Under the pieces are notes generated by a model, which ran no database searches, was not told where the DNA came from, and was given only the letters and a program-made list of their open reading frames with translations. The position numbers and the translations under genes were made by a program. Shown here one piece after another: positions 1-64,000 of a stretch of 64,000 bases of DNA; position 1 is the first letter of the stretch; each line of letters opens with the position of its first letter. Source of the DNA: Flavobacterium glaciei (GTDB lineage Bacteria > Bacteroidota > Bacteroidia > Flavobacteriales > Flavobacteriaceae); the NCBI RefSeq assembly GCF_003350545.1, contig NZ_QQBA01000004.1, forward strand, positions 1-64,000, given 5' to 3'.

Positions 1-92
1 ATTAAATCATATAACGAAGAATACGGACTGAACTGAATTTTTTGTTGCTGAACTAACATCTAAAAAGCCTTATGGTTACAGTTAAAAATACG

Positions 93-132
93 AAAAAAGG
101 AGCAAAAAACTATAGTTTTCTACTCCTTTTTT
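93..132. terminator. Bidirectional hairpin terminator
   Basis: A 10-bp stem (93-102 with 123-132) has an A-run on one side and a T-run on the other, and an inner AAAAC/GTTTT stem. It would end transcripts in both directions. The gene it serves probably lies left of the window edge. Confidence 0.7.
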
Positions 133-150
133 ATTATATAATTAATTCTT

Positions 151-194
151 AAAAAGACTTTTTCAGTGCCCTCCAGTGATGTAAGGTCTTTTTT
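151..194 (+). terminator. Terminator-shaped hairpin overlapping repeat copy 1
   Basis: AAAAAGAC (151-158) pairs with GTCTTTTT (186-193), followed by further T. The right arm lies inside the left copy of the 26-bp direct repeat. No plus-strand gene ends here within the window, so this may be part of a dispersed repeat element or the end of a gene left of position 1. Confidence 0.5.
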
Positions 195-204
195 GTTTTA
201 AAGC
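179..204. repeat. 26-bp direct repeat, left copy
   Basis: Positions 179-204 are identical to 2122-2147. The two copies bracket the DpnI/small protein/Dam-like methyltransferase module, about 1.94 kb apart. Each sits at the right arm and T-run of a hairpin and is followed by a related GAGG..GCTT..TTGCAA stretch. They may be two members of one dispersed element family or recombination end points of the module. Confidence 0.85.
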
Positions 205-453
205 GGTAGTGAAAGCGAGGCTTGCAAATAAAAACTAAAAAAATATATTGCAATCCTTTATCATTGTTCCCTTTTACTCCAAAACTAAACTGTAGCTCAG
301 AGCAATATTCCTTGCAAAAAGAAAAACGAAATAAATTATAATAAAACAGTATTTTTGATAAAAGAGAATAGAAGTAAAATCTTTGTTGAATAGACGAATT
401 ATAAAAAATATTTTCTGACTCAACTAGCTTTTTTATCCATAAATATCACTTTA
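205..453. other. Non-coding leader before the DpnI homologue
   Basis: AT-rich DNA with no convincing ORF. After the repeat it carries an AGTGAAAGCGAGG stretch like the dispersed elements near 22.2 and 33.9 kb. It must hold the promoter of the DpnI-like gene, but I see no exact TAnnTTTG box; the nearest is a degenerate TAAAATCTTTG around 377-387. Confidence 0.4.
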
Positions 454-1221
454 ATGAACTTGAATTTTAATTTAGATCTAGCTGTAGGATATAAAAGCAA
501 TTCACAGATTGCAAGAATTTTAACTGAAAACTGGGTTAAAGAAAATTCATACTGTCCAAACTGCGGTCAATTACCATTAAACGATTTTGAAAACAATATG
601 CCGGTTGCCGATTTCTATTGTTTAGGTTGTAGAGAAGAGTTCGAATTAAAAAGTAAAAGCGGGAAGTTAAGTACCATAATTAATGATGGTGCTTATGAAA
701 GTATGATTAAAAGAATTACTTCAGATACCAATCCTAGTTTCTTCTTTTTGACTTATGACAATAATACGGTTAATAATTTCTTGGTAATACCAAAACATTT
801 TTTCACTCCAGAAATTATTATAAAAAGAAAACCTTTATCTATTACTGCTAAACGAGCAGGTTGGATTGGTTGTAATATTGACATTTCGAAAGTTCCTCAA
901 AGTGGAAGGATTTTTATAGTAGAAGATTCAAAAATAATTGAACAAGAAAAAGTATACATAAAATTAAAAAACACTGATTTTTTAAAAACTAAAAATTTAG
1001 AAACAAGAGGTTGGATTTTAGATATTTTAAATTGCGTTGAAGAAATTAAAAAGCAAACATTTACATTAGATGAATTATATGCATTTGAAAATAGATTAAA
1101 AATTAAATATCCAAACAATAATCATATCAAAGACAAAATCCGTCAACAATTACAGTTTTTGAGAGATAGAGGATTAATAGAATTTAACGGAAGAGGAAAT
1201 TATAAAAAAATTGAAATATGA
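454..1221 (+). CDS. dpnC: DpnI-family methyl-directed restriction endonuclease
   Basis: The 255-residue protein aligns along its whole length with remembered DpnI (254 residues), the type IIM enzyme that cuts GATC only when the adenine is N6-methylated. Visible are the PD-(D/E)xK residues D53 (in PVADFYC), E64 and K66 (in EFELKSK). A structural zinc site is formed by C34, C37, C56 and C59. The C-terminal winged helix (about 183-255, with NNHIKDKIRQQLQFLRDRG) in DpnI adds a second methyl-specific DNA contact. No key residue is missing. It overlaps the next gene by 4 nt (ATGA). The role would be destruction of incoming Dam-methylated DNA, so the host genome should lack G6mATC. The family call is very secure; exact specificity is inferred. 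The symbol follows the pneumococcal gene. Confidence 0.95.
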   Translation: MNLNFNLDLAVGYKSNSQIARILTENWVKENSYCPNCGQLPLNDFENNMPVADFYCLGCREEFELKSKSGKLSTIINDGAYESMIKRITSDTNPSFFFLTYDNNTVNNFLVIPKHFFTPEIIIKRKPLSITAKRAGWIGCNIDISKVPQSGRIFIVEDSKIIEQEKVYIKLKNTDFLKTKNLETRGWILDILNCVEEIKKQTFTLDELYAFENRLKIKYPNNNHIKDKIRQQLQFLRDRGLIEFNGRGNYKKIEI

Positions 1222-1421
1222 AAAAATATATATTTATTTCACCCGAAGGCTCAACTGAAGCCCCAAACAGTTTATACGAAGTAAATAACATGCAAGTAAT
1301 AGGAATAGTTGAAAATGTCATCAATGAGGATGAAGCATTAAAAAAACTTCTAATTGAAAACGAATGGATAATTGATGCTGAATTCAATATTGCTGAATTT
1401 ATTATTTATGAAATCTCATGA
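1218..1421 (+). CDS. Small protein coupled to the DpnI homologue
   Basis: This 67-residue protein starts in the ATGA overlap with the DpnI-like stop codon, so translation is probably coupled. It is acidic, with no signal peptide or membrane segment. The core (about residues 24-67, INEDEALKKLLIENEWI followed by a hydrophobic end) looks like a small alpha/beta fold. I do not recognise a characterised family. The pneumococcal DpnI cassette also has a second gene (dpnD) after dpnC, so position suggests a partner or modulator; that is inference. Its stop codon abuts the stop of the convergent methyltransferase within the palindrome TCATGA (1416-1421). Confidence 0.7.
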   Translation: MKKYIFISPEGSTEAPNSLYEVNNMQVIGIVENVINEDEALKKLLIENEWIIDAEFNIAEFIIYEIS

Positions 1422-1898
1422 TTTTAATTCCAAATATCGACCTATAATACCCGAATTTTTTAAAGCCAGCGCATTCTCTTTTCCATATGCAACGAATACA
1501 CTCGGAGCTCCAGGAGTTCCTGCTTGAATACCTGAAATATGGTAAAATCTTATTCTCCCTTTTACAAATAATATTGCATCTGCATTATTCCAAATATGCT
1601 CAAAGAAACATTTTGTCTCTGTTCTTGCAAAAATTAATGCAATACCGTTTCCGTGAAATTTTAATTTTTCAAGCCATAATTCCATTCCCCTTCCATAAGG
1701 AGGGTTTAAATAAACTCTACCAAACCAATCTTTTGACAAACCATCATCAATAATTGTAAAATTATTTTTTGCATGTAAGAAAGGAGCATCTATTGGAATA
1801 CAAGGATCTAAATCAAATTCACCTAATTTTAATACTAAATTGGGTGGAGTTAACCACTCAACTTTTGTGTTTTCGCAACGTTCAAACGATGTATTCAT
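1416..1898 (-). CDS. Phage-type Dam DNA N6-adenine methyltransferase
   Basis: The 160-residue protein matches the compact phage-type Dam family (Pfam Dam, PF05869). It shows EWLTPP (14-19), FDLDPC (28-33), DDGLS..W, the catalytic motif NPPYGR (65-70), an ARTET segment, GRIRFY and a VFVAYGK end. All hallmark motifs are present and the length is normal for the family, so it looks intact. These enzymes methylate adenine in short targets; target choice varies and cannot be read here. It is convergent with the DpnI-like operon with no space for a terminator between stops. If it made G6mATC, the neighbouring endonuclease would attack the host, so specificity, silence or regulation needs an explanation. 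It could be a phage remnant. Confidence 0.88.
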   Translation of the reverse strand: MNTSFERCENTKVEWLTPPNLVLKLGEFDLDPCIPIDAPFLHAKNNFTIIDDGLSKDWFGRVYLNPPYGRGMELWLEKLKFHGNGIALIFARTETKCFFEHIWNNADAILFVKGRIRFYHISGIQAGTPGAPSVFVAYGKENALALKNSGIIGRYLELKS

Positions 1899-2110
1899 AA
1901 AACATTTATTTGCTACAAATATTAGATCAATATTTGGATTTTACAAACGTAATATGATCATTTTCAATAAATTATAAAAAAAAACAAAATCTATTGAATT
2001 ACAATGTGTTATATTTTTCCTTGTAAGAATGAAATATTATTGTACGATGATAATCGTTATATTTTGATAAAACACTTTTTAAAAACAAACCAGTAAAGGT
2101 AGCTTTAAAA

Positions 2111-2136
2111 GCTTTACAGCAATGTAAGGTCTTTTT
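2111..2136 (+). terminator. Hairpin with T-run at repeat copy 2
   Basis: GCTTTACA (2111-2118), loop GCAA and TGTAAGGT (2123-2130) form an 8-bp stem with two wobble pairs, followed by CTTTTTT. No plus-strand gene precedes it closely, so it is better seen as part of the repeat element than as the end of a known transcript. Confidence 0.5.
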
Positions 2137-2147
2137 TGTTTTAAAGC
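2122..2147. repeat. 26-bp direct repeat, right copy
   Basis: Identical to 179-204. It lies between the methyltransferase start region and the HNH endonuclease gene, so the repeats enclose the DpnI-like gene, the small gene and the methyltransferase but not the HNH gene. Confidence 0.85.
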
Positions 2148-2298
2148 ATTTCGAACTTTGGTTCGAGTCCGCCGCGGCAGAGGAGCTTTTGCAATAATTT
2201 ATTAATGAAACTTATTGATTTAACATGGTCTTTTCAAGAGACGGTAACCAAAAAAAGCAATAAGTAACAAACAACACATCCAAAAATAATTATAGCAT

Positions 2299-3285
2299 CT
2301 AAAACACAAAAACCTCTTTTTTATGCCAAATAAAATTTTCCGGCGAAGGATATTTTTTATTGTCCTCTGGTAACAAAATTCTAACACCTGCAAATTGCGT
2401 AATCGAAAAAGGCGAATCGTTTTCTTTGATAGTTGGTGAAACTCTAACAATATAATCTTCATTTATTGTAATCAAACCTCGATCATATGCTCTATGCAAA
2501 TTTGGCGATAGCGAAATCCCATTTGATACTGTGTCATCATTAGATAAACTAAATGGGATTATATGACAAGCATCTATCATTTGAGCGTTAGTAGTTGTTT
2601 CAATTCGCATACCAGAAATACAGCATTGATTTTGATAAATTTTTGGAATTTCACGTTTAAAAATACTCCCTCTGATATATCTTTCTTCCTCTATTTCATT
2701 ATCCGTTAATTCTAGTGATTTTTCAATCATTAAAGTGCGATATTCCTCTTTAGTGTCGTTGAGTATTTGCTCTTTAATTATGTTTTCTAAATCATATCTG
2801 TCAATGATTCCAAATTGATAATTAGCTTTTGTATTTGGAAAATAGAAATCTAAAATTGTATTCTCTAATTCTGTTCGATATATTGGATTTATTATTAATT
2901 CAAATAAATCTTTATCTATTTCTGCGAAAGCAATTCTACTCTTTAATTTACCAAGACTACTGATTTTTTCTTTTTTATCTGACAAACCATTTATATAAAC
3001 TAAACGCCAAAAGGGTTCTGAATTTAAGTGAAAAAAAGGAAGTGAAAAATTCTGAGTATGATTCGTTTCTACGAGGCTAATCCAATTACTTTTAAATGCG
3101 ATAACCAATTCACCAGTAATAAAAACTTTGTTTATCTGGATTTCCCCTTTATGTATTAACTGTATTATTGAAAGCAACAAAATTGGCTTATGGGGAGCTT
3201 TACCCAAATTTGTGTTTGTAGCTCTTTTAAGTGAATGAAACTGCTTCCTATACTTTTCAAAAACTTCATTTGGTACCATGTTCAT
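2299..3285 (-). CDS. HNH endonuclease, predicted modification-dependent restriction enzyme
   Basis: The 328-residue protein ends in an HNH nuclease domain of the HNH_2 type: CCISG (221-225), DACHIIPF (238-245) with the catalytic His, N255, and NLHRAYDRG (262-270). The N-terminal domain carries RATN..GKAPHKPILLLSI (21-40). This resembles the head domain of HNH restriction enzymes in which a sulfur-binding domain recognises phosphorothioate DNA. That link is from memory and tentative. No membrane segment or signal peptide. It stands alone on the minus strand beside the DpnI-like module, which strengthens a defence role. The HNH nuclease call is secure; the substrate is inferred. Confidence 0.85.
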   Translation of the reverse strand: MNMVPNEVFEKYRKQFHSLKRATNTNLGKAPHKPILLLSIIQLIHKGEIQINKVFITGELVIAFKSNWISLVETNHTQNFSLPFFHLNSEPFWRLVYINGLSDKKEKISSLGKLKSRIAFAEIDKDLFELIINPIYRTELENTILDFYFPNTKANYQFGIIDRYDLENIIKEQILNDTKEEYRTLMIEKSLELTDNEIEEERYIRGSIFKREIPKIYQNQCCISGMRIETTTNAQMIDACHIIPFSLSNDDTVSNGISLSPNLHRAYDRGLITINEDYIVRVSPTIKENDSPFSITQFAGVRILLPEDNKKYPSPENFIWHKKEVFVF

Positions 3286-3530
3286 CTAAATTTTAGTAAA
3301 TCTAAACAATTATATTTTTTACCAATATATCAGGTCATGATTATTCTTTAATTCAATGCTCAAAAAATTAAGTTTATTCAAATCTGTTTTGAATTAGTTC
3401 GACAATTAAATATTAAAAGTAGCTTCCAAATAATCTTTGCTTACATTTTTATACTATCATTTGAACCAGAACAATTTGTGTTTATCTTCCCAATATTTTT
3501 CTTAATTTCCCGTACTAAAATTACAGCAAC

Positions 3531-3920
3531 ATGTTACGACGAAAATTTATTGGAGCTACTACAGCGATGGGTTTGGCAAGTTTGATGGGATTAAAAACCA
3601 AAACAGCATCGCAATCCGTGCTGCACCAAGTTTACTTTTGGTTAAAAAATCCAGATTCTGAGGCAGACAAGAAACAACTCATCGCAGGCTTAAAAACGCT
3701 AGAATCAATACCAACGGTGAGACAAATTCACGTAGGCACTTTAGCATCGACTGAAAAACGCGAAGTAGTTGATACCTCTTGGCAGGTATCAGAATTATTG
3801 TTTTTTGACAATGAATCCGACCAAAAAATATATCAGGACCATCCCATTCATTTAGAATTCGTAAAAAAACACCAACACCTTTGGGAAAAAGTCCGCGTTT
3901 TCGATAGCATTACACAGTAG
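3531..3920 (+). CDS. Dabb (stress-responsive alpha/beta barrel) family protein with export signal
   Basis: 129 residues. The N-terminus (MLRRKFIGATTAMGLASLMG) has an RR pair and a hydrophobic stretch like a Tat-type or weak Sec signal. The rest matches the Dabb ferredoxin-like fold: LHQVYFWLK, then a helix, then IHVGTLAS, and a VSELLFFDNESDQKIYQDHPIHLEFV segment near the C-terminus, given here only to mark the conserved DxxxYQxHPxH pattern. Dabb proteins are small dimers of mostly unknown role. No partner gene adjoins it; about 245 bp separate it from the HNH gene and 262 bp from the next gene. Confidence 0.8.
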   Translation: MLRRKFIGATTAMGLASLMGLKTKTASQSVLHQVYFWLKNPDSEADKKQLIAGLKTLESIPTVRQIHVGTLASTEKREVVDTSWQVSELLFFDNESDQKIYQDHPIHLEFVKKHQHLWEKVRVFDSITQ

Positions 3921-4054
3921 CTTTTCAAGAATTTTCTTCAAAAGCAAGTTGTTAATAACCTGTTATTTACGAGCAATAAATAGTTGGAAAAGAACGGAAT
4001 TTCAAAAACAGCTCATCTGCAAACAGTTCACAACCAAACCAATTGATTATTCAC

Positions 4055-4062
4055 TATATTTG
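4055..4062 (+). promoter_or_regulatory. TAnnTTTG -7 box upstream of the sortilin-like gene
   Basis: TATATTTG matches the Bacteroidota -7 consensus exactly and would give a leader of roughly 110 nt before the ATG at 4183. No well-spaced -33 TTG is seen. Confidence 0.45.
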
Positions 4063-4182
4063 AACATTAGTCAAAATACAAAACCACTTTGATCAAGGCT
4101 TTTCATTGTAACAACAGTTGAAAATAAAGTTCTAAATTGTGTTTTCATTTTAAAACTATAAACTAACTAAAAACCAAACCAT

Positions 4183-7100
4183 ATGAATCGAACGCATTGC
4201 AAAAAAGTCTTTCATGGTCTTATCATTGCAGCAGCATTAGTGTGTAACGCACCAAGCGGCTATGCTCAAAAAAAGAATGTAAAAAACAAAACAACTTCAA
4301 ATTTTGTATCAGATAGCGTATTTAATGCGCTCAAATGGCGCAACATCGGGCCGTTTAGAGCCGGTAGATCGTTGGCTGTTGCGGGTCACGCCAGTCAACC
4401 GCTCACATACTACTTTGGGGCAACCGGTGGCGGTGTCTGGAAAACCATTGACGGCGGAAACGAATGGTTTCCTATCTCTGACAGTGTTTTTAAATCGTCT
4501 TCCGTTGGTGCTATTACCGTGGCGCCTTCTGATGCTAATGTAATTTATGTAGGAATGGGCGAGGCCGATATGCGCTCTAACATTTCCTTTGGCGATGGCG
4601 TTTATAAATCTGTAAACGGCGGAAAAAGCTGGACAAAAGCAGGACTAGATAAGGCAGATGCTATTGGTAATATTGAGGTACATCCTACTGATGCCAACAT
4701 TGTTTTTGCAGCAGCAATGGGAAATCCTTTTCAATCGAACCCGGAACGTGGTGTTTACCGCTCACAAGATGGAGGAAAAACATGGCAATTAGTTCTTTCT
4801 AAAGATGAAAAAACCGGAGCGATGTGCGTACGCATTGATCCTTCTAATCCGCGAATTGTGTATGCTACCTTATGGGAAGCTTATCGTAACGGACACTCGA
4901 TGTCGTCTGGAGGAAAAGGTTCTGGACTTTACAAATCTACCGATGGTGGCGATACTTGGGTTTCTTTGAACGAAAAACCAGGAATGCCAGTTGGTTTGCT
5001 TGGGAAAATAGGAGTTGCTGTGTCTCCTGTAAACTCAAACCGTTTGTATGCTTTAATCGAAAACAACAAAGGTGGTTTGTACCGCTCTGACGATGCTGGT
5101 GAACACTGGCAATTGATAAACGAAGACAAAAATCTATGGCAACGCCCATGGTATTACATGAATTTACAAACCGATCCTAAAAACGAAAATGGATTAATTG
5201 TTTTGAATGTGGATGCTTGGAAAACTGGCGATGGCGGCAAAAGTTTCAAAAAAATAAATGTAGGTCATGGCGATACACACGATGTTTGGATTAACCCGAA
5301 CAACCCTGATAATTTTATCATTGGTGATGATGGTGGTGGAGAAGTTACCTATAATGGCGGCGAAACTTTTACTGCCCTTGATGTACCTACGAGTCAGTTT
5401 TACCACGTTTCGGTAGACAATGAATTTCCGTATAACATCTACGGCGCACAACAAGACAATTCTTCTGTTCGTATCGCTTCAAGAACCAATGGTTATGGTA
5501 TCGGTACAGAATCTTGGTATCCGGTTGCGGGTGGCGAAGCGGGTTATATCGAAGCTGATCCAACCAATTCCGACATTACTTTTGGTGGTGAATACGATGG
5601 ACAATTAAGTACTTTCAACAAGAAAACAGGACAGTCAAAAGATATCTCTCCTTATCCAGAATCGAATATTGGAGCGCCATCTAATGCTAAAAAATACCGT
5701 TTTCAATGGACGTACCCGATTGTTTTTTCGCCCCACAATCCAAAGAAAATGTACGTGACCTCACAAGTGGTGCACGTTACCGAAGATCAAGGAAACTCTT
5801 TTCAAATCATAAGTCCTGACTTGTCGCGAAATGATCCTAAAACTACTGGCGAAACAGGAGGTCCAATTACTTTAGACCAAACCGGTGCCGAAGCCTATGC
5901 TACTATTTTCACCTTATCAGAATCGCCTCTTGAAGAAGGTGTTATCTGGACAGGATCTGATGATGGTTTGATTCACATCACGAAAAACAATGGCGCCAAA
6001 TGGGATAATATTTCATTGCCAACAACGCTTTTACCTGATTTTTCATTGATTAGTATGATTCATACTTCTGAGCATCAAAAAGGGAAAGCTTACGTAGCGG
6101 CCAACAAATACATGTACGGCGATCGCAATCCGTATTTGTTTAAAACGTCTGACTACGGAAAAACATGGACTAAAATAACGAACGGAATTCCGAGTGACGA
6201 ATATTGTCGTGTATTGCGCGAAGACCCAAACAAACCAGGATTGCTTTACGCTGGTACGGAACGAGGTATTTATGTTTCATTCAATGATGGCGACTCGTGG
6301 CAAAAACTCAACTTAAACCTTCCCTTGACACCAATTCGTGATTTGCGTGTTCACAAAAGAGAGAAAGATTTAGTAGTGGCTACACACGGTCGTGCGTTCT
6401 GGGTTCTAGATGACATTACTCCATTATACGAAATCAAAGACCAAGCGGTAAAAGCGGACAAACACTTATTCAAACCGCGCCATGCCTACCGTATGTCAGG
6501 TGGTCAACGCGATGACACTAGCACCGGAACCAATGCGCCAAATGGTGTAATTGTGCGTTACTACTTTAAAAAGAAACCTACGAACGAGATAAAACTGCAA
6601 TTTGCTACTCCAAAAGGAGATACCATTATCACCTACTCGTCTACAAAAAACTTGAAAGGCAAAGAAATGACACCTTCAAAAGAGTTTTATACCGATACTA
6701 AAAAAGCACAACCAGGAACAATTTCAGCACAAGCTGGTATGAATTCCTTTGTATGGAACATGAGATATCCTAATGTGACCGAAGTAGAAGGTACCAATGT
6801 AATGTGGGCTGGTTCTGGAGCTGGCGCAAAAGTAGTTCCTGGTACTTATACCGTTAAACTTTTAGAAGGAAAAAATGTAATTGGTGAAGCAGCCTTCGAA
6901 ATTAAATTAGACCCAAGAGTTAGTACAAGTGCAGCCGACTTACAAGAACAATTTGATTTGCATCAAAAGGTGAACAAAAAAGTGGACGAAGCGCATAAAG
7001 CGATCAACAAACTACGCAAAATTAGATCGCAAATCAATTCTTATATCGGTAGCGTAAAAGATGCTGCGCTGTTAGAAGAAATGAAAAAAATGACAAAAAC

Positions 7101-7404
7101 AACTTTAGAAAGTCTAGACGCTATCGAAGGAACTTTAATGCAACCCAAAGCCAAAGCACCGCAAGATGTATTGGCCTACCCTATTCAATTAAATGATAAA
7201 ATGGCTGGTTTGGGGTCAAACATTTCTTCATCAGAGACAAAACCTACACGCAATGCCTATGTAGTTTACCAGGATTTAGCTCAAAAAATAGATGCTCAAA
7301 TCAGTAAATTGCAAGAGCTGATGGATAAAGATGTCAAAGCTTTTAATAGCTATGTGATGCAACAAAAAGTACCCGCTATTATTTTAGATGAGGATAAAAA
7401 ATAA
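4183..7404 (+). CDS. Secreted sortilin (VPS10)-like BNR-repeat propeller protein
   Basis: 1073 residues with a Sec signal peptide (cleavage about after YAQ, residue 29). Residues about 45-760 carry many Asp-box/BNR repeats: TIDGGNEW, SVNGGKSW, SQDGGKTW, STDGGDTW, SDDAGEHW, TSDYGKTW, FNDGDSW. These fold as one or two beta-propellers of the sortilin/VPS10 type. The C-terminal 300 residues include a beta-sandwich-like part and a helical segment (about 925-1060). Databases often label such proteins glycosyl hydrolase, but I see no catalytic signature and do not assert one. No type IX secretion C-terminal domain is visible. It is monocistronic and followed by a strong terminator. Confidence 0.85.
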   Translation: MNRTHCKKVFHGLIIAAALVCNAPSGYAQKKNVKNKTTSNFVSDSVFNALKWRNIGPFRAGRSLAVAGHASQPLTYYFGATGGGVWKTIDGGNEWFPISDSVFKSSSVGAITVAPSDANVIYVGMGEADMRSNISFGDGVYKSVNGGKSWTKAGLDKADAIGNIEVHPTDANIVFAAAMGNPFQSNPERGVYRSQDGGKTWQLVLSKDEKTGAMCVRIDPSNPRIVYATLWEAYRNGHSMSSGGKGSGLYKSTDGGDTWVSLNEKPGMPVGLLGKIGVAVSPVNSNRLYALIENNKGGLYRSDDAGEHWQLINEDKNLWQRPWYYMNLQTDPKNENGLIVLNVDAWKTGDGGKSFKKINVGHGDTHDVWINPNNPDNFIIGDDGGGEVTYNGGETFTALDVPTSQFYHVSVDNEFPYNIYGAQQDNSSVRIASRTNGYGIGTESWYPVAGGEAGYIEADPTNSDITFGGEYDGQLSTFNKKTGQSKDISPYPESNIGAPSNAKKYRFQWTYPIVFSPHNPKKMYVTSQVVHVTEDQGNSFQIISPDLSRNDPKTTGETGGPITLDQTGAEAYATIFTLSESPLEEGVIWTGSDDGLIHITKNNGAKWDNISLPTTLLPDFSLISMIHTSEHQKGKAYVAANKYMYGDRNPYLFKTSDYGKTWTKITNGIPSDEYCRVLREDPNKPGLLYAGTERGIYVSFNDGDSWQKLNLNLPLTPIRDLRVHKREKDLVVATHGRAFWVLDDITPLYEIKDQAVKADKHLFKPRHAYRMSGGQRDDTSTGTNAPNGVIVRYYFKKKPTNEIKLQFATPKGDTIITYSSTKNLKGKEMTPSKEFYTDTKKAQPGTISAQAGMNSFVWNMRYPNVTEVEGTNVMWAGSGAGAKVVPGTYTVKLLEGKNVIGEAAFEIKLDPRVSTSAADLQEQFDLHQKVNKKVDEAHKAINKLRKIRSQINSYIGSVKDAALLEEMKKMTKTTLESLDAIEGTLMQPKAKAPQDVLAYPIQLNDKMAGLGSNISSSETKPTRNAYVVYQDLAQKIDAQISKLQELMDKDVKAFNSYVMQQKVPAIILDEDKK

Positions 7405-7437
7405 GTTGTAACGAATACAAATTTTTGTAAAACTAAA

Positions 7438-7470
7438 AAAGGGACCGTTCATTGTGAGCGGTCCCTTTCT
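7438..7470 (+). terminator. Strong intrinsic terminator
   Basis: An 11-bp stem GGGACCGTTCA / TGAGCGGTCCC with a TTG loop is flanked by A-run and T-run. It ends the sortilin-like transcript and could also act for the convergent DUF2452 gene. Confidence 0.9.
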
Positions 7471-7509
7471 TCTTTTAAAATATTTCTTTTTGAAAAATAA
7501 AAGCAATTA

Positions 7510-7923
7510 TTAAAAGCTGGTATAGCCGTCTAAATGCATCCATTTTTTATCACTGTTGAGTTTAAAAGTACCTATGTGTTCTTTGTTCCACTCGTTCGGA
7601 CCTATTAATGATAGAAAATTCACACCTTCAGCGTCTCTATACAAATGATAGATTTCGCCTATAACGGGTTCAAATGAAAATTTAGCGCTATATACTAATT
7701 CATTCCATTCGTATTCCTGCATCAATTTCTCATATTGCAGTTTGAGTTCATTAAATTTATTTCCTAGCTCTTTATTTACATTATCAATCCCTCTACTTTT
7801 CCACGAAACCACATCGTCAACTCTAATTACTGGTGCTCCAACGCCAGTTGCGTAAGGCAAAACATTGGCATTATACCCTGCTTCGACTGTATATACAACA
7901 TTATCTGGTTTTTTATTTTCCAT
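7510..7923 (-). CDS. DUF2452 family protein
   Basis: A 137-residue soluble protein starting MENKKPDNVVYTVEAG. It contains PYATGVGAPVI, a coiled helix (NELKLQYEKLMQEYEWN) and the SAKFSFEPVIGEIYHLYRD segment typical of DUF2452 proteins. Function is unknown. It is convergent with the preceding gene and has no operon partner. The family call is from memory of the conserved KPDNVV start and the PVxGExYHLY motif. Confidence 0.75.
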   Translation of the reverse strand: MENKKPDNVVYTVEAGYNANVLPYATGVGAPVIRVDDVVSWKSRGIDNVNKELGNKFNELKLQYEKLMQEYEWNELVYSAKFSFEPVIGEIYHLYRDAEGVNFLSLIGPNEWNKEHIGTFKLNSDKKWMHLDGYTSF

Positions 7924-8282
7924 TTACTTTTTTTTATTTTAAGGTAATTAATTAATACTGACTGGTTTCATAGAGGATTTTTTTATGATGAATCCAAAAT
8001 GATTATTGAATCAATATATTCTAGTTTACCAAATTTTGCTGAATGCAAAAGCGGATTTACAAATTTTAAACAACAATTATTTTGTTTAAATAATTTGTCA
8101 CAAAGTTAAACAAAAAATACAAATCTTCAACACAATCTAAACTTTAGTGGGCAATATTTAATTTAGTTTTCATCAACTTAATAACACAACTAAAAAATAA
8201 TTTTTCATTGTGTCGTAATAACACAATTATTTTTTTACATTTGGAAACTATAAAATGCTACTAGACTGATAAATAAACCATC
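7924..8282. other. AT-rich intergenic region between divergent genes
   Basis: About 360 bp separate the divergent DUF2452 and glycosidase genes. Apart from the promoter noted at 8208-8243 and two short ATAACACAA direct repeats around 8180-8226, I see no gene or RNA. Confidence 0.4.
8208..8243 (+). promoter_or_regulatory. Predicted promoter of the family 3 glycosidase
   Basis: TTG at 8208-8210 and TACATTTG at 8236-8243 match the Bacteroidota -33 and -7 elements with a slightly long spacer. The ATG follows 40 nt after the -7 box. Confidence 0.5.
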
Positions 8283-10613
8283 ATGAAAACAAAAATTCTA
8301 TTATTCCCTTCTATATTGTTACTAGCTGTATCATTGAAGGCACAATCTAAATGGACCGAAACCACAAAAGACTCCCACGCTATTATCCAAAATAAAGGTG
8401 GGCAAACATTAGGCTACTCCCCAAAATCTGGAATTAAAATCATACAAGTTGATGGTTATGCATTTAAAGACTTAAACAAAAACGGCAAGCTAGATATTTA
8501 TGAAGATTGGAGAAAACCAGTAGCGGAACGCGCCAAAGATCTTGCTGCTAAAATGACGGTAGAGCAAATGGCCGGATTAATGTTATACAGCAGGCACCAA
8601 GCAATTCCTGCCGCGGAAGCCGGAATGTTTACAGGGACATACAATGGAATACCATTTTCTAAAAGTGCTGCAAAATCATCTGATTTATCTGACCAGCAAA
8701 TTGCATTTTTAACCAAAGATAATTTACGACATGTACTAATGACTTCTGTTGAAAGTCCAATAGTTGCAGCAACATGGAATAATAATATACAAGCATTAGT
8801 TGAAGGCATTGGAATGGGAATCCCTTCTAACAACAGTTCTGACCCAAGAAACGGTGCCAATAAAGATGCCGAATACAATGCGGGTTCTGGTGGCGCTATC
8901 TCACAATGGCCAGAAGAATTAGGATTAGCGGCTACTTTTGATGCCGCTATCACGGAACAATTTGGCGCTATTGCTGCCAAAGAATACAGAGCGATGGGAA
9001 TCACCACTGCGCTATCACCTCAGATTGATTTGGCAACAGAACCAAGATGGAATCGTTTTGTGGGTACTTTTGGCGAAGACCCAAAGCTGGCGACAGCTAT
9101 GGCAAGAGCTTATGTAGATGGATTTCAAACATCACCCAAATCGATTAAATCGTATGAAGGATGGGGCAATCAAAGCGTCAACGCAATGGTTAAGCACTGG
9201 CCAAGTGGTGGTCCAGAAGAAGGAGGTCGTGATGGACATTTTGCGTACGGGAAATTTGCAGTATATCCGGGAAATAATTTCGAAACACATTTAAAACCGT
9301 TCACAGAGGGTGCTTTTAAATTAAAAGGCGCTACTAAAAAAGCCTCCGCAGTAATGCCATATTATACGATTTCGTTTGATCAGGATAAAAAATATGGGGA
9401 GAATGTGGGTAACGGATTCAGTAAATACATAATTACGGATTTATTAAGAAACCAATATGGGTATAATGGAGTAGTTTGTACCGATTGGTTGATTACTGCA
9501 GATGAAGGAGCTAAACCAGATATTTTTTCGGGAAAATCTTGGGGTGTTGAAAAACTAAGTGTAGCCGAAAGACATTATAAAGTCCTGATGGCAGGAGTCG
9601 ATCAATTTGGTGGAAATAATGACATTAATCCTGTGCTTGAAGCATACCAAATGGGAATACAAGAACATGGCGAATCATTTATGCGAAAGCGTTTTGAGCA
9701 ATCTGCAGTACGTTTGCTTTTGAATATTTTTAGAGTGGGATTATTCGAAAATGCCTATTTAGACCCTAATGAGACCAAAGCTATTGTAGGGAAACCAGAG
9801 TTTATGAAAGCTGGATACGATGCGCAATTGAAATCGGTTGTGATGATTAAAAATCAGAATAAGACCTTGCCAATTGTAAAAGGGAAGACGGTTTATATCC
9901 CAAAAAGGGTTACTCCGGCAGGAATCAACTTTTTTGGTCAACCATCACCAGAAAAAATTGAATATCCGGTTAATTTAGAATTGATTAAAAAATATTATGA
10001 CGTAACGGAAGATCCTACTAAAGCTGATTTTGCGATTGTATTTATCAAAAGCCCGATAAGTGGCGGATACAGCAGAGCCGACAGAGAAGCCGGCGGAAAT
10101 GGATATGTGCCAATCAGTTTACAATTAAAAGATTATACCGCAATTGATGCCAGATCGCAAAGTATTGCTGCCGGTGATCCTGTGATTGACCCAACGATTA
10201 CCAACCGTTCGTATCTCAATAAAACGTCAAAATCAAATTCGTACCCAGATTTAAATACTATTCTGGAAACGAAAAAAGCCATGAATGGAAAGCCTGTATT
10301 GGTATCTATAAATATTTCTAATCCGATGGTTTTTGCGGAATTTGAAAAAGAGGTGGATGCCATCGTGGGCGAATTTGGCGTACAAGTAGAAGCATTGCTA
10401 GATATTGTTTCGGGTAAAACAGAACCTTCCGGATTGTTACCTTTACAAATGCCATTGAATATGTCAACCGTTGAAAAACAACTGGAGGACGTTCCTCACG
10501 ACATGATTCCGTATACAGATTCTTCTGGAAATGTGTATGATTTTGGTTTTGGATTGAACTGGAAAGGGGTAATCAAAGATGCAAGAACTGCAAAATATAA
10601 AATCAAAAAATAA
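8283..10613 (+). CDS. Secreted glycoside hydrolase family 3 beta-glucosidase-like protein
   Basis: 776 residues with a signal peptide (about 1-20, ending SLKAQ). A Ca-binding-like DLNKNGKLDIYEDW loop is followed by the GH3 (beta/alpha)8 barrel (about 80-480) and the GH3 C-terminal domain (about 520-760). Visible hallmarks are EPRWNRFVGTFGEDP, KHWPSGGPEEGGRDGH and the nucleophile segment VVCTDW with D401. The enzyme should remove beta-linked glucose or related residues in the periplasm or at the surface. It stands alone, with its own promoter and terminator, and is not in a SusCD locus, so the substrate cannot be inferred. Confidence 0.92.
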   Translation: MKTKILLFPSILLLAVSLKAQSKWTETTKDSHAIIQNKGGQTLGYSPKSGIKIIQVDGYAFKDLNKNGKLDIYEDWRKPVAERAKDLAAKMTVEQMAGLMLYSRHQAIPAAEAGMFTGTYNGIPFSKSAAKSSDLSDQQIAFLTKDNLRHVLMTSVESPIVAATWNNNIQALVEGIGMGIPSNNSSDPRNGANKDAEYNAGSGGAISQWPEELGLAATFDAAITEQFGAIAAKEYRAMGITTALSPQIDLATEPRWNRFVGTFGEDPKLATAMARAYVDGFQTSPKSIKSYEGWGNQSVNAMVKHWPSGGPEEGGRDGHFAYGKFAVYPGNNFETHLKPFTEGAFKLKGATKKASAVMPYYTISFDQDKKYGENVGNGFSKYIITDLLRNQYGYNGVVCTDWLITADEGAKPDIFSGKSWGVEKLSVAERHYKVLMAGVDQFGGNNDINPVLEAYQMGIQEHGESFMRKRFEQSAVRLLLNIFRVGLFENAYLDPNETKAIVGKPEFMKAGYDAQLKSVVMIKNQNKTLPIVKGKTVYIPKRVTPAGINFFGQPSPEKIEYPVNLELIKKYYDVTEDPTKADFAIVFIKSPISGGYSRADREAGGNGYVPISLQLKDYTAIDARSQSIAAGDPVIDPTITNRSYLNKTSKSNSYPDLNTILETKKAMNGKPVLVSINISNPMVFAEFEKEVDAIVGEFGVQVEALLDIVSGKTEPSGLLPLQMPLNMSTVEKQLEDVPHDMIPYTDSSGNVYDFGFGLNWKGVIKDARTAKYKIKK

Positions 10614-10627
10614 TTAAATTTGTTACT

Positions 10628-10657
10628 AAACCACCTAGATTTTTAGGTGGTTTTTTT
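10628..10657 (+). terminator. Intrinsic terminator after the glycosidase
   Basis: AAACCACCTA and TAGGTGGTTT form a 10-bp stem with a 6-nt loop, followed by a T-run, directly after the glycosidase stop codon. Confidence 0.9.
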
Positions 10658-10822
10658 ATTTCCAATTTCAACTTTACTTAAAAACAGGCCTCACAAAAAC
10701 AGTTCACTAATCGCTCCATTTTGTTAATTCTAAGCAAAAATAAGTTCCTAATTGAATTTTTAAGTCCTCTTTTACTACCTTTAAAAAAGATTTATATCCT
10801 AAAAGGATTAAAAACCAAAGTC

Positions 10823-11947
10823 ATGAAAAAAATCACATTAGTTTCACTTACAATTATATCTTTTCTCTCTTTCAGTTGTGATGCTCAGGTAAAATCCAAT
10901 GACATTCCTATCAAAGACGAAGTAAAAAATTACAAACTCGAAACCGTTGCTTCAGATATTGCTATCCCGTGGGGAATGACTTGGTTGCCAGACGGAGCTC
11001 TATTAGTTACCGAAAAAAGCGGAATTTTATATCATGTCAAAAACGGTACAAAAACAGAAATCAAAAATGTTCCTAAAGTATATGCTCGCGGACAAGGTGG
11101 ATTGTTAGACATAGCTTTACACCCTGAATATGCTAAAAATGGATGGATTTATATAACCTACGCTTCTGATGAAGGTGAAGGAACTGGTGGTAATACTAAA
11201 CTCATTCGAGCAAAATTATTAGACGGAAGTCTGACACAAATCGAATCGCTTTACAAAGCCACTCCGAATACTACAAAAGGACAGCATTTTGGTTCCCGAA
11301 TTGTATTTGACAACGACGGCTATTTGTATTTCTCTGTTGGGGAACGCGGGGAACATTATGTAAATCCACAAGACATTCAACGTGATGGCGGGAAAATATA
11401 TCGATTAAACGACGATGGCACCATTCCTAAAGACAATCCATTTGTAGGTCAGACAGGAGCCAAAGAAGCTATTTACACCTATGGCAATCGCAATCCGCAA
11501 GGAATGGCAAAAAACCCAGTAACAGGAGCAATCTGGGCACATGAACACGGTCCTAAAGGTGGAGATGAAATCAATATAATCAAGAAAGCGGCAAATTACG
11601 GATGGCCTGTAGTTACTTATGGAATTGATTATGACGGAACAACAATCAGTAAACAAAACGAAAAACCAGGTATTGAAAAACCTATATATTACTGGCTACC
11701 TTCTATCGCACCAAGCGGAATGACATTTGTAACCGGTGATAAATATCCAGACTTGAAAGGACATTTATTAGTAGGTTCTTTAAAATTCCAATATCTTGAA
11801 TTGCTAAAATTGAAAGGCAATGAAGTTGTGGGAAGACAAAAAATTGCAACTGATATTGGGCGTGTGCGTAATGTAGTGCAAGGTCCAGATGGTTATATTT
11901 ATATGGGCGTGGAAGGAAAAGGAATTGTAAAAATTATACCAAATTAG
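10823..11947 (+). CDS. PQQ-dependent soluble aldose sugar dehydrogenase, lipoprotein
   Basis: The start chosen at 10823 gives 374 residues with a lipoprotein signal MKKITLVSLTIISFLSFSC (C19); an upstream in-frame TTG at 10721 would hide it. The body is a six-bladed propeller of the Asd/YliI glucose-sorbosone dehydrogenase family: PWGMTWLPDG, GQGGLLDIALHPEY, HFGSRIVFDNDGYLYFSVG and NPQGMAKNP..WAHEHGPKGGDE. Such enzymes oxidise aldoses with bound PQQ and pass electrons to a cytochrome c. The next gene, starting directly after this stop codon, is exactly such a cytochrome. PQQ synthesis genes are absent from the window. Confidence 0.9.
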   Translation: MKKITLVSLTIISFLSFSCDAQVKSNDIPIKDEVKNYKLETVASDIAIPWGMTWLPDGALLVTEKSGILYHVKNGTKTEIKNVPKVYARGQGGLLDIALHPEYAKNGWIYITYASDEGEGTGGNTKLIRAKLLDGSLTQIESLYKATPNTTKGQHFGSRIVFDNDGYLYFSVGERGEHYVNPQDIQRDGGKIYRLNDDGTIPKDNPFVGQTGAKEAIYTYGNRNPQGMAKNPVTGAIWAHEHGPKGGDEINIIKKAANYGWPVVTYGIDYDGTTISKQNEKPGIEKPIYYWLPSIAPSGMTFVTGDKYPDLKGHLLVGSLKFQYLELLKLKGNEVVGRQKIATDIGRVRNVVQGPDGYIYMGVEGKGIVKIIPN

Positions 11948-12394
11948 ATGATGTTGACAACGAAATTATTTTTAGGATTTGGAATGTTTGTATTGGGAAA
12001 CTTCTCTTTCGAAAACCCATTTTCAGCAGAAAACTATAGAGACTTAAATACCGAAATTACTGCAAATTCAAAACTTCAGTCACCCGGAAAAGAAATTTAT
12101 GCTGATTTTTGCATGCAATGTCATGGTGCAAATGGCAAAGGAGATACTAAAAATTTCCCTCCTCTTGATGGTTCTGACTGGCTGAAAACCAAGAGAAACG
12201 AAAGCATCGCTGCAGTAAAATTTGGACAAAGTGGCGAAATTGTTGTCAATAAAATAAAATACAATAGCAGCATGCCAACAATGGGTCTTACAAATCAAGA
12301 AGTAGCCGATGTGATGAATTACATCATGACTTCTTGGAGTAATAAACAAACTAAAATCGTTACTGAGGAAGAAGTCGCTGCCATAAAAAAATAA
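11948..12394 (+). CDS. Periplasmic mono-haem cytochrome c
   Basis: 148 residues with an N-terminal signal/anchor (about 1-20). The haem motif is CMQCH (C55, C58, H59), and a likely axial methionine is M109 in SSMPTMG. The fold is a class I cytochrome c of the cytochrome cbb3-subunit-like type. The ATG follows the dehydrogenase stop with no gap, so the pair is one transcript and the cytochrome is the likely electron acceptor of the PQQ enzyme. A second ATG at 11951 is equally possible. Confidence 0.92.
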   Translation: MMLTTKLFLGFGMFVLGNFSFENPFSAENYRDLNTEITANSKLQSPGKEIYADFCMQCHGANGKGDTKNFPPLDGSDWLKTKRNESIAAVKFGQSGEIVVNKIKYNSSMPTMGLTNQEVADVMNYIMTSWSNKQTKIVTEEEVAAIKK

Positions 12395-12416
12395 AATGTG
12401 GACTTAGGATTTCTAT

Positions 12417-14495
12417 CTAAAAAACATAAGCTACTGAAAAGCCTCCATAATAATTGACAGGATTTCCCGGATAAAAATATCGTGGAGCAGCAGAGCCAAA
12501 ACCAACAGCATTGGGCAAAATGTTTGCAGCGTATTTGGTGTCCAAAGCGTTGTTAATTCCAGCATTCAGCTCCGTTTTCAAGACTTTAAGAATTGTAAAA
12601 ACATAAGTCGTTTTAATGTCAAGCAACGAATACCGCTCACTGTATTTAGTATTGGAATCATTCAACGGAATTTTACTCATCGTTCGGAAAGAAGTGTTGA
12701 CACTAAATCCTTTTTTTGTATTTAAGTCCACCCCAAAGTTGAATTGTTTTTCAGGAACGCCCGTCAATTGGTTTCCCGAAAAATCTGAGTTACCATCCAA
12801 GAATTCTTTGAACTTAAAATCATTCACCGCTCCTGAAAAATAAGGTGTGATTTGAAATTGGGTTCGTTCTAAAAGTCTGTAATTAACCAAGAATTCTAAT
12901 CCTGAATGTGAACTACTACCTGCATTAATACCTACAAACTGATCATTAGCGGTACGTCGTGCCACTAATAAATTTTTGATTTGTGTGGTATAAAACGTTA
13001 CTTCGGTGTATACTTTATTTTCAAGCCAATTCCCTTTGAAACCCAATTCGTAATTCCAACCTATTTCTGGTTTCAAATCAGTGTTTATTTGACCTTCGGG
13101 AGTCAATGTTTCAGCAACTGATGGAACCGAAAATCCTTTACTGACAGATGTAAATATGTTTTTTCCTTTGCTAACTTGATACGACAAACCAACTCTTGGC
13201 GACCACACATTTCCAAAAGTAAAAGGCATCTTTTGATCGCTAGAATTATTCTCGAAAACATCTTCTAACGAATATTTTGTTGTGTTTAATGCCATTCCGG
13301 TTTCCAGATGCAGTTTTTCTGATATCCAAAATTCCATCTGTAAAAAGTAGTTAGTGTAATTTCTGTTTTGCATAATACTGCTAAATTCGTCACCTTGAAT
13401 ACTGCCCTGACCCGGTTGTGACTGGTATAAATTTCGATACAAGGTATAGTTGTATTTTTCCGTTAATAATTCGGTACCAAAACTCAATTCAAACGGCAAG
13501 GAAAACAATCGGTCTTTGTAATTCACATTAGAACGAAAACCCACCGAACTTGTATTATCGTCCAAAATATCAAAAGGTCTGGGTTCATAAGCGTCTTTAA
13601 AATTAGAAAAAACACTAGTTTGAATAGACCATTTCTCAGAAAATTGATGATCGTATCCCAACCCTAGCATGTATTTATCATACGACTCAAAACCTTGTGC
13701 AGCTGCCCAAGTAGCGGCTGCTTTCTCAGGATTATTTTTAAAATCCGTCTCATTGATAGAACTTGGAATAAATGCTTTCAATCGAGTGAATGTTCCTACA
13801 AATGACAAATCACCTTTTGAACTAATTTTTTGATTGCCGTGCAGATTAAATGATTTTCTGTTATAAGAACTGTTGGCTCTAAATCCATCGCTTTCTAAAT
13901 CTGTATAACTGGTAAATACATTCGTTTTAGAATCGCTGTATCCTGCTGAAAGTCGTTGTTGCAACAATCCAAAACTCCCGAAAGTGACCGTTGATTTCCC
14001 GAACGATTCTAATAATGGAGTTTCTCTTGAAAACAGCTGAATTACTCCGCCCAAACCGGAACCAAAACTAGTGGAATTTGGTCCTTTTATGATTTCTATT
14101 TTTTCGATTGCTGCTAAATCAATATCGTCAATCGTAGTTTCGCCTTCACCCGAAGTTAGCGGAATCCCATCAAAATAAGCTTTAATTTTATTAGTCCCAA
14201 ATTGCGATCGGGCGCCAATACCTCGAATTGTAATTCTATTGGTATTCAAAGCGCCTTGTTGCATTGTAACTCCGGGAATTTTATTAAAAACTGGAGTCAA
14301 GATAATTCCGTCACTTTTATTGATATCGGCGGTAGTAATCACTGAAACGGATGTCGCAACATTTTGAAGTACATTTTTAATCGGTGAACCCTTCAACGTG
14401 ATTTCTGAAAGTGTAATAGTGTCTTTTTTTATTTGGCCAAAAACAGCAGCAATACTGCATAAAAAAAGGAGGAAAGAAAGGCGATTTTTGAACAA
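12417..14495 (-). CDS. TonB-dependent outer membrane receptor, possibly a PQQ importer
   Basis: 692 residues. A signal peptide (about 1-20) is followed by a plug domain (about 30-150: SVSVITTADI, ITIRGIGARSQFG, YFDGIPLTSGEGETTIDDIDL, IEIIKGPNSTSFGSG) and a beta-barrel ending in the usual C-terminal aromatic (AYVF). The RGxGxRSxxG..YxDGIP segment and the C-terminal RYFYPGNPVNYYGG recall E. coli PqqU (YncD). Convergent placement 22 bp from a PQQ enzyme and its cytochrome fits PQQ uptake; that substrate is inference, and iron chelates remain possible. The only available start is TTG; no ATG lies between it and the upstream stop codon. Confidence 0.9.
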   Translation of the reverse strand: MFKNRLSFLLFLCSIAAVFGQIKKDTITLSEITLKGSPIKNVLQNVATSVSVITTADINKSDGIILTPVFNKIPGVTMQQGALNTNRITIRGIGARSQFGTNKIKAYFDGIPLTSGEGETTIDDIDLAAIEKIEIIKGPNSTSFGSGLGGVIQLFSRETPLLESFGKSTVTFGSFGLLQQRLSAGYSDSKTNVFTSYTDLESDGFRANSSYNRKSFNLHGNQKISSKGDLSFVGTFTRLKAFIPSSINETDFKNNPEKAAATWAAAQGFESYDKYMLGLGYDHQFSEKWSIQTSVFSNFKDAYEPRPFDILDDNTSSVGFRSNVNYKDRLFSLPFELSFGTELLTEKYNYTLYRNLYQSQPGQGSIQGDEFSSIMQNRNYTNYFLQMEFWISEKLHLETGMALNTTKYSLEDVFENNSSDQKMPFTFGNVWSPRVGLSYQVSKGKNIFTSVSKGFSVPSVAETLTPEGQINTDLKPEIGWNYELGFKGNWLENKVYTEVTFYTTQIKNLLVARRTANDQFVGINAGSSSHSGLEFLVNYRLLERTQFQITPYFSGAVNDFKFKEFLDGNSDFSGNQLTGVPEKQFNFGVDLNTKKGFSVNTSFRTMSKIPLNDSNTKYSERYSLLDIKTTYVFTILKVLKTELNAGINNALDTKYAANILPNAVGFGSAAPRYFYPGNPVNYYGGFSVAYVF

Positions 14496-14823
14496 TTGTA
14501 TACTGTTTAAAGGAGTTAAAAACTTTTTATAAAGTTAGCTTTTTCTTTCTGTTTCCAAAACCATTTTAGAACAAAGAAGGAATCTATATAAATTCTAATA
14601 TATCTGTAAAAATAAAATTTGTTTACTATTAGTTGTTGTTATGAATTCGATTAAATGTTCTATAAAATTACATAAAACCGTAAATTATATAAAAAATACA
14701 GTTCTTAAACACTTCTTAACTTGAAAAGGCGTTCTTTAAAAATCTTACCTTTGTGATTGAAATTAGAATTAAATTATCTTTAGACTTCGATATTCCTTTT
14801 AATAAAAATAAAAGTATTTACTT
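14496..14823. other. Divergent intergenic region with a clear plus-strand promoter
   Basis: About 330 bp of AT-rich DNA between the TonB receptor and the lipoprotein gene. It must hold the receptor promoter, for which I see no exact box, and the plus-strand promoter listed separately. No ORF is credible. Confidence 0.5.
14721..14753 (+). promoter_or_regulatory. Predicted promoter of the lipoprotein/deacetylase pair
   Basis: TTG at 14721-14723 and TACCTTTG at 14746-14753 are an exact match to both Bacteroidota promoter boxes with a 22-nt spacer. The lipoprotein ATG is 70 nt downstream. Confidence 0.7.
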
Positions 14824-15852
14824 ATGAAAAAACTAACACTTGCATGTATCACACTTCCTTTATTGTTGTTGAGTACTTTATCCTGCGACCGTGGAAAAGC
14901 AGCCGATACTGTAAACGGAATAACTACAACCGAAACTGAAAAAGCGGATTCAATTGAAAAAAAGGCTGTTCAAACCATTGATACAGTCGATTTCAATAAA
15001 AGAATGATTGCTTTAAGCAACAATGACACAACGGGAAGATGGCCTGTAAAAGCGCCTTATCCATTGCCCGGTGCATTATTGCCTTACAATCGAATTATTG
15101 CCTATTACGGGAATTTATATTCGACAAGGATGGGAATCTTAGGCGAAATCCCTCGAAAAGAAATGCTGGCTAAACTGCAAGGCGAAGTAGCTAAATGGCA
15201 GGCAGCTGATTCCACCGTAAAAGCAATTCCTGCTTTGCACTACATTGCAGTAACGGCTCAAGGCGCACCTGGAAAAAATAATATGCACCGCTTGCGAATG
15301 CCTTTTAAACAAATTGATACTGTTATTAGTTGGGCAAAACCCATCAATGCATTAGTGTTTTTAGATATTCAGGTAGGTCACAGTACGGTGAAAGCTGAAG
15401 TAGCAGAATTAGAAAAATACCTTTCTATGCCAAATGTACATCTTGGAATTGACCCTGAATTTTCGATGAAAAACGGAGAACGTCCAGGATCTAAAATCGG
15501 GCATTTTACGGCAGCGGATATTAATGATGCCATTACTATTTTAGCAGATATTGTCCGCAAAAACAAACTGACTCCAAAAGTGTTAGTAATCCACCGTTTT
15601 ACACAAGGAATGGTAAAAAATTATAAAGAAATCAAAACCGTTCCTGAGGTACAAATCGTAATGGATATGGATGGTTTTGGGAGTAAGGTATTAAAAAAAG
15701 ATTCTTACGTAAGTTATATTTATAGAGAACCTGTACAATTTGCCGGTTTTAAATTGTTTTATAAAAACGACAATAAAAAAGATTGGAAAATGTACAGCCC
15801 GGAAGAATTAGTAAAATTTACTCCAAAACCGATTTATATTCAGTACCAATAA
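14824..15852 (+). CDS. Conserved lipoprotein of unknown function
   Basis: 342 residues with a lipoprotein signal (lipobox ending at C21). A low-complexity linker (about 22-60) precedes one globular domain. Segments such as LPYNRIIAYYGN, ALHYIAVTAQGAPG, NALVFLDIQVG, VHLGIDPEFSMKNGERPG and KVLVIHRFTQGM alternate strands with helices. Acidic residues sit at strand ends, suggesting a TIM-barrel-like, perhaps glycosidase-like, fold. I do not recognise a named family. It is 15 nt upstream of a polysaccharide deacetylase lipoprotein, so both probably act on a cell-surface glycan. Confidence 0.75.
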   Translation: MKKLTLACITLPLLLLSTLSCDRGKAADTVNGITTTETEKADSIEKKAVQTIDTVDFNKRMIALSNNDTTGRWPVKAPYPLPGALLPYNRIIAYYGNLYSTRMGILGEIPRKEMLAKLQGEVAKWQAADSTVKAIPALHYIAVTAQGAPGKNNMHRLRMPFKQIDTVISWAKPINALVFLDIQVGHSTVKAEVAELEKYLSMPNVHLGIDPEFSMKNGERPGSKIGHFTAADINDAITILADIVRKNKLTPKVLVIHRFTQGMVKNYKEIKTVPEVQIVMDMDGFGSKVLKKDSYVSYIYREPVQFAGFKLFYKNDNKKDWKMYSPEELVKFTPKPIYIQYQ

Positions 15853-15867
15853 ATTACCATTGAATTC

Positions 15868-16716
15868 ATGAAAAATATTTTTTATTCCGTTTTCGTTGGG
15901 CTTTTTGTAGTAGTGGGTTGCCAATCAGAACCCCGTAAAACAGTTCCTGAAGTTCCGCTTGTTGCTGCTCCCACAAAAGTTGTAGCTCCTAAAAAAGTTG
16001 CTGCAAATGCCGCGACCATACTTTCAAAAAAAGAAGTGCCTATTTTATGTTATCATAACATCAGGGATTTTAACGCCAGTGCGAGTGGAAATGTGAAAGT
16101 ATATACCGTAAAACCGCCTGCTTTTGCAGAACAAATGAAAACGCTAGCTGATGAAGGCTACGAAACCATTTTGCCAGAACAATTGTATAATTATTTAGTT
16201 TTTGATGGCCCATTACCTGCAAAACCAATCATGATTACCTTTGATGATACTCGGGAAGAACAATTCAGCATTGGCGCAGCTGAGATGAAAAAATACGGTT
16301 TCAAAGGAGTGTTTTTTATAATGACAGTATCCATCAACCGTCCTGGATATATGAGCAAAGAACAAATCAAAAGCTTGTCTGACGACGGACATGTGGTAGG
16401 CGCGCACACTTGGGATCATCATATGGTTACAAAGTATACTGGCGACGACTGGAATACACAATTAGTCAAACCAAAAGCAAAACTGGAGGAAATTATAGGG
16501 AAACCAGTAACTGATTTTGCCTATCCGTTTGGTTTATGGAATACAGCCGCAATTCCTGAAATAAAAAAGAGTGATTATAAAATGGCTTATATTTTAGCAA
16601 CCAAAAGAGATTCTGTTGATCCATTACACACCATTAGGCGTATTATTGTCTCAGGGACTTGGTCTATAGAAGGTACAATGAAGGCTATAAATTCTTCTTT
16701 TATTAAATCAGAATAG
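15868..16716 (+). CDS. Polysaccharide deacetylase (NodB/CE4) lipoprotein
   Basis: 282 residues. Lipobox VVVGC (C18), an Ala/Pro/Val-rich linker (20-55), then a CE4 domain. Metal and catalytic motifs are visible: TFDD (D126, D127), GAHTWDHH (H180, H184) and FAYPFGLWN. It opens with PILCYHNI, as in PgaB/IcaB-like deacetylases. Members remove N- or O-acetyl groups from peptidoglycan, poly-N-acetylglucosamine or xylan; the substrate here is unknown. It forms a two-gene operon with the preceding lipoprotein. Confidence 0.9.
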   Translation: MKNIFYSVFVGLFVVVGCQSEPRKTVPEVPLVAAPTKVVAPKKVAANAATILSKKEVPILCYHNIRDFNASASGNVKVYTVKPPAFAEQMKTLADEGYETILPEQLYNYLVFDGPLPAKPIMITFDDTREEQFSIGAAEMKKYGFKGVFFIMTVSINRPGYMSKEQIKSLSDDGHVVGAHTWDHHMVTKYTGDDWNTQLVKPKAKLEEIIGKPVTDFAYPFGLWNTAAIPEIKKSDYKMAYILATKRDSVDPLHTIRRIIVSGTWSIEGTMKAINSSFIKSE

Positions 16717-16753
16717 TCTAGTTCTGTGTAGTTCATAATAGCTTAATGTTTTT

Positions 16754-16799
16754 TGTCAGCTCGATTTAATACTAGTTCTCGACTGCGCTCGAACTGACA
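16754..16799. repeat. REP-like palindromic element
   Basis: TGTCAGCTCGA (16754-16764) and TCGAACTGACA (16789-16799) are inverted copies around an inner CTCGACTGCGCTCGA. A similar GAGCGAAGTCGAAG unit occurs at 39452-39465. I recall such units as widely scattered in Flavobacterium genomes. Confidence 0.6.
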
Positions 16800-16839
16800 T
16801 TGGACAATATATAATATCGAATAGAATAAATCTTAAATT

Positions 16840-16885
16840 AAAAAAGCACTATCGTATTCTAAGGAATATAATAGTGCTTTTTTTA
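16840..16885. terminator. Bidirectional terminator
   Basis: AAAAAGCACTA pairs with TAGTGCTTTTT around a 20-nt inner loop with its own weak pairing. It separates the convergent deacetylase and EnvC-like genes and has A/T tails suited to both directions. Confidence 0.8.
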
Positions 16886-16900
16886 TGAAAATAGTAGACT

Positions 16901-18154
16901 TTATCTTGGTGACAACCAACCCTCAGGATTGTTATAAGTAGTATTCTGAAGGATTAGGAATTTTATGACTGTCTTACCTGTCTCGCCATTAGTTCTTACT
17001 TTTCCCAAAGTTTGCTTTATACTTACTTTATCGCCTTTGCTTACATTCACAGAACTTAAATTTTGATAAACCGTGAAGTAATCTCCGTGTTGTATCATTA
17101 CTGCTTTGTTTACAGGAGACAATACAATAACGCTGGTTACTTCTCCGCCAAAAACGGCTCTGGCACTTGCGCCTTTGTCAGTAGTGATTTCTACACCGCT
17201 ATTGTGTACGGTTATCGTATTAAACATTGGATGTGTTTGGTTTCCATATCCAAGTGATACATATCCTTTTTCAACTGGATATGGCAATCTTCCTCTGTTA
17301 GCTCTGAAATTATCAGCAATAATTTTAGCTTCCGGCGTTAGTTCAATTTTGGATGACGACACCGCAGCTTTAGAAACTGGTGCACTCGGATTTGCTTTTG
17401 CTTTTTCTAAAGCCGCTTTTCTGTTAGCTGCAGCAATTGCTTCTCGAATCAACTTATTGATTTGTCTATCGATTGCTCTGTACTCTTGCTGTTTTTTCTT
17501 AATTTCTTGGGCAATCTTATTTTTATCCTTTTTTATTACGCTTACCAACTTTAGTTGTTCTTGTTTCTCTTTTTCAAGTGAAAGTTTTTCTTTTTCGTTT
17601 TCAGCAATCAATTTTTGTTTCGCTGTTTTTTGTATGTCTAGTTTTTGGTTGTAATCTGTAAGCTTATCTGTTTTTATTTTTATTTCCTCTCCTTGCATTT
17701 TTCGATAGCTCGTATATTGTTTCATATACTGTGCTCTTTTGTATGCCTGTAAAAAGTTTTCAGATGATAACAAGAACATCGCTCTACTTTCTGATGAACG
17801 ACTTTTATATGATTTTTCAATCATCTTGGCATAATCTTCCTTAAGTTCAGCTAATTCTTTTTTCAATTTATTAATCTGTACTTGATTAATATACATGTCA
17901 TTGTTAAGCAATTTGGTTTGCTTTTCAGTGGTGTTTATTAATTTTTCTTTCAGTTTTATTTTCGTGCTTTGAATGACAATTACATTCACAACTGATTTTT
18001 CTTTTTTCTTTACAGATTGTAATAACTTTTCATTTTCTCTAATTTCTTTTTGAATTTGAGCTTTACGTTCTTCTAATTTTTCTTGTTGAGATTCCTGACT
18101 CCACAGTAATGAAGTCATACAGATAAAAATTAGGCTTAGGAGAAATTTTGGCAT
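16901..18154 (-). CDS. EnvC-like murein hydrolase activator (degenerate M23 domain)
   Basis: 417 residues. A signal peptide (1-19), a long coiled coil (about 20-260, rich in E/K/Q) and a C-terminal LytM/M23 domain (about 295-417). The zinc ligands are altered: the HxxxD motif reads NSGVE and the last histidine is replaced (YQNL instead of YxHL). It should therefore be non-catalytic and activate an amidase, as E. coli EnvC does at division. Next on the same strand upstream are DUF4292 and TPR genes, a conserved Flavobacteriia order. EnvC-like is certain at domain level; the amidase partner is not in the window. Confidence 0.88.
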   Translation of the reverse strand: MPKFLLSLIFICMTSLLWSQESQQEKLEERKAQIQKEIRENEKLLQSVKKKEKSVVNVIVIQSTKIKLKEKLINTTEKQTKLLNNDMYINQVQINKLKKELAELKEDYAKMIEKSYKSRSSESRAMFLLSSENFLQAYKRAQYMKQYTSYRKMQGEEIKIKTDKLTDYNQKLDIQKTAKQKLIAENEKEKLSLEKEKQEQLKLVSVIKKDKNKIAQEIKKKQQEYRAIDRQINKLIREAIAAANRKAALEKAKANPSAPVSKAAVSSSKIELTPEAKIIADNFRANRGRLPYPVEKGYVSLGYGNQTHPMFNTITVHNSGVEITTDKGASARAVFGGEVTSVIVLSPVNKAVMIQHGDYFTVYQNLSSVNVSKGDKVSIKQTLGKVRTNGETGKTVIKFLILQNTTYNNPEGWLSPR

Positions 18155-18177
18155 ATCGAAAAAATATTTTTGCTAAT

Positions 18178-18966
18178 TTACTTAATTATAATTCTTTTGT
18201 ACCCATCTGGGACACTATAAGGAAAAGAAAGTTCTTCATTGAAAGTTACTGAGTTGTATTCCAGATTAATTTCAGTATTCCCTTTCTTCTGAAACGTATT
18301 GATTAAAACGCTTGTTGGCAATGTTGCCTGGTTGTATACTTTATTATCTGCATACGCTACTTTGATCATTCGCTCTTCTGCAGTTTGTGTAATTTCTTGT
18401 TTTTGAACTAAGAATTTATCTGCATCCAAAAAGAATGATTTTTTCGTGTTTTTATTCGATGTATCATCCAATCGATACGTTTGCTCCATTAACGTTTCTA
18501 AATATTTTCCTTTGGTCAAGTCATCAATTGCCTGTCCTAATAACATATTTTGAATTTTTTTATAATCTAAATCTGTACCTAACCATTGGCTTAAACTACT
18601 AAAATCACCTTCAAAATACTTTCCATTTATCTTTTCATAATAACTCACAGTATTAGGAGTAATCAATGCCTTTGCCATTGTAATTCCCAGAAAACGAATG
18701 CTTACTAAAATTTGCTCGTCCTTTTTGATTTTGATTTCAGCGGTAACATTTTGTGTAAGCTTATCATCTGCATAACGGGCGCTTGACTTAATATATAATG
18801 TAGAAAATTCGCTTTTATTGTTATAATGATTTTCTATTATTTTTTTGGCCGACATATTTTCTGCCTCCGCAATAGGCTGATTGCTTGCTGCAACTGCGAT
18901 GGCTTTCGATTTACAAGACATCATAAAAACAGTAAGTAGTACTAGTATTGAAATTTTTTTGATCAT
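18178..18966 (-). CDS. DUF4292 lipoprotein
   Basis: 262 residues with lipobox LLTVFMMSC (C18). The rest is an all-beta, LolA/LppX-like half-barrel pattern: TLYIKSSARYADD, ILVSIRFLGITMAKALITPN, then VSYYEKINGKYFEGDFS and a closing INLEYNSVTFNEELSFPYSVP region cited only by its first residues. It fits DUF4292 of Bacteroidota. The start overlaps the TPR gene stop by 4 nt, so the two are translationally coupled. A role in carrying lipids or outer membrane components is possible but unproven. Confidence 0.8.
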   Translation of the reverse strand: MIKKISILVLLTVFMMSCKSKAIAVAASNQPIAEAENMSAKKIIENHYNNKSEFSTLYIKSSARYADDKLTQNVTAEIKIKKDEQILVSIRFLGITMAKALITPNTVSYYEKINGKYFEGDFSSLSQWLGTDLDYKKIQNMLLGQAIDDLTKGKYLETLMEQTYRLDDTSNKNTKKSFFLDADKFLVQKQEITQTAEERMIKVAYADNKVYNQATLPTSVLINTFQKKGNTEINLEYNSVTFNEELSFPYSVPDGYKRIIIK

Positions 18967-20312
18967 TTTTTTTCTTTTAATAATTGGTTGGCTTTAGCAA
19001 AGAACAAGTCTTTTTTCTTGAAATCACCTAGGCCATTGTGCGCTTCTCCAAGCTGGATATTGAAATTTATTTCCAATTCCTTATTCTCTACTACATAATC
19101 CATGCCCATTTCTAAAAAATCCTTCGCTTTTTTGAATTGCTGTAACTGATTGTAACCTAAACCAGCATAATAATAAAACTGTGGCTGAGTAGGGAAAGTA
19201 TCCACCATTACCGATGCTTTTTTTGCTACTAAATCAAATTGCTTCAACTCTGTATACGCTTGAAGCAAAAGCAAATTGGTTTCTATGTCATCTGTAGAAC
19301 CTTTTTTTAATGCTTGTTCATAATACTTACTCGCATTTACCCATTGCTTTTTTTCATGGTAAAACTTCCCTATTTCCTTGGCTACATTAACTGTTGCATC
19401 ATTAGCGAAATACGAAATCGCTTTTTCTAAATCAGCTGAGTATTGAGGGTTTTTATCTGTAAAAATCAAAAACTCATTCAGAATACGGTGTTTAATCTTC
19501 AAATCTATTTTGGAACTTGCCAAAACAACATTCATGGCGTTTATCGCTTTTGGTGCATCATTAACATCCAAATAATTTTTGAAAAGTGTTACTTGGGCCC
19601 ATTCGGAATTCGGAATGGCTTTTTCTAATTTTTTAACGATCTCAAAAGCTTTTTCTTCTTCTTTATTCTTAGAATATAATACTATCAGGCTGATGTAATT
19701 AGACTCTTCTTGCGGATTTTTATCAATTTGCTCTAACAAATTTGAAGCTTCCATGTTTTGAAATTTCCCTTCAGATAAAATTTGGCTTTTGTACAAATCC
19801 CTTCTGTCCGTTTTCCCAAATGTTTCATTTAGCTCGTTAATTAAACTCAATGCCTTGTCAAATTGTTTTGTTCCTATATAAAGCGATGTCAAATCTTCTT
19901 TATACTTCTCGTCAAATTCTATCAATTTATTGATAATCATTATCGCCTGATTATAATTACTGGTTTCATAACTCACATCATACATTCCCACCCAGTACCA
20001 TTTGTTTTTTGGGTCAATTTTTGTGGCTTTTTCAAACGAAGTATAGGCGTTATTATAATCTTTTAAAGCTAAATAATTTTTGCCTAATTCGTAATACACA
20101 GCCGCATCATCCGGTTTAATCTTGATGCATTTATCTAAAGCCACGACTGCTTTATCATAATTCTCAATCCCTTTTTGAAGCAACGATTCATAAAAAAGTT
20201 CTTGAAACTGATCTGTATCAAGTTTTATTTCTTCTGGCTCCATCTGTGCGCACAGCATAGCTGGAAACAATAAAGTTCCAAGAATAAACAGTAAGAAAGC
20301 GTTGTTTTTCAT
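18963..20312 (-). CDS. Periplasmic TPR-repeat protein
   Basis: The start at 20312 (MKNNAFLLFILGTLLFP) exposes a signal peptide ending MLCAQ; an in-frame ATG 27 nt upstream would bury it. The mature protein is about 430 residues of tetratricopeptide repeats, clearest at 50-130 (YYELGKNYLALKDYNNAY, then FEKATKIDPKNKWYW) and again at 320-430. It is likely a scaffold in the periplasm. It lies between the sugar nucleotidyltransferase and DUF4292 genes, with which it probably forms an operon. No specific partner can be assigned. Confidence 0.85.
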   Translation of the reverse strand: MKNNAFLLFILGTLLFPAMLCAQMEPEEIKLDTDQFQELFYESLLQKGIENYDKAVVALDKCIKIKPDDAAVYYELGKNYLALKDYNNAYTSFEKATKIDPKNKWYWVGMYDVSYETSNYNQAIMIINKLIEFDEKYKEDLTSLYIGTKQFDKALSLINELNETFGKTDRRDLYKSQILSEGKFQNMEASNLLEQIDKNPQEESNYISLIVLYSKNKEEEKAFEIVKKLEKAIPNSEWAQVTLFKNYLDVNDAPKAINAMNVVLASSKIDLKIKHRILNEFLIFTDKNPQYSADLEKAISYFANDATVNVAKEIGKFYHEKKQWVNASKYYEQALKKGSTDDIETNLLLLQAYTELKQFDLVAKKASVMVDTFPTQPQFYYYAGLGYNQLQQFKKAKDFLEMGMDYVVENKELEINFNIQLGEAHNGLGDFKKKDLFFAKANQLLKEKK

Positions 20313-20398
20313 GTTTTTATTTAAACCTAATCTATCCATTTTTAGACTCTCTTCACAAATTAAAACAAATTTAAAATCTATGAATCAGAGGCAGAATT

Positions 20399-21409
20399 TT
20401 ATTCCAATACAGAATAATCCCCAATACTTATACTAGTGAAATTCCCATCAAAACTCGCGTGATTACCAATCATGGCATTGTCTAAAACGGCATTTTTTAT
20501 ATGCGAATGCGTTTGTACCAAACTATTTTTTATAGTACTGTCTTTGACGTGACAACCATCTCCCAAGGAAACATTAGGACCAACAGTTGTGTTTACCAAA
20601 ACTACATTTTTACCAATATAACAAGGCGGTATAATGGTTGCGTTTTCTAGCTGTACACTTTCATCAACTAAAGATTCACCATCTTGATGCAAAAAACCTA
20701 GCATTCTAGAATTAGTCTCCACCGTAACGTTTTTATTGCCACAATCCATCCATTCATCGACTTTACCGGGAACGAAAGTCATTCCTTTGGCCATCATCTG
20801 TTTGATTCCGTCATTTATTTGGTATTCGCCACCGTGTATAATATTATTGTCTAATACTAATTGTAATTCGTTTTTTAAAACGGCAACATCTTTAAAATAG
20901 TAAATTCCAATAACAGCAAGGTCAGAAACAAAAGTTGCTGGTTTCTCTACTAATTCTACTATTTCATTATTAGCATTTAATTTTACAACACCAAAAGCTT
21001 CCGGTTCGTCTACTTGTTTTACCCAAATAACGCTATCCGCATTTTGATCTAAATCGAAATCTGCACGAATTAAAGTATCTGCGTAAGCAATTACCGCTGA
21101 TCCGCTCAAAGAATCTTTAGCACACATAATGGCATGACCAGTTCCTAAAGCTTCATTTTGATAATAAATAGTTCCTTTCGCACCTAGTTTTTTTGCAATA
21201 GCTAGTAATTCTTCTTCAACTTTTTTACCAAATGTTTCGTGAATAATAAAGGCTACTTCTTCAATCTCTTGATTTAAAACTCCTGCAATATCCTCGACCA
21301 AACGGTGAACGATTGGTTTTCCAGCAATAGGGATTAGCGGTTTAGGAATAGTTAATGTATGTGGGCGAAGGCGTGATCCACGACCAGCCATAGGAACGAT
21401 TATTTTCAT
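20399..21409 (-). CDS. Sugar-phosphate nucleotidyltransferase
   Basis: 336 residues. It starts with the nucleotide-binding signature MAGRGSRLRPHTLTIPKPL (about 7-25), includes YADTLIRADFDLD and VEKPATFVSDLAVIGIYYF, and ends with a left-handed beta-helix of hexapeptide repeats (about 240-336). This is the RmlA/GlmU/GCD1-like family that makes NDP-sugars from sugar 1-phosphates. The exact sugar and nucleotide cannot be read. It sits with the dUTPase and a flippase, in an order I recall as conserved in Flavobacterium, and would supply activated sugar for surface glycans. Confidence 0.88.
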   Translation of the reverse strand: MKIIVPMAGRGSRLRPHTLTIPKPLIPIAGKPIVHRLVEDIAGVLNQEIEEVAFIIHETFGKKVEEELLAIAKKLGAKGTIYYQNEALGTGHAIMCAKDSLSGSAVIAYADTLIRADFDLDQNADSVIWVKQVDEPEAFGVVKLNANNEIVELVEKPATFVSDLAVIGIYYFKDVAVLKNELQLVLDNNIIHGGEYQINDGIKQMMAKGMTFVPGKVDEWMDCGNKNVTVETNSRMLGFLHQDGESLVDESVQLENATIIPPCYIGKNVVLVNTTVGPNVSLGDGCHVKDSTIKNSLVQTHSHIKNAVLDNAMIGNHASFDGNFTSISIGDYSVLE

Positions 21410-21664
21410 GTTTATTTATTGAAAGATTTAATGATTGAAAAATTTAATGATTATCACAAATCTTTAAATTTTTTAATCTTTGAATTATTAAATTTATTTT
21501 ACTTTTTAAACGCAAAGATCACGAAGGATTTCGCAAAGATTTTCTATTATATTAAGCCACAGATTAAACGGATTAAACCGATTTTCACTGATTTTTATTT
21601 GAAACATTCTGTTTAATCGATTTTCACAACTGTTAACTGCGACTGATTACTGAACACTGAATAC
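21410..21664. repeat. Intergenic stretch of low-complexity dispersed repeats
   Basis: The region holds AT-rich direct repeats (AATTTAATGATT-like, around 21425-21490), an AACGCAAAG..CGCAAAG pair and a CCACAGATTAAACGGATTAA unit. I recall these as multi-copy intergenic sequences in Flavobacterium. The ORF here (65 codons) is low-complexity and is not credible. Confidence 0.5.
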
Positions 21665-22099
21665 TTATTTCACTCCAGTGCTTCCAAAACCACCTTCACC
21701 TCTTGAAGTTTCTGATAATTCTTGAACTACAGTCCACTCAGCGCGGTCGTGTTTTGCGATTACTAATTGCGCTATGCGTTCTCCGTTTTGAATGGTAAAA
21801 TCTTCATTGGATAAATTTACTAAAATAACTCCAATTTCTCCACGATAATCCGCATCAACTGTTCCGGGTGCATTCAGTACGGTTACACCATTTTTTGCAG
21901 CTAGTCCGCTGCGTGGTCTTACTTGCGCTTCGTACCCAATAGGCAATTCTATAAAAAGACCTGTTTTTACGATGGTTCTTTCTAGTGGTTTTAAGGTAAT
22001 TGGGTCTGTGATATTAGCTCGTAAATCCATTCCTGCTGAGGCTGTGGTTTCATAACTAGGCAAGTCGTGTTGCGATTTGTTGATGATGTTGATATTCAT
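21665..22099 (-). CDS. dut: dUTP diphosphatase
   Basis: 144 residues, the usual length of trimeric dUTPase. All five motifs are visible: [10 protein letters not shown] (motif 1), [10 protein letters not shown] (2), [10 protein letters not shown] with the catalytic Asp (3), RIAQLVI (4) and [10 protein letters not shown] (5). It hydrolyses dUTP to dUMP and pyrophosphate, keeping uracil out of DNA and feeding dTMP synthesis. It lies between the flippase and nucleotidyltransferase genes on the same strand. Confidence 0.97.
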
Positions 22100-22134
22100 A
22101 ATGTATTTGTTTGAGCTAGATTTCAGGATCAGAT

Positions 22135-22312
22135 TGTCTTTTTTAGGAAGTGCGCTTTTGTAGCCGTGACCGAAGTGGAAAGCCTTTTTCTATAAAATTG
22201 TATTTTTTTCGAGAGTGAAAAGAGCGACTGCAAGAAGCTCCTTTTGAGCCGTAGAAAAAAACAATGTTAGGAAAAAGCTTGAAACGAAGGGCGCGATAAG
22301 CTCCTAAAAATT
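22135..22312. repeat. Dispersed Flavobacterium-type intergenic element
   Basis: About 180 bp, more GC-rich than its surroundings, with units GTGACCGAAGTGGAAAGCC and GAGAGTGAAAAGAGCGAC. A second member with GATGTAACGGAAATCC and GAGAGTGAAAGCCCGACC lies at 33840-33958. Short complementary arms suggest RNA or DNA hairpins. It fills nearly the whole gap between flippase and dut. Confidence 0.6.
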
Positions 22313-22318
22313 TTGACA

Positions 22319-23785
22319 CTACTTTGCTTTACGTTTTAGTATTTGGGTTAATAATTCTTTTTCGTTGTGGTATATAAAATAAAGGAACAGCAGCAATAAC
22401 GTGATTCCTACAAAATAATTCTCCCGGAATCCGTAAAATGAAATAGCTGAAAAACCGATTGAAATTGTGAGATACATAAAAATTTTACGGCTGTCATACG
22501 GTATGGGGTAGTATTTGTTTCCGAAATAATAAGAGATGGACATCATGCTTCCATAGGCCGCAATAGTGGCAATTGCCGAACCGTAATAACTCATGGTTGG
22601 GATTAGCAGGTAATTTAAGGCTAATGTAATTATGGCTCCAACAATGGAGATATAGGCGCCTATGTATGTTTTATCTATTAGTTTGTACCAAACGGAAAGA
22701 TTGGTATAAATTCCTAAGAAAAAATTGGCTAAGATAATCAACGGTACCACATTCATAGCTTCCCAATACGACTCATCCTGAATCATTATGTATTTTAAAA
22801 CATCCGCAAAAACGATAACGGAGAGTAAAATGAAGGACCCAAAAATAACAAAATATTTAGTAATCGTGGCGTAGGTTTGTGGTGCATCCTTACTTTCAGC
22901 ATGGCTGAAAAAGAACGGTTCAATTCCTAAAGTGTAGGCCGTACGGTACAAGACCATAAACAAACCAAGTTTATAACACGCGGAATATACTCCTACTTCG
23001 GCAGCGGCAATATTGGCTGGCAATAGTTTTCCCAATAAAATTTTATCGAATTGTTCATTGATAGCAAATGCTATTCCAGCGACCATAATAGGCATTCCGT
23101 ATTGCATCATGCGTTTCCAAAGCTGGTAATCAAAATGCCATTTTAGTTTTAAATAATCAGGTGACAATACTACAAAAGTGAGCAAACTCGCAACGATATT
23201 AGACACAAAAATATAGCCTATTTGAAAATCTTCTAAGTAAAAAGAACTTAAAAAACTATCCGGATTTGATTGCGCAATTGCTGGTAAATAACTCAAAAAG
23301 AAAAGGTTTAACACCAGATTGATTGTGACATTTCCAATTTTGATTATGGCATATTTTATGGGTTGCTGATTGACCCTCAATTTAGAAAAAGGAACAATTA
23401 CCAAGGCATCCAGGACTAAAATCCAGATGGTATACGTAATATACTGAGCATCAATTCCAGACCAAATAGCTAATTTATTCCTGAATAATAAGGCAATGAA
23501 TAAAAACGAAATAGAAGTCCAGAAAATTGAAACAGATGTTGTTTCCACAACCGATTTCTTATCTGTTTCTTTATTATAAAACCTAAAGAAAGCAGTCTCA
23601 AATCCATAAGCGAGAATTACATTAAAAAAGATCATCCAGGCAAAAATGATGGAAACCTTTCCGTACTCAGCTTTTGGGAGTAAATCCGTGTATAAAGGCA
23701 CCAATAAAAAACTGAACATACGCGGTATAACCGTTGCTAATCCGTAAATGGCAGTCTGTTTAAAAAGATTTTTATATAATCCCAA
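22319..23785 (-). CDS. Wzx-type oligosaccharide flippase
   Basis: 488 residues with about 14 membrane segments, opening LFKQTAIYGLATVIPRMFSFLLVP, quoted here only by its pattern of MATE/MOP polysaccharide exporters (PST family). It would flip undecaprenyl-linked sugar units across the inner membrane. The start is TTG at 23785; no closer ATG is in frame, and a TATTTTTG -7 box lies 29-36 nt upstream. It heads the block with dut, the nucleotidyltransferase and the TPR gene. The second flippase in the window belongs to the exopolysaccharide locus, so this one probably serves another glycan. Confidence 0.88.
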   Translation of the reverse strand: MGLYKNLFKQTAIYGLATVIPRMFSFLLVPLYTDLLPKAEYGKVSIIFAWMIFFNVILAYGFETAFFRFYNKETDKKSVVETTSVSIFWTSISFLFIALLFRNKLAIWSGIDAQYITYTIWILVLDALVIVPFSKLRVNQQPIKYAIIKIGNVTINLVLNLFFLSYLPAIAQSNPDSFLSSFYLEDFQIGYIFVSNIVASLLTFVVLSPDYLKLKWHFDYQLWKRMMQYGMPIMVAGIAFAINEQFDKILLGKLLPANIAAAEVGVYSACYKLGLFMVLYRTAYTLGIEPFFFSHAESKDAPQTYATITKYFVIFGSFILLSVIVFADVLKYIMIQDESYWEAMNVVPLIILANFFLGIYTNLSVWYKLIDKTYIGAYISIVGAIITLALNYLLIPTMSYYGSAIATIAAYGSMMSISYYFGNKYYPIPYDSRKIFMYLTISIGFSAISFYGFRENYFVGITLLLLFLYFIYHNEKELLTQILKRKAK

Positions 23786-23813
23786 AATGGTGTATTTATT
23801 AAAATTAAGGAAG

Positions 23814-23821
23814 CAAAAATA
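23814..23821 (-). promoter_or_regulatory. TAnnTTTG -7 box of the flippase gene
   Basis: Minus strand TATTTTTG, 29 nt upstream of the TTG start at 23785. It supports that start and a transcript with a short leader. Confidence 0.55.
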
Positions 23822-23907
23822 ACTAATTCTTTGGATTATTCCGATGAAGTGAATGTTTGTTTTGAAAGAGAATCCACATCAAAAGAATTGATTTATATTC
23901 ACTTAAA

Positions 23908-24369
23908 TTATCGCAATGGCTTTTCCAAAACATTGGCTATTTTATAAAAAACAGTTTTATTGTCTTTCTTAAATTGTAACACCGCTTCATTTGATTTTAA
24001 ATCAAATTTAGATTTTTGAATGACCGGAGCTTTGTTGCCGTATTCCTTCGCAGGATTACTATCCATGATGATGTCTTCCTTTGTGATACTTTGATAAAAA
24101 TGTGCAGTAAATTCTTTTGGTGTAATTTCTTTTAAGGAAGATTCTTGATTGTGAAAATAGATTTTCTCCAATTTGATGTTTGCCGAAAGCGGTTTTTTGA
24201 ATTCAATATAAAAATGGGTTACACTACTTTCGCTGTCTTTTTTCTCTTTTTGATAAAATACTGATTGTATTTCTTGAGGAAATTCCGTTTGAAATTCATG
24301 TTTCATAGCACAAAAAGTAAGACTGATTGCAGTAATCACCACGAAAATAATTGTTTTATATCCTTTCAT
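23908..24369 (-). CDS. Small lipoprotein of unknown function
   Basis: 153 residues with a lipoprotein-like signal ending SLTFC (C20). The rest is basic and beta-rich (THFYIEFKKPL, ANIKLEKIYFHNQESS, FDLKSNEAVLQFK) and looks like a single small domain. I do not recognise the family. It lies 10 nt after the acetyltransferase on the same strand, so the two may share a transcript. Confidence 0.65.
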   Translation of the reverse strand: MKGYKTIIFVVITAISLTFCAMKHEFQTEFPQEIQSVFYQKEKKDSESSVTHFYIEFKKPLSANIKLEKIYFHNQESSLKEITPKEFTAHFYQSITKEDIIMDSNPAKEYGNKAPVIQKSKFDLKSNEAVLQFKKDNKTVFYKIANVLEKPLR

Positions 24370-24379
24370 AATTTTCTAT

Positions 24380-24823
24380 TTAACTTAGTCCTTCTTCGTT
24401 TAAAATTTTAAGAAAGTGAAATCCTTTTGGAACATATCCTTGATTGTAATAGAAACGATGTGCGGTATAATTTCCTGTAAAAGCGTCGAGTACAATCATA
24501 GTGCAACCAAGTTCTTTTGCTTTAGCATCGACATAATCCGTCATCATTTTACCAATTCCTTTTTTACGGTGGTCTGGGTGAACGATAAAATTATCAATTT
24601 CAAGGTACTTGCCTGACCAAAGCTTTGTTCCAGACCACAAACCAGAAAGTCCTACACAAACATCACCTTCAAAAACAGCAATTTGTTTGTAGTTGTGCGG
24701 AATCATATCTGTAAGATACGCATCGTATTTCTCTAAACTGAAATTGGTATATAAATATTGCATTACTGGGTATTGCGCCAGCATTTCTTGTTTAGTGGTA
24801 AGTTCTTTGAGTTGTAGTTTCAT
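24380..24823 (-). CDS. GNAT-family N-acetyltransferase
   Basis: 147 residues with the GNAT fold. LEIDNFIVHPDHRKKGIGKMM contains the acetyl-CoA pyrophosphate loop (R/Q-x-x-G-x-G/A), followed by AKELGCTMIVLDAFTGN and AHRFYYNQGY. Cytoplasmic. The acceptor substrate cannot be inferred. It lies downstream of the ATP synthase terminator, so it is probably transcribed separately. Confidence 0.9.
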   Translation of the reverse strand: MKLQLKELTTKQEMLAQYPVMQYLYTNFSLEKYDAYLTDMIPHNYKQIAVFEGDVCVGLSGLWSGTKLWSGKYLEIDNFIVHPDHRKKGIGKMMTDYVDAKAKELGCTMIVLDAFTGNYTAHRFYYNQGYVPKGFHFLKILNEEGLS

Positions 24824-24860
24824 TCTTCCAAGTATTATTTTAAACTATAAAATTAAACAA

Positions 24861-24891
24861 AAAAAGAGTCACGCATAGCGTGACTCTTTAT
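24861..24891 (-). terminator. Terminator of the ATP synthase operon
   Basis: AAAGAGTCACGC and GCGTGACTCTTT form a 12-bp perfect stem with a TATA-like 2-4 nt loop. On the minus strand a T-run follows, 22 nt after the atpG stop codon. Confidence 0.9.
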
Positions 24892-24912
24892 ATATTTCGA
24901 ATCAATAATCTT

Positions 24913-25773
24913 TTACCCATTCAACGCTTCTGCTCCACCAACAATCTCTAAGATTTCATTAGTAATAGAAGCCTGACGTGCTTTATTATAAGTTAACTTC
25001 AATTGATTTCTCAATTCCGTTGCATTATCAGTTGCTTTGTGCATTGCTGTCATACGAGCTCCGTGCTCTGAGGCAAACGAATCACGAATCCCTTTATACA
25101 ATTGTGTTTTTAACGATTTTGGAATCAAAGTCAACACGATTTCTTCTTTTGAAGGTTCAAAAATATAATCTCCTGTCGAAGGTGTAACATCTGATTTAAT
25201 AGGCGCTAATGGCAGAAATTGTTCCGTTTGAACGATTTGTGTCGCAGCATTTTTAAATTGGTTATAAACCAACTCAATTTTGTCGTACTCACCAGAAACG
25301 AATTTACCTGTTAACAAATCAGCAATTTTTGCAACATTGTCAAAAGTCAAATTGTCAAATATAGCGCTTTGATTATCTACAATTGAAAGCGATTTGCTCA
25401 AAACGTCATTTCCTTTTTTACCAATAGCAAAAATATCAACTTGTTTTCCAGCATAAAATTCAGCACGGCTTTTTGCTTCTTTGATAACATTTGTATTAAA
25501 TGCACCGCATAAACCTCTATTTGAAGTTATCGCTACCACTAAAACTTTTTTGATTTCACGTTGTGTTGTAAACTCTCCACCTGCATCACCTTCAAGTGTA
25601 GCAGAAAGATTTTGCAATAATTCCGTTAATTTTTCGGCATAAGGTCGCATTGCTGTAATTGCATCTTGTGCTTTCTTTAGCTTTGCTGCAGAAACCATTT
25701 TCATCGCCGATGTAATTTGCATCGTAGATGAAACGGAAGTAATTCTATTACGGATTTCCTTTAAATTTGCCAT
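24913..25773 (-). CDS. atpG: F1Fo ATP synthase subunit gamma
   Basis: 286 residues. N-terminal MANLKEIRNRITSVSSTMQITSAMKMVSAAKLKKAQ, noted here by its RI.SV..T.QIT.AMKMV pattern, and the C-terminal TDNATELRNQL..YNKARQASITNEI..IVGGAEAL helix are the conserved coiled-coil rotor shaft. A central Rossmann-like part (GLCGAFNTN) is present. It is the last gene of the operon and is separated from atpA by 98 nt of dispersed repeat sequence. Confidence 0.98.
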   Translation of the reverse strand: MANLKEIRNRITSVSSTMQITSAMKMVSAAKLKKAQDAITAMRPYAEKLTELLQNLSATLEGDAGGEFTTQREIKKVLVVAITSNRGLCGAFNTNVIKEAKSRAEFYAGKQVDIFAIGKKGNDVLSKSLSIVDNQSAIFDNLTFDNVAKIADLLTGKFVSGEYDKIELVYNQFKNAATQIVQTEQFLPLAPIKSDVTPSTGDYIFEPSKEEIVLTLIPKSLKTQLYKGIRDSFASEHGARMTAMHKATDNATELRNQLKLTYNKARQASITNEILEIVGGAEALNG

Positions 25774-25871
25774 CTTATATTAGTCTAACGTCGTAAGGTC
25801 ATAAAGTCTAAAGTCCTCGAAAGCAGATTAACTGACTTTAAGACTTTCGACTTTACAACTTTTGACTAGTT
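25774..25871. repeat. Dispersed-type repeat between atpA and atpG
   Basis: The spacer carries inverted/direct units AAAGTCTAAAGTC, GACTTTAAGACTTT and GACTTTACAACTTTTGACT. This type of sequence is scattered between genes in many Flavobacterium chromosomes (recalled, not checked). It can form a hairpin and may modulate atpG relative to atpA. Confidence 0.5.
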
Positions 25872-27449
25872 TTAGTTATATTTTGCTGATAATTCTTTTG
25901 CTACAGTTTCGATTACATCTGTAATTTCATCTGTTAATTTTCCTGCTTTTAAAGCATCAAGAGTTGCTCTGTGTTTGTTATTCAAGAATTCCAAGAAATC
26001 TTTCTCAAATTCTCTTACTTTATTAACAGGAACATTTCTCAATAAGTTTTTAGAACCAGCATAGATAATCGCAACTTGATCTTCAACAGTATAAGGATCA
26101 TTCAAACCTTGTTTCAAGATTTCAACGTTTCTTTTTCCTTTTTCAATTACGTTTAAAGTTACTGCATCTAAATCAGAACCAAATTTAGCAAACGCTTCCA
26201 ATTCACGGAATTGTGCTTGATCCAGTTTTAATGTACCTGCTACTTTTTTCATTGATTTAATTTGAGCATTTCCTCCAACACGAGATACCGAGATACCTAC
26301 GTTAATTGCTGGACGAACCCCAGAGTTAAACAAATCTCCATCAAGGAAAATTTGACCATCTGTAATCGAAATTACGTTTGTTGGGATATATGCAGAAACG
26401 TCACCAGCTTGTGTTTCAATAATTGGTAAAGCAGTAAGAGAACCACCACCTTTTACAATTGATTTCAATGAATCTGGTAAATCGTTCATGTCTTTAGCAA
26501 TTCCATCATCTGCAATTACTTTACAAGCACGCTCTAATAAACGGCTGTGTAAGTAGAAAACGTCTCCAGGATATGCTTCGCGTCCCGGTGGCCTTCTTAA
26601 TAATAGAGAAACCTCACGATACGCTACAGCTTGTTTAGATAAATCATCATAAACAATTAAAGCCGGACGACCTGAATCTCTAAAATATTCTCCAATTGCA
26701 GCACCTGCGAAAGGAGCATACACTTGCATTGGAGCTGGATCAGAAGCATTAGCAGCAACAATAATGGTATATGCCATTGCTCCTTTTTCTTCTAACATTT
26801 TAGCAATTCCTGCTACAGTTGACGCTTTTTGTCCAATTGCAACATATATACAGAAAACTGGTTTCCCAGCATCGTAAAATTCTTTTTGATTTAAGATAGT
26901 ATCGATACAAACAGTTGATTTACCAGTTTGACGGTCACCAATAACTAGCTCACGTTGTCCACGACCTACTGGAATCATAGCATCTACTGCTTTGATACCG
27001 GTTTGTAATGGTTCAGTAACTGGTTGACGGAAGATAACTCCAGGAGCTTTTCTTTCTAAAGGCATCTCGTATAAATCGCCACCTATTGGTCCTTTTCCAT
27101 CAATTGGAAAACCAAGTGTGTTTACTACACGACCTACCATTTGTTCTCCTACTTTAAGAGAAGCAATACGTTGTGTTCTTTTTGCAGTTGAACCTTCTTT
27201 GATTCCTGTAGATGGTCCTAAAAGTACCACACCTACATTGTCTTCTTCAAGATTCAAAACAATAGCTTCTAATCCATTGTCAAATTCAACTAACTCTCCA
27301 TATTGAACATTAGAAAGCCCGTAAATACGAGCAATACCATCTCCAACCTGAAGTACGGTTCCTACTTCTTCTAGTGTAGCACCAGATTCAAAACCTTCTA
27401 CTTGCTTTCTTAATATTGCTGAAATTTCAGCAGGTTTGATTTCCGCCAT
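25872..27449 (-). CDS. atpA: F1Fo ATP synthase subunit alpha
   Basis: 525 residues. The beta-barrel N-domain ([14 protein letters not shown]) is followed by the nucleotide-binding domain with the P-loop GDRQTGKST (171-179) and the conserved [21 protein letters not shown] segment, then the C-terminal helical domain. It forms the non-catalytic sites of F1. Spacing to atpH is 38 nt. Length and motifs are normal. Confidence 0.99.
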
Positions 27450-27487
27450 CTTAATTTATAATTTAAACACTTAAATGTGCAATAAAA

Positions 27488-28021
27488 CTAATTACTTAAC
27501 TCTCTTTTTAATACTTGTAATCTGTTGGCAACCGAAGCATTGTACTGCTTGTCCCCTATTCTCAAAATAAAACCTCCAATAATTGTAGGATCTACTATGT
27601 TCTCAATTGTTATCTTCTTATCTGAAAGTGTTGCTACTTTCGCTAAAACTTGTGCTTCTAAAGCTGCATCCATAGGAATAGCAGTAGTCACTTGTGCCAA
27701 CTCAATACCATTTGCTAAGTCAGATAATTTACCATATTCAGTAGCAATTGCACCTAATATTTCGAATCTTTTGTTTTCAAATAACAAATGAAACAACCCT
27801 TGAGTTACGCCATTGATACCTGCAAAAACTTCTAACAATGCATTTTCTTTTACTGCAACTTTAATAGTGGGATTTTGAATAAACGTACTCAATTCTAAAT
27901 TCCCATTAATAGTGGTAGCAATAGTTTTCATATCACTGCTTACTGCTTCGGCAACATTTTTTGAGTTTGCTAAGTCCAAAATTGCTTTTGCATAACGAAT
28001 TGCTGCTCTTGTACTTGCCAT
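27488..28021 (-). CDS. atpH: F1Fo ATP synthase subunit delta
   Basis: 177 residues. N-terminal six-helix bundle (RAAIRYAKAILDLA) and the C-terminal DPTIIGGFILRIGDKQYNASV segment, the OSCP/delta hallmark. It links F1 to the peripheral stalk. The gene starts 2 nt after the atpF stop. Confidence 0.97.
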   Translation of the reverse strand: MASTRAAIRYAKAILDLANSKNVAEAVSSDMKTIATTINGNLELSTFIQNPTIKVAVKENALLEVFAGINGVTQGLFHLLFENKRFEILGAIATEYGKLSDLANGIELAQVTTAIPMDAALEAQVLAKVATLSDKKITIENIVDPTIIGGFILRIGDKQYNASVANRLQVLKRELSN

Positions 28022-28023
28022 AA

Positions 28024-28515
28024 TTAGTTCAATTTAACGTCACCTAACATATTCTCAATCAATTTAGTTTGAGCTTCTTTGTTAGATAATTCATCTTTTA
28101 ATACTTTTTCAGCAATACTCAATGACAATGAAGAAACTTGTGATTTCAATTCTGCCATAGCTGCATTTTTTTCTGCTAAAATAGCTGTTTTAGCTTGCTC
28201 AATCATTCTTGCGCCTTCTGCTTGTGCATCAGCTTTAGAATCAGCGATCATTTTTTCTCTCATTTCACGCGCTTCTTTCAATAAAGAGTCACGCTCTAAT
28301 CTTGCTTCTTGAAGAATACGTTCGTTTTCTGCAGTAAGATTTTGCATTTCTCTACGAGCAGTTTCTGCTGAAGATAATGCTTCATTGATTGAATCTTCTC
28401 TACCTTTTACTGCGCCAAGAATTGGTTTCCAAGCAAATTTTCTTAAAAGGATGAAGAAAACTAAAAAGATAATAGAGGTCCAAAAAATTAAACTCTCCGG
28501 TGCTGTAAAATTCAT
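28024..28515 (-). CDS. atpF: F1Fo ATP synthase subunit b
   Basis: 163 residues. One N-terminal membrane helix (LIFWTSIIFLVFFILLRKFAW, residues 8-28 approximately) and a long right-handed coiled coil rich in E/A/R (about 35-150). It is the peripheral stalk. The gene lies after a hairpin that separates it from atpE. Confidence 0.97.
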   Translation of the reverse strand: MNFTAPESLIFWTSIIFLVFFILLRKFAWKPILGAVKGREDSINEALSSAETARREMQNLTAENERILQEARLERDSLLKEAREMREKMIADSKADAQAEGARMIEQAKTAILAEKNAAMAELKSQVSSLSLSIAEKVLKDELSNKEAQTKLIENMLGDVKLN

Positions 28516-28546
28516 ATTTTTATATTTAAAAGTTTGTTTTAGAAAT

Positions 28547-28583
28547 AAAAACTCCCTGATACCAACCGTATCAGGAAGTTTTA
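28547..28583 (-). terminator. Hairpin between atpE and atpF, likely attenuator or stabiliser
   Basis: A 15-bp stem (28547-28562 region with 28568-28582) closes a 5-nt loop. Its only imperfect pair is C/A on the plus strand but a G-U wobble in the minus-strand RNA, so the fold is fully paired in the transcribed direction. A T-run follows. It lies 9 nt after the atpE stop codon, within the operon. Confidence 0.75.
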
Positions 28584-28591
28584 AGCTTTAA

Positions 28592-29985
<1,394 letters not shown>

Positions 29986-30025
29986 TATTAATTGTGTATC
30001 TGATTTTACGTTTTAAAATTTTTTG

Positions 30026-30033
30026 CAAAGGTA
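30026..30033 (-). promoter_or_regulatory. TAnnTTTG -7 box of the ATP synthase operon
   Basis: Minus strand TACCTTTG (followed by CA), 41 nt upstream of the atpB start, in the 130-nt gap after the preceding gene. It suggests that atpB-E-F-H-A-G has its own promoter even though the upstream genes run the same way. Confidence 0.65.
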
Positions 30034-30115
30034 CATATTTAATTGAAAATTGAAAATTATAATGATGATTTTAAAAAATGAATTTTACAATCCTATTGCA
30101 TTATTTTCAAGCAAC

Positions 30116-30499
30116 TTATCTTTTATTTATTAATCGCACTGCAAAAATGGTTTCAAAAAGCAAAAATAGGAAATAAGGGATGAAAAAAGCTGCTATATCC
30201 AAATTAGTTTCTCGCCCTTCTGATTGTATCAATGGAATCAAAAAAACCACTGATGCCATCATTTTCACGAAAGTGGTTCCCAGAAACGCAAAACCAGTAA
30301 AATCAGGAAAATTTAAATTTACAAACAGTAGCAATACATATATTAAAAGTGTGGAAACAAACAGGAAAAGATAAATACTCCAAGTAGCGTAAAAAAATTC
30401 ATGATGTTCACTATAGGCTGCAGTCCCGTAATACTGCGCAGTAAATAAAAGTAATGTAAAGGGTATTAAGTACTTCAAAAAAGATAAAACTTTAATCAT
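30116..30499 (-). CDS. Four-helix membrane protein upstream of atpB
   Basis: 127 residues with four predicted membrane helices (about 8-25, 40-60, 70-92, 100-122) and a basic end (VRLINKR). It overlaps the AtpZ gene by 4 nt. Position and size match the AtpI-like assembly genes that precede ATP synthase operons, but I see no AtpI signature, so this is placement-based inference. Confidence 0.7.
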   Translation of the reverse strand: MIKVLSFLKYLIPFTLLLFTAQYYGTAAYSEHHEFFYATWSIYLFLFVSTLLIYVLLLFVNLNFPDFTGFAFLGTTFVKMMASVVFLIPLIQSEGRETNLDIAAFFIPYFLFLLFETIFAVRLINKR

Positions 30500-30732
30500 T
30501 CGTTATTTTTATTAATATTTTTGACTTGCCGAATTACGTTATAAAGGGCTATAAAAACTGATAATAAGGACAATATAATAGTGTAAAAGGAAGACGATTC
30601 TCCCGAATATTTTTCATCCAGCCACATACCTAGATAAGTGAACGCGAAAATGACAATTCCCATTTGAAAAGGAATTCCCATAAATACCAACCATTTATTA
30701 AAATTGTTTTTATTTGGTGTTTCGTTGGTCAT
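30496..30732 (-). CDS. AtpZ/AtpI family protein
   Basis: 78 residues from the start chosen at 30732 (MTNETPNK); upstream in-frame starts would overlap more of the bactofilin gene. Two membrane helices with the family pattern FMGIPFQMGIVIFAFTYLGMWLDEK, here marked only by GMWLDEK, then a second helix and a polar tail. AtpZ/AtpI proteins help assemble the c-ring or move Mg/Ca. It overlaps both neighbours, so expression is tightly coupled. Confidence 0.85.
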   Translation of the reverse strand: MTNETPNKNNFNKWLVFMGIPFQMGIVIFAFTYLGMWLDEKYSGESSSFYTIILSLLSVFIALYNVIRQVKNINKNNE

Positions 30733-31108
30733 CATTTTGAAGGATATTTTTTGCATTAGTCTTCATTGTGCAAGAAGCGCTGAAATCAGCTCCTGGCTCC
30801 ACAGATAATTTTCCAGTGGTAACTTCTCCATGAATGCTAGCCTTTGATTTTATATTCAACACCTCGGTTACTTGAATTTTCCCTTCAAATTTTCCTTCGA
30901 TATCAGCGTTTTTACACACAATATCACCAGTAACGCTTCCGGCTGGACCAATGACAATTTTGCCGCCAGACTGAAAATTACCTATCAAGTTTCCGTCTAA
31001 TCTAAAATCAGCATGCGAAATAATATCACCTTTTATTGTAGTTCCTTCAACAATTCTATTGGTTTTACCTAAAAGATCGGTGTATGATTTTTGTTTTTTA
31101 TCAAACAT
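30710..31108 (-). CDS. Bactofilin (polymer-forming cytoskeletal protein)
   Basis: 132 residues. The central beta-helix (about 20-115) shows the bactofilin repeats: GTTIKGDI, ADFRLDGNLIGNF, GKIVIGPAGSVTGDI, ADIEGKFEGKI and LNIKSKASIHGEV. Flexible ends flank it. Bactofilins form filaments without nucleotide and organise envelope proteins. It lies 2 nt downstream of sprE and overlaps the AtpZ gene, so a shared transcript is likely. Confidence 0.92.
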   Translation of the reverse strand: MFDKKQKSYTDLLGKTNRIVEGTTIKGDIISHADFRLDGNLIGNFQSGGKIVIGPAGSVTGDIVCKNADIEGKFEGKIQVTEVLNIKSKASIHGEVTTGKLSVEPGADFSASCTMKTNAKNILQNDDQRNTK

Positions 31109-31110
31109 AT

Positions 31111-33738
31111 TTATGGATTTTTTAGCGCTAAATAAGTGTCTATATTTTTCTTGATTTGAATTACTTTGTAGTTATCTCCCGAAACCACTATGGCAGGTTC
31201 GACTAGTTTATATTTTACATTTTCTTTCAAAACTGATACAATGTCGTTAGCATAAAGTTTTGATCCTATTCCATGAATCGTGATGAAATTTTCTTTTTCT
31301 GTGTAAATGTCATACGAATAATATATTTTTTGATAGCTTTCTGCAGCAACAAACATTTTGATTTTTTCTTCTAATGCTTTAGTATTTTTATCGTCACGAG
31401 AACCCACTCGGTATAGAATTTTCCAATTATTTGAATCGATTGTATTCAACTCCAATTTCTCCAAAAACGGAACTTGAATCGTCAGGATCTCTAGTGCATT
31501 TTTCCCCTCTTCACTACTAGGATAATTATCTGCTACTCCTTGCAATGCATTTTTATAAGCGGTTACTCCTTTCAGTTTTCCAATAGTGTTTGCTTTTAGC
31601 AATTCAAATTTTGATACAATTTCATCTCCGGAAAATTGATTAATCAAAGCATTAGAGTTTTCTAAAACTGAAACAAATTGTTCTTGTTGGTATAATTTAT
31701 ACCATTTCGTATAAACACTTTCCGGTGTTTCATTTGCTGAAACCGCATTAGGGCTTGTGTTGTTGATGATTTGTGCATAACGAGAATCCGGGTATTGAGC
31801 TGATATTCTTTTCTTCATCGCTTCTGCCTTGTTTGCATCAGTGATTTGGTACAATTTATATAAATTATACATCGATGGTAGCAATAGTTTTTCCTCAGGA
31901 TTATTGTTTAATAATTGTTCCAGTTTAGCGATGGCTAAATTATTTTCTTTAAATTTTTCTTTATAAATAATCCCTAACTGATAATATGCAAAATTACGTT
32001 CCTTGCTTATGCTATCTATTTCTGTTTGTGCTACTGGAAGTTGTTTTAAATAAAAATCAGTGGTGTATTGCTCCACAATTTTGTCAGCCTTAGATATGTC
32101 CTCAAGATTTTCTTTGTCATAATTCAACGGATCTTCCGAAGTTAGATTTTTAGTACTGGATGAGATTCTCCAATTGCCATTTGGAATTCTCTCGCCCCAT
32201 ACTTTTTTGAATTCTATTTTTCCAAAAGCTACTGTTGAAGGGTTATAAAAATAGAAAATACTGGTCGTTTGTTGTGAGGAAACATTGGGAATAGCCGGCG
32301 GCATCAATGTCGATTTTTTGGTTGGTTTTCCAAGTTCTTGATTAGAAGCTGGATCAATAGAACTAATTGTACTATTCCTTTCTATATTTTCTAGTTTTTC
32401 TTTTCGTTTTTCATCTAAAACTCGCTTGATTTCATCTTGTTCTTTTAATTTGGCGATGTACTTTTCAAAATAGGCAATTTTATCGCTCTCATTTAATGAA
32501 ACTACATTCAAAATACTGTCATTTCTTTTGGCAAGAGCCTCATACAAAATCACTTCATCCAGATTAGTTCTAACTTTTTTAATTTTACTATGCTCTCTGG
32601 TTTTATCATTAAGTTTAACTAATGTACTATCATAATATTTTGCAGCAGCTGGATATTCCGCATTTCTAAAATACATATTCCCTAAATTTCTATAATTTGA
32701 AGCTACCAAATAGGAATCTCTTGAATCTGCTTTTAAGGATAAGTTATAAAAATCTAAGGCTTTTTTCTGGTCGTTTTTTTGATCATAAAAAACTGCCATA
32801 TGATGAAAAATTAAATCTTTATACGGTCTGTTTTCTCTGTCTTGTGCCAGTTTATCAAATGTTTTTGTAAAAGAATTGAAATCTCCATTTTGATAATCAA
32901 ACAATTCTGCTTTTTTAGCATGTGCCTGAATGACAAATTTCCTGTCTGCTTTTCGGTTCATGTCAATCACAGATTGATACGAATTGACAGCACTGTCCTT
33001 GTACCCTAATTGCTGATACAATTGTCCTAAAATGAAACGGTAACGAGCTCTTTCCTGGTTTACTTTTGTAAACGCTATGGCGAGTTTTAGTTTAGCAACC
33101 GCACTGTCTTTTTCTTCTAAATTTAAAAAAGACTCTGATAAAAGTGCATTTGCATCTGCAAAAACCTGTTTTTTTAATTTGTGGTCTTTTAGTAATTTAT
33201 TTAAATTTTTAATTGCCAAAGCATCGTTTCCTAAACGCATATTTGTTTTTTCACGCCAAATCTTGGCCTCATAAATCTTGCTGCTGTTGGGGTATTTGTA
33301 TAAAATATAATTAAACGCGTCGAGTGCAGGAACAAATCTTTGATCGTAATAACGGGATTTACCAAGCATCAAATAGGCTTCGTCAATTTGAGAATTTTTC
33401 TCTCTTCCGCCAATATTCATAGAATGTTTTTGAATGGCTTTTGTCGCCTTAGCTTCTGCCAATTCGAAATTTGTGTTTTTGGGTTTTGTTGTGGAAGTGA
33501 AGTCTTCTACAATTTGCATTTTTTCTATGGGTAGACGTTTCCAGAAATCGTCATCACTATTAGAATTTAATTCATTAACTCCTTTTTCTAAACCTACTTG
33601 ACCGTTATACAAAATATTGTACTTTGTACTCAAGGCATGGGAATTTCTAGCTATAAAAGTATCTTTCTTAGTAGAACAAGCTACCAAAAAAGCAAAAAAT
33701 AACAAGAAGGATAACGGTTTAAATATATTGATTTTCAA
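31111..33738 (-). CDS. sprE: SprE-like gliding motility / type IX secretion lipoprotein
   Basis: 875 residues with lipobox FLVAC (C21). TPR repeats fill much of the chain (for example YLMLGKSRYYDQRFVPALDAF at 122-142 and later YRNLGNMYFRNAEYPAAAKYY). The length, the CSTKKDTFIARNSHALSTKYN opening and TPR content fit F. johnsoniae SprE (PorW in P. gingivalis), needed for type IX secretion and gliding. It is anchored to the outer membrane facing the periplasm. The start codon is TTG; no nearer ATG is in frame. Bactofilin follows after 2 nt. Assignment is by remembered sequence; a sibling TPR lipoprotein cannot be fully excluded. Confidence 0.85.
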   Translation of the reverse strand: MKINIFKPLSFLLFFAFLVACSTKKDTFIARNSHALSTKYNILYNGQVGLEKGVNELNSNSDDDFWKRLPIEKMQIVEDFTSTTKPKNTNFELAEAKATKAIQKHSMNIGGREKNSQIDEAYLMLGKSRYYDQRFVPALDAFNYILYKYPNSSKIYEAKIWREKTNMRLGNDALAIKNLNKLLKDHKLKKQVFADANALLSESFLNLEEKDSAVAKLKLAIAFTKVNQERARYRFILGQLYQQLGYKDSAVNSYQSVIDMNRKADRKFVIQAHAKKAELFDYQNGDFNSFTKTFDKLAQDRENRPYKDLIFHHMAVFYDQKNDQKKALDFYNLSLKADSRDSYLVASNYRNLGNMYFRNAEYPAAAKYYDSTLVKLNDKTREHSKIKKVRTNLDEVILYEALAKRNDSILNVVSLNESDKIAYFEKYIAKLKEQDEIKRVLDEKRKEKLENIERNSTISSIDPASNQELGKPTKKSTLMPPAIPNVSSQQTTSIFYFYNPSTVAFGKIEFKKVWGERIPNGNWRISSSTKNLTSEDPLNYDKENLEDISKADKIVEQYTTDFYLKQLPVAQTEIDSISKERNFAYYQLGIIYKEKFKENNLAIAKLEQLLNNNPEEKLLLPSMYNLYKLYQITDANKAEAMKKRISAQYPDSRYAQIINNTSPNAVSANETPESVYTKWYKLYQQEQFVSVLENSNALINQFSGDEIVSKFELLKANTIGKLKGVTAYKNALQGVADNYPSSEEGKNALEILTIQVPFLEKLELNTIDSNNWKILYRVGSRDDKNTKALEEKIKMFVAAESYQKIYYSYDIYTEKENFITIHGIGSKLYANDIVSVLKENVKYKLVEPAIVVSGDNYKVIQIKKNIDTYLALKNP

Positions 33739-33837
33739 TGGAAAACGTTTTTATCAATTAACTTTTAAAAATGCATTTTAGTATACTGACTTGTAAAAAT
33801 ACGTTTCTTTTTGATATCGTGAAAATTATCGGGGTTT
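33739..33837. other. sprE upstream region
   Basis: About 100 nt that should carry the sprE promoter. No exact TAnnTTTG box on the minus strand is seen. Nothing else is apparent before the dispersed element that begins at 33838. Confidence 0.35.
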
Positions 33838-33958
33838 ATTTGAGTCCCAGAAGTGCGTGAGGGATGTAACGGAAATCCTTTTTAATTCTTTTTTAATAGA
33901 ATTAAAAAGATTGAGAGTGAAAGCCCGACCCGGATTTTTATTCCGGGTCACGCCCAAA
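33838..33958. repeat. Dispersed Flavobacterium-type intergenic element, second member
   Basis: It contains GTGCGTGAGGGATGTAACGG, AAATCC, an AT-rich hairpin (TTTTAATTC/GAATTAAAA), GAGAGTGAAAGCCCGACC and a CCCGGA/TCCGGG hairpin. The same order of units, more diverged, is at 22135-22312. Non-coding. Confidence 0.65.
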
Positions 33959-33989
33959 TTAAACTTTATAGATTTAGAGACTAAAAATA

Positions 33990-34049
33990 AACCGCAAACT
34001 CGCTAATTACATAGACTCATTAGAATACATAATTAGCGAATTTGCGGTT
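33990..34049 (-). terminator. Long inverted repeat after the ABC exporter operon
   Basis: 20-nt arms (33990-34009 and 34030-34049) pair with one C/A on the plus strand that becomes G-U in minus-strand RNA. The 20-nt loop and following T-rich TTTATTTTT suit a terminator for the ABC gene that ends at 34064. Confidence 0.75.
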
Positions 34050-34063
34050 GAGTCATTTTATTT

Positions 34064-34759
34064 TTAAACGGCAAAAAACAGCTCTAATTCCTTTAATGTT
34101 TCCTCAGAAGTTTGAATGTCTTTGACCACTTCGCCTTTGTGCAACGCGACAATCCTGTCACTTACCTCAACGGTGTGCAGTAAATCATGGCTGGAAACCA
34201 GTACGGTTACTTCCGGATTATCAGCTAAATCCTTAATGATTTTTTTTAATCGGAATTGTGTGGTTGGGTCTAAATTAGCAAACGGTTCATCCAGAATAAT
34301 AACCTCCGGATTTCCGATTAAGGTAGCGATGATACCCACTTTTTTCTGGTTTCCTTTGGATAAATCGCGTAAATATTTCTTGTTTTTAAGTATTTCTCCG
34401 TTGAAAAATTCTTCGTGTGTGGCCAATAAAGCATCGACATCGGCTTTGTTTTGTCCGCGTAAATCGCCAATGAAATAGAAATATTCTTCCGGAGTTAAGT
34501 AGCCAATTAAGAAACTTTCATCCAAGAAAGAAGCGGTGAACGGTTTCCAGTTTTCACTGGTGTTTACCTGAATGTCATTATTCACAATATTTCCTGTTGA
34601 CGGCTGGATTAAATCCAATAAAAGGCTAAAAAAAGTGGTTTTTCCGGCGCCGTTATTACCTACTAATCCAAAGCTTTCGCCTTTTTTTATTTCTAAATTA
34701 TCTATTTTTAATACGGTTGTTCCGTTGTATGTTTTCGAAAGGTTATTTACTTGTATCAT
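34064..34759 (-). CDS. ABC transporter ATP-binding protein
   Basis: 231 residues. Walker A GNNGAGKT (34-41), signature DLSKGNQKKV, Walker B VIILDEPFANLD and the H-loop SSHDLLH are all present. It resembles the drug/peptide-exporter-type ATPases that pair with a separate permease. The permease gene is 48 nt upstream. It is the last gene of the PadR-headed operon. Confidence 0.95.
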   Translation of the reverse strand: MIQVNNLSKTYNGTTVLKIDNLEIKKGESFGLVGNNGAGKTTFFSLLLDLIQPSTGNIVNNDIQVNTSENWKPFTASFLDESFLIGYLTPEEYFYFIGDLRGQNKADVDALLATHEEFFNGEILKNKKYLRDLSKGNQKKVGIIATLIGNPEVIILDEPFANLDPTTQFRLKKIIKDLADNPEVTVLVSSHDLLHTVEVSDRIVALHKGEVVKDIQTSEETLKELELFFAV

Positions 34760-34807
34760 TTTTGAAAAAGTTTATTCGGTTATTTGTTGATTTCGTTAAT
34801 CGCTGGA

Positions 34808-36277
34808 TTATCCTTTTTGTTTGTAAGCCGCAATGGTCGCGTATTTCTCTGATTTATAGATTTTTTCAATCACGGAAAATGCTTTCTCTTTGAAGGCAAA
34901 TCCAATTATTCCTACCCCTGCTACTAGCGCTAAGCCTATATTTGGGTTTCCAAATTTTGAACCAAACCAATACAATAAAACCGGTAATCCTAATTGCGGA
35001 ATTGAGATAAGCATTGTTTTTACATTGAATGCTTTTTTGTCACCAAAAGCACCTTTGCCAGAACTCAAATCGATAGGTGTTTTGGTGTAAGCACCACCCA
35101 GTAAAACCAAATGAGAATTGACTCCGATATTATAAATCGCACCCACAACTATGGTTAAATACACATGAATTCCAAAGTAAAGATAGAACGACGCAATGGT
35201 TGTGGTTACAATTGTAGCAATCACCATTAGCCACCACTTCGAACTCAAATAACCTTTGTACGGAATGTTTTGCGTCATCATTAACTGGTAATACGCGCTG
35301 TCCCAACTCGGTACAAATTGTCCGAAAGTAATTAAGAATCCACCTGAAACGAAAATCCCTGCAAAAATATGCATGACAGGATTATTGTAAGCTTCAATAC
35401 TATTAGTAAAAAAAAGAAAGCCATAAAAAAGGAACATGACGCTCAATCCCACAGTGGTTTTAGAACGTTTGTTTCTTTTGATTAATTTGATATCGTTTTT
35501 TAAGAAGGTTCCTATGGTTCCAAATTGGTTTAACCAAGTCAGCTCCTCCGTTTTGGCTACATCATGTTTGTTAGACAATCCCGCATCCAGATATAAATTC
35601 TTTTTGAAATACTGGAACGTGACATAATATAAAGCGATTAATGCTAATACTGGAATGGCAAAAGCCCAATACGTATTGAAAATGGCATTAAAAAATGGCG
35701 CTGTAATTTCCGTGATATTAAAGAGTCCATAATAGTGTAATCCTCCCAAAACGGCAGCTATTGCTAAGAAGATGGCAAATAAATTATCCTTGTTACTCAG
35801 TAGAATATTCAGAAAATTGTTGATAAATAGCAAAGAAAAGATGGCAGTGTACCAAAGCACTACGGAAAGTACATCATAGCCTTCAATGATTAAAACAACA
35901 CAAAACGGAATCAGGAAAAAGGCGTGTACCAAATTGAAGAAGGACAAAACCGTTTTTCCTAGTGAGAAATGTACAATTGTCGATTTTTTTATGGGGAAAA
36001 TTAACATCGGGCGAATGTTCATCACCGGGATTTTTTGCAACAGCAATCGGATAATTAAATCCATCAATACATAATAAATCATGAATTGATTCACGGTAAC
36101 AATTGGGTCCAGATTCATTTTCTTCAGAATATAAAAGGCCCCGACACCTACTGCTAAGAAAATTAAAATGAAATAAACAGCGACAAAACCCATCAGGATT
36201 TTCAAAGCTAAATTAGTAGCGAAGGAAGCTGACCTAAAAAATGCTTTCCATTCGAGATAAAGGAATTTTTGAATCAT
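34808..36277 (-). CDS. DUF5687 ABC-type membrane permease
   Basis: 489 residues with about 10-12 membrane helices. It starts MIQKFLYLEWKAFFRSASF, typical of the DUF5687 family found beside ABC ATPases in Bacteroidota; FVPSWDSAYYQLMMTQNI is another family hallmark. It should form the channel of an exporter with the downstream ATPase. Cargo is unknown. Upstream lie four paralogous membrane proteins and a PadR regulator, suggesting stress-inducible export. Confidence 0.87.
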   Translation of the reverse strand: MIQKFLYLEWKAFFRSASFATNLALKILMGFVAVYFILIFLAVGVGAFYILKKMNLDPIVTVNQFMIYYVLMDLIIRLLLQKIPVMNIRPMLIFPIKKSTIVHFSLGKTVLSFFNLVHAFFLIPFCVVLIIEGYDVLSVVLWYTAIFSLLFINNFLNILLSNKDNLFAIFLAIAAVLGGLHYYGLFNITEITAPFFNAIFNTYWAFAIPVLALIALYYVTFQYFKKNLYLDAGLSNKHDVAKTEELTWLNQFGTIGTFLKNDIKLIKRNKRSKTTVGLSVMFLFYGFLFFTNSIEAYNNPVMHIFAGIFVSGGFLITFGQFVPSWDSAYYQLMMTQNIPYKGYLSSKWWLMVIATIVTTTIASFYLYFGIHVYLTIVVGAIYNIGVNSHLVLLGGAYTKTPIDLSSGKGAFGDKKAFNVKTMLISIPQLGLPVLLYWFGSKFGNPNIGLALVAGVGIIGFAFKEKAFSVIEKIYKSEKYATIAAYKQKG

Positions 36278-36324
36278 AGTTTGGTTATTTTGGTTTTGTA
36301 ATAGGTAGTCAAAATAAGAAAACG

Positions 36325-37032
36325 TTACAAATTTTCTAATTTATATTCCGGGTAGGTTTGTTCTAGGTAGGTTTGTGCTTTGGAAGGGATTATTTTGAAC
36401 AAAATATAATTTAAAATCCCGAAAAGCACTATCAGAAAACTTATAGAGAAAATCCAATAATCATTTAAAAAATATTTTTCTGCATAGAGGATTATTTGCA
36501 TTAAAATATGAAATATTCCGATAAAAGCTGGAGAAGAAGCAACATTTTGATTGATAATTTCTTCAAGGAGCCATTTCTTTTTATTAGTGTTTTTTTGTGC
36601 TTTTTTAATTTTCTTACTTTCGTAAAATTTATAACAAATAAATCCAAAATAAATAACAGTGATAGCCCTTAAAAAATAGTCGCTATAAATGCTGGTTTTA
36701 AAAATTAAAAAAACTGTAAAAGTCATTACTATTAAAAACAAAATTTTTGGCACTTTAAAAAACGTTTTAAAATGTTGAAAAATTAACCGATTGTACTTTT
36801 TCCCTAAAGCAGCTTGTCGTTTTTGGACCACATCTACAAACCCAAAAACCCCAAATTTCTTAAATTCTTCGTTTAACACTTCGTCAAAAGTAAGTTTGGG
36901 ATTTTGCTGCCATTCGGATTCAATAGCGTTTGCCAAATGATCGACTAATTCCGTTTGCAAATCATAATATTCCACATAATGCTGGCGGGTAAAAAGGTAG
37001 AGTTGGTCTATTTGTTGAGTGGTTAGTTTCAT
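36325..37032 (-). CDS. Membrane protein with HAAS-like N-terminus, paralogue 4 of the array
   Basis: 235 residues. The N-terminal helical part (1-70) has MKLTTQQIDQLYLF, then YDLQTELVDHLANAIE and LTFDEVLNEEFKKFG. The pattern E-L-x-D-H-x(5)-E and a late F-x-x-V segment resemble the HAAS (DUF1700-like) domains linked to PadR regulators. Five or so membrane helices follow (about 95-220). It is the last and most diverged of the three MKLT paralogues. Function unknown; regulation through the PadR gene is inferred. Confidence 0.75.
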   Translation of the reverse strand: MKLTTQQIDQLYLFTRQHYVEYYDLQTELVDHLANAIESEWQQNPKLTFDEVLNEEFKKFGVFGFVDVVQKRQAALGKKYNRLIFQHFKTFFKVPKILFLIVMTFTVFLIFKTSIYSDYFLRAITVIYFGFICYKFYESKKIKKAQKNTNKKKWLLEEIINQNVASSPAFIGIFHILMQIILYAEKYFLNDYWIFSISFLIVLFGILNYILFKIIPSKAQTYLEQTYPEYKLENL

Positions 37033-37042
37033 CTTCTAAAGA

Positions 37043-37717
37043 TTAATTTAGTTGGTACTGTTTTTTAACTTTTGCTATATGTTTTATATCAAGATAGACT
37101 CCAGTTGCACAAAACAAAAGTCCAACGACCCAAAAACAAATAAGCGATATAATCAAGAGATGATTCTGCTGGATTTCATCTTGAAAAACTCCAGTTAAAT
37201 TTAATCCTATATTCGGAAACAACAATAAACATGTTACAGTCAAAGAATAATAACTTACTGCTAAAAAACGTTTTCCTTCAATATTATAATTTCTAGTCAA
37301 GTTATATATTGTCGGAATAGCAAATAACCATAATAACGCAAACAATACTATTAAATATTTACTAGGTTTCTCAAAGAAAAAAGAACCTTGGTAGGCGAGA
37401 ATTCCTAACAGAATGCTTCCAATAATTTTGGGGAATTTTAAAAATTCCGCAATCATTTTTCGTTGACTTCTATTGTATTCCTTTTGCAAAATACGTTTTC
37501 TCTCCTCTTGAATCGATTTAAAACTAGAATCCCCTACAAACTTATTTGCAGCATTCTGTTTCACTTGGTCAAATGTAAGTCCCGGATCTTTCTCCCAAAT
37601 TTCCTCCATACTAGTAACCATGTGATCTGTAAATTCCACTTGCAATTCATACCATTTGATGTCTAAGGATTTGATGTAATTGGTTACATATTCTATTTGT
37701 TCGGTGGTTAGTTTCAT
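37043..37717 (-). CDS. Membrane protein with HAAS-like N-terminus, paralogue 3
   Basis: 224 residues. The N-terminus (MKLTTEQIEYVTNYI, then WYELQVEFTDHMVTSMEEIW) is nearly identical to that of the next gene upstream, while the four to five membrane helices that follow (about 95-210) are more diverged. Both end VKKQYQLN/IKKQYQLN. The gaps on either side are 10 nt, so it is cotranscribed. No enzyme motif is seen. Confidence 0.75.
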   Translation of the reverse strand: MKLTTEQIEYVTNYIKSLDIKWYELQVEFTDHMVTSMEEIWEKDPGLTFDQVKQNAANKFVGDSSFKSIQEERKRILQKEYNRSQRKMIAEFLKFPKIIGSILLGILAYQGSFFFEKPSKYLIVLFALLWLFAIPTIYNLTRNYNIEGKRFLAVSYYSLTVTCLLLFPNIGLNLTGVFQDEIQQNHLLIISLICFWVVGLLFCATGVYLDIKHIAKVKKQYQLN

Positions 37718-37727
37718 CTTCGAAAAA

Positions 37728-38396
37728 TTAGTTCAGTTGGTATTGTTTTTTGATGGTATTGATTGATTGCTTTTGAAGATAAGTGGCACTAGCAACAAAT
37801 AAAATCCCGAGTGTCCAAATCATACAAAAAACCAGAACTACTGCTGGGTATTGATTAATTTCCTCTTTAAATGGTGGTACAAGACAAGCACATAATTGGG
37901 GAACTCCCATTAAAGTAAACCAAGGATGCACCGTTTCGGTAGCCAAAAAACGTTTGCCCTGAATCTTACGGTTTTTGTAAAATAAACAAAGCATTGGGAT
38001 GGCAAAAATGTATAAAGAACCAACTAATACTGCTACATAATTAAAAGGATTATCGAAAAAGAACGATAACGTAAAACTTGTAAAAAAAAGTAAAATACAG
38101 CCCATAATTTTAGGGAAACTTAAGTATGTTTTAATCTTCTTTCGTTGTTCGTTATGGAATTGTTCAATAAGAATTTGTTTACGCTCCTTTTCTATGGATT
38201 TTAATTCTGAATTTGTGAATTTTTTAAACGTATTCTCTTTTACTTGCTCAAAAGTCAACATAGGATTTTGATTCCAAATCTCCTCCATACTAGTAACCAT
38301 GTGATCTGTGAATTCCACTTGCAATTCATACCATTTGATATCAAACGATTTGATGTAATTAGAGACGTATTCTGTTTGTTGATTGGTTAATTTCAT
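37728..38396 (-). CDS. Membrane protein with HAAS-like N-terminus, paralogue 2
   Basis: 222 residues. N-terminal MKLTNQQTEYVSNYI and WYELQVEFTDHMVTSMEEIW, followed by four to five membrane helices. A 59-nt stretch near its 5' end matches paralogue 3 with one difference (38281-38339 versus 37602-37660), closer than the rest of the genes. It overlaps the upstream gene by 4 nt. Function unknown. Confidence 0.75.
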   Translation of the reverse strand: MKLTNQQTEYVSNYIKSFDIKWYELQVEFTDHMVTSMEEIWNQNPMLTFEQVKENTFKKFTNSELKSIEKERKQILIEQFHNEQRKKIKTYLSFPKIMGCILLFFTSFTLSFFFDNPFNYVAVLVGSLYIFAIPMLCLFYKNRKIQGKRFLATETVHPWFTLMGVPQLCACLVPPFKEEINQYPAVVLVFCMIWTLGILFVASATYLQKQSINTIKKQYQLN

Positions 38397-39079
38397 GGTT
38401 TGGTAAAGGATAATTTTTTTTCAAATTGAAAATGTTTGTAAAAAAGTTTTAAATTCCCAAAAATTAAGAACAAATAAGCTAAAGTTACAATCAAGGAACC
38501 GACTTTTATGTCTACATTTTTATTCGTAGGAAGGACAGGAAAAAAACCAAACCCAATGAGCAAACCGTAGAGCAGAATCAAATAAAAACTTTTCTTAAAC
38601 CAGAATAAATATGTTGTTTTTGTTTTAGAATTTAAAGCAAATAATCTTGCGCTTGCCATCAATAATGCACCTAGTACGGATGTCGTTTGTAAAACAAAAA
38701 CAATGCTCAATAAAATCGAAGGGCTCTGTGATTTATTGTTAATCAATAAAATTAAAACCGTAAGCGTACAGACAATAATTCCTGCGACAAAAAGTTCCTT
38801 TTTCTTGTCATCGGCAAATTTATCTGAAATAATCTTTGGGGCTAAAAACCCATAACCAAGTAATAAATTATGTGAAGTTGGTTTTAATTGCGGCTTCCAC
38901 ATATCAAACACCTCTTTTAAAATAATCTCAAAAGGTTTCGCTTCACTCATGGCTTCCGCCTCAATTTCTGAAGCAATGTGATCAATCAATTCTATTTTAA
39001 TATCGTCATAAACAACGCCGTTCAAAACTAGTGTTTCTTCAACGATCGTTAGTTGTTGGTTGGTTAGTTTCATCTTCAA
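38393..39079 (-). CDS. Membrane protein with HAAS-like N-terminus, paralogue 1
   Basis: 228 residues. MKMKLTNQQLTIVEE, then YDDIKIELIDHIASEIEAEA keeps the E-L-x-D-H-x-x-x-E-I pattern of the array, followed by FEIILKEVFDMW and about five membrane helices. It is the most distant of the four and sits directly after the PadR gene (4-nt gap). Second genes of PadR operons often encode such helical-domain membrane proteins. Confidence 0.75.
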   Translation of the reverse strand: MKMKLTNQQLTIVEETLVLNGVVYDDIKIELIDHIASEIEAEAMSEAKPFEIILKEVFDMWKPQLKPTSHNLLLGYGFLAPKIISDKFADDKKKELFVAGIIVCTLTVLILLINNKSQSPSILLSIVFVLQTTSVLGALLMASARLFALNSKTKTTYLFWFKKSFYLILLYGLLIGFGFFPVLPTNKNVDIKVGSLIVTLAYLFLIFGNLKLFYKHFQFEKKLSFTKP

Positions 39080-39083
39080 AAAA

Positions 39084-39425
39084 TTAAAATTCTAAACTAG
39101 GCTTTGGGTTCACTAAACTCTGCATGTTTCTAATGAAATCTTCAAGTTCTGAGAGTCGGTTTACGGTTTCTTTATGACCGGTTTCCGTGAGTTTGTAATA
39201 TTTTCGCATGCGGTTATCCACTTTTTCAATTTCTACGTCCAGCAAACCTTCGGCTTCCAGCTTGTGCAAGGCCGGATACAAAGCGCCTTCGGTGATGTTG
39301 AGTTCGCCTTGGGTAATGAGCTTAACTTTCTGGGTAATTTCATAACCGTACATCTTACCGTTCTCCTCCAGCAATTTCATGATAATCGTATTCAGACTTC
39401 CTTTGTATAATTGTGAGTTTTTCAT
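39084..39425 (-). CDS. PadR-family transcriptional regulator
   Basis: The start at 39425 (MKNSQLYKGSLNTIIMKLL) gives 113 residues; the in-frame ATG 15 nt upstream is less likely. A winged helix with YGYEITQKV, LNITEGALYPALHKLEAEGLLD (marked by the TEGALYPALHKLE hallmark) and a C-terminal helix for dimerisation. PadR proteins repress their own operon and release DNA on ligand or stress. Direct repeats overlap its promoter, consistent with autoregulation of the whole seven-gene operon. Confidence 0.93.
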   Translation of the reverse strand: MKNSQLYKGSLNTIIMKLLEENGKMYGYEITQKVKLITQGELNITEGALYPALHKLEAEGLLDVEIEKVDNRMRKYYKLTETGHKETVNRLSELEDFIRNMQSLVNPKPSLEF

Positions 39426-39445
39426 TTTATGTCCTTTCAAGTAGC

Positions 39446-39472
39446 CTGCACAGAGCGAAGTCGAAGTGAGGC
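39446..39472. repeat. REP-like unit in the PadR leader
   Basis: CTGCACAGAGCGAAGTCGAA followed by GTGAGGC, between the -7 box and the PadR start. It resembles the GAGCGcAGTCGAG core of the element at 16754-16799. It would lie in the 5' leader of the operon. Confidence 0.5.
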
Positions 39473-39489
39473 AATCTCATTTTGAAAAA

Positions 39490-39517
39490 CAAATATACAT
39501 AAGTTTCTTATACATAA
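39490..39517 (-). promoter_or_regulatory. PadR promoter -7 box with candidate operator repeats
   Basis: Minus strand TATATTTG (39490-39497) is an exact -7 box. TATACATAA is repeated in direct orientation at 39494-39502 and 39509-39517, 15 nt apart and overlapping the box. Position suggests an operator, probably for PadR itself. Confidence 0.5.
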
Positions 39518-39575
39518 TAGTTTTAGGTATGTAAATTTTTCAAACGCTTTGATTTAAGAAACCTATTCTGTTTAG

Positions 39576-39583
39576 TATATTTG
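39576..39583 (+). promoter_or_regulatory. TAnnTTTG -7 box of the ferredoxin reductase gene
   Basis: TATATTTG 13 nt before the ATG at 39597, with a TTTG at 39548-39551 as a possible -33 element (long spacer). The transcript leader would be very short. Confidence 0.55.
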
Positions 39584-39596
39584 CAAAAAAAATATC

Positions 39597-40649
39597 ATGT
39601 CATCCTTTCTAAAATTAATCATAAAAGAAGTAAAACGCGAAACCAAAGACGCTGTTTCCATACTTTTTAACGTACCTGAGGAATTAAAAGCGAATTATGC
39701 TTTTGTTGCCGGTCAATATATCAATCTAAAATTAACGTTGGATGGTGAAGAAATTCGCCGTGCGTATTCTATATGCTCAGCTCCTGATAGTGGGGAATTG
39801 CGCATTGCTGTGAAAGCGGTTGCAAACGGTGCTTTCTCTCAATTTGCCAACACGAAACTCAAAGCGGGCGATGTTCTTGAAGTGGGAAACCCGGAAGGGA
39901 AATTTACTTTTGAACCACAAGCGGACCGACAAAAAAACTACGCAGGTTTTGCAGCTGGTAGCGGAATCACACCCGTGATGTCTATCTTAAAATCAGTATT
40001 GAAAAACGAACCGAAGAGTACTTTTGTATTGGTTTACGGAAACAAAACACCTGAAGAAACCATCTTTCACCAAGAATTACATGATTTGCAATTGCAATAT
40101 GTAGGACGCCTATTTGTTCATTATGTTTACAGTCAAGCCAAAGTGGAGCCTGCTTTGTTTGGGCGAATTGAAAAATCGACAGTGAATTTTGTTCTGAATA
40201 ACAAACACAAGGAATTAGAATTTGATAAGTTCTATTTGTGTGGTCCCGAAGAAATGATCAATATTGTTTCCGGAGTTTTAAAAGAACATAATGTAAAAGA
40301 ATCTAATATTAAATTCGAATTATTTGCTTCTTCAACCAAAGAAAATAAAATAGAAAAATCGTTAGGCGGCCATTCAAAAATCACCATCATGGTGGATGAC
40401 GAGGAAACAACTTTCGAAATGTCACAAAAACAAACCGTTCTTGATGCCGCTTTAAAGCAAGGTATTGATGCTCCGTATTCGTGCCAAGGCGGAATCTGCA
40501 GCAGCTGTCTGGCTCGCGTTACCTCAGGAACTGCCGAAATGACTAAAAATTCTATCCTTACCGATAAAGAAATAGCCGATGGACTTATTCTAACCTGTCA
40601 GGCACATCCAACATCAGAAACTATCTATGTAGATTATGATGATGTTTAG
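39597..40649 (+). CDS. Ferredoxin reductase-like flavoprotein with 2Fe-2S domain (PaaE-like)
   Basis: 350 residues. FAD domain (about 1-100, with RRAYSICSAP), NAD(P)-binding domain (about 110-240, with GFAAGSGITPVMSIL and LCGPEEMI) and a C-terminal plant-type ferredoxin domain with cluster ligands C296, C301, C304 and C334. The order is that of PaaE and related oxygenase reductases. No oxygenase genes adjoin it, so it may be a general NAD(P)H-to-acceptor reductase, as often annotated in Flavobacterium. Monocistronic, with its own promoter and terminator. Confidence 0.92.
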   Translation: MSSFLKLIIKEVKRETKDAVSILFNVPEELKANYAFVAGQYINLKLTLDGEEIRRAYSICSAPDSGELRIAVKAVANGAFSQFANTKLKAGDVLEVGNPEGKFTFEPQADRQKNYAGFAAGSGITPVMSILKSVLKNEPKSTFVLVYGNKTPEETIFHQELHDLQLQYVGRLFVHYVYSQAKVEPALFGRIEKSTVNFVLNNKHKELEFDKFYLCGPEEMINIVSGVLKEHNVKESNIKFELFASSTKENKIEKSLGGHSKITIMVDDEETTFEMSQKQTVLDAALKQGIDAPYSCQGGICSSCLARVTSGTAEMTKNSILTDKEIADGLILTCQAHPTSETIYVDYDDV

Positions 40650-40683
40650 GAAACTGTTCTCCGTAAAATAGCGGTATTCAATT

Positions 40684-40721
40684 AAAAAAAAGAGTTTGCA
40701 ATGTGCAAACTCTTTTTTTTA
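40684..40721. terminator. Bidirectional terminator
   Basis: AAAAAAGAGTTTGCA pairs with TGCAAACTCTTTTTT around a 2-4 nt loop. It ends the reductase transcript and may also stop the convergent heptosyltransferase transcript. Confidence 0.9.
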
Positions 40722-40756
40722 ACTAAATTTTGAAAACATCTTGTGATTTGTAATTA

Positions 40757-40790
40757 AAACTTAATTTTTCTTAATGCCTTAATGGTTCAA
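40757..40790. repeat. CTTAAT/TTAATGGTTCAA repeat, copy at the 3' end of the GT9 gene
   Basis: The unit CTTAATGGTTCAA preceded by TTTTTCTTAATG also occurs at 41873-41903 (TTTTCTTAATATCTTAATGG, then TTCAA). The pair brackets the heptosyltransferase gene. This copy overlaps its last codons and stop. Confidence 0.6.
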
Positions 40791-41825
40791 CAGAACATTT
40801 TTAATTTTCGCAACTACCGTTTCCGGCAAAATCGTTCGCATGACATCTTCATAACCAGCTACTTTTTTATTTCCATACACCGAAGTGGGTAGTTTAGGAA
40901 ACTGATTTCTATCAGAAACTAAAGCGTTTTCTAATGGCTGATTAAACGGTGAAAATCCAGCATACGGATGTGTCGCACCCCAAAGTGAAATGACTTTAAC
41001 GCCCAACATAGCCGCAATATGCGCATTTCCGGAATCCATGGAAAGCATGACATCTAGATTACTGATAAGCTGCAATTCTTGTTGCAATTTGAGTTGACCC
41101 GCCATATTGAGGACGTTTTCTTTATTAGCGGAAAGTGAATCTAAGAGTTCAATTTCCTTTTTTCCACCGCCAAAAAGCAGAATGGTATGGGTTGTATCCA
41201 AAGCCAATTTATCAATCACTTCCTGCATTAAATCCAACGGATACACTTTAGACTCATATTGCGCAAAAGGAGCGATTCCAATTAATTTCTGATGATTTGT
41301 TCCAATTAATACTAAAATTTCCGGGCTCAAAACTGCTTTTTCAGGGAATTCGGGATGAGATATATCAACTGTAAAACCGAGTTGTTCAAATACTTTTACA
41401 TGTCTTTCAAACATGGTAGGCAATTGCTGAAATACTTTGTTTTCGGCACGAGTGAGTTCTTTTTTGCCTTGGCGGCCTTTATCCACCGAAGCTGTTTTTT
41501 TTCCGCTTATCGCAAAAAGGTTTCGGACAATTTTAGAGCGCAAAACGTTGTGTAAGTCGGCAAAAACATCGATGTTTAAACCTTTCAAATCTTGGAACAA
41601 ACGCAACAATCCAAGAAATCCTTTGTGCCTATCTTTTTCATCGAAAGCAAAAAAAGAAAGATTGGGTATTCCTTCAAAAAAAGGTTTGAAAAACGGTCTG
41701 GAAATAACCGTGATTTTAACTTGTGGATACTGGCTTACAAAAGCCCGTAAAACAGGAACCGTCATGGCGACATCTCCCATTGCGGAGAGTCTCATGACGG
41801 CGATATGTTTGATAGTAGTTGACAA
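40779..41825 (-). CDS. Glycosyltransferase family 9 (heptosyltransferase-like)
   Basis: 348 residues, GT-B fold. N-terminal IAVMRLSAMGDVAMTVPVL and the later SNLDVMLSMDSGNAHIAA, then VISLWGATHP, are the ADP-heptose:LPS heptosyltransferase signatures. It would add a heptose or similar sugar to the LPS core at the cytoplasmic face. The next gene upstream on the same strand is the DUF4254 gene, a pairing I recall in Flavobacteriia. Its last residues are encoded inside a dispersed repeat. Confidence 0.92.
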   Translation of the reverse strand: MSTTIKHIAVMRLSAMGDVAMTVPVLRAFVSQYPQVKITVISRPFFKPFFEGIPNLSFFAFDEKDRHKGFLGLLRLFQDLKGLNIDVFADLHNVLRSKIVRNLFAISGKKTASVDKGRQGKKELTRAENKVFQQLPTMFERHVKVFEQLGFTVDISHPEFPEKAVLSPEILVLIGTNHQKLIGIAPFAQYESKVYPLDLMQEVIDKLALDTTHTILLFGGGKKEIELLDSLSANKENVLNMAGQLKLQQELQLISNLDVMLSMDSGNAHIAAMLGVKVISLWGATHPYAGFSPFNQPLENALVSDRNQFPKLPTSVYGNKKVAGYEDVMRTILPETVVAKIKNVLLNH

Positions 41826-41913
41826 TTAAATAGTTTTTAAAACAATTAAGGTATTAAGGTTTATTAAGTTTTACTTAATTTTCTTAATATCTTAATGGTT
41901 CAAAATATCTTTG

Positions 41914-42519
41914 TTATTTTTTGTTTTGGTACAAAACAGGATTCAAATCATCATCGTTGTACATTTTCATTTGTTTGTACACTTTCATGAATTTATCACC
42001 ATTTTCGATGTCTGCTAATAAATCATCGATAGCCAAAGACAAATCTGTTCTTTGTTCCAATAAAATATTCAGTTTATCCTGACATTTATCCCTGTGCTCT
42101 TGTGTAGCTTCGACACGAGTAGCTTCTTCTTGCATGTGATAAATTTTCAATGCAAGTATAGACAATCTGTCAAAAGCCCAAGCCGGACTTTCTGAATTGA
42201 TTTTTGCATGGTCTTTTACTACAACATGACTGTATTTCTGAAGAAAATAACTGTCAATATATTCCACCATATCAGTACGTTCTTGATTAGAAGCATCGAT
42301 TCTTCTTTTTAAAGTCAAAGCAGCAACAGAATCAATATTTGGGTCACGAATAATATCCTCATAATGCCATTGAACGGTATCAATCCAGTTTTTATGATAC
42401 AACAAATGTTCAAATTTATCTTTTGGAAAAGGATTATTAATGGGTTGGTCAACATTATCAAACTGATGATAATCTTTAATACTTTGTTCGAATACTGAAT
42501 AAGCTAATTTTGAAAACAT
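41914..42519 (-). CDS. DUF4254 family protein
   Basis: The start at 42519 (MFSKLAYSVFEQSIKDYH) gives 201 residues. The -7 box TATCTTTG at 42539-42546 lies upstream of it and inside the longer ORF, which rules out the start at 42618. The protein is helical and soluble. It includes HYEDIIRDP, ALTLKRRIDASNQ.R and SESPAWAFDRLSILALKI, the DUF4254 pattern. Function unknown; association with glycosyltransferase 9 suggests a role with LPS. Confidence 0.85.
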   Translation of the reverse strand: MFSKLAYSVFEQSIKDYHQFDNVDQPINNPFPKDKFEHLLYHKNWIDTVQWHYEDIIRDPNIDSVAALTLKRRIDASNQERTDMVEYIDSYFLQKYSHVVVKDHAKINSESPAWAFDRLSILALKIYHMQEEATRVEATQEHRDKCQDKLNILLEQRTDLSLAIDDLLADIENGDKFMKVYKQMKMYNDDDLNPVLYQNKK

Positions 42520-42538
42520 ATCTTTATATTTTAAAGGA

Positions 42539-42546
42539 CAAAGATA
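42539..42546 (-). promoter_or_regulatory. TAnnTTTG -7 box of the DUF4254 gene
   Basis: Minus strand TATCTTTG, 20 nt upstream of the ATG at 42519. It decides the start codon of that gene. Confidence 0.65.
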
Positions 42547-42606
42547 CTTTTTTATACATTTATAGATTATAAAAATATTTATAAGTTTAATAGCAAAAAT
42601 ACAACC

Positions 42607-43260
42607 ATGCAAATTCATTATTTATCAGAAGACAATAGCATCCTAAATCATTTTTTGGGACAAATACGAAATGTAAATGTTCACAATGACAGCATGCGTT
42701 TCCGAAGAAATATTGAACGTATTGGCGAAATAATGGCCTATGAATTAAGTAAAAAATTACAATACAAAACTGTCGAAATCCAAACGCCCTTAGGCATAAA
42801 AACAACCTCTGAAATCAAGGATAAATTGGTTTTATGTTCTGTTTTAAGAGCTGGATTGCCGTTACATTTGGGTTTTTTGAATTATTTTGACAATGCCGAA
42901 AATGGTTTCGTATCTGCTTACCGTCACCATCCTAATAATGATGATTACTTTGAAATTTTAGTGCAATACCAAGCTATTGCTGCTATAAATGAAAAATACC
43001 TGATATTAGTTGATCCGATGCTTGCCACAGGTCAGTCTATTGTAGCCGTATTTAATAAATTGATGGAAAGAGGAACGCCCAAAGAAATACATATTGCCGT
43101 TGTGATTGCCGCTCCAGAGGGAATTGCTTATCTTGAAGAACATTTGCCTGAAAACTGCCATCTTTGGATTGCTGCTTTAGACGAAAAACTAAATGAGCAT
43201 AGCTATATTGTACCTGGACTGGGAGATGCAGGAGATTTAGCGTATGGTGAAAAATTATAA
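42607..43260 (+). CDS. upp: Uracil phosphoribosyltransferase
   Basis: 217 residues. The PRPP-binding segment LILVDPMLATGQS and the uracil-binding C-terminus YIVPGLGDAGDLAYG are diagnostic. It salvages uracil to UMP using PRPP. RNI ERIGEIMAYEL (RNIERIGEIMAYEL) is the conserved N-terminal region. It is divergent from the DUF4254 gene and overlaps the convergent DUF6427 gene by 6 nt. Confidence 0.97.
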   Translation: MQIHYLSEDNSILNHFLGQIRNVNVHNDSMRFRRNIERIGEIMAYELSKKLQYKTVEIQTPLGIKTTSEIKDKLVLCSVLRAGLPLHLGFLNYFDNAENGFVSAYRHHPNNDDYFEILVQYQAIAAINEKYLILVDPMLATGQSIVAVFNKLMERGTPKEIHIAVVIAAPEGIAYLEEHLPENCHLWIAALDEKLNEHSYIVPGLGDAGDLAYGEKL

Positions 43261-44184
43261 TTGGGAGAAAAAAGCAAAAAGACTGCAGGCTATTAATACA
43301 TACATCACTAATTCCTGATTTAATTTTTCTTGAGGAATTTCTATATGGCTAGTTGCCATAATGGCTAAAGGTGCAAATGTAAACACTAACAAATCGTTAC
43401 TTTTATTGGCCGAAATCAGAAAAATTACTACTCCAATGAAGAAAGAAGCGATGATTTTTTTGAAAGAAGTATGCAACAATTGTGGTCTATTTGAAAATGT
43501 GGCAAACAATGAAACTACAAAAAACAAAGCGACTGTAGCATAAATTGACAAAGCCCCATTTTGATAATTATTAGTAAAATAATCAATTTCAAAATTGATT
43601 TGTACACTTTTTTTGATGTATTCCAGAACATCCAAATCGAAAACAGTTGCATAAATCATGAACAGAATTCCAACAATAAAAAATGCTATAAAAGGTAGTA
43701 TCCAGTTTCTGTAATCTCTGGAAACGTGAAAAATTATGGAAATAAAAACCAATACTATGAATATTATACTCCAGAAATGAAATAATGTCGCTAAAAACAC
43801 CCATAAAGAAGCGTCAAATATTTTTTCTTTAGAGGCTTTCATAGATTGTAATGAAATCAATCGGCGGAGCGCCAATAAAATAAATAAATTAGACAATAAG
43901 AGGTTTAAATTATCTAATACTGAAGGAAAAAAAAGGAAAAACAACAAGGAAAAAAAAATCGTGAAACTACTGTCTTTACTCAATCCGTTTTTCTTAGCAA
44001 CAAAGTTCGTGATAAAAACAGTTGCCAATAAAACACAAAACAACATTCCTTTTTTTGAAACTAATAAAAGGGAATTCGTCCAGGATAAATCTTGAAATTG
44101 ATACAGTAAAAAGAAAACCAGCATTAAAATTACGACCAATGAAAAATTTAATGGTGTAGATTTTTTAAAAACACTTGTTATCAT
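43255..44184 (-). CDS. DUF6427 family membrane protein
   Basis: 309 residues with about nine membrane helices and short loops. It starts MITSVFKKSTPLNFSLVVIL, a pattern I recall for DUF6427, a Flavobacteriia family encoded next to upp. The FWSIIFIVLVFISIIFHVSRDYRNW region has the only charged cluster between helices, quoted here for the RDYRNW part. No enzymatic motif. Confidence is high that it is a real gene, lower for the family name. Confidence 0.8.
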   Translation of the reverse strand: MITSVFKKSTPLNFSLVVILMLVFFLLYQFQDLSWTNSLLLVSKKGMLFCVLLATVFITNFVAKKNGLSKDSSFTIFFSLLFFLFFPSVLDNLNLLLSNLFILLALRRLISLQSMKASKEKIFDASLWVFLATLFHFWSIIFIVLVFISIIFHVSRDYRNWILPFIAFFIVGILFMIYATVFDLDVLEYIKKSVQINFEIDYFTNNYQNGALSIYATVALFFVVSLFATFSNRPQLLHTSFKKIIASFFIGVVIFLISANKSNDLLVFTFAPLAIMATSHIEIPQEKLNQELVMYVLIACSLFAFFSQL

Positions 44185-44316
44185 AAGGATATTTTATACT
44201 TTTGTGGTTGTAAATATAATACTTGTTTAAAAAGGAAACTGTCCAAGTTCAAAAAAGATTGTTTTTTTTAAAATACCAAGTTACTTAAGACAATTAATAA
44301 ATTAATTTTATACAAT

Positions 44317-44547
44317 ATGAAAGCATTTTTCGAAGGAATACAATACTTATTTGTAGATATTTTATTTGCTCCTCTAGACTTTTTACGTTCTTTAGAGCTT
44401 ACCTCATGGTTTGCTGCTAACACAATCAATTGGATTTTCATGATTATATGTGCTTCGGCAATGGTATACTGGATCAAACAATTGAAAATTTTTGAAGATG
44501 CAGGAACAGAGAAACAAGATACTACCGCTCACTCTTTCCTAAAATAA
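44317..44547 (+). CDS. Small membrane protein (DUF6341-like)
   Basis: 76 residues. MKAFFEGIQYLFVDILFAP, LDFLRSLELTSWFAAN, then one clear membrane helix (WIFMIICASAMVYWI) and a polar tail. I recall it as a conserved short family of Flavobacteriia encoded next to purD and upp, named DUF6341. Function unknown. It lies between the divergent DUF6427 gene and convergent purD. Confidence 0.8.
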   Translation: MKAFFEGIQYLFVDILFAPLDFLRSLELTSWFAANTINWIFMIICASAMVYWIKQLKIFEDAGTEKQDTTAHSFLK

Positions 44548-44579
44548 TATTTTAAGAAAAAGTGAACAATAATTGGAAA

Positions 44580-45854
44580 CTATTTTAAGTCGTTTCCAAT
44601 ATCTTTTCTAAAATACATCTTATCAAAATTTAGTTTATCTATGTTTTGGTAAGATTTTTTTATGGCCTCTTCAAAATCATTTCCATACGAAGTTACTGTT
44701 AAAACTCTTCCACCATTAGAAACAACTTTTCCACTTTCTAATTTTGTTCCTGCGTGAAAAACAATCGAATCTTCAATAGTTTCTAATCCTGAAATTACTT
44801 TTCCTTTTTCAAAATCTTCGGGATATCCGCCAGAAACAACCATAATTGTAGTGGCACTTCTTTCGTCAATTTCCAGATTTATTTCGTCCAGTTTTTCATT
44901 GGCAACAGCCAAAAATAATTCCACTAAATCCGTTTTCAGTCTCGGAATAACCACTTCGGTTTCCGGATCACCCATTCTCACATTATATTCAATTACGATT
45001 GGCTCGTTTTTCACATTAATCAATCCAATGAAAACAAATCCTTTGTACGGAATTCCGTCTTTTTGAAAACCATTAATGGTAGGTTTTACAATGCGTGTTT
45101 CTATTTTTTCCATCAAAACAGCATCTACATAAGGAACTGGAGAAACAGCTCCCATTCCGCCTGTATTTAAACCTGTATCGCCTTCGCCTATGCGTTTGTA
45201 ATCTTTGGCTGTTGGTAATATTTTATAATTTTTTCCATCAGTAAGAACAAAACAGCTTAATTCTATTCCGTCAAGAAATTCTTCAATAACGACTTTAGAA
45301 CTCGCATCACCAAATTTTTGATGCACCAGCATATTTCTTAATTCTTCTTTGGCTTCTGCCAAATCCTGAATAATCAAAACTCCTTTTCCTGCGGCTAAAC
45401 CATCCGCTTTCAAAACATACGGCGGTTGCAGTGTTTCCAGAAATTCACATCCTTTATCTACTGTTTCAGCAGTAAAACTATCGTAAGCAGCGGTTGGAAT
45501 GTTATGTTTGATTAGAAATTCTTTTGCAAATTCTTTACTTCCTTCTAACTGAGCACCAATTTTTGATGGACCAATAACAGGGATATGAGTTAACGCAGCA
45601 TCGTTTAGAAAGAAATCATAAATCCCTTTTACCAATGGATCTTCAGGTCCTACCACTACCATTGTTACATTTTCTTGAATTACGAATGCTTTTATAGCTT
45701 CAAAATCAGTTGGACTCATCGCAACATTAGTGGCTATTGTAGCAGTTCCCGCATTTCCAGGCGCTACAAAAAGTGTGTCACAAAGCGGACTTTGAATCAT
45801 TTTCCATGCAAAAGCATGTTCTCTTCCGCCAGAACCCAGTAGTAAAATTGTCAT
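44580..45854 (-). CDS. purD: Phosphoribosylamine-glycine ligase
   Basis: 424 residues, ATP-grasp. LLLGSGGREHAFAWKM at the N-terminus, VKADGLAAGKGV in the ATP-binding domain, and GGMGAVSP and RMGDPETEVV in the C-terminal half. It joins 5-phosphoribosylamine and glycine in purine synthesis. It is not in a pur operon here, and a -7 box precedes it. Confidence 0.97.
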   Translation of the reverse strand: MTILLLGSGGREHAFAWKMIQSPLCDTLFVAPGNAGTATIATNVAMSPTDFEAIKAFVIQENVTMVVVGPEDPLVKGIYDFFLNDAALTHIPVIGPSKIGAQLEGSKEFAKEFLIKHNIPTAAYDSFTAETVDKGCEFLETLQPPYVLKADGLAAGKGVLIIQDLAEAKEELRNMLVHQKFGDASSKVVIEEFLDGIELSCFVLTDGKNYKILPTAKDYKRIGEGDTGLNTGGMGAVSPVPYVDAVLMEKIETRIVKPTINGFQKDGIPYKGFVFIGLINVKNEPIVIEYNVRMGDPETEVVIPRLKTDLVELFLAVANEKLDEINLEIDERSATTIMVVSGGYPEDFEKGKVISGLETIEDSIVFHAGTKLESGKVVSNGGRVLTVTSYGNDFEEAIKKSYQNIDKLNFDKMYFRKDIGNDLK

Positions 45855-45878
45855 GTGTAGTTGTGTTTAGTTGTGGTG

Positions 45879-45886
45879 CAAAAATA
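45879..45886 (-). promoter_or_regulatory. TAnnTTTG -7 box of purD
   Basis: Minus strand TATTTTTG (followed by CA), 25 nt upstream of the purD ATG. No PurR-type palindrome is recognisable nearby. Confidence 0.5.
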
Positions 45887-45960
45887 ATTGCTTTTGAACT
45901 TAAAAAATAATTAATTTTCAAAAAGTTGTAGGTTCTCCTTCATTAGTAGTTTGTAAATAT

Positions 45961-45968
45961 TATTTTTG
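45961..45968 (+). promoter_or_regulatory. TAnnTTTG -7 box of the CapK-like gene
   Basis: TATTTTTG on the plus strand, 19 nt before the ATG at 45987. It makes the longer TTG and GTG starts at 45966-45969 unlikely because they fall inside the promoter. Confidence 0.55.
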
Positions 45969-45986
45969 GTGAAATATACCTTTAAA

Positions 45987-47297
45987 ATGTTTCCACTATT
46001 CGACTTATCGTTACGGATAAATGGCTTCCAGATGAAGGAAGCTAAAGCCGAATTGCGTAAAATTGTTGCTTTTTCTGAAAAAGAACATGAAGTTTTTGTT
46101 GCAAATAAAAAACTGGAAATTGTCGATTTTCATTTACAAAACAATCCTTTTTATCAAGAACTAGTCGGTTCAAATAATTATAAAAATTGGGGAGACTTAC
46201 CCGTTTTAAACAAGCAAAATTTACAAAAACCTTTACAGGAAAGACTTTCTAAAGAGTACTCAACAAAAAATAGTTATGTAAACAAAACATCAGGTTCGAG
46301 CGGAACTCCGTTTATTTTTGCTAAAGACAAATACTGTCATGCATTAACTTGGGCTTCAAATATGTACCGATTTGGTTGGTATGGAATTGATTTTAATACT
46401 TCCTACCAAGCGCGATTTTATGGTATTCCAATGGATTTTATTGGAAACAAAAAAGAACGTTTCAAGGATTTCTTGAGCCATCGATTTCGGTTCTCTATTT
46501 TTGATTTATCCGATAGTGTTTTAGAAGAATTTTTGCATCATTTTCGAACTAAAAAATTCGATTACATCAATGGATATACTAGTTCAATTGTTTTGTTTGC
46601 AAAGTTTTTACAACAGAAAAACATCGTTTTGTCAACAATTTGTCCGAGTTTAAAAGTGTGCATGGTAACTTCTGAAATGCTTTTTGAAGACGACAAACTA
46701 CTTTTAGAAATGCAATTTGGCGTTCCAATCGTCAATGAATACGGCGCTTCGGAATTAGATTTGATTGCTTTTCAAAATAAGGAAGGAGAATGGCAAGTGA
46801 ATTCAGAAACATTATTTGTAGAAATTTTAGACGAAAATAATCAGCCTGTTCCAAATGGTACTTCGGGCCGTATCGTGATTACTTCGTTGTTTAATAAAGC
46901 GCATCCTTTTATCCGTTATGACATAGGTGATATTGGAATTCTAGATGAAAAAAGCACGTTACAAAACCCCATTCTCAAGAAATTAATAGGACGAACCAAT
47001 GATGTTGCGGTTTTGCCAAGTGGGAAAAAATCACCTGGACTTACGTTTTATTATGTGACAAAAAGCATCATCGAAGACGACGGAAACGTAAAAGAATTTG
47101 TTATCAAACAAACCAAAATAGATACTTTTGAAATTGAATATGTGAGCGAAATAGCATTAAATTTAGCACAGATAAACAAAATTGAAAAGGCAATTGCTTT
47201 GTATTTAGAACCTAATTTAAATTTTAGCTTTACCCGAAAAAAATCTTTAGAAAGGAACAACAGAGGAAAATTGAAGCAATTTAAATCTATGTTTTAA
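45987..47297 (+). CDS. Phenylacetate-CoA ligase-like adenylating protein (CapK/PaaK family)
   Basis: 436 residues from the ATG at 45987, chosen because the promoter box lies just upstream. Visible are VNKTSGSSGTPFIFAKD (the Ser/Thr/Gly-rich P-loop of adenylate-forming enzymes), VNEYGASELD, and GRIVITSLFNKAHPFIRYDIGDIG. It belongs to the PaaK/CapK group common in capsule loci, where the acid substrate is unknown. It is convergent with the GT2 gene, sharing 11 nt. A role in modifying the polysaccharide is inferred from position. Confidence 0.87.
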   Translation: MFPLFDLSLRINGFQMKEAKAELRKIVAFSEKEHEVFVANKKLEIVDFHLQNNPFYQELVGSNNYKNWGDLPVLNKQNLQKPLQERLSKEYSTKNSYVNKTSGSSGTPFIFAKDKYCHALTWASNMYRFGWYGIDFNTSYQARFYGIPMDFIGNKKERFKDFLSHRFRFSIFDLSDSVLEEFLHHFRTKKFDYINGYTSSIVLFAKFLQQKNIVLSTICPSLKVCMVTSEMLFEDDKLLLEMQFGVPIVNEYGASELDLIAFQNKEGEWQVNSETLFVEILDENNQPVPNGTSGRIVITSLFNKAHPFIRYDIGDIGILDEKSTLQNPILKKLIGRTNDVAVLPSGKKSPGLTFYYVTKSIIEDDGNVKEFVIKQTKIDTFEIEYVSEIALNLAQINKIEKAIALYLEPNLNFSFTRKKSLERNNRGKLKQFKSMF

Positions 47298-48054
47298 CGT
47301 AACGTGGTTTTATGACTAATTGCGTAAATAAAAATCCTACCATACAAAGTATCGAAAGAATAGTATTAAACCCATGGAAACTCTTGTAAACAGCAAAATT
47401 GTGTTTTAAAAGTTCATACTTAGAGGCCGAAATTGAGTTTTCTCTAATTCTATATAAAGCTAAACTTTCCGGAACAGGTTGTGCGGTTTTTATTTTCTTG
47501 AGAATTGTAAGCCAGTGAATCCAATCCTGACGTTTTCGAAAAGAAGAAATAGCAATTTTTCCGAAGTAATTTACATCATATATTCCTGTAAGATTCCCTA
47601 TATAATTACAAAAAAACAATTGACGATAAGAGAGATTTCTTGGTGATTCTATTCTTCTGTTAAGCGATTCTCCAGCTTCATTAATGCATTCGTAAAAGGA
47701 AAAAGTAAAAGGCAAGTTGTTTTTTTTGAGAAAATCAATTTGTAGTTCCAGCTTAAGTGGGTTCCACAAATCGTCTGCGTCTAAAAAGGCAATATATTTA
47801 CCTCTTGCTTTAGCCAATGCAAAATTTCTGGCAATTCCAGTTCCAGAATTTGCATCAAGTTGAAAAAGTTGAATTCTATTATCCTGTTTGGCAATTTCTT
47901 TTATTATAGAAACCGTTTGGTCAGAAGAGCAATCATCTACAATAATCATTTCCCAGTTTAGGTAGCTTTGATTCTGAACGGACAATATTGTTTTTGCAAT
48001 AAATCGTTCACAGTTAAAGGATGGCGTTATTATGGATACAAGTGATTTCTCCAT
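47287..48054 (-). CDS. Glycosyltransferase family 2
   Basis: 255 residues, GT-A fold. VSIITPSFNCERFIAKTI, then MIIVDDCSSDQT and YIAFLDADDLW (the DxD motif) are diagnostic. A hydrophobic C-terminal segment (about 230-250) may attach it to the membrane. It transfers a sugar from an NDP-sugar to the lipid-linked repeat unit. It starts 1 nt after the initiating transferase stop codon and is the last gene of that operon. Confidence 0.92.
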   Translation of the reverse strand: MEKSLVSIITPSFNCERFIAKTILSVQNQSYLNWEMIIVDDCSSDQTVSIIKEIAKQDNRIQLFQLDANSGTGIARNFALAKARGKYIAFLDADDLWNPLKLELQIDFLKKNNLPFTFSFYECINEAGESLNRRIESPRNLSYRQLFFCNYIGNLTGIYDVNYFGKIAISSFRKRQDWIHWLTILKKIKTAQPVPESLALYRIRENSISASKYELLKHNFAVYKSFHGFNTILSILCMVGFLFTQLVIKPRYVKT

Positions 48055-48055
48055 A

Positions 48056-49423
48056 CTAATACGCTTTTTCTTCTCCTTTAAAAATATTGATAACTGTTTG
48101 GAAAATTATTTTTAAATCTAAAATTAAAGACCAATTTTCAATGTAAAAAACATCAAATTTTATTCTATTAACCATATCATCATCAGTCTCAATTTCACCA
48201 CGGAAACCACTCACCTGCGCTAATCCGGTAATTCCTGGTTTAACATAATGGCGTACCATATACTTTTTAACTTTATTCCCATAGGCTTTATTTTGAGCCC
48301 AAAGATGCGGACGCGGACCTACAACCGACATGTCACCCATTAATACATTTAAAAATTGGGGCATTTCGTCTAAACTTGTTTTTCTCATAAACTTCCCTAT
48401 TTTAGTAACACGAGGGTCGTTTTTTGAGGCTTCTTTTTCTGTTGTCTTGTTGATTTTCATTGAACGAAACTTATAACAGAAAAATTCATTTTCATCTATT
48501 CCAGGTCTTCCTTGTTTGAAAAAAACTGGACCTCTGGATTCTAACTTTATCAGAATTGCCAATAATGGGATGAGCCAAGACAAGAGAACTATAATAATTA
48601 TACTAGAGAAAACAATGTCAAAAACCCTTTTAAATATCATTGTAGCGGGCTCATGAAGCATGGTTTTTTTTAAAGACAGTACTGGGAAAAATTCGTAGTA
48701 GTCAATTTTTAAATTTTTAGAAAAAATCTCTTTTGTATCTGGTATAAATTTTATCGTTTTATTGTTTTCATCGGCAAAATCAATTATATCTTTCAAGTCT
48801 TCATTAGAAATTTCGTTTAATGAGCAATAAATTTCATCAACGCAATTTTCAATTACAAAAGGTTTCAAATCTGACAAATTTCCTTTAATATTTTGATTTG
48901 TTGTCTTATCTGAAAAATAACCCACAAAACGATACCCATAATCTTTTCTGGCTTCGAAAAGATTTTTTAATTCTATTGCCTCAGGAGTATATCCTATGAT
49001 GACAGCGCTCCTATAATTACTTCCAGTTATTATCCTATATTCTTTTAAATAGTAAAACAATAGAAATTTTGAAATAGTAATCACTAGCATTGCAAAGGAG
49101 ATAAACATTGCAATCACCATTCCGTTAAAAACAACTTGCTTTAAGAATGGGAAAAAAGCAATGGTTATTAAAAGAAACAAAACCCCTTGTTTTAATAGTT
49201 TTGATATTATTTCAAGTGGTGTGGTAAAGCGATATATTCCGTAGAATCTTATAAAAAAAGCAACTATACTCCATCCCACTAGCAGGTAAGTAATAAATAG
49301 CTCAATCTTAAAATTAAGATTTTTGAAAAAGAAAAAACCAAGAATCAAAATAACAATTAGATCTATTGAAATACTAATGGGTCTAATGTATTTTGAATAT
49401 CTTCCTGTTTGAGATGTACTCAT
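48056..49423 (-). CDS. Polyprenyl glycosylphosphotransferase (exopolysaccharide initiation)
   Basis: The start at 49423 (MSTSQTGRYSKYIRPISI) gives 455 residues; an in-frame start 150 nt upstream would add a chain that lacks family similarity. Four or five N-terminal membrane helices, a Rossmann-like middle domain (AVIIGYTPEAIELKNL) and the C-terminal bacterial sugar transferase domain: KRVFDIVFS, GPVFFKQGRPGIDE, KFRSMK, SLDEMPQFLNVLMGDMSVVGPRPH, the latter marked by DEMPQ and GPRP. It loads the first sugar phosphate onto undecaprenyl phosphate (WbaP/WcaJ type). Confidence 0.93.
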   Translation of the reverse strand: MSTSQTGRYSKYIRPISISIDLIVILILGFFFFKNLNFKIELFITYLLVGWSIVAFFIRFYGIYRFTTPLEIISKLLKQGVLFLLITIAFFPFLKQVVFNGMVIAMFISFAMLVITISKFLLFYYLKEYRIITGSNYRSAVIIGYTPEAIELKNLFEARKDYGYRFVGYFSDKTTNQNIKGNLSDLKPFVIENCVDEIYCSLNEISNEDLKDIIDFADENNKTIKFIPDTKEIFSKNLKIDYYEFFPVLSLKKTMLHEPATMIFKRVFDIVFSSIIIIVLLSWLIPLLAILIKLESRGPVFFKQGRPGIDENEFFCYKFRSMKINKTTEKEASKNDPRVTKIGKFMRKTSLDEMPQFLNVLMGDMSVVGPRPHLWAQNKAYGNKVKKYMVRHYVKPGITGLAQVSGFRGEIETDDDMVNRIKFDVFYIENWSLILDLKIIFQTVINIFKGEEKAY

Positions 49424-49765
49424 AATTAACGAATATAACCTGTTTGGTTTTTTATCGGTTTTAAAAAAATCCCTGTTATTATTGAATTGAAATAGTTGTA
49501 GATAATACCTATCATTTCTTATGGTTTTACTTTCGTTTGCCAACATATGATCTATTTTTACTTTTTGTAGCAAATGAAAATTGTAAAATACAACGAACAG
49601 AAAAATGGAAAGAATTTACTTTATTGGTTCTTATGTTCATTTGTTATTTTATTCTCCGAAATAGCTACGCAAAATTTAGAATAGTAAATATGTTACTATT
49701 TTTTTATTTTCAATTACATTCAAAGTATATATAAACTATACAATACAAAGATTATATAATTTCAT
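49424..49765. other. Intergenic region upstream of the initiating transferase
   Basis: About 340 bp, AT-rich. It must hold the promoter of the transferase/GT2 pair. I see no exact TAnnTTTG on the minus strand; CAAAGTATA near 49725 is close. A plus-strand ORF of 65 codons here is not credible. No RNA gene is apparent. Confidence 0.4.
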
Positions 49766-50749
49766 TTACTTTATATAACTGGAAAAATCTTTATGCTCTT
49801 CTTTAGAAAGTTCCTCTTTAGATAAGGATTTAAAATATTCATAAGTGATTTTCATTCCTTCAGCACGACCTATTCTGGCTTCCCATCCAAGAAGATCTTT
49901 TGCCTTAGTAATATCTGGCTGACGTTGTAAAGGGTCATTTATTGGCAAAGGATGGTATACTACTTTTTGATTTGTGCCTGTCAATTTTATAATTTCTTCA
50001 GCAAAATCTTTGATGGTAATTTCGTCCGGATTACCAATATTTACTGGATAAACATAATCAGAATGTAACAATCTAAAAATACCTTCTACCTGATCATCCA
50101 CATAACAAAACGAACGGGTTTGCATTCCGTCTCCAAAGATGGTTAAGTCTTCCCCACGTATTGCCTGACCTATAAAAGCGGGAATTACTCGGCCATCATT
50201 AAGACGCATTCTTGGACCATAAGTATTAAAGATTCTAACAATTCTGGTTTCTACACCATGAAACGTATGATACGCCATAGTTATGGATTCCTGAAAACGT
50301 TTTGCTTCGTCATATACGCCTCTTGGACCTATGGTATTTACATTTCCATAGTATTCTTCCGTTTGCGGATGAACCAATGGATCACCATACACTTCAGAAG
50401 TAGATGCAATAAGGATTCTCGCCTTTTTTACACGTGCCAAACCTAAGAGATTGTGCGTTCCTAGAGAACCCACTTTCAAGGTTTGTATTGGGATTTTCAA
50501 ATAATCTATTGGACTTGCAGGCGAAGCAAAATGAAGAATATAATCTAATTGACCTGGAACATGTACAAATTTTGTTATATCATGATGATAAAATTCAAAA
50601 TTCTCCAATTTGAACAAATGTTCTATATTCTTTAAATCTCCTGTAATGAGATTGTCCATTCCAATAACAAAATAACCTTCTTTGATAAAACGGTCACAAA
50701 GATGTGATCCTAAAAATCCAGCTGCACCGGTAATAAGTATTCTTTTCAT
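49766..50749 (-). CDS. UDP-glucuronate decarboxylase-like NAD-dependent epimerase
   Basis: 327 residues, extended [19 protein letters not shown] (NAD-binding GxxGxxG), STSEVYGDP, the catalytic YDEAKR (Y-x-x-x-K), then [14 protein letters not shown] and PVNIGNPDE match UDP-xylose synthase. The expected reaction turns UDP-glucuronate into UDP-xylose for the polysaccharide. UDP-glucose dehydrogenase, which would make its substrate, is not in the window. Confidence 0.92.
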
Positions 50750-50937
50750 ATTGTTTTATAGTTTGTATATCATAGAAATAATTAAAAGCAAATAATTACT
50801 TCTATCATACTACTCTCTTTAACATCACAGAGAGGATTCTGTCAAAAATAAACTTATCATTAGTATTGTGAAAGAAATATAAACAAAATCTTTTATTCAT
50901 AACCATTTATGTCCAATTATTGGCGAAGCAAAATAAA

Positions 50938-51666
50938 TCATTCGATTTTTTCTAAAACAAATACATTATTGAAATATGCTGTTCTATCAATTGGCATTAC
51001 TAAACTGAAAAGCAATCCAAAAAAATTAAAAAAAATGATAAAAGGAGTTAAAAAAACTTGTCTTAAGTACTTATTTTCAGGAAGTATATTCTTTATATAA
51101 TTTAAATTAAACTGGAAAATAACTTCAATATAATTTCCTGTTTTGAAATTATCAACCACTTTGAAACCATTTTTTTGATACAAATATTTTAAAGCAGGTG
51201 TTGTATACCTCGCAAAATCATATGGCATTTCGTGTTCCTCCCACATAAATGGAGTCGTTATTAGAGCTGTCCCATTTATCTTTAATACTCTATTAAATTC
51301 CTTTAATAATTCATCGATATTAAATACATGCTCTAAAACCTCAGTACACAAAAGAGAATCAAACCGCTCATTTTCAAATGGAATTTCTTTTCCATCATAA
51401 AATTCATCTACCTCATTGTAATTTTGTTCCCTTCCTTCAATTTTATAATCTACTCCAATATATTCCTTTACGTTTACAAACAATTTTTTGTAAGGCTTCG
51501 TTCCGCAACCAAAATCCAATAAAGAGCCATTAAGTTTATTAGCATTATTTTTTATAGCGTTTCGAATTGATTTTCGAATCAGAAAATTGTAATTAATGAA
51601 AAAACCAATAATTCCGGGATGAAATTTTTCTTTCTTAATTTTTTGTATGATGAACTCTTTGTACAT
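50938..51666 (-). CDS. Class I SAM-dependent methyltransferase
   Basis: 242 residues. Motif I is LLDFGCGTKPYKKLF (49-63), followed by YIGVDYKIEG and LLCTEVLEHVFNIDELLKEF. The C-terminus is hydrophobic (about 205-225). It is typical of methyltransferases in O-antigen loci that act on sugars or lipid-linked glycans. It lies 16 nt after the GT4 gene. The acceptor is unknown. Confidence 0.88.
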   Translation of the reverse strand: MYKEFIIQKIKKEKFHPGIIGFFINYNFLIRKSIRNAIKNNANKLNGSLLDFGCGTKPYKKLFVNVKEYIGVDYKIEGREQNYNEVDEFYDGKEIPFENERFDSLLCTEVLEHVFNIDELLKEFNRVLKINGTALITTPFMWEEHEMPYDFARYTTPALKYLYQKNGFKVVDNFKTGNYIEVIFQFNLNYIKNILPENKYLRQVFLTPFIIFFNFFGLLFSLVMPIDRTAYFNNVFVLEKIE

Positions 51667-51682
51667 TAAATTTTTTTTAATA

Positions 51683-52798
51683 CTATTTCAAATAAATAGA
51701 TTCTAGTTCATAAATATTTTTTTTAATATTATAGTTTTCAGAATAGGAATTAAAAGCATTTTTTGATAATTTATGTAATAATTCTTTATCAGTCAATAAT
51801 TTTAAAATTTTGCTTTTAAAACCCTTTACATCCTCATTTTCAATGACAAATCCATTATAATTATCTATAATTAAATCTTTATTTCCATCACAATTAGTAA
51901 CTATACAAGCTTTAGATAATGCCAAACTTTCAATAATAGAATATGGCATTCCTTCGTATCTGGAGGTTGAAATATAAAACTTAGATTGATTAATTATATG
52001 AAAAACGTCTGTTCTAGCTGTCCAATCTAAAAGTGTTACCTCATTGCCCATGTTTAGCTCCACAATCAAATTTTTAACTGATTCTAACTGATTCGATACT
52101 GGACCCACTCCCATTACGATTAAATGAATTTTAGCCTCTTTATTCACTTCGTATAAAACCCGTATCATTTTCTCGATGTTTTTTTGATACGACGGGCGTC
52201 CAACAGTACAAATATATTCATCCGGCCACGTCTTTTGAATTGTTAGAAGATTCATTTTAATTATTGGTTCAATACAATTGTTGAATACTATTGCATTTTC
52301 TTCTTTATAACCAACCTCATCTATAGCACGCTTTTTTTCGGAGTTTGATGTAGCTAAGAGAAGACTATTCCCATTGGCAAGAAACTTTTCAATACTCATG
52401 AAAAATTTTCTTTTTAGACTACTATCCGTACTTAAATAAGAGAAAGCATGTGGGGTATAAATTACTTTTATTCCTAATAATTTTCCTGTAATTCGGCCTA
52501 CAATTCCTCCTTTAGCGCTGTGTGCGTGTATTAGATTTGGCTTTTCTTTTTTTAGAATTTTATACGTTTGAAATAATGATTTAATATCATAGAATATTGA
52601 AATATCTCTAAAAATAGAAACTCTATATTCTTTTACTTTATTCCCTTTTTCATCAAAAAAAGGTTTTTCCGTGTCTTTTGTTCCGTGAATAACAATGTTT
52701 TCAAACGAATCAGTTTTTATATTTTCTAAAATAAGTCTCAAATACACATCGACTCCACCTATAGAATGCAATAAATGAACTATCTTTTTCTTTGCCAT
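51683..52798 (-). CDS. Glycosyltransferase family 4
   Basis: 371 residues, GT-B. IVHLLHSIGGVDVYLRLI at the N-terminus, HAHSAKGGIVGRI (acceptor side), CTVGRPSYQKNIEKMI and the E-x7-E segment STSRYEGMPYSIIESLALSK are GT4 hallmarks. It builds the repeat unit in the cytoplasm. First of a two-gene group with the methyltransferase. Confidence 0.93.
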   Translation of the reverse strand: MAKKKIVHLLHSIGGVDVYLRLILENIKTDSFENIVIHGTKDTEKPFFDEKGNKVKEYRVSIFRDISIFYDIKSLFQTYKILKKEKPNLIHAHSAKGGIVGRITGKLLGIKVIYTPHAFSYLSTDSSLKRKFFMSIEKFLANGNSLLLATSNSEKKRAIDEVGYKEENAIVFNNCIEPIIKMNLLTIQKTWPDEYICTVGRPSYQKNIEKMIRVLYEVNKEAKIHLIVMGVGPVSNQLESVKNLIVELNMGNEVTLLDWTARTDVFHIINQSKFYISTSRYEGMPYSIIESLALSKACIVTNCDGNKDLIIDNYNGFVIENEDVKGFKSKILKLLTDKELLHKLSKNAFNSYSENYNIKKNIYELESIYLK

Positions 52799-53026
52799 TT
52801 TTTTGATGTAAAAGAATAATAATCATTTATTATTCTTAGATCATTTAATAATATAAATCAAATGTATCACAAATTTAATAATTACAAAGTATTGATGTAA
52901 ATTATCTCATTAGTATCTATTTTAAAATATATTCCTACTAAATATAACTACCATTAAATTTCTTTGAATAAAAAAAATAACGATATTTGCAAAAATTTTG
53001 ATTGCTATCATTTAAAATAAATTCAG

Positions 53027-53413
53027 ATGAAAAAAACGTTTATGATTGCGACTATAGTTGCTTTATTTTCATTGTCTTGTGGAAACAAGAAAGAGGAAAA
53101 GACACAGCAAGATGCCATAGAAGATGTTGCGCCAAAAGCGTCTAATGAAGTGAAAGTTGAACTAACTGACTTTGACCGTTACGAAGGGAAAATAGTTCAC
53201 GCATCAACTGGGCAATGGTATTTAATAAAAGAAGGTGCACGTTGGAGAACAAATTCAATTCCTGCGACTGATGACTATCTTAAAACACTGCCTCCAGGTC
53301 CTGACTATGTAGTGGAGAATGTGCCAATAGAAACCCTAAAACAGTTTCCTGAGGTTGGAGAAATTCTTCCAAAACTGGAATTCAAAAAAGATGTAATTAA
53401 GACCGCTAAATAA
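53027..53413 (+). CDS. Small lipoprotein within the polysaccharide locus
   Basis: 128 residues with lipobox FSLSC (C18) and an acidic, Lys-rich linker (about 19-45). The rest (FDRYEGKIVHASTGQWYLIK and the later PPGPDYVVENVPIETLKQFP, marked by PGPDYV) forms one small domain that I do not recognise. It is the only plus-strand gene in the exopolysaccharide cluster. Its terminator overlaps its own stop codon and separates it by 16 nt from the convergent O-antigen ligase-like gene. Confidence 0.75.
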   Translation: MKKTFMIATIVALFSLSCGNKKEEKTQQDAIEDVAPKASNEVKVELTDFDRYEGKIVHASTGQWYLIKEGARWRTNSIPATDDYLKTLPPGPDYVVENVPIETLKQFPEVGEILPKLEFKKDVIKTAK

Positions 53414-53426
53414 GCGGTTTTTTTTG
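53401..53426 (+). terminator. Terminator overlapping the lipoprotein stop codon
   Basis: ACCGCT (53402-53407) pairs with AGCGGT (53413-53418), followed by eight T. The stop codon TAA lies in the loop. Confidence 0.8.
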
Positions 53427-53429
53427 TTT

Positions 53430-54734
53430 TTATAAAAAAATATTATCCCCAACCTGGTTGCTTTTTTGTTGAAGCCAATAACTGGCAAATATAGAAATCC
53501 AAAATCCGCTAAAAACAATTCCATCAAAACGAAGTAGAAAATCATCGGTAAGGTTTGAAATGAAAAACAAAAAAAAGAATGAAAGTACAACTGCATTTTT
53601 TGTCTTAATTCCCAAATAAGCAATAAATCCGATATAAAATAAGGCTACAATTGGTCCAAATATTCCAAATTTCAATAAATAATCTAAAAATTGATTGTGT
53701 GTTGGGAACTCATATTCAGCCAAAAATATTTGATTTGTTTCTTTAAAATACTTTACTAATTCTAATTTTCCATCAGAAGCTCCCACGCCAAAAGGAAGAT
53801 TTTTAAGAGACAATTCCCAAGCTGATTTCCAGATGGACAATCGAGTTACAAAAGAACTGTAAACGGCGATTTCGGGATGATCTATCTCGTCTAATTTTCC
53901 TACTTTATCCATATTCGAAAAAATCTGCGTCGAATACTTTTCTTTCATGTATGGATTCTTTTGTAAAAACAAAAATAAAACGGAACCAACCAAAACAATT
54001 GTAAGAATCGCTCTTTTGAAAATAATTTTAGAACTATTGTTTTTGGAAATTTGAAAATACACAACTGTCACAAAGCCAAACAAAGTGGCTAATAATGCAA
54101 TTCTGGTATTCACGTACAAAACAAAAAAGAAAGAAAGAACAAAAAGCGATAAATTTTTAATTTTGGACCATTTGTTATAATTTATTTTTGAAGTTTCAAA
54201 CAAAAAATAAAGATTAGAAAAAGCGACAAAAGCCAGATGCATATTAAGCGCTGGGGCATGAATACCTATGCTATCGGAAAAAACATAGCCCATTTCCCAA
54301 AGATGAATTCCATTGAGATATTTAAAAAAATGTTCGGGATACAACACTATAAAACGCACAAAAAAGAATGCCATAATCAGGGTTGTACCAATACAATAGG
54401 CTTTCAGTATTATAAAAAATTGAATTCGTTTATAATTTCCAATTAAAAATAGTGGTAAAAAAAGTAATGAAATACTTTTTTCGAGGGATTTGAAACCTAG
54501 AGCATAAGAATCATTATTTCCAAAAAACAATATTTCCATCAAAAACGGAGCGGCTATTAACAAAATAACAGGAAGTTGGCTTTTTGAAATTTTTGTTTTT
54601 TTTAAAAAAAATAAGTTGAAAACCACAAAAAATATCAAAAAAACAGTACACAGTTTTCTGAAAATTAGAATAATAGCAATTAAAAATAAAAATAAATTAA
54701 ATACTTTGTCGAACGTCTTTTCTGAAATTTTCAT
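53430..54734 (-). CDS. O-antigen ligase/polymerase family membrane protein
   Basis: 434 residues from the ATG at 54734 (a TTG 12 nt upstream is in frame). About 11 membrane helices with a large periplasmic loop (about 255-345) that contains FGVGASDG and EYEFPTHNQFLDYLLKFGI, the Wzy_C/WaaL hallmark (TxHNxFLxxLxxxG). It either polymerises repeat units or ligates the chain to lipid A core. It overlaps the next membrane protein gene by 38 nt. Confidence 0.88.
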   Translation of the reverse strand: MKISEKTFDKVFNLFLFLIAIILIFRKLCTVFLIFFVVFNLFFLKKTKISKSQLPVILLIAAPFLMEILFFGNNDSYALGFKSLEKSISLLFLPLFLIGNYKRIQFFIILKAYCIGTTLIMAFFFVRFIVLYPEHFFKYLNGIHLWEMGYVFSDSIGIHAPALNMHLAFVAFSNLYFLFETSKINYNKWSKIKNLSLFVLSFFFVLYVNTRIALLATLFGFVTVVYFQISKNNSSKIIFKRAILTIVLVGSVLFLFLQKNPYMKEKYSTQIFSNMDKVGKLDEIDHPEIAVYSSFVTRLSIWKSAWELSLKNLPFGVGASDGKLELVKYFKETNQIFLAEYEFPTHNQFLDYLLKFGIFGPIVALFYIGFIAYLGIKTKNAVVLSFFFLFFISNLTDDFLLRFDGIVFSGFWISIFASYWLQQKSNQVGDNIFL

Positions 54735-55767
54735 AATACAATGCAAAATATATTAAAGGAAAAATGCCAATTTTATGTCGGATTGAAGTGCCTAAATCGG
54801 GTTCAAATATCCCTTGTACAATAAAATAAGCAAATAAAATTAATAAGGTCCACAACTCAAATTGATATTGTTTTCTATTTTTTAAACATCTAGAAAAGCG
54901 GACAAATAAAATATAAAAAATCAATAATTGCCATATTACAAAAGCCAATACTTGAGGGGATAAAATATGTTTAATAGCTTCAACTATAGGTACATTTACA
55001 GCCATGAAACCATAGATAATACCAAACGCCTCTCCGTACCACGTATCTTGTGAAATTGGCGATACTATTGCCGTATTTATATTGTGCTTATTTATATTTT
55101 CAACGATATAATTTTCTCTTGTTTGTTTCGAAATATAAGCTCCTTTAATAACTCCATGACTAAGCGATAAAAAAATGGCAATCAATAATCCATAAAAAAT
55201 CGTAGAAAATGTTTTGTTATCAAATTTGATAAACGATACTACATACATTCCTACTGCAAATATTGGCATCAATAGATAATACGGTCTGAAAAACGAAAAA
55301 CAAGCAATTAAAACCAGTGAAAAAATAATTTTAAATCTAGGTTTTCTATTGGATTGAAATATAAATGGAATGGTACAAAACATTAAAAAAGTAATAAATT
55401 CCTTAGTGGGCATTGACATATAGATTCCGGAAAGCAGCAGTGCAATATAAACTAAAATATTTTTTACGTTCAGCTTGTGGAAGTTTGAAGGAATCCCTAT
55501 TTTATATAAAATATAAGTCACTAAAGGAAATTGAATCAGAGCAATAACAAAAAAAGAAAGATGCCGTAAACCGGTAAGTTTATAAAACATAATCGCAAAC
55601 GGATAACTGCCTAACCACCCTATTTCATGACCTCTATCGTATATTATTGTTATTGTATCATTAAAATATCTTTCAGGTAAAATATAAGGCGTCAAGAATG
55701 CTACAATTAAATTACAAAAAAACAACCCTATAAATATAGCTTTATTACTTTTAATTTTTGTTTTCAT
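54697..55767 (-). CDS. Polytopic membrane protein, probable polysaccharide polymerase
   Basis: 356 residues with about nine membrane helices. Features are DRGHEIGWLGSYPFAIMFY in a loop, SMPTKEFITFL (a lone charged motif at a membrane border, as in EpsG/Wzy proteins) and YFIVQGIFEPDLGTSIRHKIG. I cannot name the family, but its place between a ligase-like gene and a GT2 gene makes it a Wzy-type polymerase candidate. The two membrane genes would then split ligase and polymerase roles. Confidence 0.7.
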   Translation of the reverse strand: MKTKIKSNKAIFIGLFFCNLIVAFLTPYILPERYFNDTITIIYDRGHEIGWLGSYPFAIMFYKLTGLRHLSFFVIALIQFPLVTYILYKIGIPSNFHKLNVKNILVYIALLLSGIYMSMPTKEFITFLMFCTIPFIFQSNRKPRFKIIFSLVLIACFSFFRPYYLLMPIFAVGMYVVSFIKFDNKTFSTIFYGLLIAIFLSLSHGVIKGAYISKQTRENYIVENINKHNINTAIVSPISQDTWYGEAFGIIYGFMAVNVPIVEAIKHILSPQVLAFVIWQLLIFYILFVRFSRCLKNRKQYQFELWTLLILFAYFIVQGIFEPDLGTSIRHKIGIFPLIYFALYYENFRKDVRQSI

Positions 55768-55795
55768 GTAAATGATAGTTCGGTTTAAATGTAAA

Positions 55796-56809
55796 TCATA
55801 ATTTCGTTTTTTTATAAAACAAATTCATCTTTGCATATATACTCATGAATTTTGGTAAAAGAGAAAACGGTAAAATTTTATAAAATAAATTTACTTTATC
55901 TACTGTAAGGTTTCTTCCTGAAGAAATTAAATTTTTCCATGAAGATAGCTCTTTAATAAGCGCTTTTTTATTGTTTGAAGAGAGTTTATCAAAATGCATT
56001 AATATTACAACATAATAAAAAGACCAATAATTTTTCAAGGCCAATTGCAGCGTCTCTTTGTTGTTTTCAATTTGAATTAATCCCTTTTTTACTGAAAGAT
56101 AAATATCTAAAACGGCTTGTTCATTCATAGAGTAAACCTCAGACCCCACCCTTAATTGTCTATACATATAAAATGATTTGGAATAAATACAGTAAGTATT
56201 TATGTGGTTCATCAAATTTGCACACCACTCCATATCTTCATATTTTAAGTGCAATGGAAAAAACAAATCATTGCTAATTAAAATCGATCTTTTAATTATT
56301 TTATCCCAAGGACTTGAGGCATATAAATGATAATAAATCAAGTCTAGAGCATCATTTTCAAAGTTTCCTGACTTTTGTTTTAGTTTGTTTTGATTGTATT
56401 TACATTTTATGTTGTTTGAGGAAAAATACCGGCTTTCTTCATGAATAATTATATCAAAATCATTGTTCTTTATTAAAAGCGCCATTTCATTTAATACAAA
56501 ATCTCCACTCCAAAAATCATCACCATCTACAAATATAACATATTGTCCAAGAGCTTTTGAAAGTCCATGATTTCTAGAATCCGCAGCCCCACCATTTTTC
56601 TTATCCACTAATTGTATTCTTTCATCTCTACTTTTATATTCCGAACAAATAGCTAATGAGCCATCCGTAGATCCATCATTAACCAAAATCAATTCAAAAT
56701 TAGAAAATGATTGTATTAAAATACTGTCAATACATTGATTCAAATACCCTTCTACATTATAAACTGGCACAATTATGCTAAAAATAATGTTTTTATTTAT
56801 CTTATCCAT
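55796..56809 (-). CDS. Glycosyltransferase family 2
   Basis: 337 residues. SIIVPVYNVEGYLNQCIDSI, LILVNDGSTDGS, the substrate loop NGGAADSRNHGL and YVIFVDGDDFW (DxD) are complete. The C-terminal half is helical and resembles EpsJ-like transferases. It begins directly after the flippase stop codon (no gap), so it is cotranscribed. Confidence 0.93.
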   Translation of the reverse strand: MDKINKNIIFSIIVPVYNVEGYLNQCIDSILIQSFSNFELILVNDGSTDGSLAICSEYKSRDERIQLVDKKNGGAADSRNHGLSKALGQYVIFVDGDDFWSGDFVLNEMALLIKNNDFDIIIHEESRYFSSNNIKCKYNQNKLKQKSGNFENDALDLIYYHLYASSPWDKIIKRSILISNDLFFPLHLKYEDMEWCANLMNHINTYCIYSKSFYMYRQLRVGSEVYSMNEQAVLDIYLSVKKGLIQIENNKETLQLALKNYWSFYYVVILMHFDKLSSNNKKALIKELSSWKNLISSGRNLTVDKVNLFYKILPFSLLPKFMSIYAKMNLFYKKTKL

Positions 56810-58114
56810 TTAATGCAGTGTAATTAATAATTTGTCTTTTTTATAAACAATAAATGCGGTGATAATATTCCAAAAAAGTAAGCTGGAAACAAAAGCAATT
56901 GCCGCTCCATCAAGAGAATATTTGGGAATTAGTATTGAATTAAGAATAAAATTTAGGAATACCGCAGAAATTAATACCACTTGAAAAATACGTTGCCGTC
57001 CAGTCATATTCAAATAAATAGTCGTTATTCCAAATAAGGAAGCAAATAGCTGACCCACCATTAATATTATAAGTGCCTGTTTGGCTTGTACATAATTAGG
57101 TCCAAAGAAATGTAGAATACTTTCAGCATAAAAACAAACTACCGCAACAATAGGCAGTGTAAGAACAAAAATAATTCTAGCGCTTTGTTTCATTGTGTTT
57201 AAAAGAGCAGTCTTATTATTATCCGTAAATTGTTGTGCAATCTTTAAAGAAACAGAAATAAATACAGCGTTATTAATCAAAAATAAAATAGATACTAATT
57301 TCATCGCAATTGAATAATAAGCAACCATTTCGTCTCCTTTAAATTTTTTTAAAAACACCAAATCAAAAGTCATCATCAAGAAAATAGCTAAATTACTTAC
57401 TGCCATCGGGTAAGATTTTAAAACAATAAACGAATAGGTGAAAAAACTTTTATCTCTTTTATTTGAGGAAATAAATCCTTCTTTTTTAAAAATCCAAAAT
57501 ATAATTCCCGTTGTTATCAGAGACAGCACTATAAATCCTATCAAAAAAGTATCGACGAGATAGATTTCCTGATGAGAATAAAGTAAAACTATAGCTCCAA
57601 CTATGACAGATACATACTTAAAGATGTTTCTAAAAAATTCCGCCATATAAACCCTTCCTAACGCTCTTAGTGTTTCTGTATTCAACAAAGTCAAAGAGTA
57701 AAAAAACAATATGACCACCGCTTTAAATACTATCTCGTAGGTGTTATTATCATTAAAAAAAAAGCGTATAAGGCTTTTTCCAAAAATTAAAAAAAAAATT
57801 AATACTATCAAGGATAATAGTAAAATAAGCAAAATCATTTTCTGATATATTGACTTTAATTTTTGAGTTTCATTTGTACTTTTTAAAATACCTGCAAAGT
57901 ATAAAATAGACTGATCTGTACCTAGAATACATATACTACTTAAAACCAATAAAAATTTTTGTATGAAATCATATTGTCCGATGATTTTTGGGTCATAATT
58001 ATGTGTTAAAAACAACGAAAAACCAAAAAGTATAACAACTCCTGTAATTCTTAAAAACATCGTTTTTAAACTCTGTGAAACAACTGGATTTTTTTTTATT
58101 TTATTGAAACCCAT
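56810..58114 (-). CDS. Wzx-type polysaccharide flippase
   Basis: 434 residues with about 12 membrane helices. FLRITGVVILFGFSLFL at the first helix and LINNAVFISVSLKIAQQF mid-chain follow the polysaccharide exporter (MOP/PST) pattern. It would flip the lipid-linked repeat unit made by the neighbouring transferases. It is distinct from the flippase at 22.3-23.8 kb. Confidence 0.9.
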   Translation of the reverse strand: MGFNKIKKNPVVSQSLKTMFLRITGVVILFGFSLFLTHNYDPKIIGQYDFIQKFLLVLSSICILGTDQSILYFAGILKSTNETQKLKSIYQKMILLILLLSLIVLIFFLIFGKSLIRFFFNDNNTYEIVFKAVVILFFYSLTLLNTETLRALGRVYMAEFFRNIFKYVSVIVGAIVLLYSHQEIYLVDTFLIGFIVLSLITTGIIFWIFKKEGFISSNKRDKSFFTYSFIVLKSYPMAVSNLAIFLMMTFDLVFLKKFKGDEMVAYYSIAMKLVSILFLINNAVFISVSLKIAQQFTDNNKTALLNTMKQSARIIFVLTLPIVAVVCFYAESILHFFGPNYVQAKQALIILMVGQLFASLFGITTIYLNMTGRQRIFQVVLISAVFLNFILNSILIPKYSLDGAAIAFVSSLLFWNIITAFIVYKKDKLLITLH

Positions 58115-58201
58115 ATTGATTTATTTTCAAATTTTTAGGAAATTGAACGACAAATTACTCTAATTTCTATTTTATCTATTTTAAAACAAAGCTTAAAGTA
58201 A

Positions 58202-59185
58202 TTAAATCAATTTTGATTTTTTAAGTTGACTTTTATAATACTTCACAAACAAGTAAATAAAAATAAAGGAAAGCAAAAATAAAATTGGCAAAATAAATTT
58301 TAATTTTCCATTTGTAGAAGTGTTATTTTCAATGTTAAGTATTGAACTATTCTCCTTTACAATGCTGTTTAATCCTACCAAATCAACTCTAAGAAATCCT
58401 TGCTCATTGATCAAAGATTCTTTCGTTTTAATGATGTCATTCAATTGAGTGTTTTCATTATAATAAACTAAATTATTACTTTTTGTCCCTTTTGCTGCCC
58501 CCGAAAAACCACTCAAAACACCATTTATCTGTGCTATAATAGTGTCATTCTGAATCATCTTTAACTGAATATTATTAACCGTTTCTTTCTGTATTTTTGA
58601 ATAGTACTCAGATTCATTTAAAAAAAATAAGATGGGTTCAATTGCAGATTTTTCAGATATTATATGTTTAGTTTGAAAAGTAATAGTGTGGAATTTATAA
58701 TTTTTACTTGTCAAATTCTCTTCAAGTACTTTCTTTATATCACCATCTTCGGCCATCAACTTGATTAATTCGAAGTTCTCTTTCTTGTTTTCAATAAATT
58801 TATAAACATCTGTAACTGGTTTTATTTTTATTTTTAGAATTTCTTTAGGCTTTTTTAAACCCAAAACATCTTTAATAAAAATCGTATCTCCTTCTTGGAT
58901 TTTTGATTCGATTAAATCGATTTTTGAATATAAATAATCAGTGCTTCCAAAATTTGGAGTCACTGTAATTTGATGATTGTAGATTTTTTTTGTTTCATCT
59001 AAATAAAACCCTAATCCAACTCCTAGTAGCAACAAAATCAATATCACTACAGCATTTTTTACAAAAAACTGAATACAATTAAATAAAAACGTATTAACAC
59101 TTTGAAAAAAACTTCCTATTTTTCTGAAAATTTGTATCAAATCAATCTCTTGGTCCTCTTGGTTACTGGGTTGGGTTTTATTCAT
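58202..59185 (-). CDS. Wzz-like chain length determinant protein
   Basis: 327 residues with two membrane helices (about 40-62 and 297-318) around a large periplasmic domain (about 65-295), the Wzz/polysaccharide co-polymerase layout. QEDQEIDLIQIFRKIGSFF at the N-terminus is the cytoplasmic stretch typical of these proteins. There is no fused tyrosine kinase. It sets chain length together with the Wzy protein. It lies 9 nt after the DUF6909-like gene. Confidence 0.87.
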   Translation of the reverse strand: MNKTQPSNQEDQEIDLIQIFRKIGSFFQSVNTFLFNCIQFFVKNAVVILILLLLGVGLGFYLDETKKIYNHQITVTPNFGSTDYLYSKIDLIESKIQEGDTIFIKDVLGLKKPKEILKIKIKPVTDVYKFIENKKENFELIKLMAEDGDIKKVLEENLTSKNYKFHTITFQTKHIISEKSAIEPILFFLNESEYYSKIQKETVNNIQLKMIQNDTIIAQINGVLSGFSGAAKGTKSNNLVYYNENTQLNDIIKTKESLINEQGFLRVDLVGLNSIVKENSSILNIENNTSTNGKLKFILPILFLLSFIFIYLFVKYYKSQLKKSKLI

Positions 59186-59194
59186 CCTATATTT

Positions 59195-60874
59195 TTATTT
59201 TACGTTAAAAATTTGTTCCAATATTTTAATGGTAATCAAATAGGTAGGCTTTACGCCTGTGGTTCCTAATCCACCTGAAGCTAATGTACTTCCGGTTTCA
59301 AGAGGATTATCAGAAGCATAATACGCGTATCTTACTTTGATGTCATGAGGAACACTCTTTCTTATTTTTGAAGCAGATTGTATGGCTTTTTGATAGTAAG
59401 AACCTTCCATTTCCAGTCCGATAATTCCCCATGTCGACTCATGGAAAAACTTCAATAAATCTCTGTTTTGCAAGGAAGTTCCAAGCACAGTTACCATTGG
59501 TCCAGCAAAAACGGCAATATCATTTCCCTCAAACATTTCAGCTGTTAATTCATTTTCGAAAAAATAATTGTCAGCCGTTCCTTCATTAATGTGTGCATTT
59601 GGAATCATAATATCTCCTTTTCCACCTTCCAGAATTCCCGCTTTTCCCATGATAGAAACTGATTCTACATTAAGCAAAGTTGCTTTTTTAAACGGTTTCA
59701 ACAACTCATCAATAGTTTCATACGCTTGTTCTCCAAAAGCGTAATCCATAACTATCAACACTGGTTTTTTGTCTCCAATCTCCGCCTTAGGAAAAGACGT
59801 TTTTGCCCAATCAATTTTGGCGGTATCAAAAATCTGAACATCAATATTTGTTCCTGATGTATCCGGTAACGAAATCATACCAAATTTCAATGCTACTTCT
59901 TCCACTTGATTTCGCAAGGCATTAGCACCAGACTTACTCAATTCTTCATAAATAAAGAAATCTGATTTGTCCTTGAACTTAGTTTTCAACACTTCCGTTG
60001 CAAAAATTGAGTTCATCACACTGTGCATGTTCGCACTAATTACATGAATTGGACGGTCTAAAAGTTGGTTTTCTTTCAAAACCTCCTTGATATTAGTAGC
60101 CCAAATTTCACCGTGAATGTGGTGCCCTAATCGTTCTCTCAAAATAGGACTAAAAGTGATTGTTCTCTTATTATCATCTACAATTTCTTCTATGGCGAGT
60201 TTACCTAACCAAAAGATAACATGCAAGAAACGATCTGGCGCGGCAGCTGAGCCAAAAGCGTCATAAATATCCAATACTTCCTCAAATGTTCTTCCTAGAA
60301 TATTGGCAGCGTGCGAAATAGCTTTTTCTTTTTCTATCTGAGTCAGTTTCTTCTTTTGAGAAACCGCTTGTTCCAGTTTGAACCAATCGCGGGAAACCTC
60401 ACCGGCATCATCCAGTAAAACCCTGTTTCTAATTTTGTGTGATTCAATGAAAATAAACGTCAAATGCGTCAAAATATCATAAATATCGGAACGTCCGCGC
60501 GTGATTTCCACATTCATTTGTTCCTCATCGATTCGGTAACAATTACGACGTCTTTTTGGCGGTACAATCGCCTGAAAATGCGATTTAGAATACCCTTCAT
60601 CCGAAGTTAAATTGATAAATCTACATTCTTCAATTCCTACCGGAAGACGTTCAATTACATATAAAAGTCCGTTCAGTTCTACTTTTTCTTCGGCAATATT
60701 TCCATAAATTTCAGGTCGCAATGCTAATAATGCTTCGCGCAACGTATCGCCTGAAATTCCCATAGGTTTGTAAAATCCCCTGTTGAAAAGGTGACGCATC
60801 GTAATATACATTTTTTCAATTGCTGCCGATGATTCTTGCGCTCTGGAGCGTGATATATTTTTTGTTTCTTTCAT
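59195..60874 (-). CDS. Conserved protein of unknown function (DUF6909-like)
   Basis: 559 residues, soluble. The N-terminal half is helical (EKMYITMRHLFNRGFYKPMG, RKRRNCYRI-like basic patch PPKRRRNCYRI, GRSDIYDILTHLTFI). The C-terminal half alternates strands and helices (KPVLIVMDYAFGEQAYE, GIIGLEMEGSYYQKAI). The EMEG segment is reminiscent of nucleoside phosphorylases, but that is only a hint. I recall the family as DUF6909 of Bacteroidota. Its own promoter lies just upstream, and it may lead the exopolysaccharide operon. Confidence 0.75.
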   Translation of the reverse strand: MKETKNISRSRAQESSAAIEKMYITMRHLFNRGFYKPMGISGDTLREALLALRPEIYGNIAEEKVELNGLLYVIERLPVGIEECRFINLTSDEGYSKSHFQAIVPPKRRRNCYRIDEEQMNVEITRGRSDIYDILTHLTFIFIESHKIRNRVLLDDAGEVSRDWFKLEQAVSQKKKLTQIEKEKAISHAANILGRTFEEVLDIYDAFGSAAAPDRFLHVIFWLGKLAIEEIVDDNKRTITFSPILRERLGHHIHGEIWATNIKEVLKENQLLDRPIHVISANMHSVMNSIFATEVLKTKFKDKSDFFIYEELSKSGANALRNQVEEVALKFGMISLPDTSGTNIDVQIFDTAKIDWAKTSFPKAEIGDKKPVLIVMDYAFGEQAYETIDELLKPFKKATLLNVESVSIMGKAGILEGGKGDIMIPNAHINEGTADNYFFENELTAEMFEGNDIAVFAGPMVTVLGTSLQNRDLLKFFHESTWGIIGLEMEGSYYQKAIQSASKIRKSVPHDIKVRYAYYASDNPLETGSTLASGGLGTTGVKPTYLITIKILEQIFNVK

Positions 60875-60896
60875 TTTCTACTTATTTTCTAACCTG

Positions 60897-60904
60897 CAAA
60901 GGTA
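60897..60904 (-). promoter_or_regulatory. TAnnTTTG -7 box upstream of the DUF6909-like gene
   Basis: Minus strand TACCTTTG (followed by CA), 23 nt before the ATG at 60874 and only 7 nt from the stop codon of the preceding gene. It suggests a new transcript that can run into the wzz-like and later genes. Confidence 0.65.
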
Positions 60905-60910
60905 AGACAT

Positions 60911-62422
60911 TTATTTACTTTTTAACAAATCCACTATATTTCTGTCATTCGAAAGTCTAGGGATTTTATTTTGACCGCCCAGTTTACCAATCGATTTCAT
61001 ATAGTCTTGAAAACCATTTTTAACCACTTTGGTAACCACCACTTTTCGCAACACTTTGCCCACAATCAAATCATCATAATACATGTTTTGTTTTCGCATG
61101 GCATTATCCAGCGCTTCCGCAAAATTCTCTAAATCTTCAGGTTCTCCCGATGCTTCGGGATCAAATTCTATGAACCATTCGTGATACGGCAATCCTTCTG
61201 CTGGAGTGATTTGTGGTGCCACTGTAAATTCATTGATTCTAATAGTAGTTCCAATAATTGCTTCTTGTAGCGCACTTTCCACTTCTTTCCCAATTACATG
61301 TTCGCCAAAAGCCGAAATATAGTGCTTGATTCTTCCCGATACAATTATTCGGTACGGTTTTAAACTGGTGAACTGAACCGTATCGCCAATATTGTAGCCC
61401 CAAAGTCCCGCATTGGTTGAAATTATCAAAACATAATTCACTCCCAGTTCCACTTCACCAATCGTATATCGTTTTGGTCCCGAACCGTCGGGATCAGTAT
61501 GAAACTCATCACTTTTTATAAATTCATAAAAAATCCCGGAGTTCAAAAGCAGTAACATTCCCTTTTCCTTTTGCGAATCCTGATATGCAAAAAATCCTTC
61601 CGAAGCCGGAAATAACTCAATACTATCTACTTTTCGTCCAATAAGATTTTCAAATTTGGCGCGATACGGTTCATAATTGACGCCGCCGTATATAAATAAA
61701 TTGAAATTTTTAAAGATTTCACCCACGGGCTTCCCTGCTTTTTGATGCAATTTCTCAAAATACATTTGTACCCAAGAAGGTATTCCGGAAATCACAGCCA
61801 TATTTTCGTTGAAAGTTTCCTCGACAATCGCATTTACTTTGGTTTCCCAATCTTCAATACAGTTCGTTTCCCAAGAAGGCATTCTGTTTTTTTGAAGGTA
61901 TTTTGGAACAAAATGCGCCACAATTCCAGACAATCGGCCTAATTTGACGCCATTTTTTTCTTCTAATATCGGACTTCCTTGCAAGAAAATCATTTTTCCG
62001 TCAACAAAATCAGCTTTTCCTGTTTCGTGAATATAATGTAGAATCGCATTTCGGGCAGCTTCTATATGATATGGCATGGATTCCTTAGTGAGCGGAATAT
62101 ATTTAGCTCCGGAAGTCGTGCCGGAAGTCTTCGCAAAATAGAGCGGTTTTCCTTTCCAAAGAATGTTTTCCTCTCCTTTTACTACCTTATCCACATACGG
62201 TTTCAGCGCTTCATAATCCCGAACCGGAACTTGGTTGGCAAAATCATTCTCATTTTTTATTTGATCAAAATGATGGTCTATACCAAACTGTGTGTTCTTC
62301 GCTTCTTGGATTAATTTTTGTAAAACCTTCTTTTGCGTTTCAATAGGATTACTGGCCCAAAGTTGGGTTTTCTTATATATTTTTTTTGCAAATATTTTGG
62401 CTGCAATTGATTTTATTGACAT
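60911..62422 (-). CDS. GH3/JAR1-family acyl-adenylate-forming protein
   Basis: 503 residues of the GH3 auxin-responsive promoter family (an adenylating enzyme family, unrelated to glycoside hydrolase 3). YFAKTSGTTSGAKYIPLT is the P-loop, FPASEGFFAYQ a second motif, and YVLIISTNAGLWGYNIGDTV the third (marked by GLWGYNIGD). Plant members join amino acids to acyl hormones; bacterial substrates are unknown. It starts 38 nt after the stop of the next upstream gene. Confidence 0.9.
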   Translation of the reverse strand: MSIKSIAAKIFAKKIYKKTQLWASNPIETQKKVLQKLIQEAKNTQFGIDHHFDQIKNENDFANQVPVRDYEALKPYVDKVVKGEENILWKGKPLYFAKTSGTTSGAKYIPLTKESMPYHIEAARNAILHYIHETGKADFVDGKMIFLQGSPILEEKNGVKLGRLSGIVAHFVPKYLQKNRMPSWETNCIEDWETKVNAIVEETFNENMAVISGIPSWVQMYFEKLHQKAGKPVGEIFKNFNLFIYGGVNYEPYRAKFENLIGRKVDSIELFPASEGFFAYQDSQKEKGMLLLLNSGIFYEFIKSDEFHTDPDGSGPKRYTIGEVELGVNYVLIISTNAGLWGYNIGDTVQFTSLKPYRIIVSGRIKHYISAFGEHVIGKEVESALQEAIIGTTIRINEFTVAPQITPAEGLPYHEWFIEFDPEASGEPEDLENFAEALDNAMRKQNMYYDDLIVGKVLRKVVVTKVVKNGFQDYMKSIGKLGGQNKIPRLSNDRNIVDLLKSK

Positions 62423-62460
62423 TTTTATTTTGTTCTTTGAAAGATAAAATTTGTTTTTTT

Positions 62461-62958
62461 TTACTCTTTTTTTGATTTTTTGGAAAGCGAATTTTTCTCT
62501 TCTTTTGCTACTTGTTCCCGCAATTCCAGTTCTTGTTTGGATGGCGATAAATCAACTGGTGTACTAATTTCATCTGCTGCTTCCAGTATCGAGTCTTTAT
62601 TGAATTTTGCATATTCTAATTCTCCTGTCAAGACTTTCTGAATGGATTTGATGTACGCTTCATTTCTTTTCAAGGCTTTTGATAAAGAATCTGATTTTAA
62701 GGCTAATTCCGTTGCATCTCGCTTTAATTTTGACGAAGAATATCCAGGAATAAATTCACGCAAAGGAGTAAAAGCAATAATAAATGTAGTGACAAATATG
62801 ATGATTATAGCTCCTAATGAAGCTACTATAAAGACATTCATCAGGGTAAGTTTTAATGAAAATGTCTCTTCAAAAGTATCTTCGTTAAGTATTATTAAAC
62901 GTCGTTTGTTGAATAAATTTTCTTTGATTTTACGCCGTTTTAGTCGTTTTTTTGACAT
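62461..62958 (-). CDS. Membrane-anchored protein resembling the N-terminal part of an M23 metallopeptidase
   Basis: 165 residues. A basic start (KKRLKRRKIKEN), RLIILNEDTFEETFS, one membrane helix (about 38-66), FTPLREFIPGYSS and a short coiled coil. These match, from memory, the first half of M23 peptidases of about 290 residues in Flavobacteriia. Here the chain ends in SLSKKSKKE and no LytM domain follows, since the next gene begins 39 nt later. It may be a truncated paralogue or a natural short form. Confidence 0.75.
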   Translation of the reverse strand: MSKKRLKRRKIKENLFNKRRLIILNEDTFEETFSLKLTLMNVFIVASLGAIIIIFVTTFIIAFTPLREFIPGYSSSKLKRDATELALKSDSLSKALKRNEAYIKSIQKVLTGELEYAKFNKDSILEAADEISTPVDLSPSKQELELREQVAKEEKNSLSKKSKKE

Positions 62959-62975
62959 ACTTTTTTATTATTGAA

Positions 62976-62983
62976 CAAATATA
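62976..62983 (-). promoter_or_regulatory. TAnnTTTG -7 box of the M23-stub/GH3-family pair
   Basis: Minus strand TATATTTG, 18 nt upstream of the ATG at 62958. Confidence 0.6.
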
Positions 62984-63116
62984 ACAATTATTGTCGTTGA
63001 TTGTATTCGCTTGTTTTTGTTCACTTTTATTAACCTGAGTTTATTTTTAATAAATTTTTAACGCTTTTGAAACCAAATAAATGTACCAAAATGAGTTACC
63101 GTTAACTAATTCTATA

Positions 63117-63124
63117 TACCTTTG
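63117..63124 (+). promoter_or_regulatory. TAnnTTTG -7 box of tatA
   Basis: TACCTTTG, 46 nt upstream of the ATG at 63171. It lies inside the longer ORF that opens at 63081 and so supports the shorter TatA start. Confidence 0.65.
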
Positions 63125-63170
63125 CTTCAAGATTTATTACAAATTTGCTTCGGCAATAAATTATTCTATC

Positions 63171-63344
63171 ATGGGAAGATTAGGTGTTACAGAAATCCTC
63201 GTTATATTAGCGATTGTTTTATTACTTTTTGGTGGTAAAAAAATCCCGGAACTTATGAAAGGTTTAGGAAGCGGAATCAAAGAATTCAAAAACGCAGCCA
63301 AAGACGGTCAGCCAGCTGATAAAAAAGAAGAAGAAACAAAATAA
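63171..63344 (+). CDS. tatA: Twin-arginine translocase subunit TatA/E
   Basis: 57 residues from the ATG at 63171; the promoter box and the family alignment exclude the 30 extra residues of the longer [23 protein letters not shown] is the membrane helix, followed by the [20 protein letters not shown] amphipathic helix and an acidic/basic tail. It forms the Tat pore with TatC, which is not in the window. Monocistronic. Confidence 0.95.
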
Positions 63345-63381
63345 AAAAAAGGCTTTTCATAATTTGAAAAGCCTTTTTTTA
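63343..63381. terminator. Bidirectional terminator between tatA and tex
   Basis: AAAAAAAGGCTTTTCA pairs with TGAAAAGCCTTTTTT around a short AT loop. It serves both convergent genes. Confidence 0.9.
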
Positions 63382-63385
63382 TGTT

Positions 63386-64000
63386 TTAAATTATCATAGT
63401 CAACTGAATTCTCTTTCTATCTTCATCTACTTCAGTGACTTTTACCTGTACGTGTTGGTGTAATTTTACCACTTCATTCACGTCACTTACAAAACCTGCT
63501 TTGAGTTGGGAAATGTGAACCAAGCCACTTTCTTTCACGCCAATATCCACAAAACAACCAAAATTGGTAATGTTATTAACAATTCCCGGTAAAACCATTC
63601 CTGTTTTTACATCTTTAATCGTTTTTACATTCGGGTCAAATTCAAAAACTTTAGCTGATTTTCTCGGATCTAATCCCGGTTTTTCGAGTTCTTTAATAAT
63701 GTCTTTCAATCCCAATAAACCTATTTCCGGAGTAATGTAATTTTCTGGTTTTATCAAAGCTGTTTTCTCTTTATTTGCAATCAAGTCATTCACCGTCAAT
63801 TTCAAGTCTTTTGCCATTTTTTCCACGATTCCATACGCTTCGGGATGAACCGCTGAATTATCCAACGGGTTTTTTGCATTCGAAATTCGGATAAAAGCAA
63901 CGCCTTGCTGGTACGCTTTTTCACCTAACCGTGGTACTTTTTTCAGTTGCTTTCTATCTATAAAAGGACCATTTTCAGAACGATAATTCACAATATTTTC
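63386..64000 (-). CDS. tex: Tex family S1 RNA-binding protein, C-terminal part (cut by window edge)
   Basis: The reading frame stays open to position 64000, so the gene continues beyond the window; the ATG near 63991 is internal. The visible 205 residues cover the end of the helix-hairpin-helix region (IVNYRSENGPFIDRKQLKKV, FIRISNAKNPLDNSAVHPE) and a complete S1 domain (GMVLPGIVNNITNFGCFVD, HISQLK). Full Tex proteins have about 700 residues and act as transcription/RNA accessory factors. Confidence 0.95.
   Translation of the reverse strand, partial: ENIVNYRSENGPFIDRKQLKKVPRLGEKAYQQGVAFIRISNAKNPLDNSAVHPEAYGIVEKMAKDLKLTVNDLIANKEKTALIKPENYITPEIGLLGLKDIIKELEKPGLDPRKSAKVFEFDPNVKTIKDVKTGMVLPGIVNNITNFGCFVDIGVKESGLVHISQLKAGFVSDVNEVVKLHQHVQVKVTEVDEDRKRIQLTMII

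Follow-up and report, generated by a model that had tools for sequence, protein, structure and literature searches.

Can an enzyme that cuts methylated GATC and a methylase of the Dam family be kept side by side in one cell, and what would such a pair do? In textbooks, DpnI and GATC methylation stand opposed, and a strain has either one or the other. The window analyzed here (64 kb in total) is the first part of contig C4 in a host genome of 3.14 Mb and 42 contigs, and an earlier note had described in it an intact DpnI-like enzyme and an intact Dam-type methylase forming one module. A conserved cassette of DpnI and a Dam-family enzyme would represent either self-modification used as a weapon or switch, which would be new, or a methylase clade with a changed target.

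The dpnI gene, a small gene encoding 67 aa and the methylase gene of PF05869 are all located close to the left edge of the window. The dpnI gene (positions 454-1221, + strand) encodes a DpnI homologue of 255 aa, a predicted Gm6ATC-dependent endonuclease. Profile searches of this protein gave 268.6 bits for PF06044, 118.2 bits for the C-terminal winged helix PF17726 and 384.7 bits for the PADLOC model mREase_II, and its residues 1-253 were aligned with DpnI in PDB 4esj (E 1.1e-103). The PD-(D/E)XK residues D53, E64 and K66 and the four-Cys zinc site (Cys34/37/56/59) are kept. The methylase gene (1416-1898, - strand) encodes a phage-type, Dam-family DNA adenine methylase of 160 aa, which scored 37.1 bits against PF05869 Dam (curated cut-off 28.1) and carries NPPY at residues 65-68, a motif that is invariant in 24 of 24 cassette methylases. 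The residues, the profiles and the NPPY motif confirmed that both enzymes are intact and lie where the earlier note had placed them, and by their sequences both look functional. The two-gene picture of that note has to be corrected, since a third gene, the small gene (1218-1421, + strand), had been missed between them. It belongs to no known family, and its start overlaps dpnI by 4 nt, while it is convergent with the methylase gene and the two ends overlap by 6 nt.

To find other genomes with the same pair, a check that had been proposed with the first description, a species-genome collection was scanned with the window DpnI protein, and 71 loci were obtained, one of which (L080) is a 35-residue fragment only. 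The sample leans to close relatives because the search patterns were derived from the window DpnI. The results showed that 23 of the 71 loci carry a full-length methylase and one more (L014) a truncated one, and in 23 of 23 the order is dpnI, small gene, convergent methylase, with an extra ORF between small gene and methylase in L016. The claim of one module stands for the arrangement, with the correction that the genes are convergent and not a single operon. The small gene is present in all 23 other loci bearing the full-length methylase and was matched in 26 loci at E < 1e-5; those in which it lacks a full-length methylase are L014, L019 (where the contig ends) and L072.

If the two enzymes were chance neighbours, or the methylase a phage relic, abundant phage relatives (455 phage records) and the 47 of 71 fetched loci without methylase (one being the 35-residue fragment, and seven having <1 kb of contig after dpnI) could be accounted for. 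This reading is very improbable, given the layout shared by 23 of 71 loci, dN/dS values < 0.1 and the phylogeny of the methylase: the 24 full-length cassette methylases (window plus 23 loci) formed one clade with SH-aLRT 100 when compared with the best 40 of 80 viral relatives. Genome samples pointed the same way. Among 397 genomes of the family, DpnI was found in three (with stops in G041) and the methylase clade in two, both adjoining dpnI; among 395 Bacteroidota genomes, DpnI was found in seven and strong methylase matches (E <= 1e-90) in three, all adjoining dpnI, together with three weaker matches (E 1e-23 to 1e-55) in genomes lacking a DpnI match. No clade member was found away from dpnI in the 397 + 395 genomes, the window genome being in both sets. 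Only G175 is a new cassette from these samples, because the window genome, G575 and G715 had already been counted (G575 and G715 are the fetched loci L043 and L065, 100% identical over 3477 bp). Chance adjacency, which would have undone the earlier interpretation, was rejected on the shared layout, the single clade and the adjacency in genome samples.

The single cassette clade among phage relatives suggests that the methylase was recruited from phage probably in a single event. On the DpnI tree (67 entries, four short ORFs being excluded), presence of the methylase required 13 changes compared with a shuffled mean of 19.8, and well-supported branches force two of them; the methylase module may therefore have been swapped or lost several times. 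Using 10 pairs among the window and L010-L013, we obtained dN/dS values of 0.040-0.095 for dpnI, 0.048-0.175 for the small gene and 0.054-0.096 for the methylase, indicating that purifying selection acts strongly on all three genes. An uninterrupted dpnI frame was found in 23 of the 25 entries with a methylase (window and L014 included). In L055 and L065, dpnI is interrupted yet the methylase is full-length, and in L014, dpnI is kept and the methylase truncated; neither gene strictly needs the other, because L055 and L065 have lost the dpnI frame and L014 the methylase. L055 and L065/G715, the latter from Flavobacterium limicola DSM 15094, are natural dpnI knock-outs for methylome comparison. 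Cultured strains with both genes include Flavobacterium daejeonense DSM 17708 (L021) and Pedobacter glucosidilyticus DSM 23534 (L054).

The window DpnI is 68% identical to the Flavobacterium cyanobacteriorum homologue in L029, which is presumably FcyTI or a near copy of it. As described in the available text of a survey of winged-helix nucleases, FcyTI cuts Gm6ATC and reduced the transformation of Dam+ E. coli >1000-fold (PMC11037411). An active FcyTI-like DpnI should be incompatible with constitutive Gm6ATC, and therefore the methylase would have to be gated or else leave another mark.

The likely target of the methylase was also analyzed. The NCBIfam equivalog TIGR01712 (phage_N6A_met) was missed at 25.4 bits against a cut-off of 97.05, and no PDB entry was matched by sequence. 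The structure model had a mean pLDDT of 79.7, with residues 1-14 below 50. A Foldseek search with this model gave no match at E <= 0.001, and a second structure comparison returned adenine methylases among other proteins, the best being a cap-specific adenosine methylase (Z 9.1), with Z 8.1 for E. coli Dam and Z 7.0 for DpnM. The modelled fold thus fits the adenine-methylase class and says nothing on the target. The single PF05869 relative with a measured target that we found is M.Phi93DAM, which scored 117.5 bits against PF05869 and is 35% identical to the window methylase over 133 aa. According to the accessible part of the report, this enzyme of lactococcal phage phi93 yields Gm6ATC as judged by SMRT sequencing and DpnI/DpnII digestion (PMC4190342). 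In another report, seen in excerpt, phage DNA was resistant to MboI and sensitive to DpnI, the phage having a gene of the Dam superfamily (PMC8306585), which would agree with a GATC target, but the host of that phage may supply Dam. GATC in 80 viral contigs with methylase relatives had an observed/expected ratio of 0.82, third lowest of 16 palindromes, and was uninformative on the target. Small methylases with GANTC specificity have been described in alphaproteobacterial phages in the part of the study at hand (PMC5537653), and a GANTC target was rejected for likeness to the one enzyme compared, phiLM21_p027, which is not of PF05869; the same study also names 179-aa Paracoccus enzymes. Overall, we consider it somewhat more likely than not that the cassette methylase targets GATC.

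The cassette methylase shares with the phage orphan Dam enzymes of PF05869, such as M.Phi93DAM, its family and NPPY motif, and it differs from them in being host-borne, in forming a clade of its own, in being tied to dpnI and in having paired promoter GATC sites in 18 of 24 cassettes. Its clade also differs in sequence, with at least four otherwise conserved positions changed: where 71-80 of 80 phage relatives have W, T, H and L, it has F40, H42, N46 and F135; the changes at these positions suggest that the target may have shifted. As an alternative, the methylase would recognize a target other than GATC, or GATC within a longer or asymmetric site, and would be normally expressed with no DpnI conflict, its mark being a compatible epigenetic or anti-restriction mark in a two-layer cassette with DpnI. 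We regard this alternative as tentative and only slightly less probable than a gated GATC methylase: residues that are otherwise near-universal are changed in the cassette clade, the methylase falls under the TIGR01712 cut-off, strong constraint on both genes in the same cells is easiest without a conflict, and the methylase has outlasted the interruption of dpnI in L055 and L065. However, it leaves unexplained why the methylase promoter has two GATC sites and why the gene is specifically linked to that of a GATC enzyme, and also the GATC specificity of the characterized relative.

The upstream region of the methylase gene provided new support for the GATC theme. Two GATC sites, 31-33 bp apart, were found before the methylase start in 18 of 24 cassettes, at about 61 and 30 bases from it (55-62 and 24-30). 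In the window, the core promoter block TTGATCTAATATTTG (1916-1930, - strand) contains the proximal GATC (1925-1928) beside a -7-like element, and the upstream block TTGAAAATGATCATATTA (1950-1967, - strand) contains the distal GATC (1956-1959), 31 bp from the proximal one. The pair flanks TTG, and the proximal GATC adjoins a TAATATTTG element; we take TTG and TAATATTTG to resemble the -33/-7 promoter of Bacteroidota. A GATC pair spaced by 30-34 was found in only 2 of the 79 phage relatives whose upstream sequence was long enough (both with identical proteins) and in 1 of 223 other ORFs of the methylase-bearing loci (Fisher p 2.6e-21 for promoter pair against controls, in a test that ignores shared ancestry). 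Both GATCs are invariant in the 18 cassettes by the way these were chosen, and several neighbouring bases are invariant too; these conserved bases suggest that a candidate regulator may read more than GATC. Each of TTGATCTAATATTTG and TTGAAAATGATCATATTA had a single exact match in the genome, at the methylase promoter, which speaks for a regulator encoded in the cassette rather than for a host regulon, without proving it; matches with 1-2 mismatches were about twofold above the reversed-pattern control. The pair is absent from six of 24 cassettes (L015, L017, L036, L053, L056 and L065), in L015 and L017 though the dpnI frame is open, and the further cassette G175 also lacks it. In L045, the region upstream of the methylase contains four GATC sites with successive spacings of 10, 10 and 12 bp, close to one site per turn of the helix. 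Another conserved element, similar to ACTTATTGTGTGTA, precedes the methylase in L015, L016, L017, L032, L042, L051, L054 and L065.

The promoter pair also bears on two other explanations. The first supposes two states, one in which the methylase is on, GATC is methylated and DpnI is off, and one in which DpnI is on and GATC unmethylated, the promoter pair serving as a memory element, so that a single cassette would be the counterpart of the pneumococcal choice between DpnI and DpnII. The location of the GATC pair in the methylase promoter and the many methylase cassettes among DpnII-type sequences would suit it, whereas upstream of dpnI no comparable conserved GATC was found in 27 entries bearing the methylase or the small gene, L017 alone having one within 110 bp, and we regard it as unlikely. 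In the window and L065, a GATC lies 21 nt inside dpnI. The second explanation, which we rate as rather improbable, is an inverted restriction-modification system: the methylase would place on host GATC a mark, for instance on cytosine, that blocks DpnI, foreign Gm6ATC would be cut, and the host would thereby survive foreign Dam. Own-site sequences in methylase promoters occur in the control of restriction-modification systems. Cytosine methylation of GATC is described as blocking DpnI in the portion of the paper available (PMC5608340). However, the NPPY motif and the characterized relative both indicate N6-adenine, and Gm6ATC methylation would be the opposite of the host protection given by a Type II restriction-modification methylase.

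We also asked whether the genomic neighbourhood bears traces of GATC cutting. In the window, GATC was the most depleted of 256 tetramers (83 observed, 176 expected). For 22 loci with the methylase (L014 among them), the median observed/expected ratio was 0.35; it was 0.38 for 32 DpnI loci without methylase and 0.87 for 24 control stretches of 20 kb, taken from genomes of the family or genus in which DpnI had no match. Loci of <9 kb were excluded from both locus groups, and of the control stretches, 10 on contigs <6 kb were excluded and two did not exist. Depletion relative to controls was significant with the methylase (p 2.8e-7) and without it (p 9.3e-8), and the two locus groups did not differ (p 0.71); it was also equal with and without dpnM/dpnA-like sequence (p 0.38). 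For five other palindromes, the lowest p value of methylase loci against controls was 0.027 (GTAC). Depletion was rejected as proof that the pair cuts its own host, being equally strong without the methylase. These results indicate that GATC is costly to DpnI hosts, through a DpnII past, foreign Dam or self-methylation, and do not implicate the methylase.

Taking the evidence together, our main reading, to which we give a probability of roughly 0.4, is a variant Bacteroidota DpnI cassette with an off-state GATC methylase, a GATC-gated promoter and self-destructive activation. The cassette would comprise dpnI, the small gene that overlaps it at the position of dpnD, and a methylase of its own, convergent and recruited from phage, probably once. 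Incoming Gm6ATC DNA would be restricted by DpnI. The methylase, most likely also recognizing GATC, would be silent or barely expressed in resting cells, and the pair of GATC sites in its promoter would serve as a switch particular to the cassette, which a protein of the cassette binds or methylates. Once this switch opened, the methylase would turn the GATC sites of cell and phage into DpnI substrate, and its activation would be self-destructive because host GATC would be among them. Gating of a GATC enzyme is favoured by the paired sites of the promoter, by the locus and by the characterized relative; that the methylase targets GATC and is kept off, what would trigger it and what would follow are our inferences. 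The conserved unit has to be set against the doubts raised by the target shift, the missing promoter pairs, the lack of extra GATC depletion and loci L055, L065 and L014. If the methylase is gated, its activation would arm DpnI against the cell, which was the third option of the earlier note, and the pair is a possible abortive defence. The fuller version, in which a silent, dedicated GATC methylase is turned on at infection through a GATC-sensing promoter and arms DpnI on the cell's own DNA, is more doubtful.

The cassette can be compared with known systems. In Streptococcus pneumoniae, the gene order of the DpnI cassette is dpnC-dpnD, so that, as here, a methyl-dependent GATC nuclease is followed by a small second gene, and the Streptococcus locus L059 has dpnI followed by a DpnD-like gene. 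Unlike the pneumococcal arrangement, the cassette has a second gene without detectable relation to DpnD, and it further includes a phage-type methylase of its own. Homology of the small protein to DpnD went undetected (hhalign probability 0.4), and its fold search gave weak matches only (best E 0.81). A DpnD-like gene occupies the same slot in 34 other loci, none of which has the methylase. FcyTI and other winged-helix fusion enzymes of Type IV/IIM are also DpnI-type Gm6ATC cutters, one of them from Flavobacterium, and in the accessible text of their survey the directly adjacent amino-methylases are frameshifted (PMC11037411). The main text of that survey as available does not mention an intact convergent pair like the present one. 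We found no description of an intact DpnI-methylase pair in the open PMC literature; subscription literature is largely outside this search, and absence is unproven. A paper on a pneumococcal phage (PMC6755750), in the part consulted, deals with a Type I system and has no bearing on the cassette.

In Neisseria, drg (dam replacing gene) is a DpnI homologue at the dam locus with a truncated dam, and dam and drg are mutually exclusive, according to the available portions of two papers (PMC4269198, PMC516771). Relatives of the cassette likewise adjoin or sit in a truncated dpnM; unlike drg, the cassette nuclease travels with a Dam-family gene. In the 70 loci plus the window, a dpnM- and/or dpnA-like sequence, often truncated, was found beside dpnI in 45 of 71 cases (18 of 25 with methylase, 27 of 46 others), suggesting that dpnI often takes the place of a DpnII-type methylase. 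Across Bacteroidota, DpnI genes have settled within DpnII-type systems, much as drg did at the Neisseria dam locus. The genome search found neither a PF02086 Dam nor a second PF05869 gene in the window genome, and together with the truncated flanks, the lack of PF02086 fits the statement that DpnI strains are normally without Dam. In the window itself, only 453 bp separate the contig start from dpnI, and nothing dpnM-like was found in them. The dpnM-like protein of L020 can be aligned with DpnM (284 residues) from residue 7 to residue 266, beyond which the two differ.

Downstream of dpnI, L031, L026, L037, L040, L044, L050 and L052 carry a DpnA-like sequence that spans residues 4-272 or more of the query (280 residues), a possible further GATC methylase beside DpnI. 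In the roughly 110 bp preceding dpnI, a conserved block (GGGCGTT...CCCTAACGC) links the dpnM-like gene to the nuclease gene in L020, L024, L026, L031, L035, L040, L047, L050 and others, and may be a scar of a mobile element or of recombination. In the window, an HNH protein gene (2299-3285, - strand) resembles phosphorothioate-dependent restriction enzymes (NF045808, 103 bits; cut-off 180), and it was rejected as a part of the cassette, having no relative in the fetched DpnI loci. Positions 1-173 are a repeat at the contig edge with nine copies including that of the window (C4, C7, C15, C13, C26, C23, C27, C24 and C12), several of them at contig starts, and are probably a multi-copy sequence at which the assembly breaks. 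An identical direct repeat of 26 nt at 179-204 and 2122-2147 brackets the dpnI-methylase cassette, with another copy on C3, and could be either an insertion mark of the cassette or a dispersed repeat.
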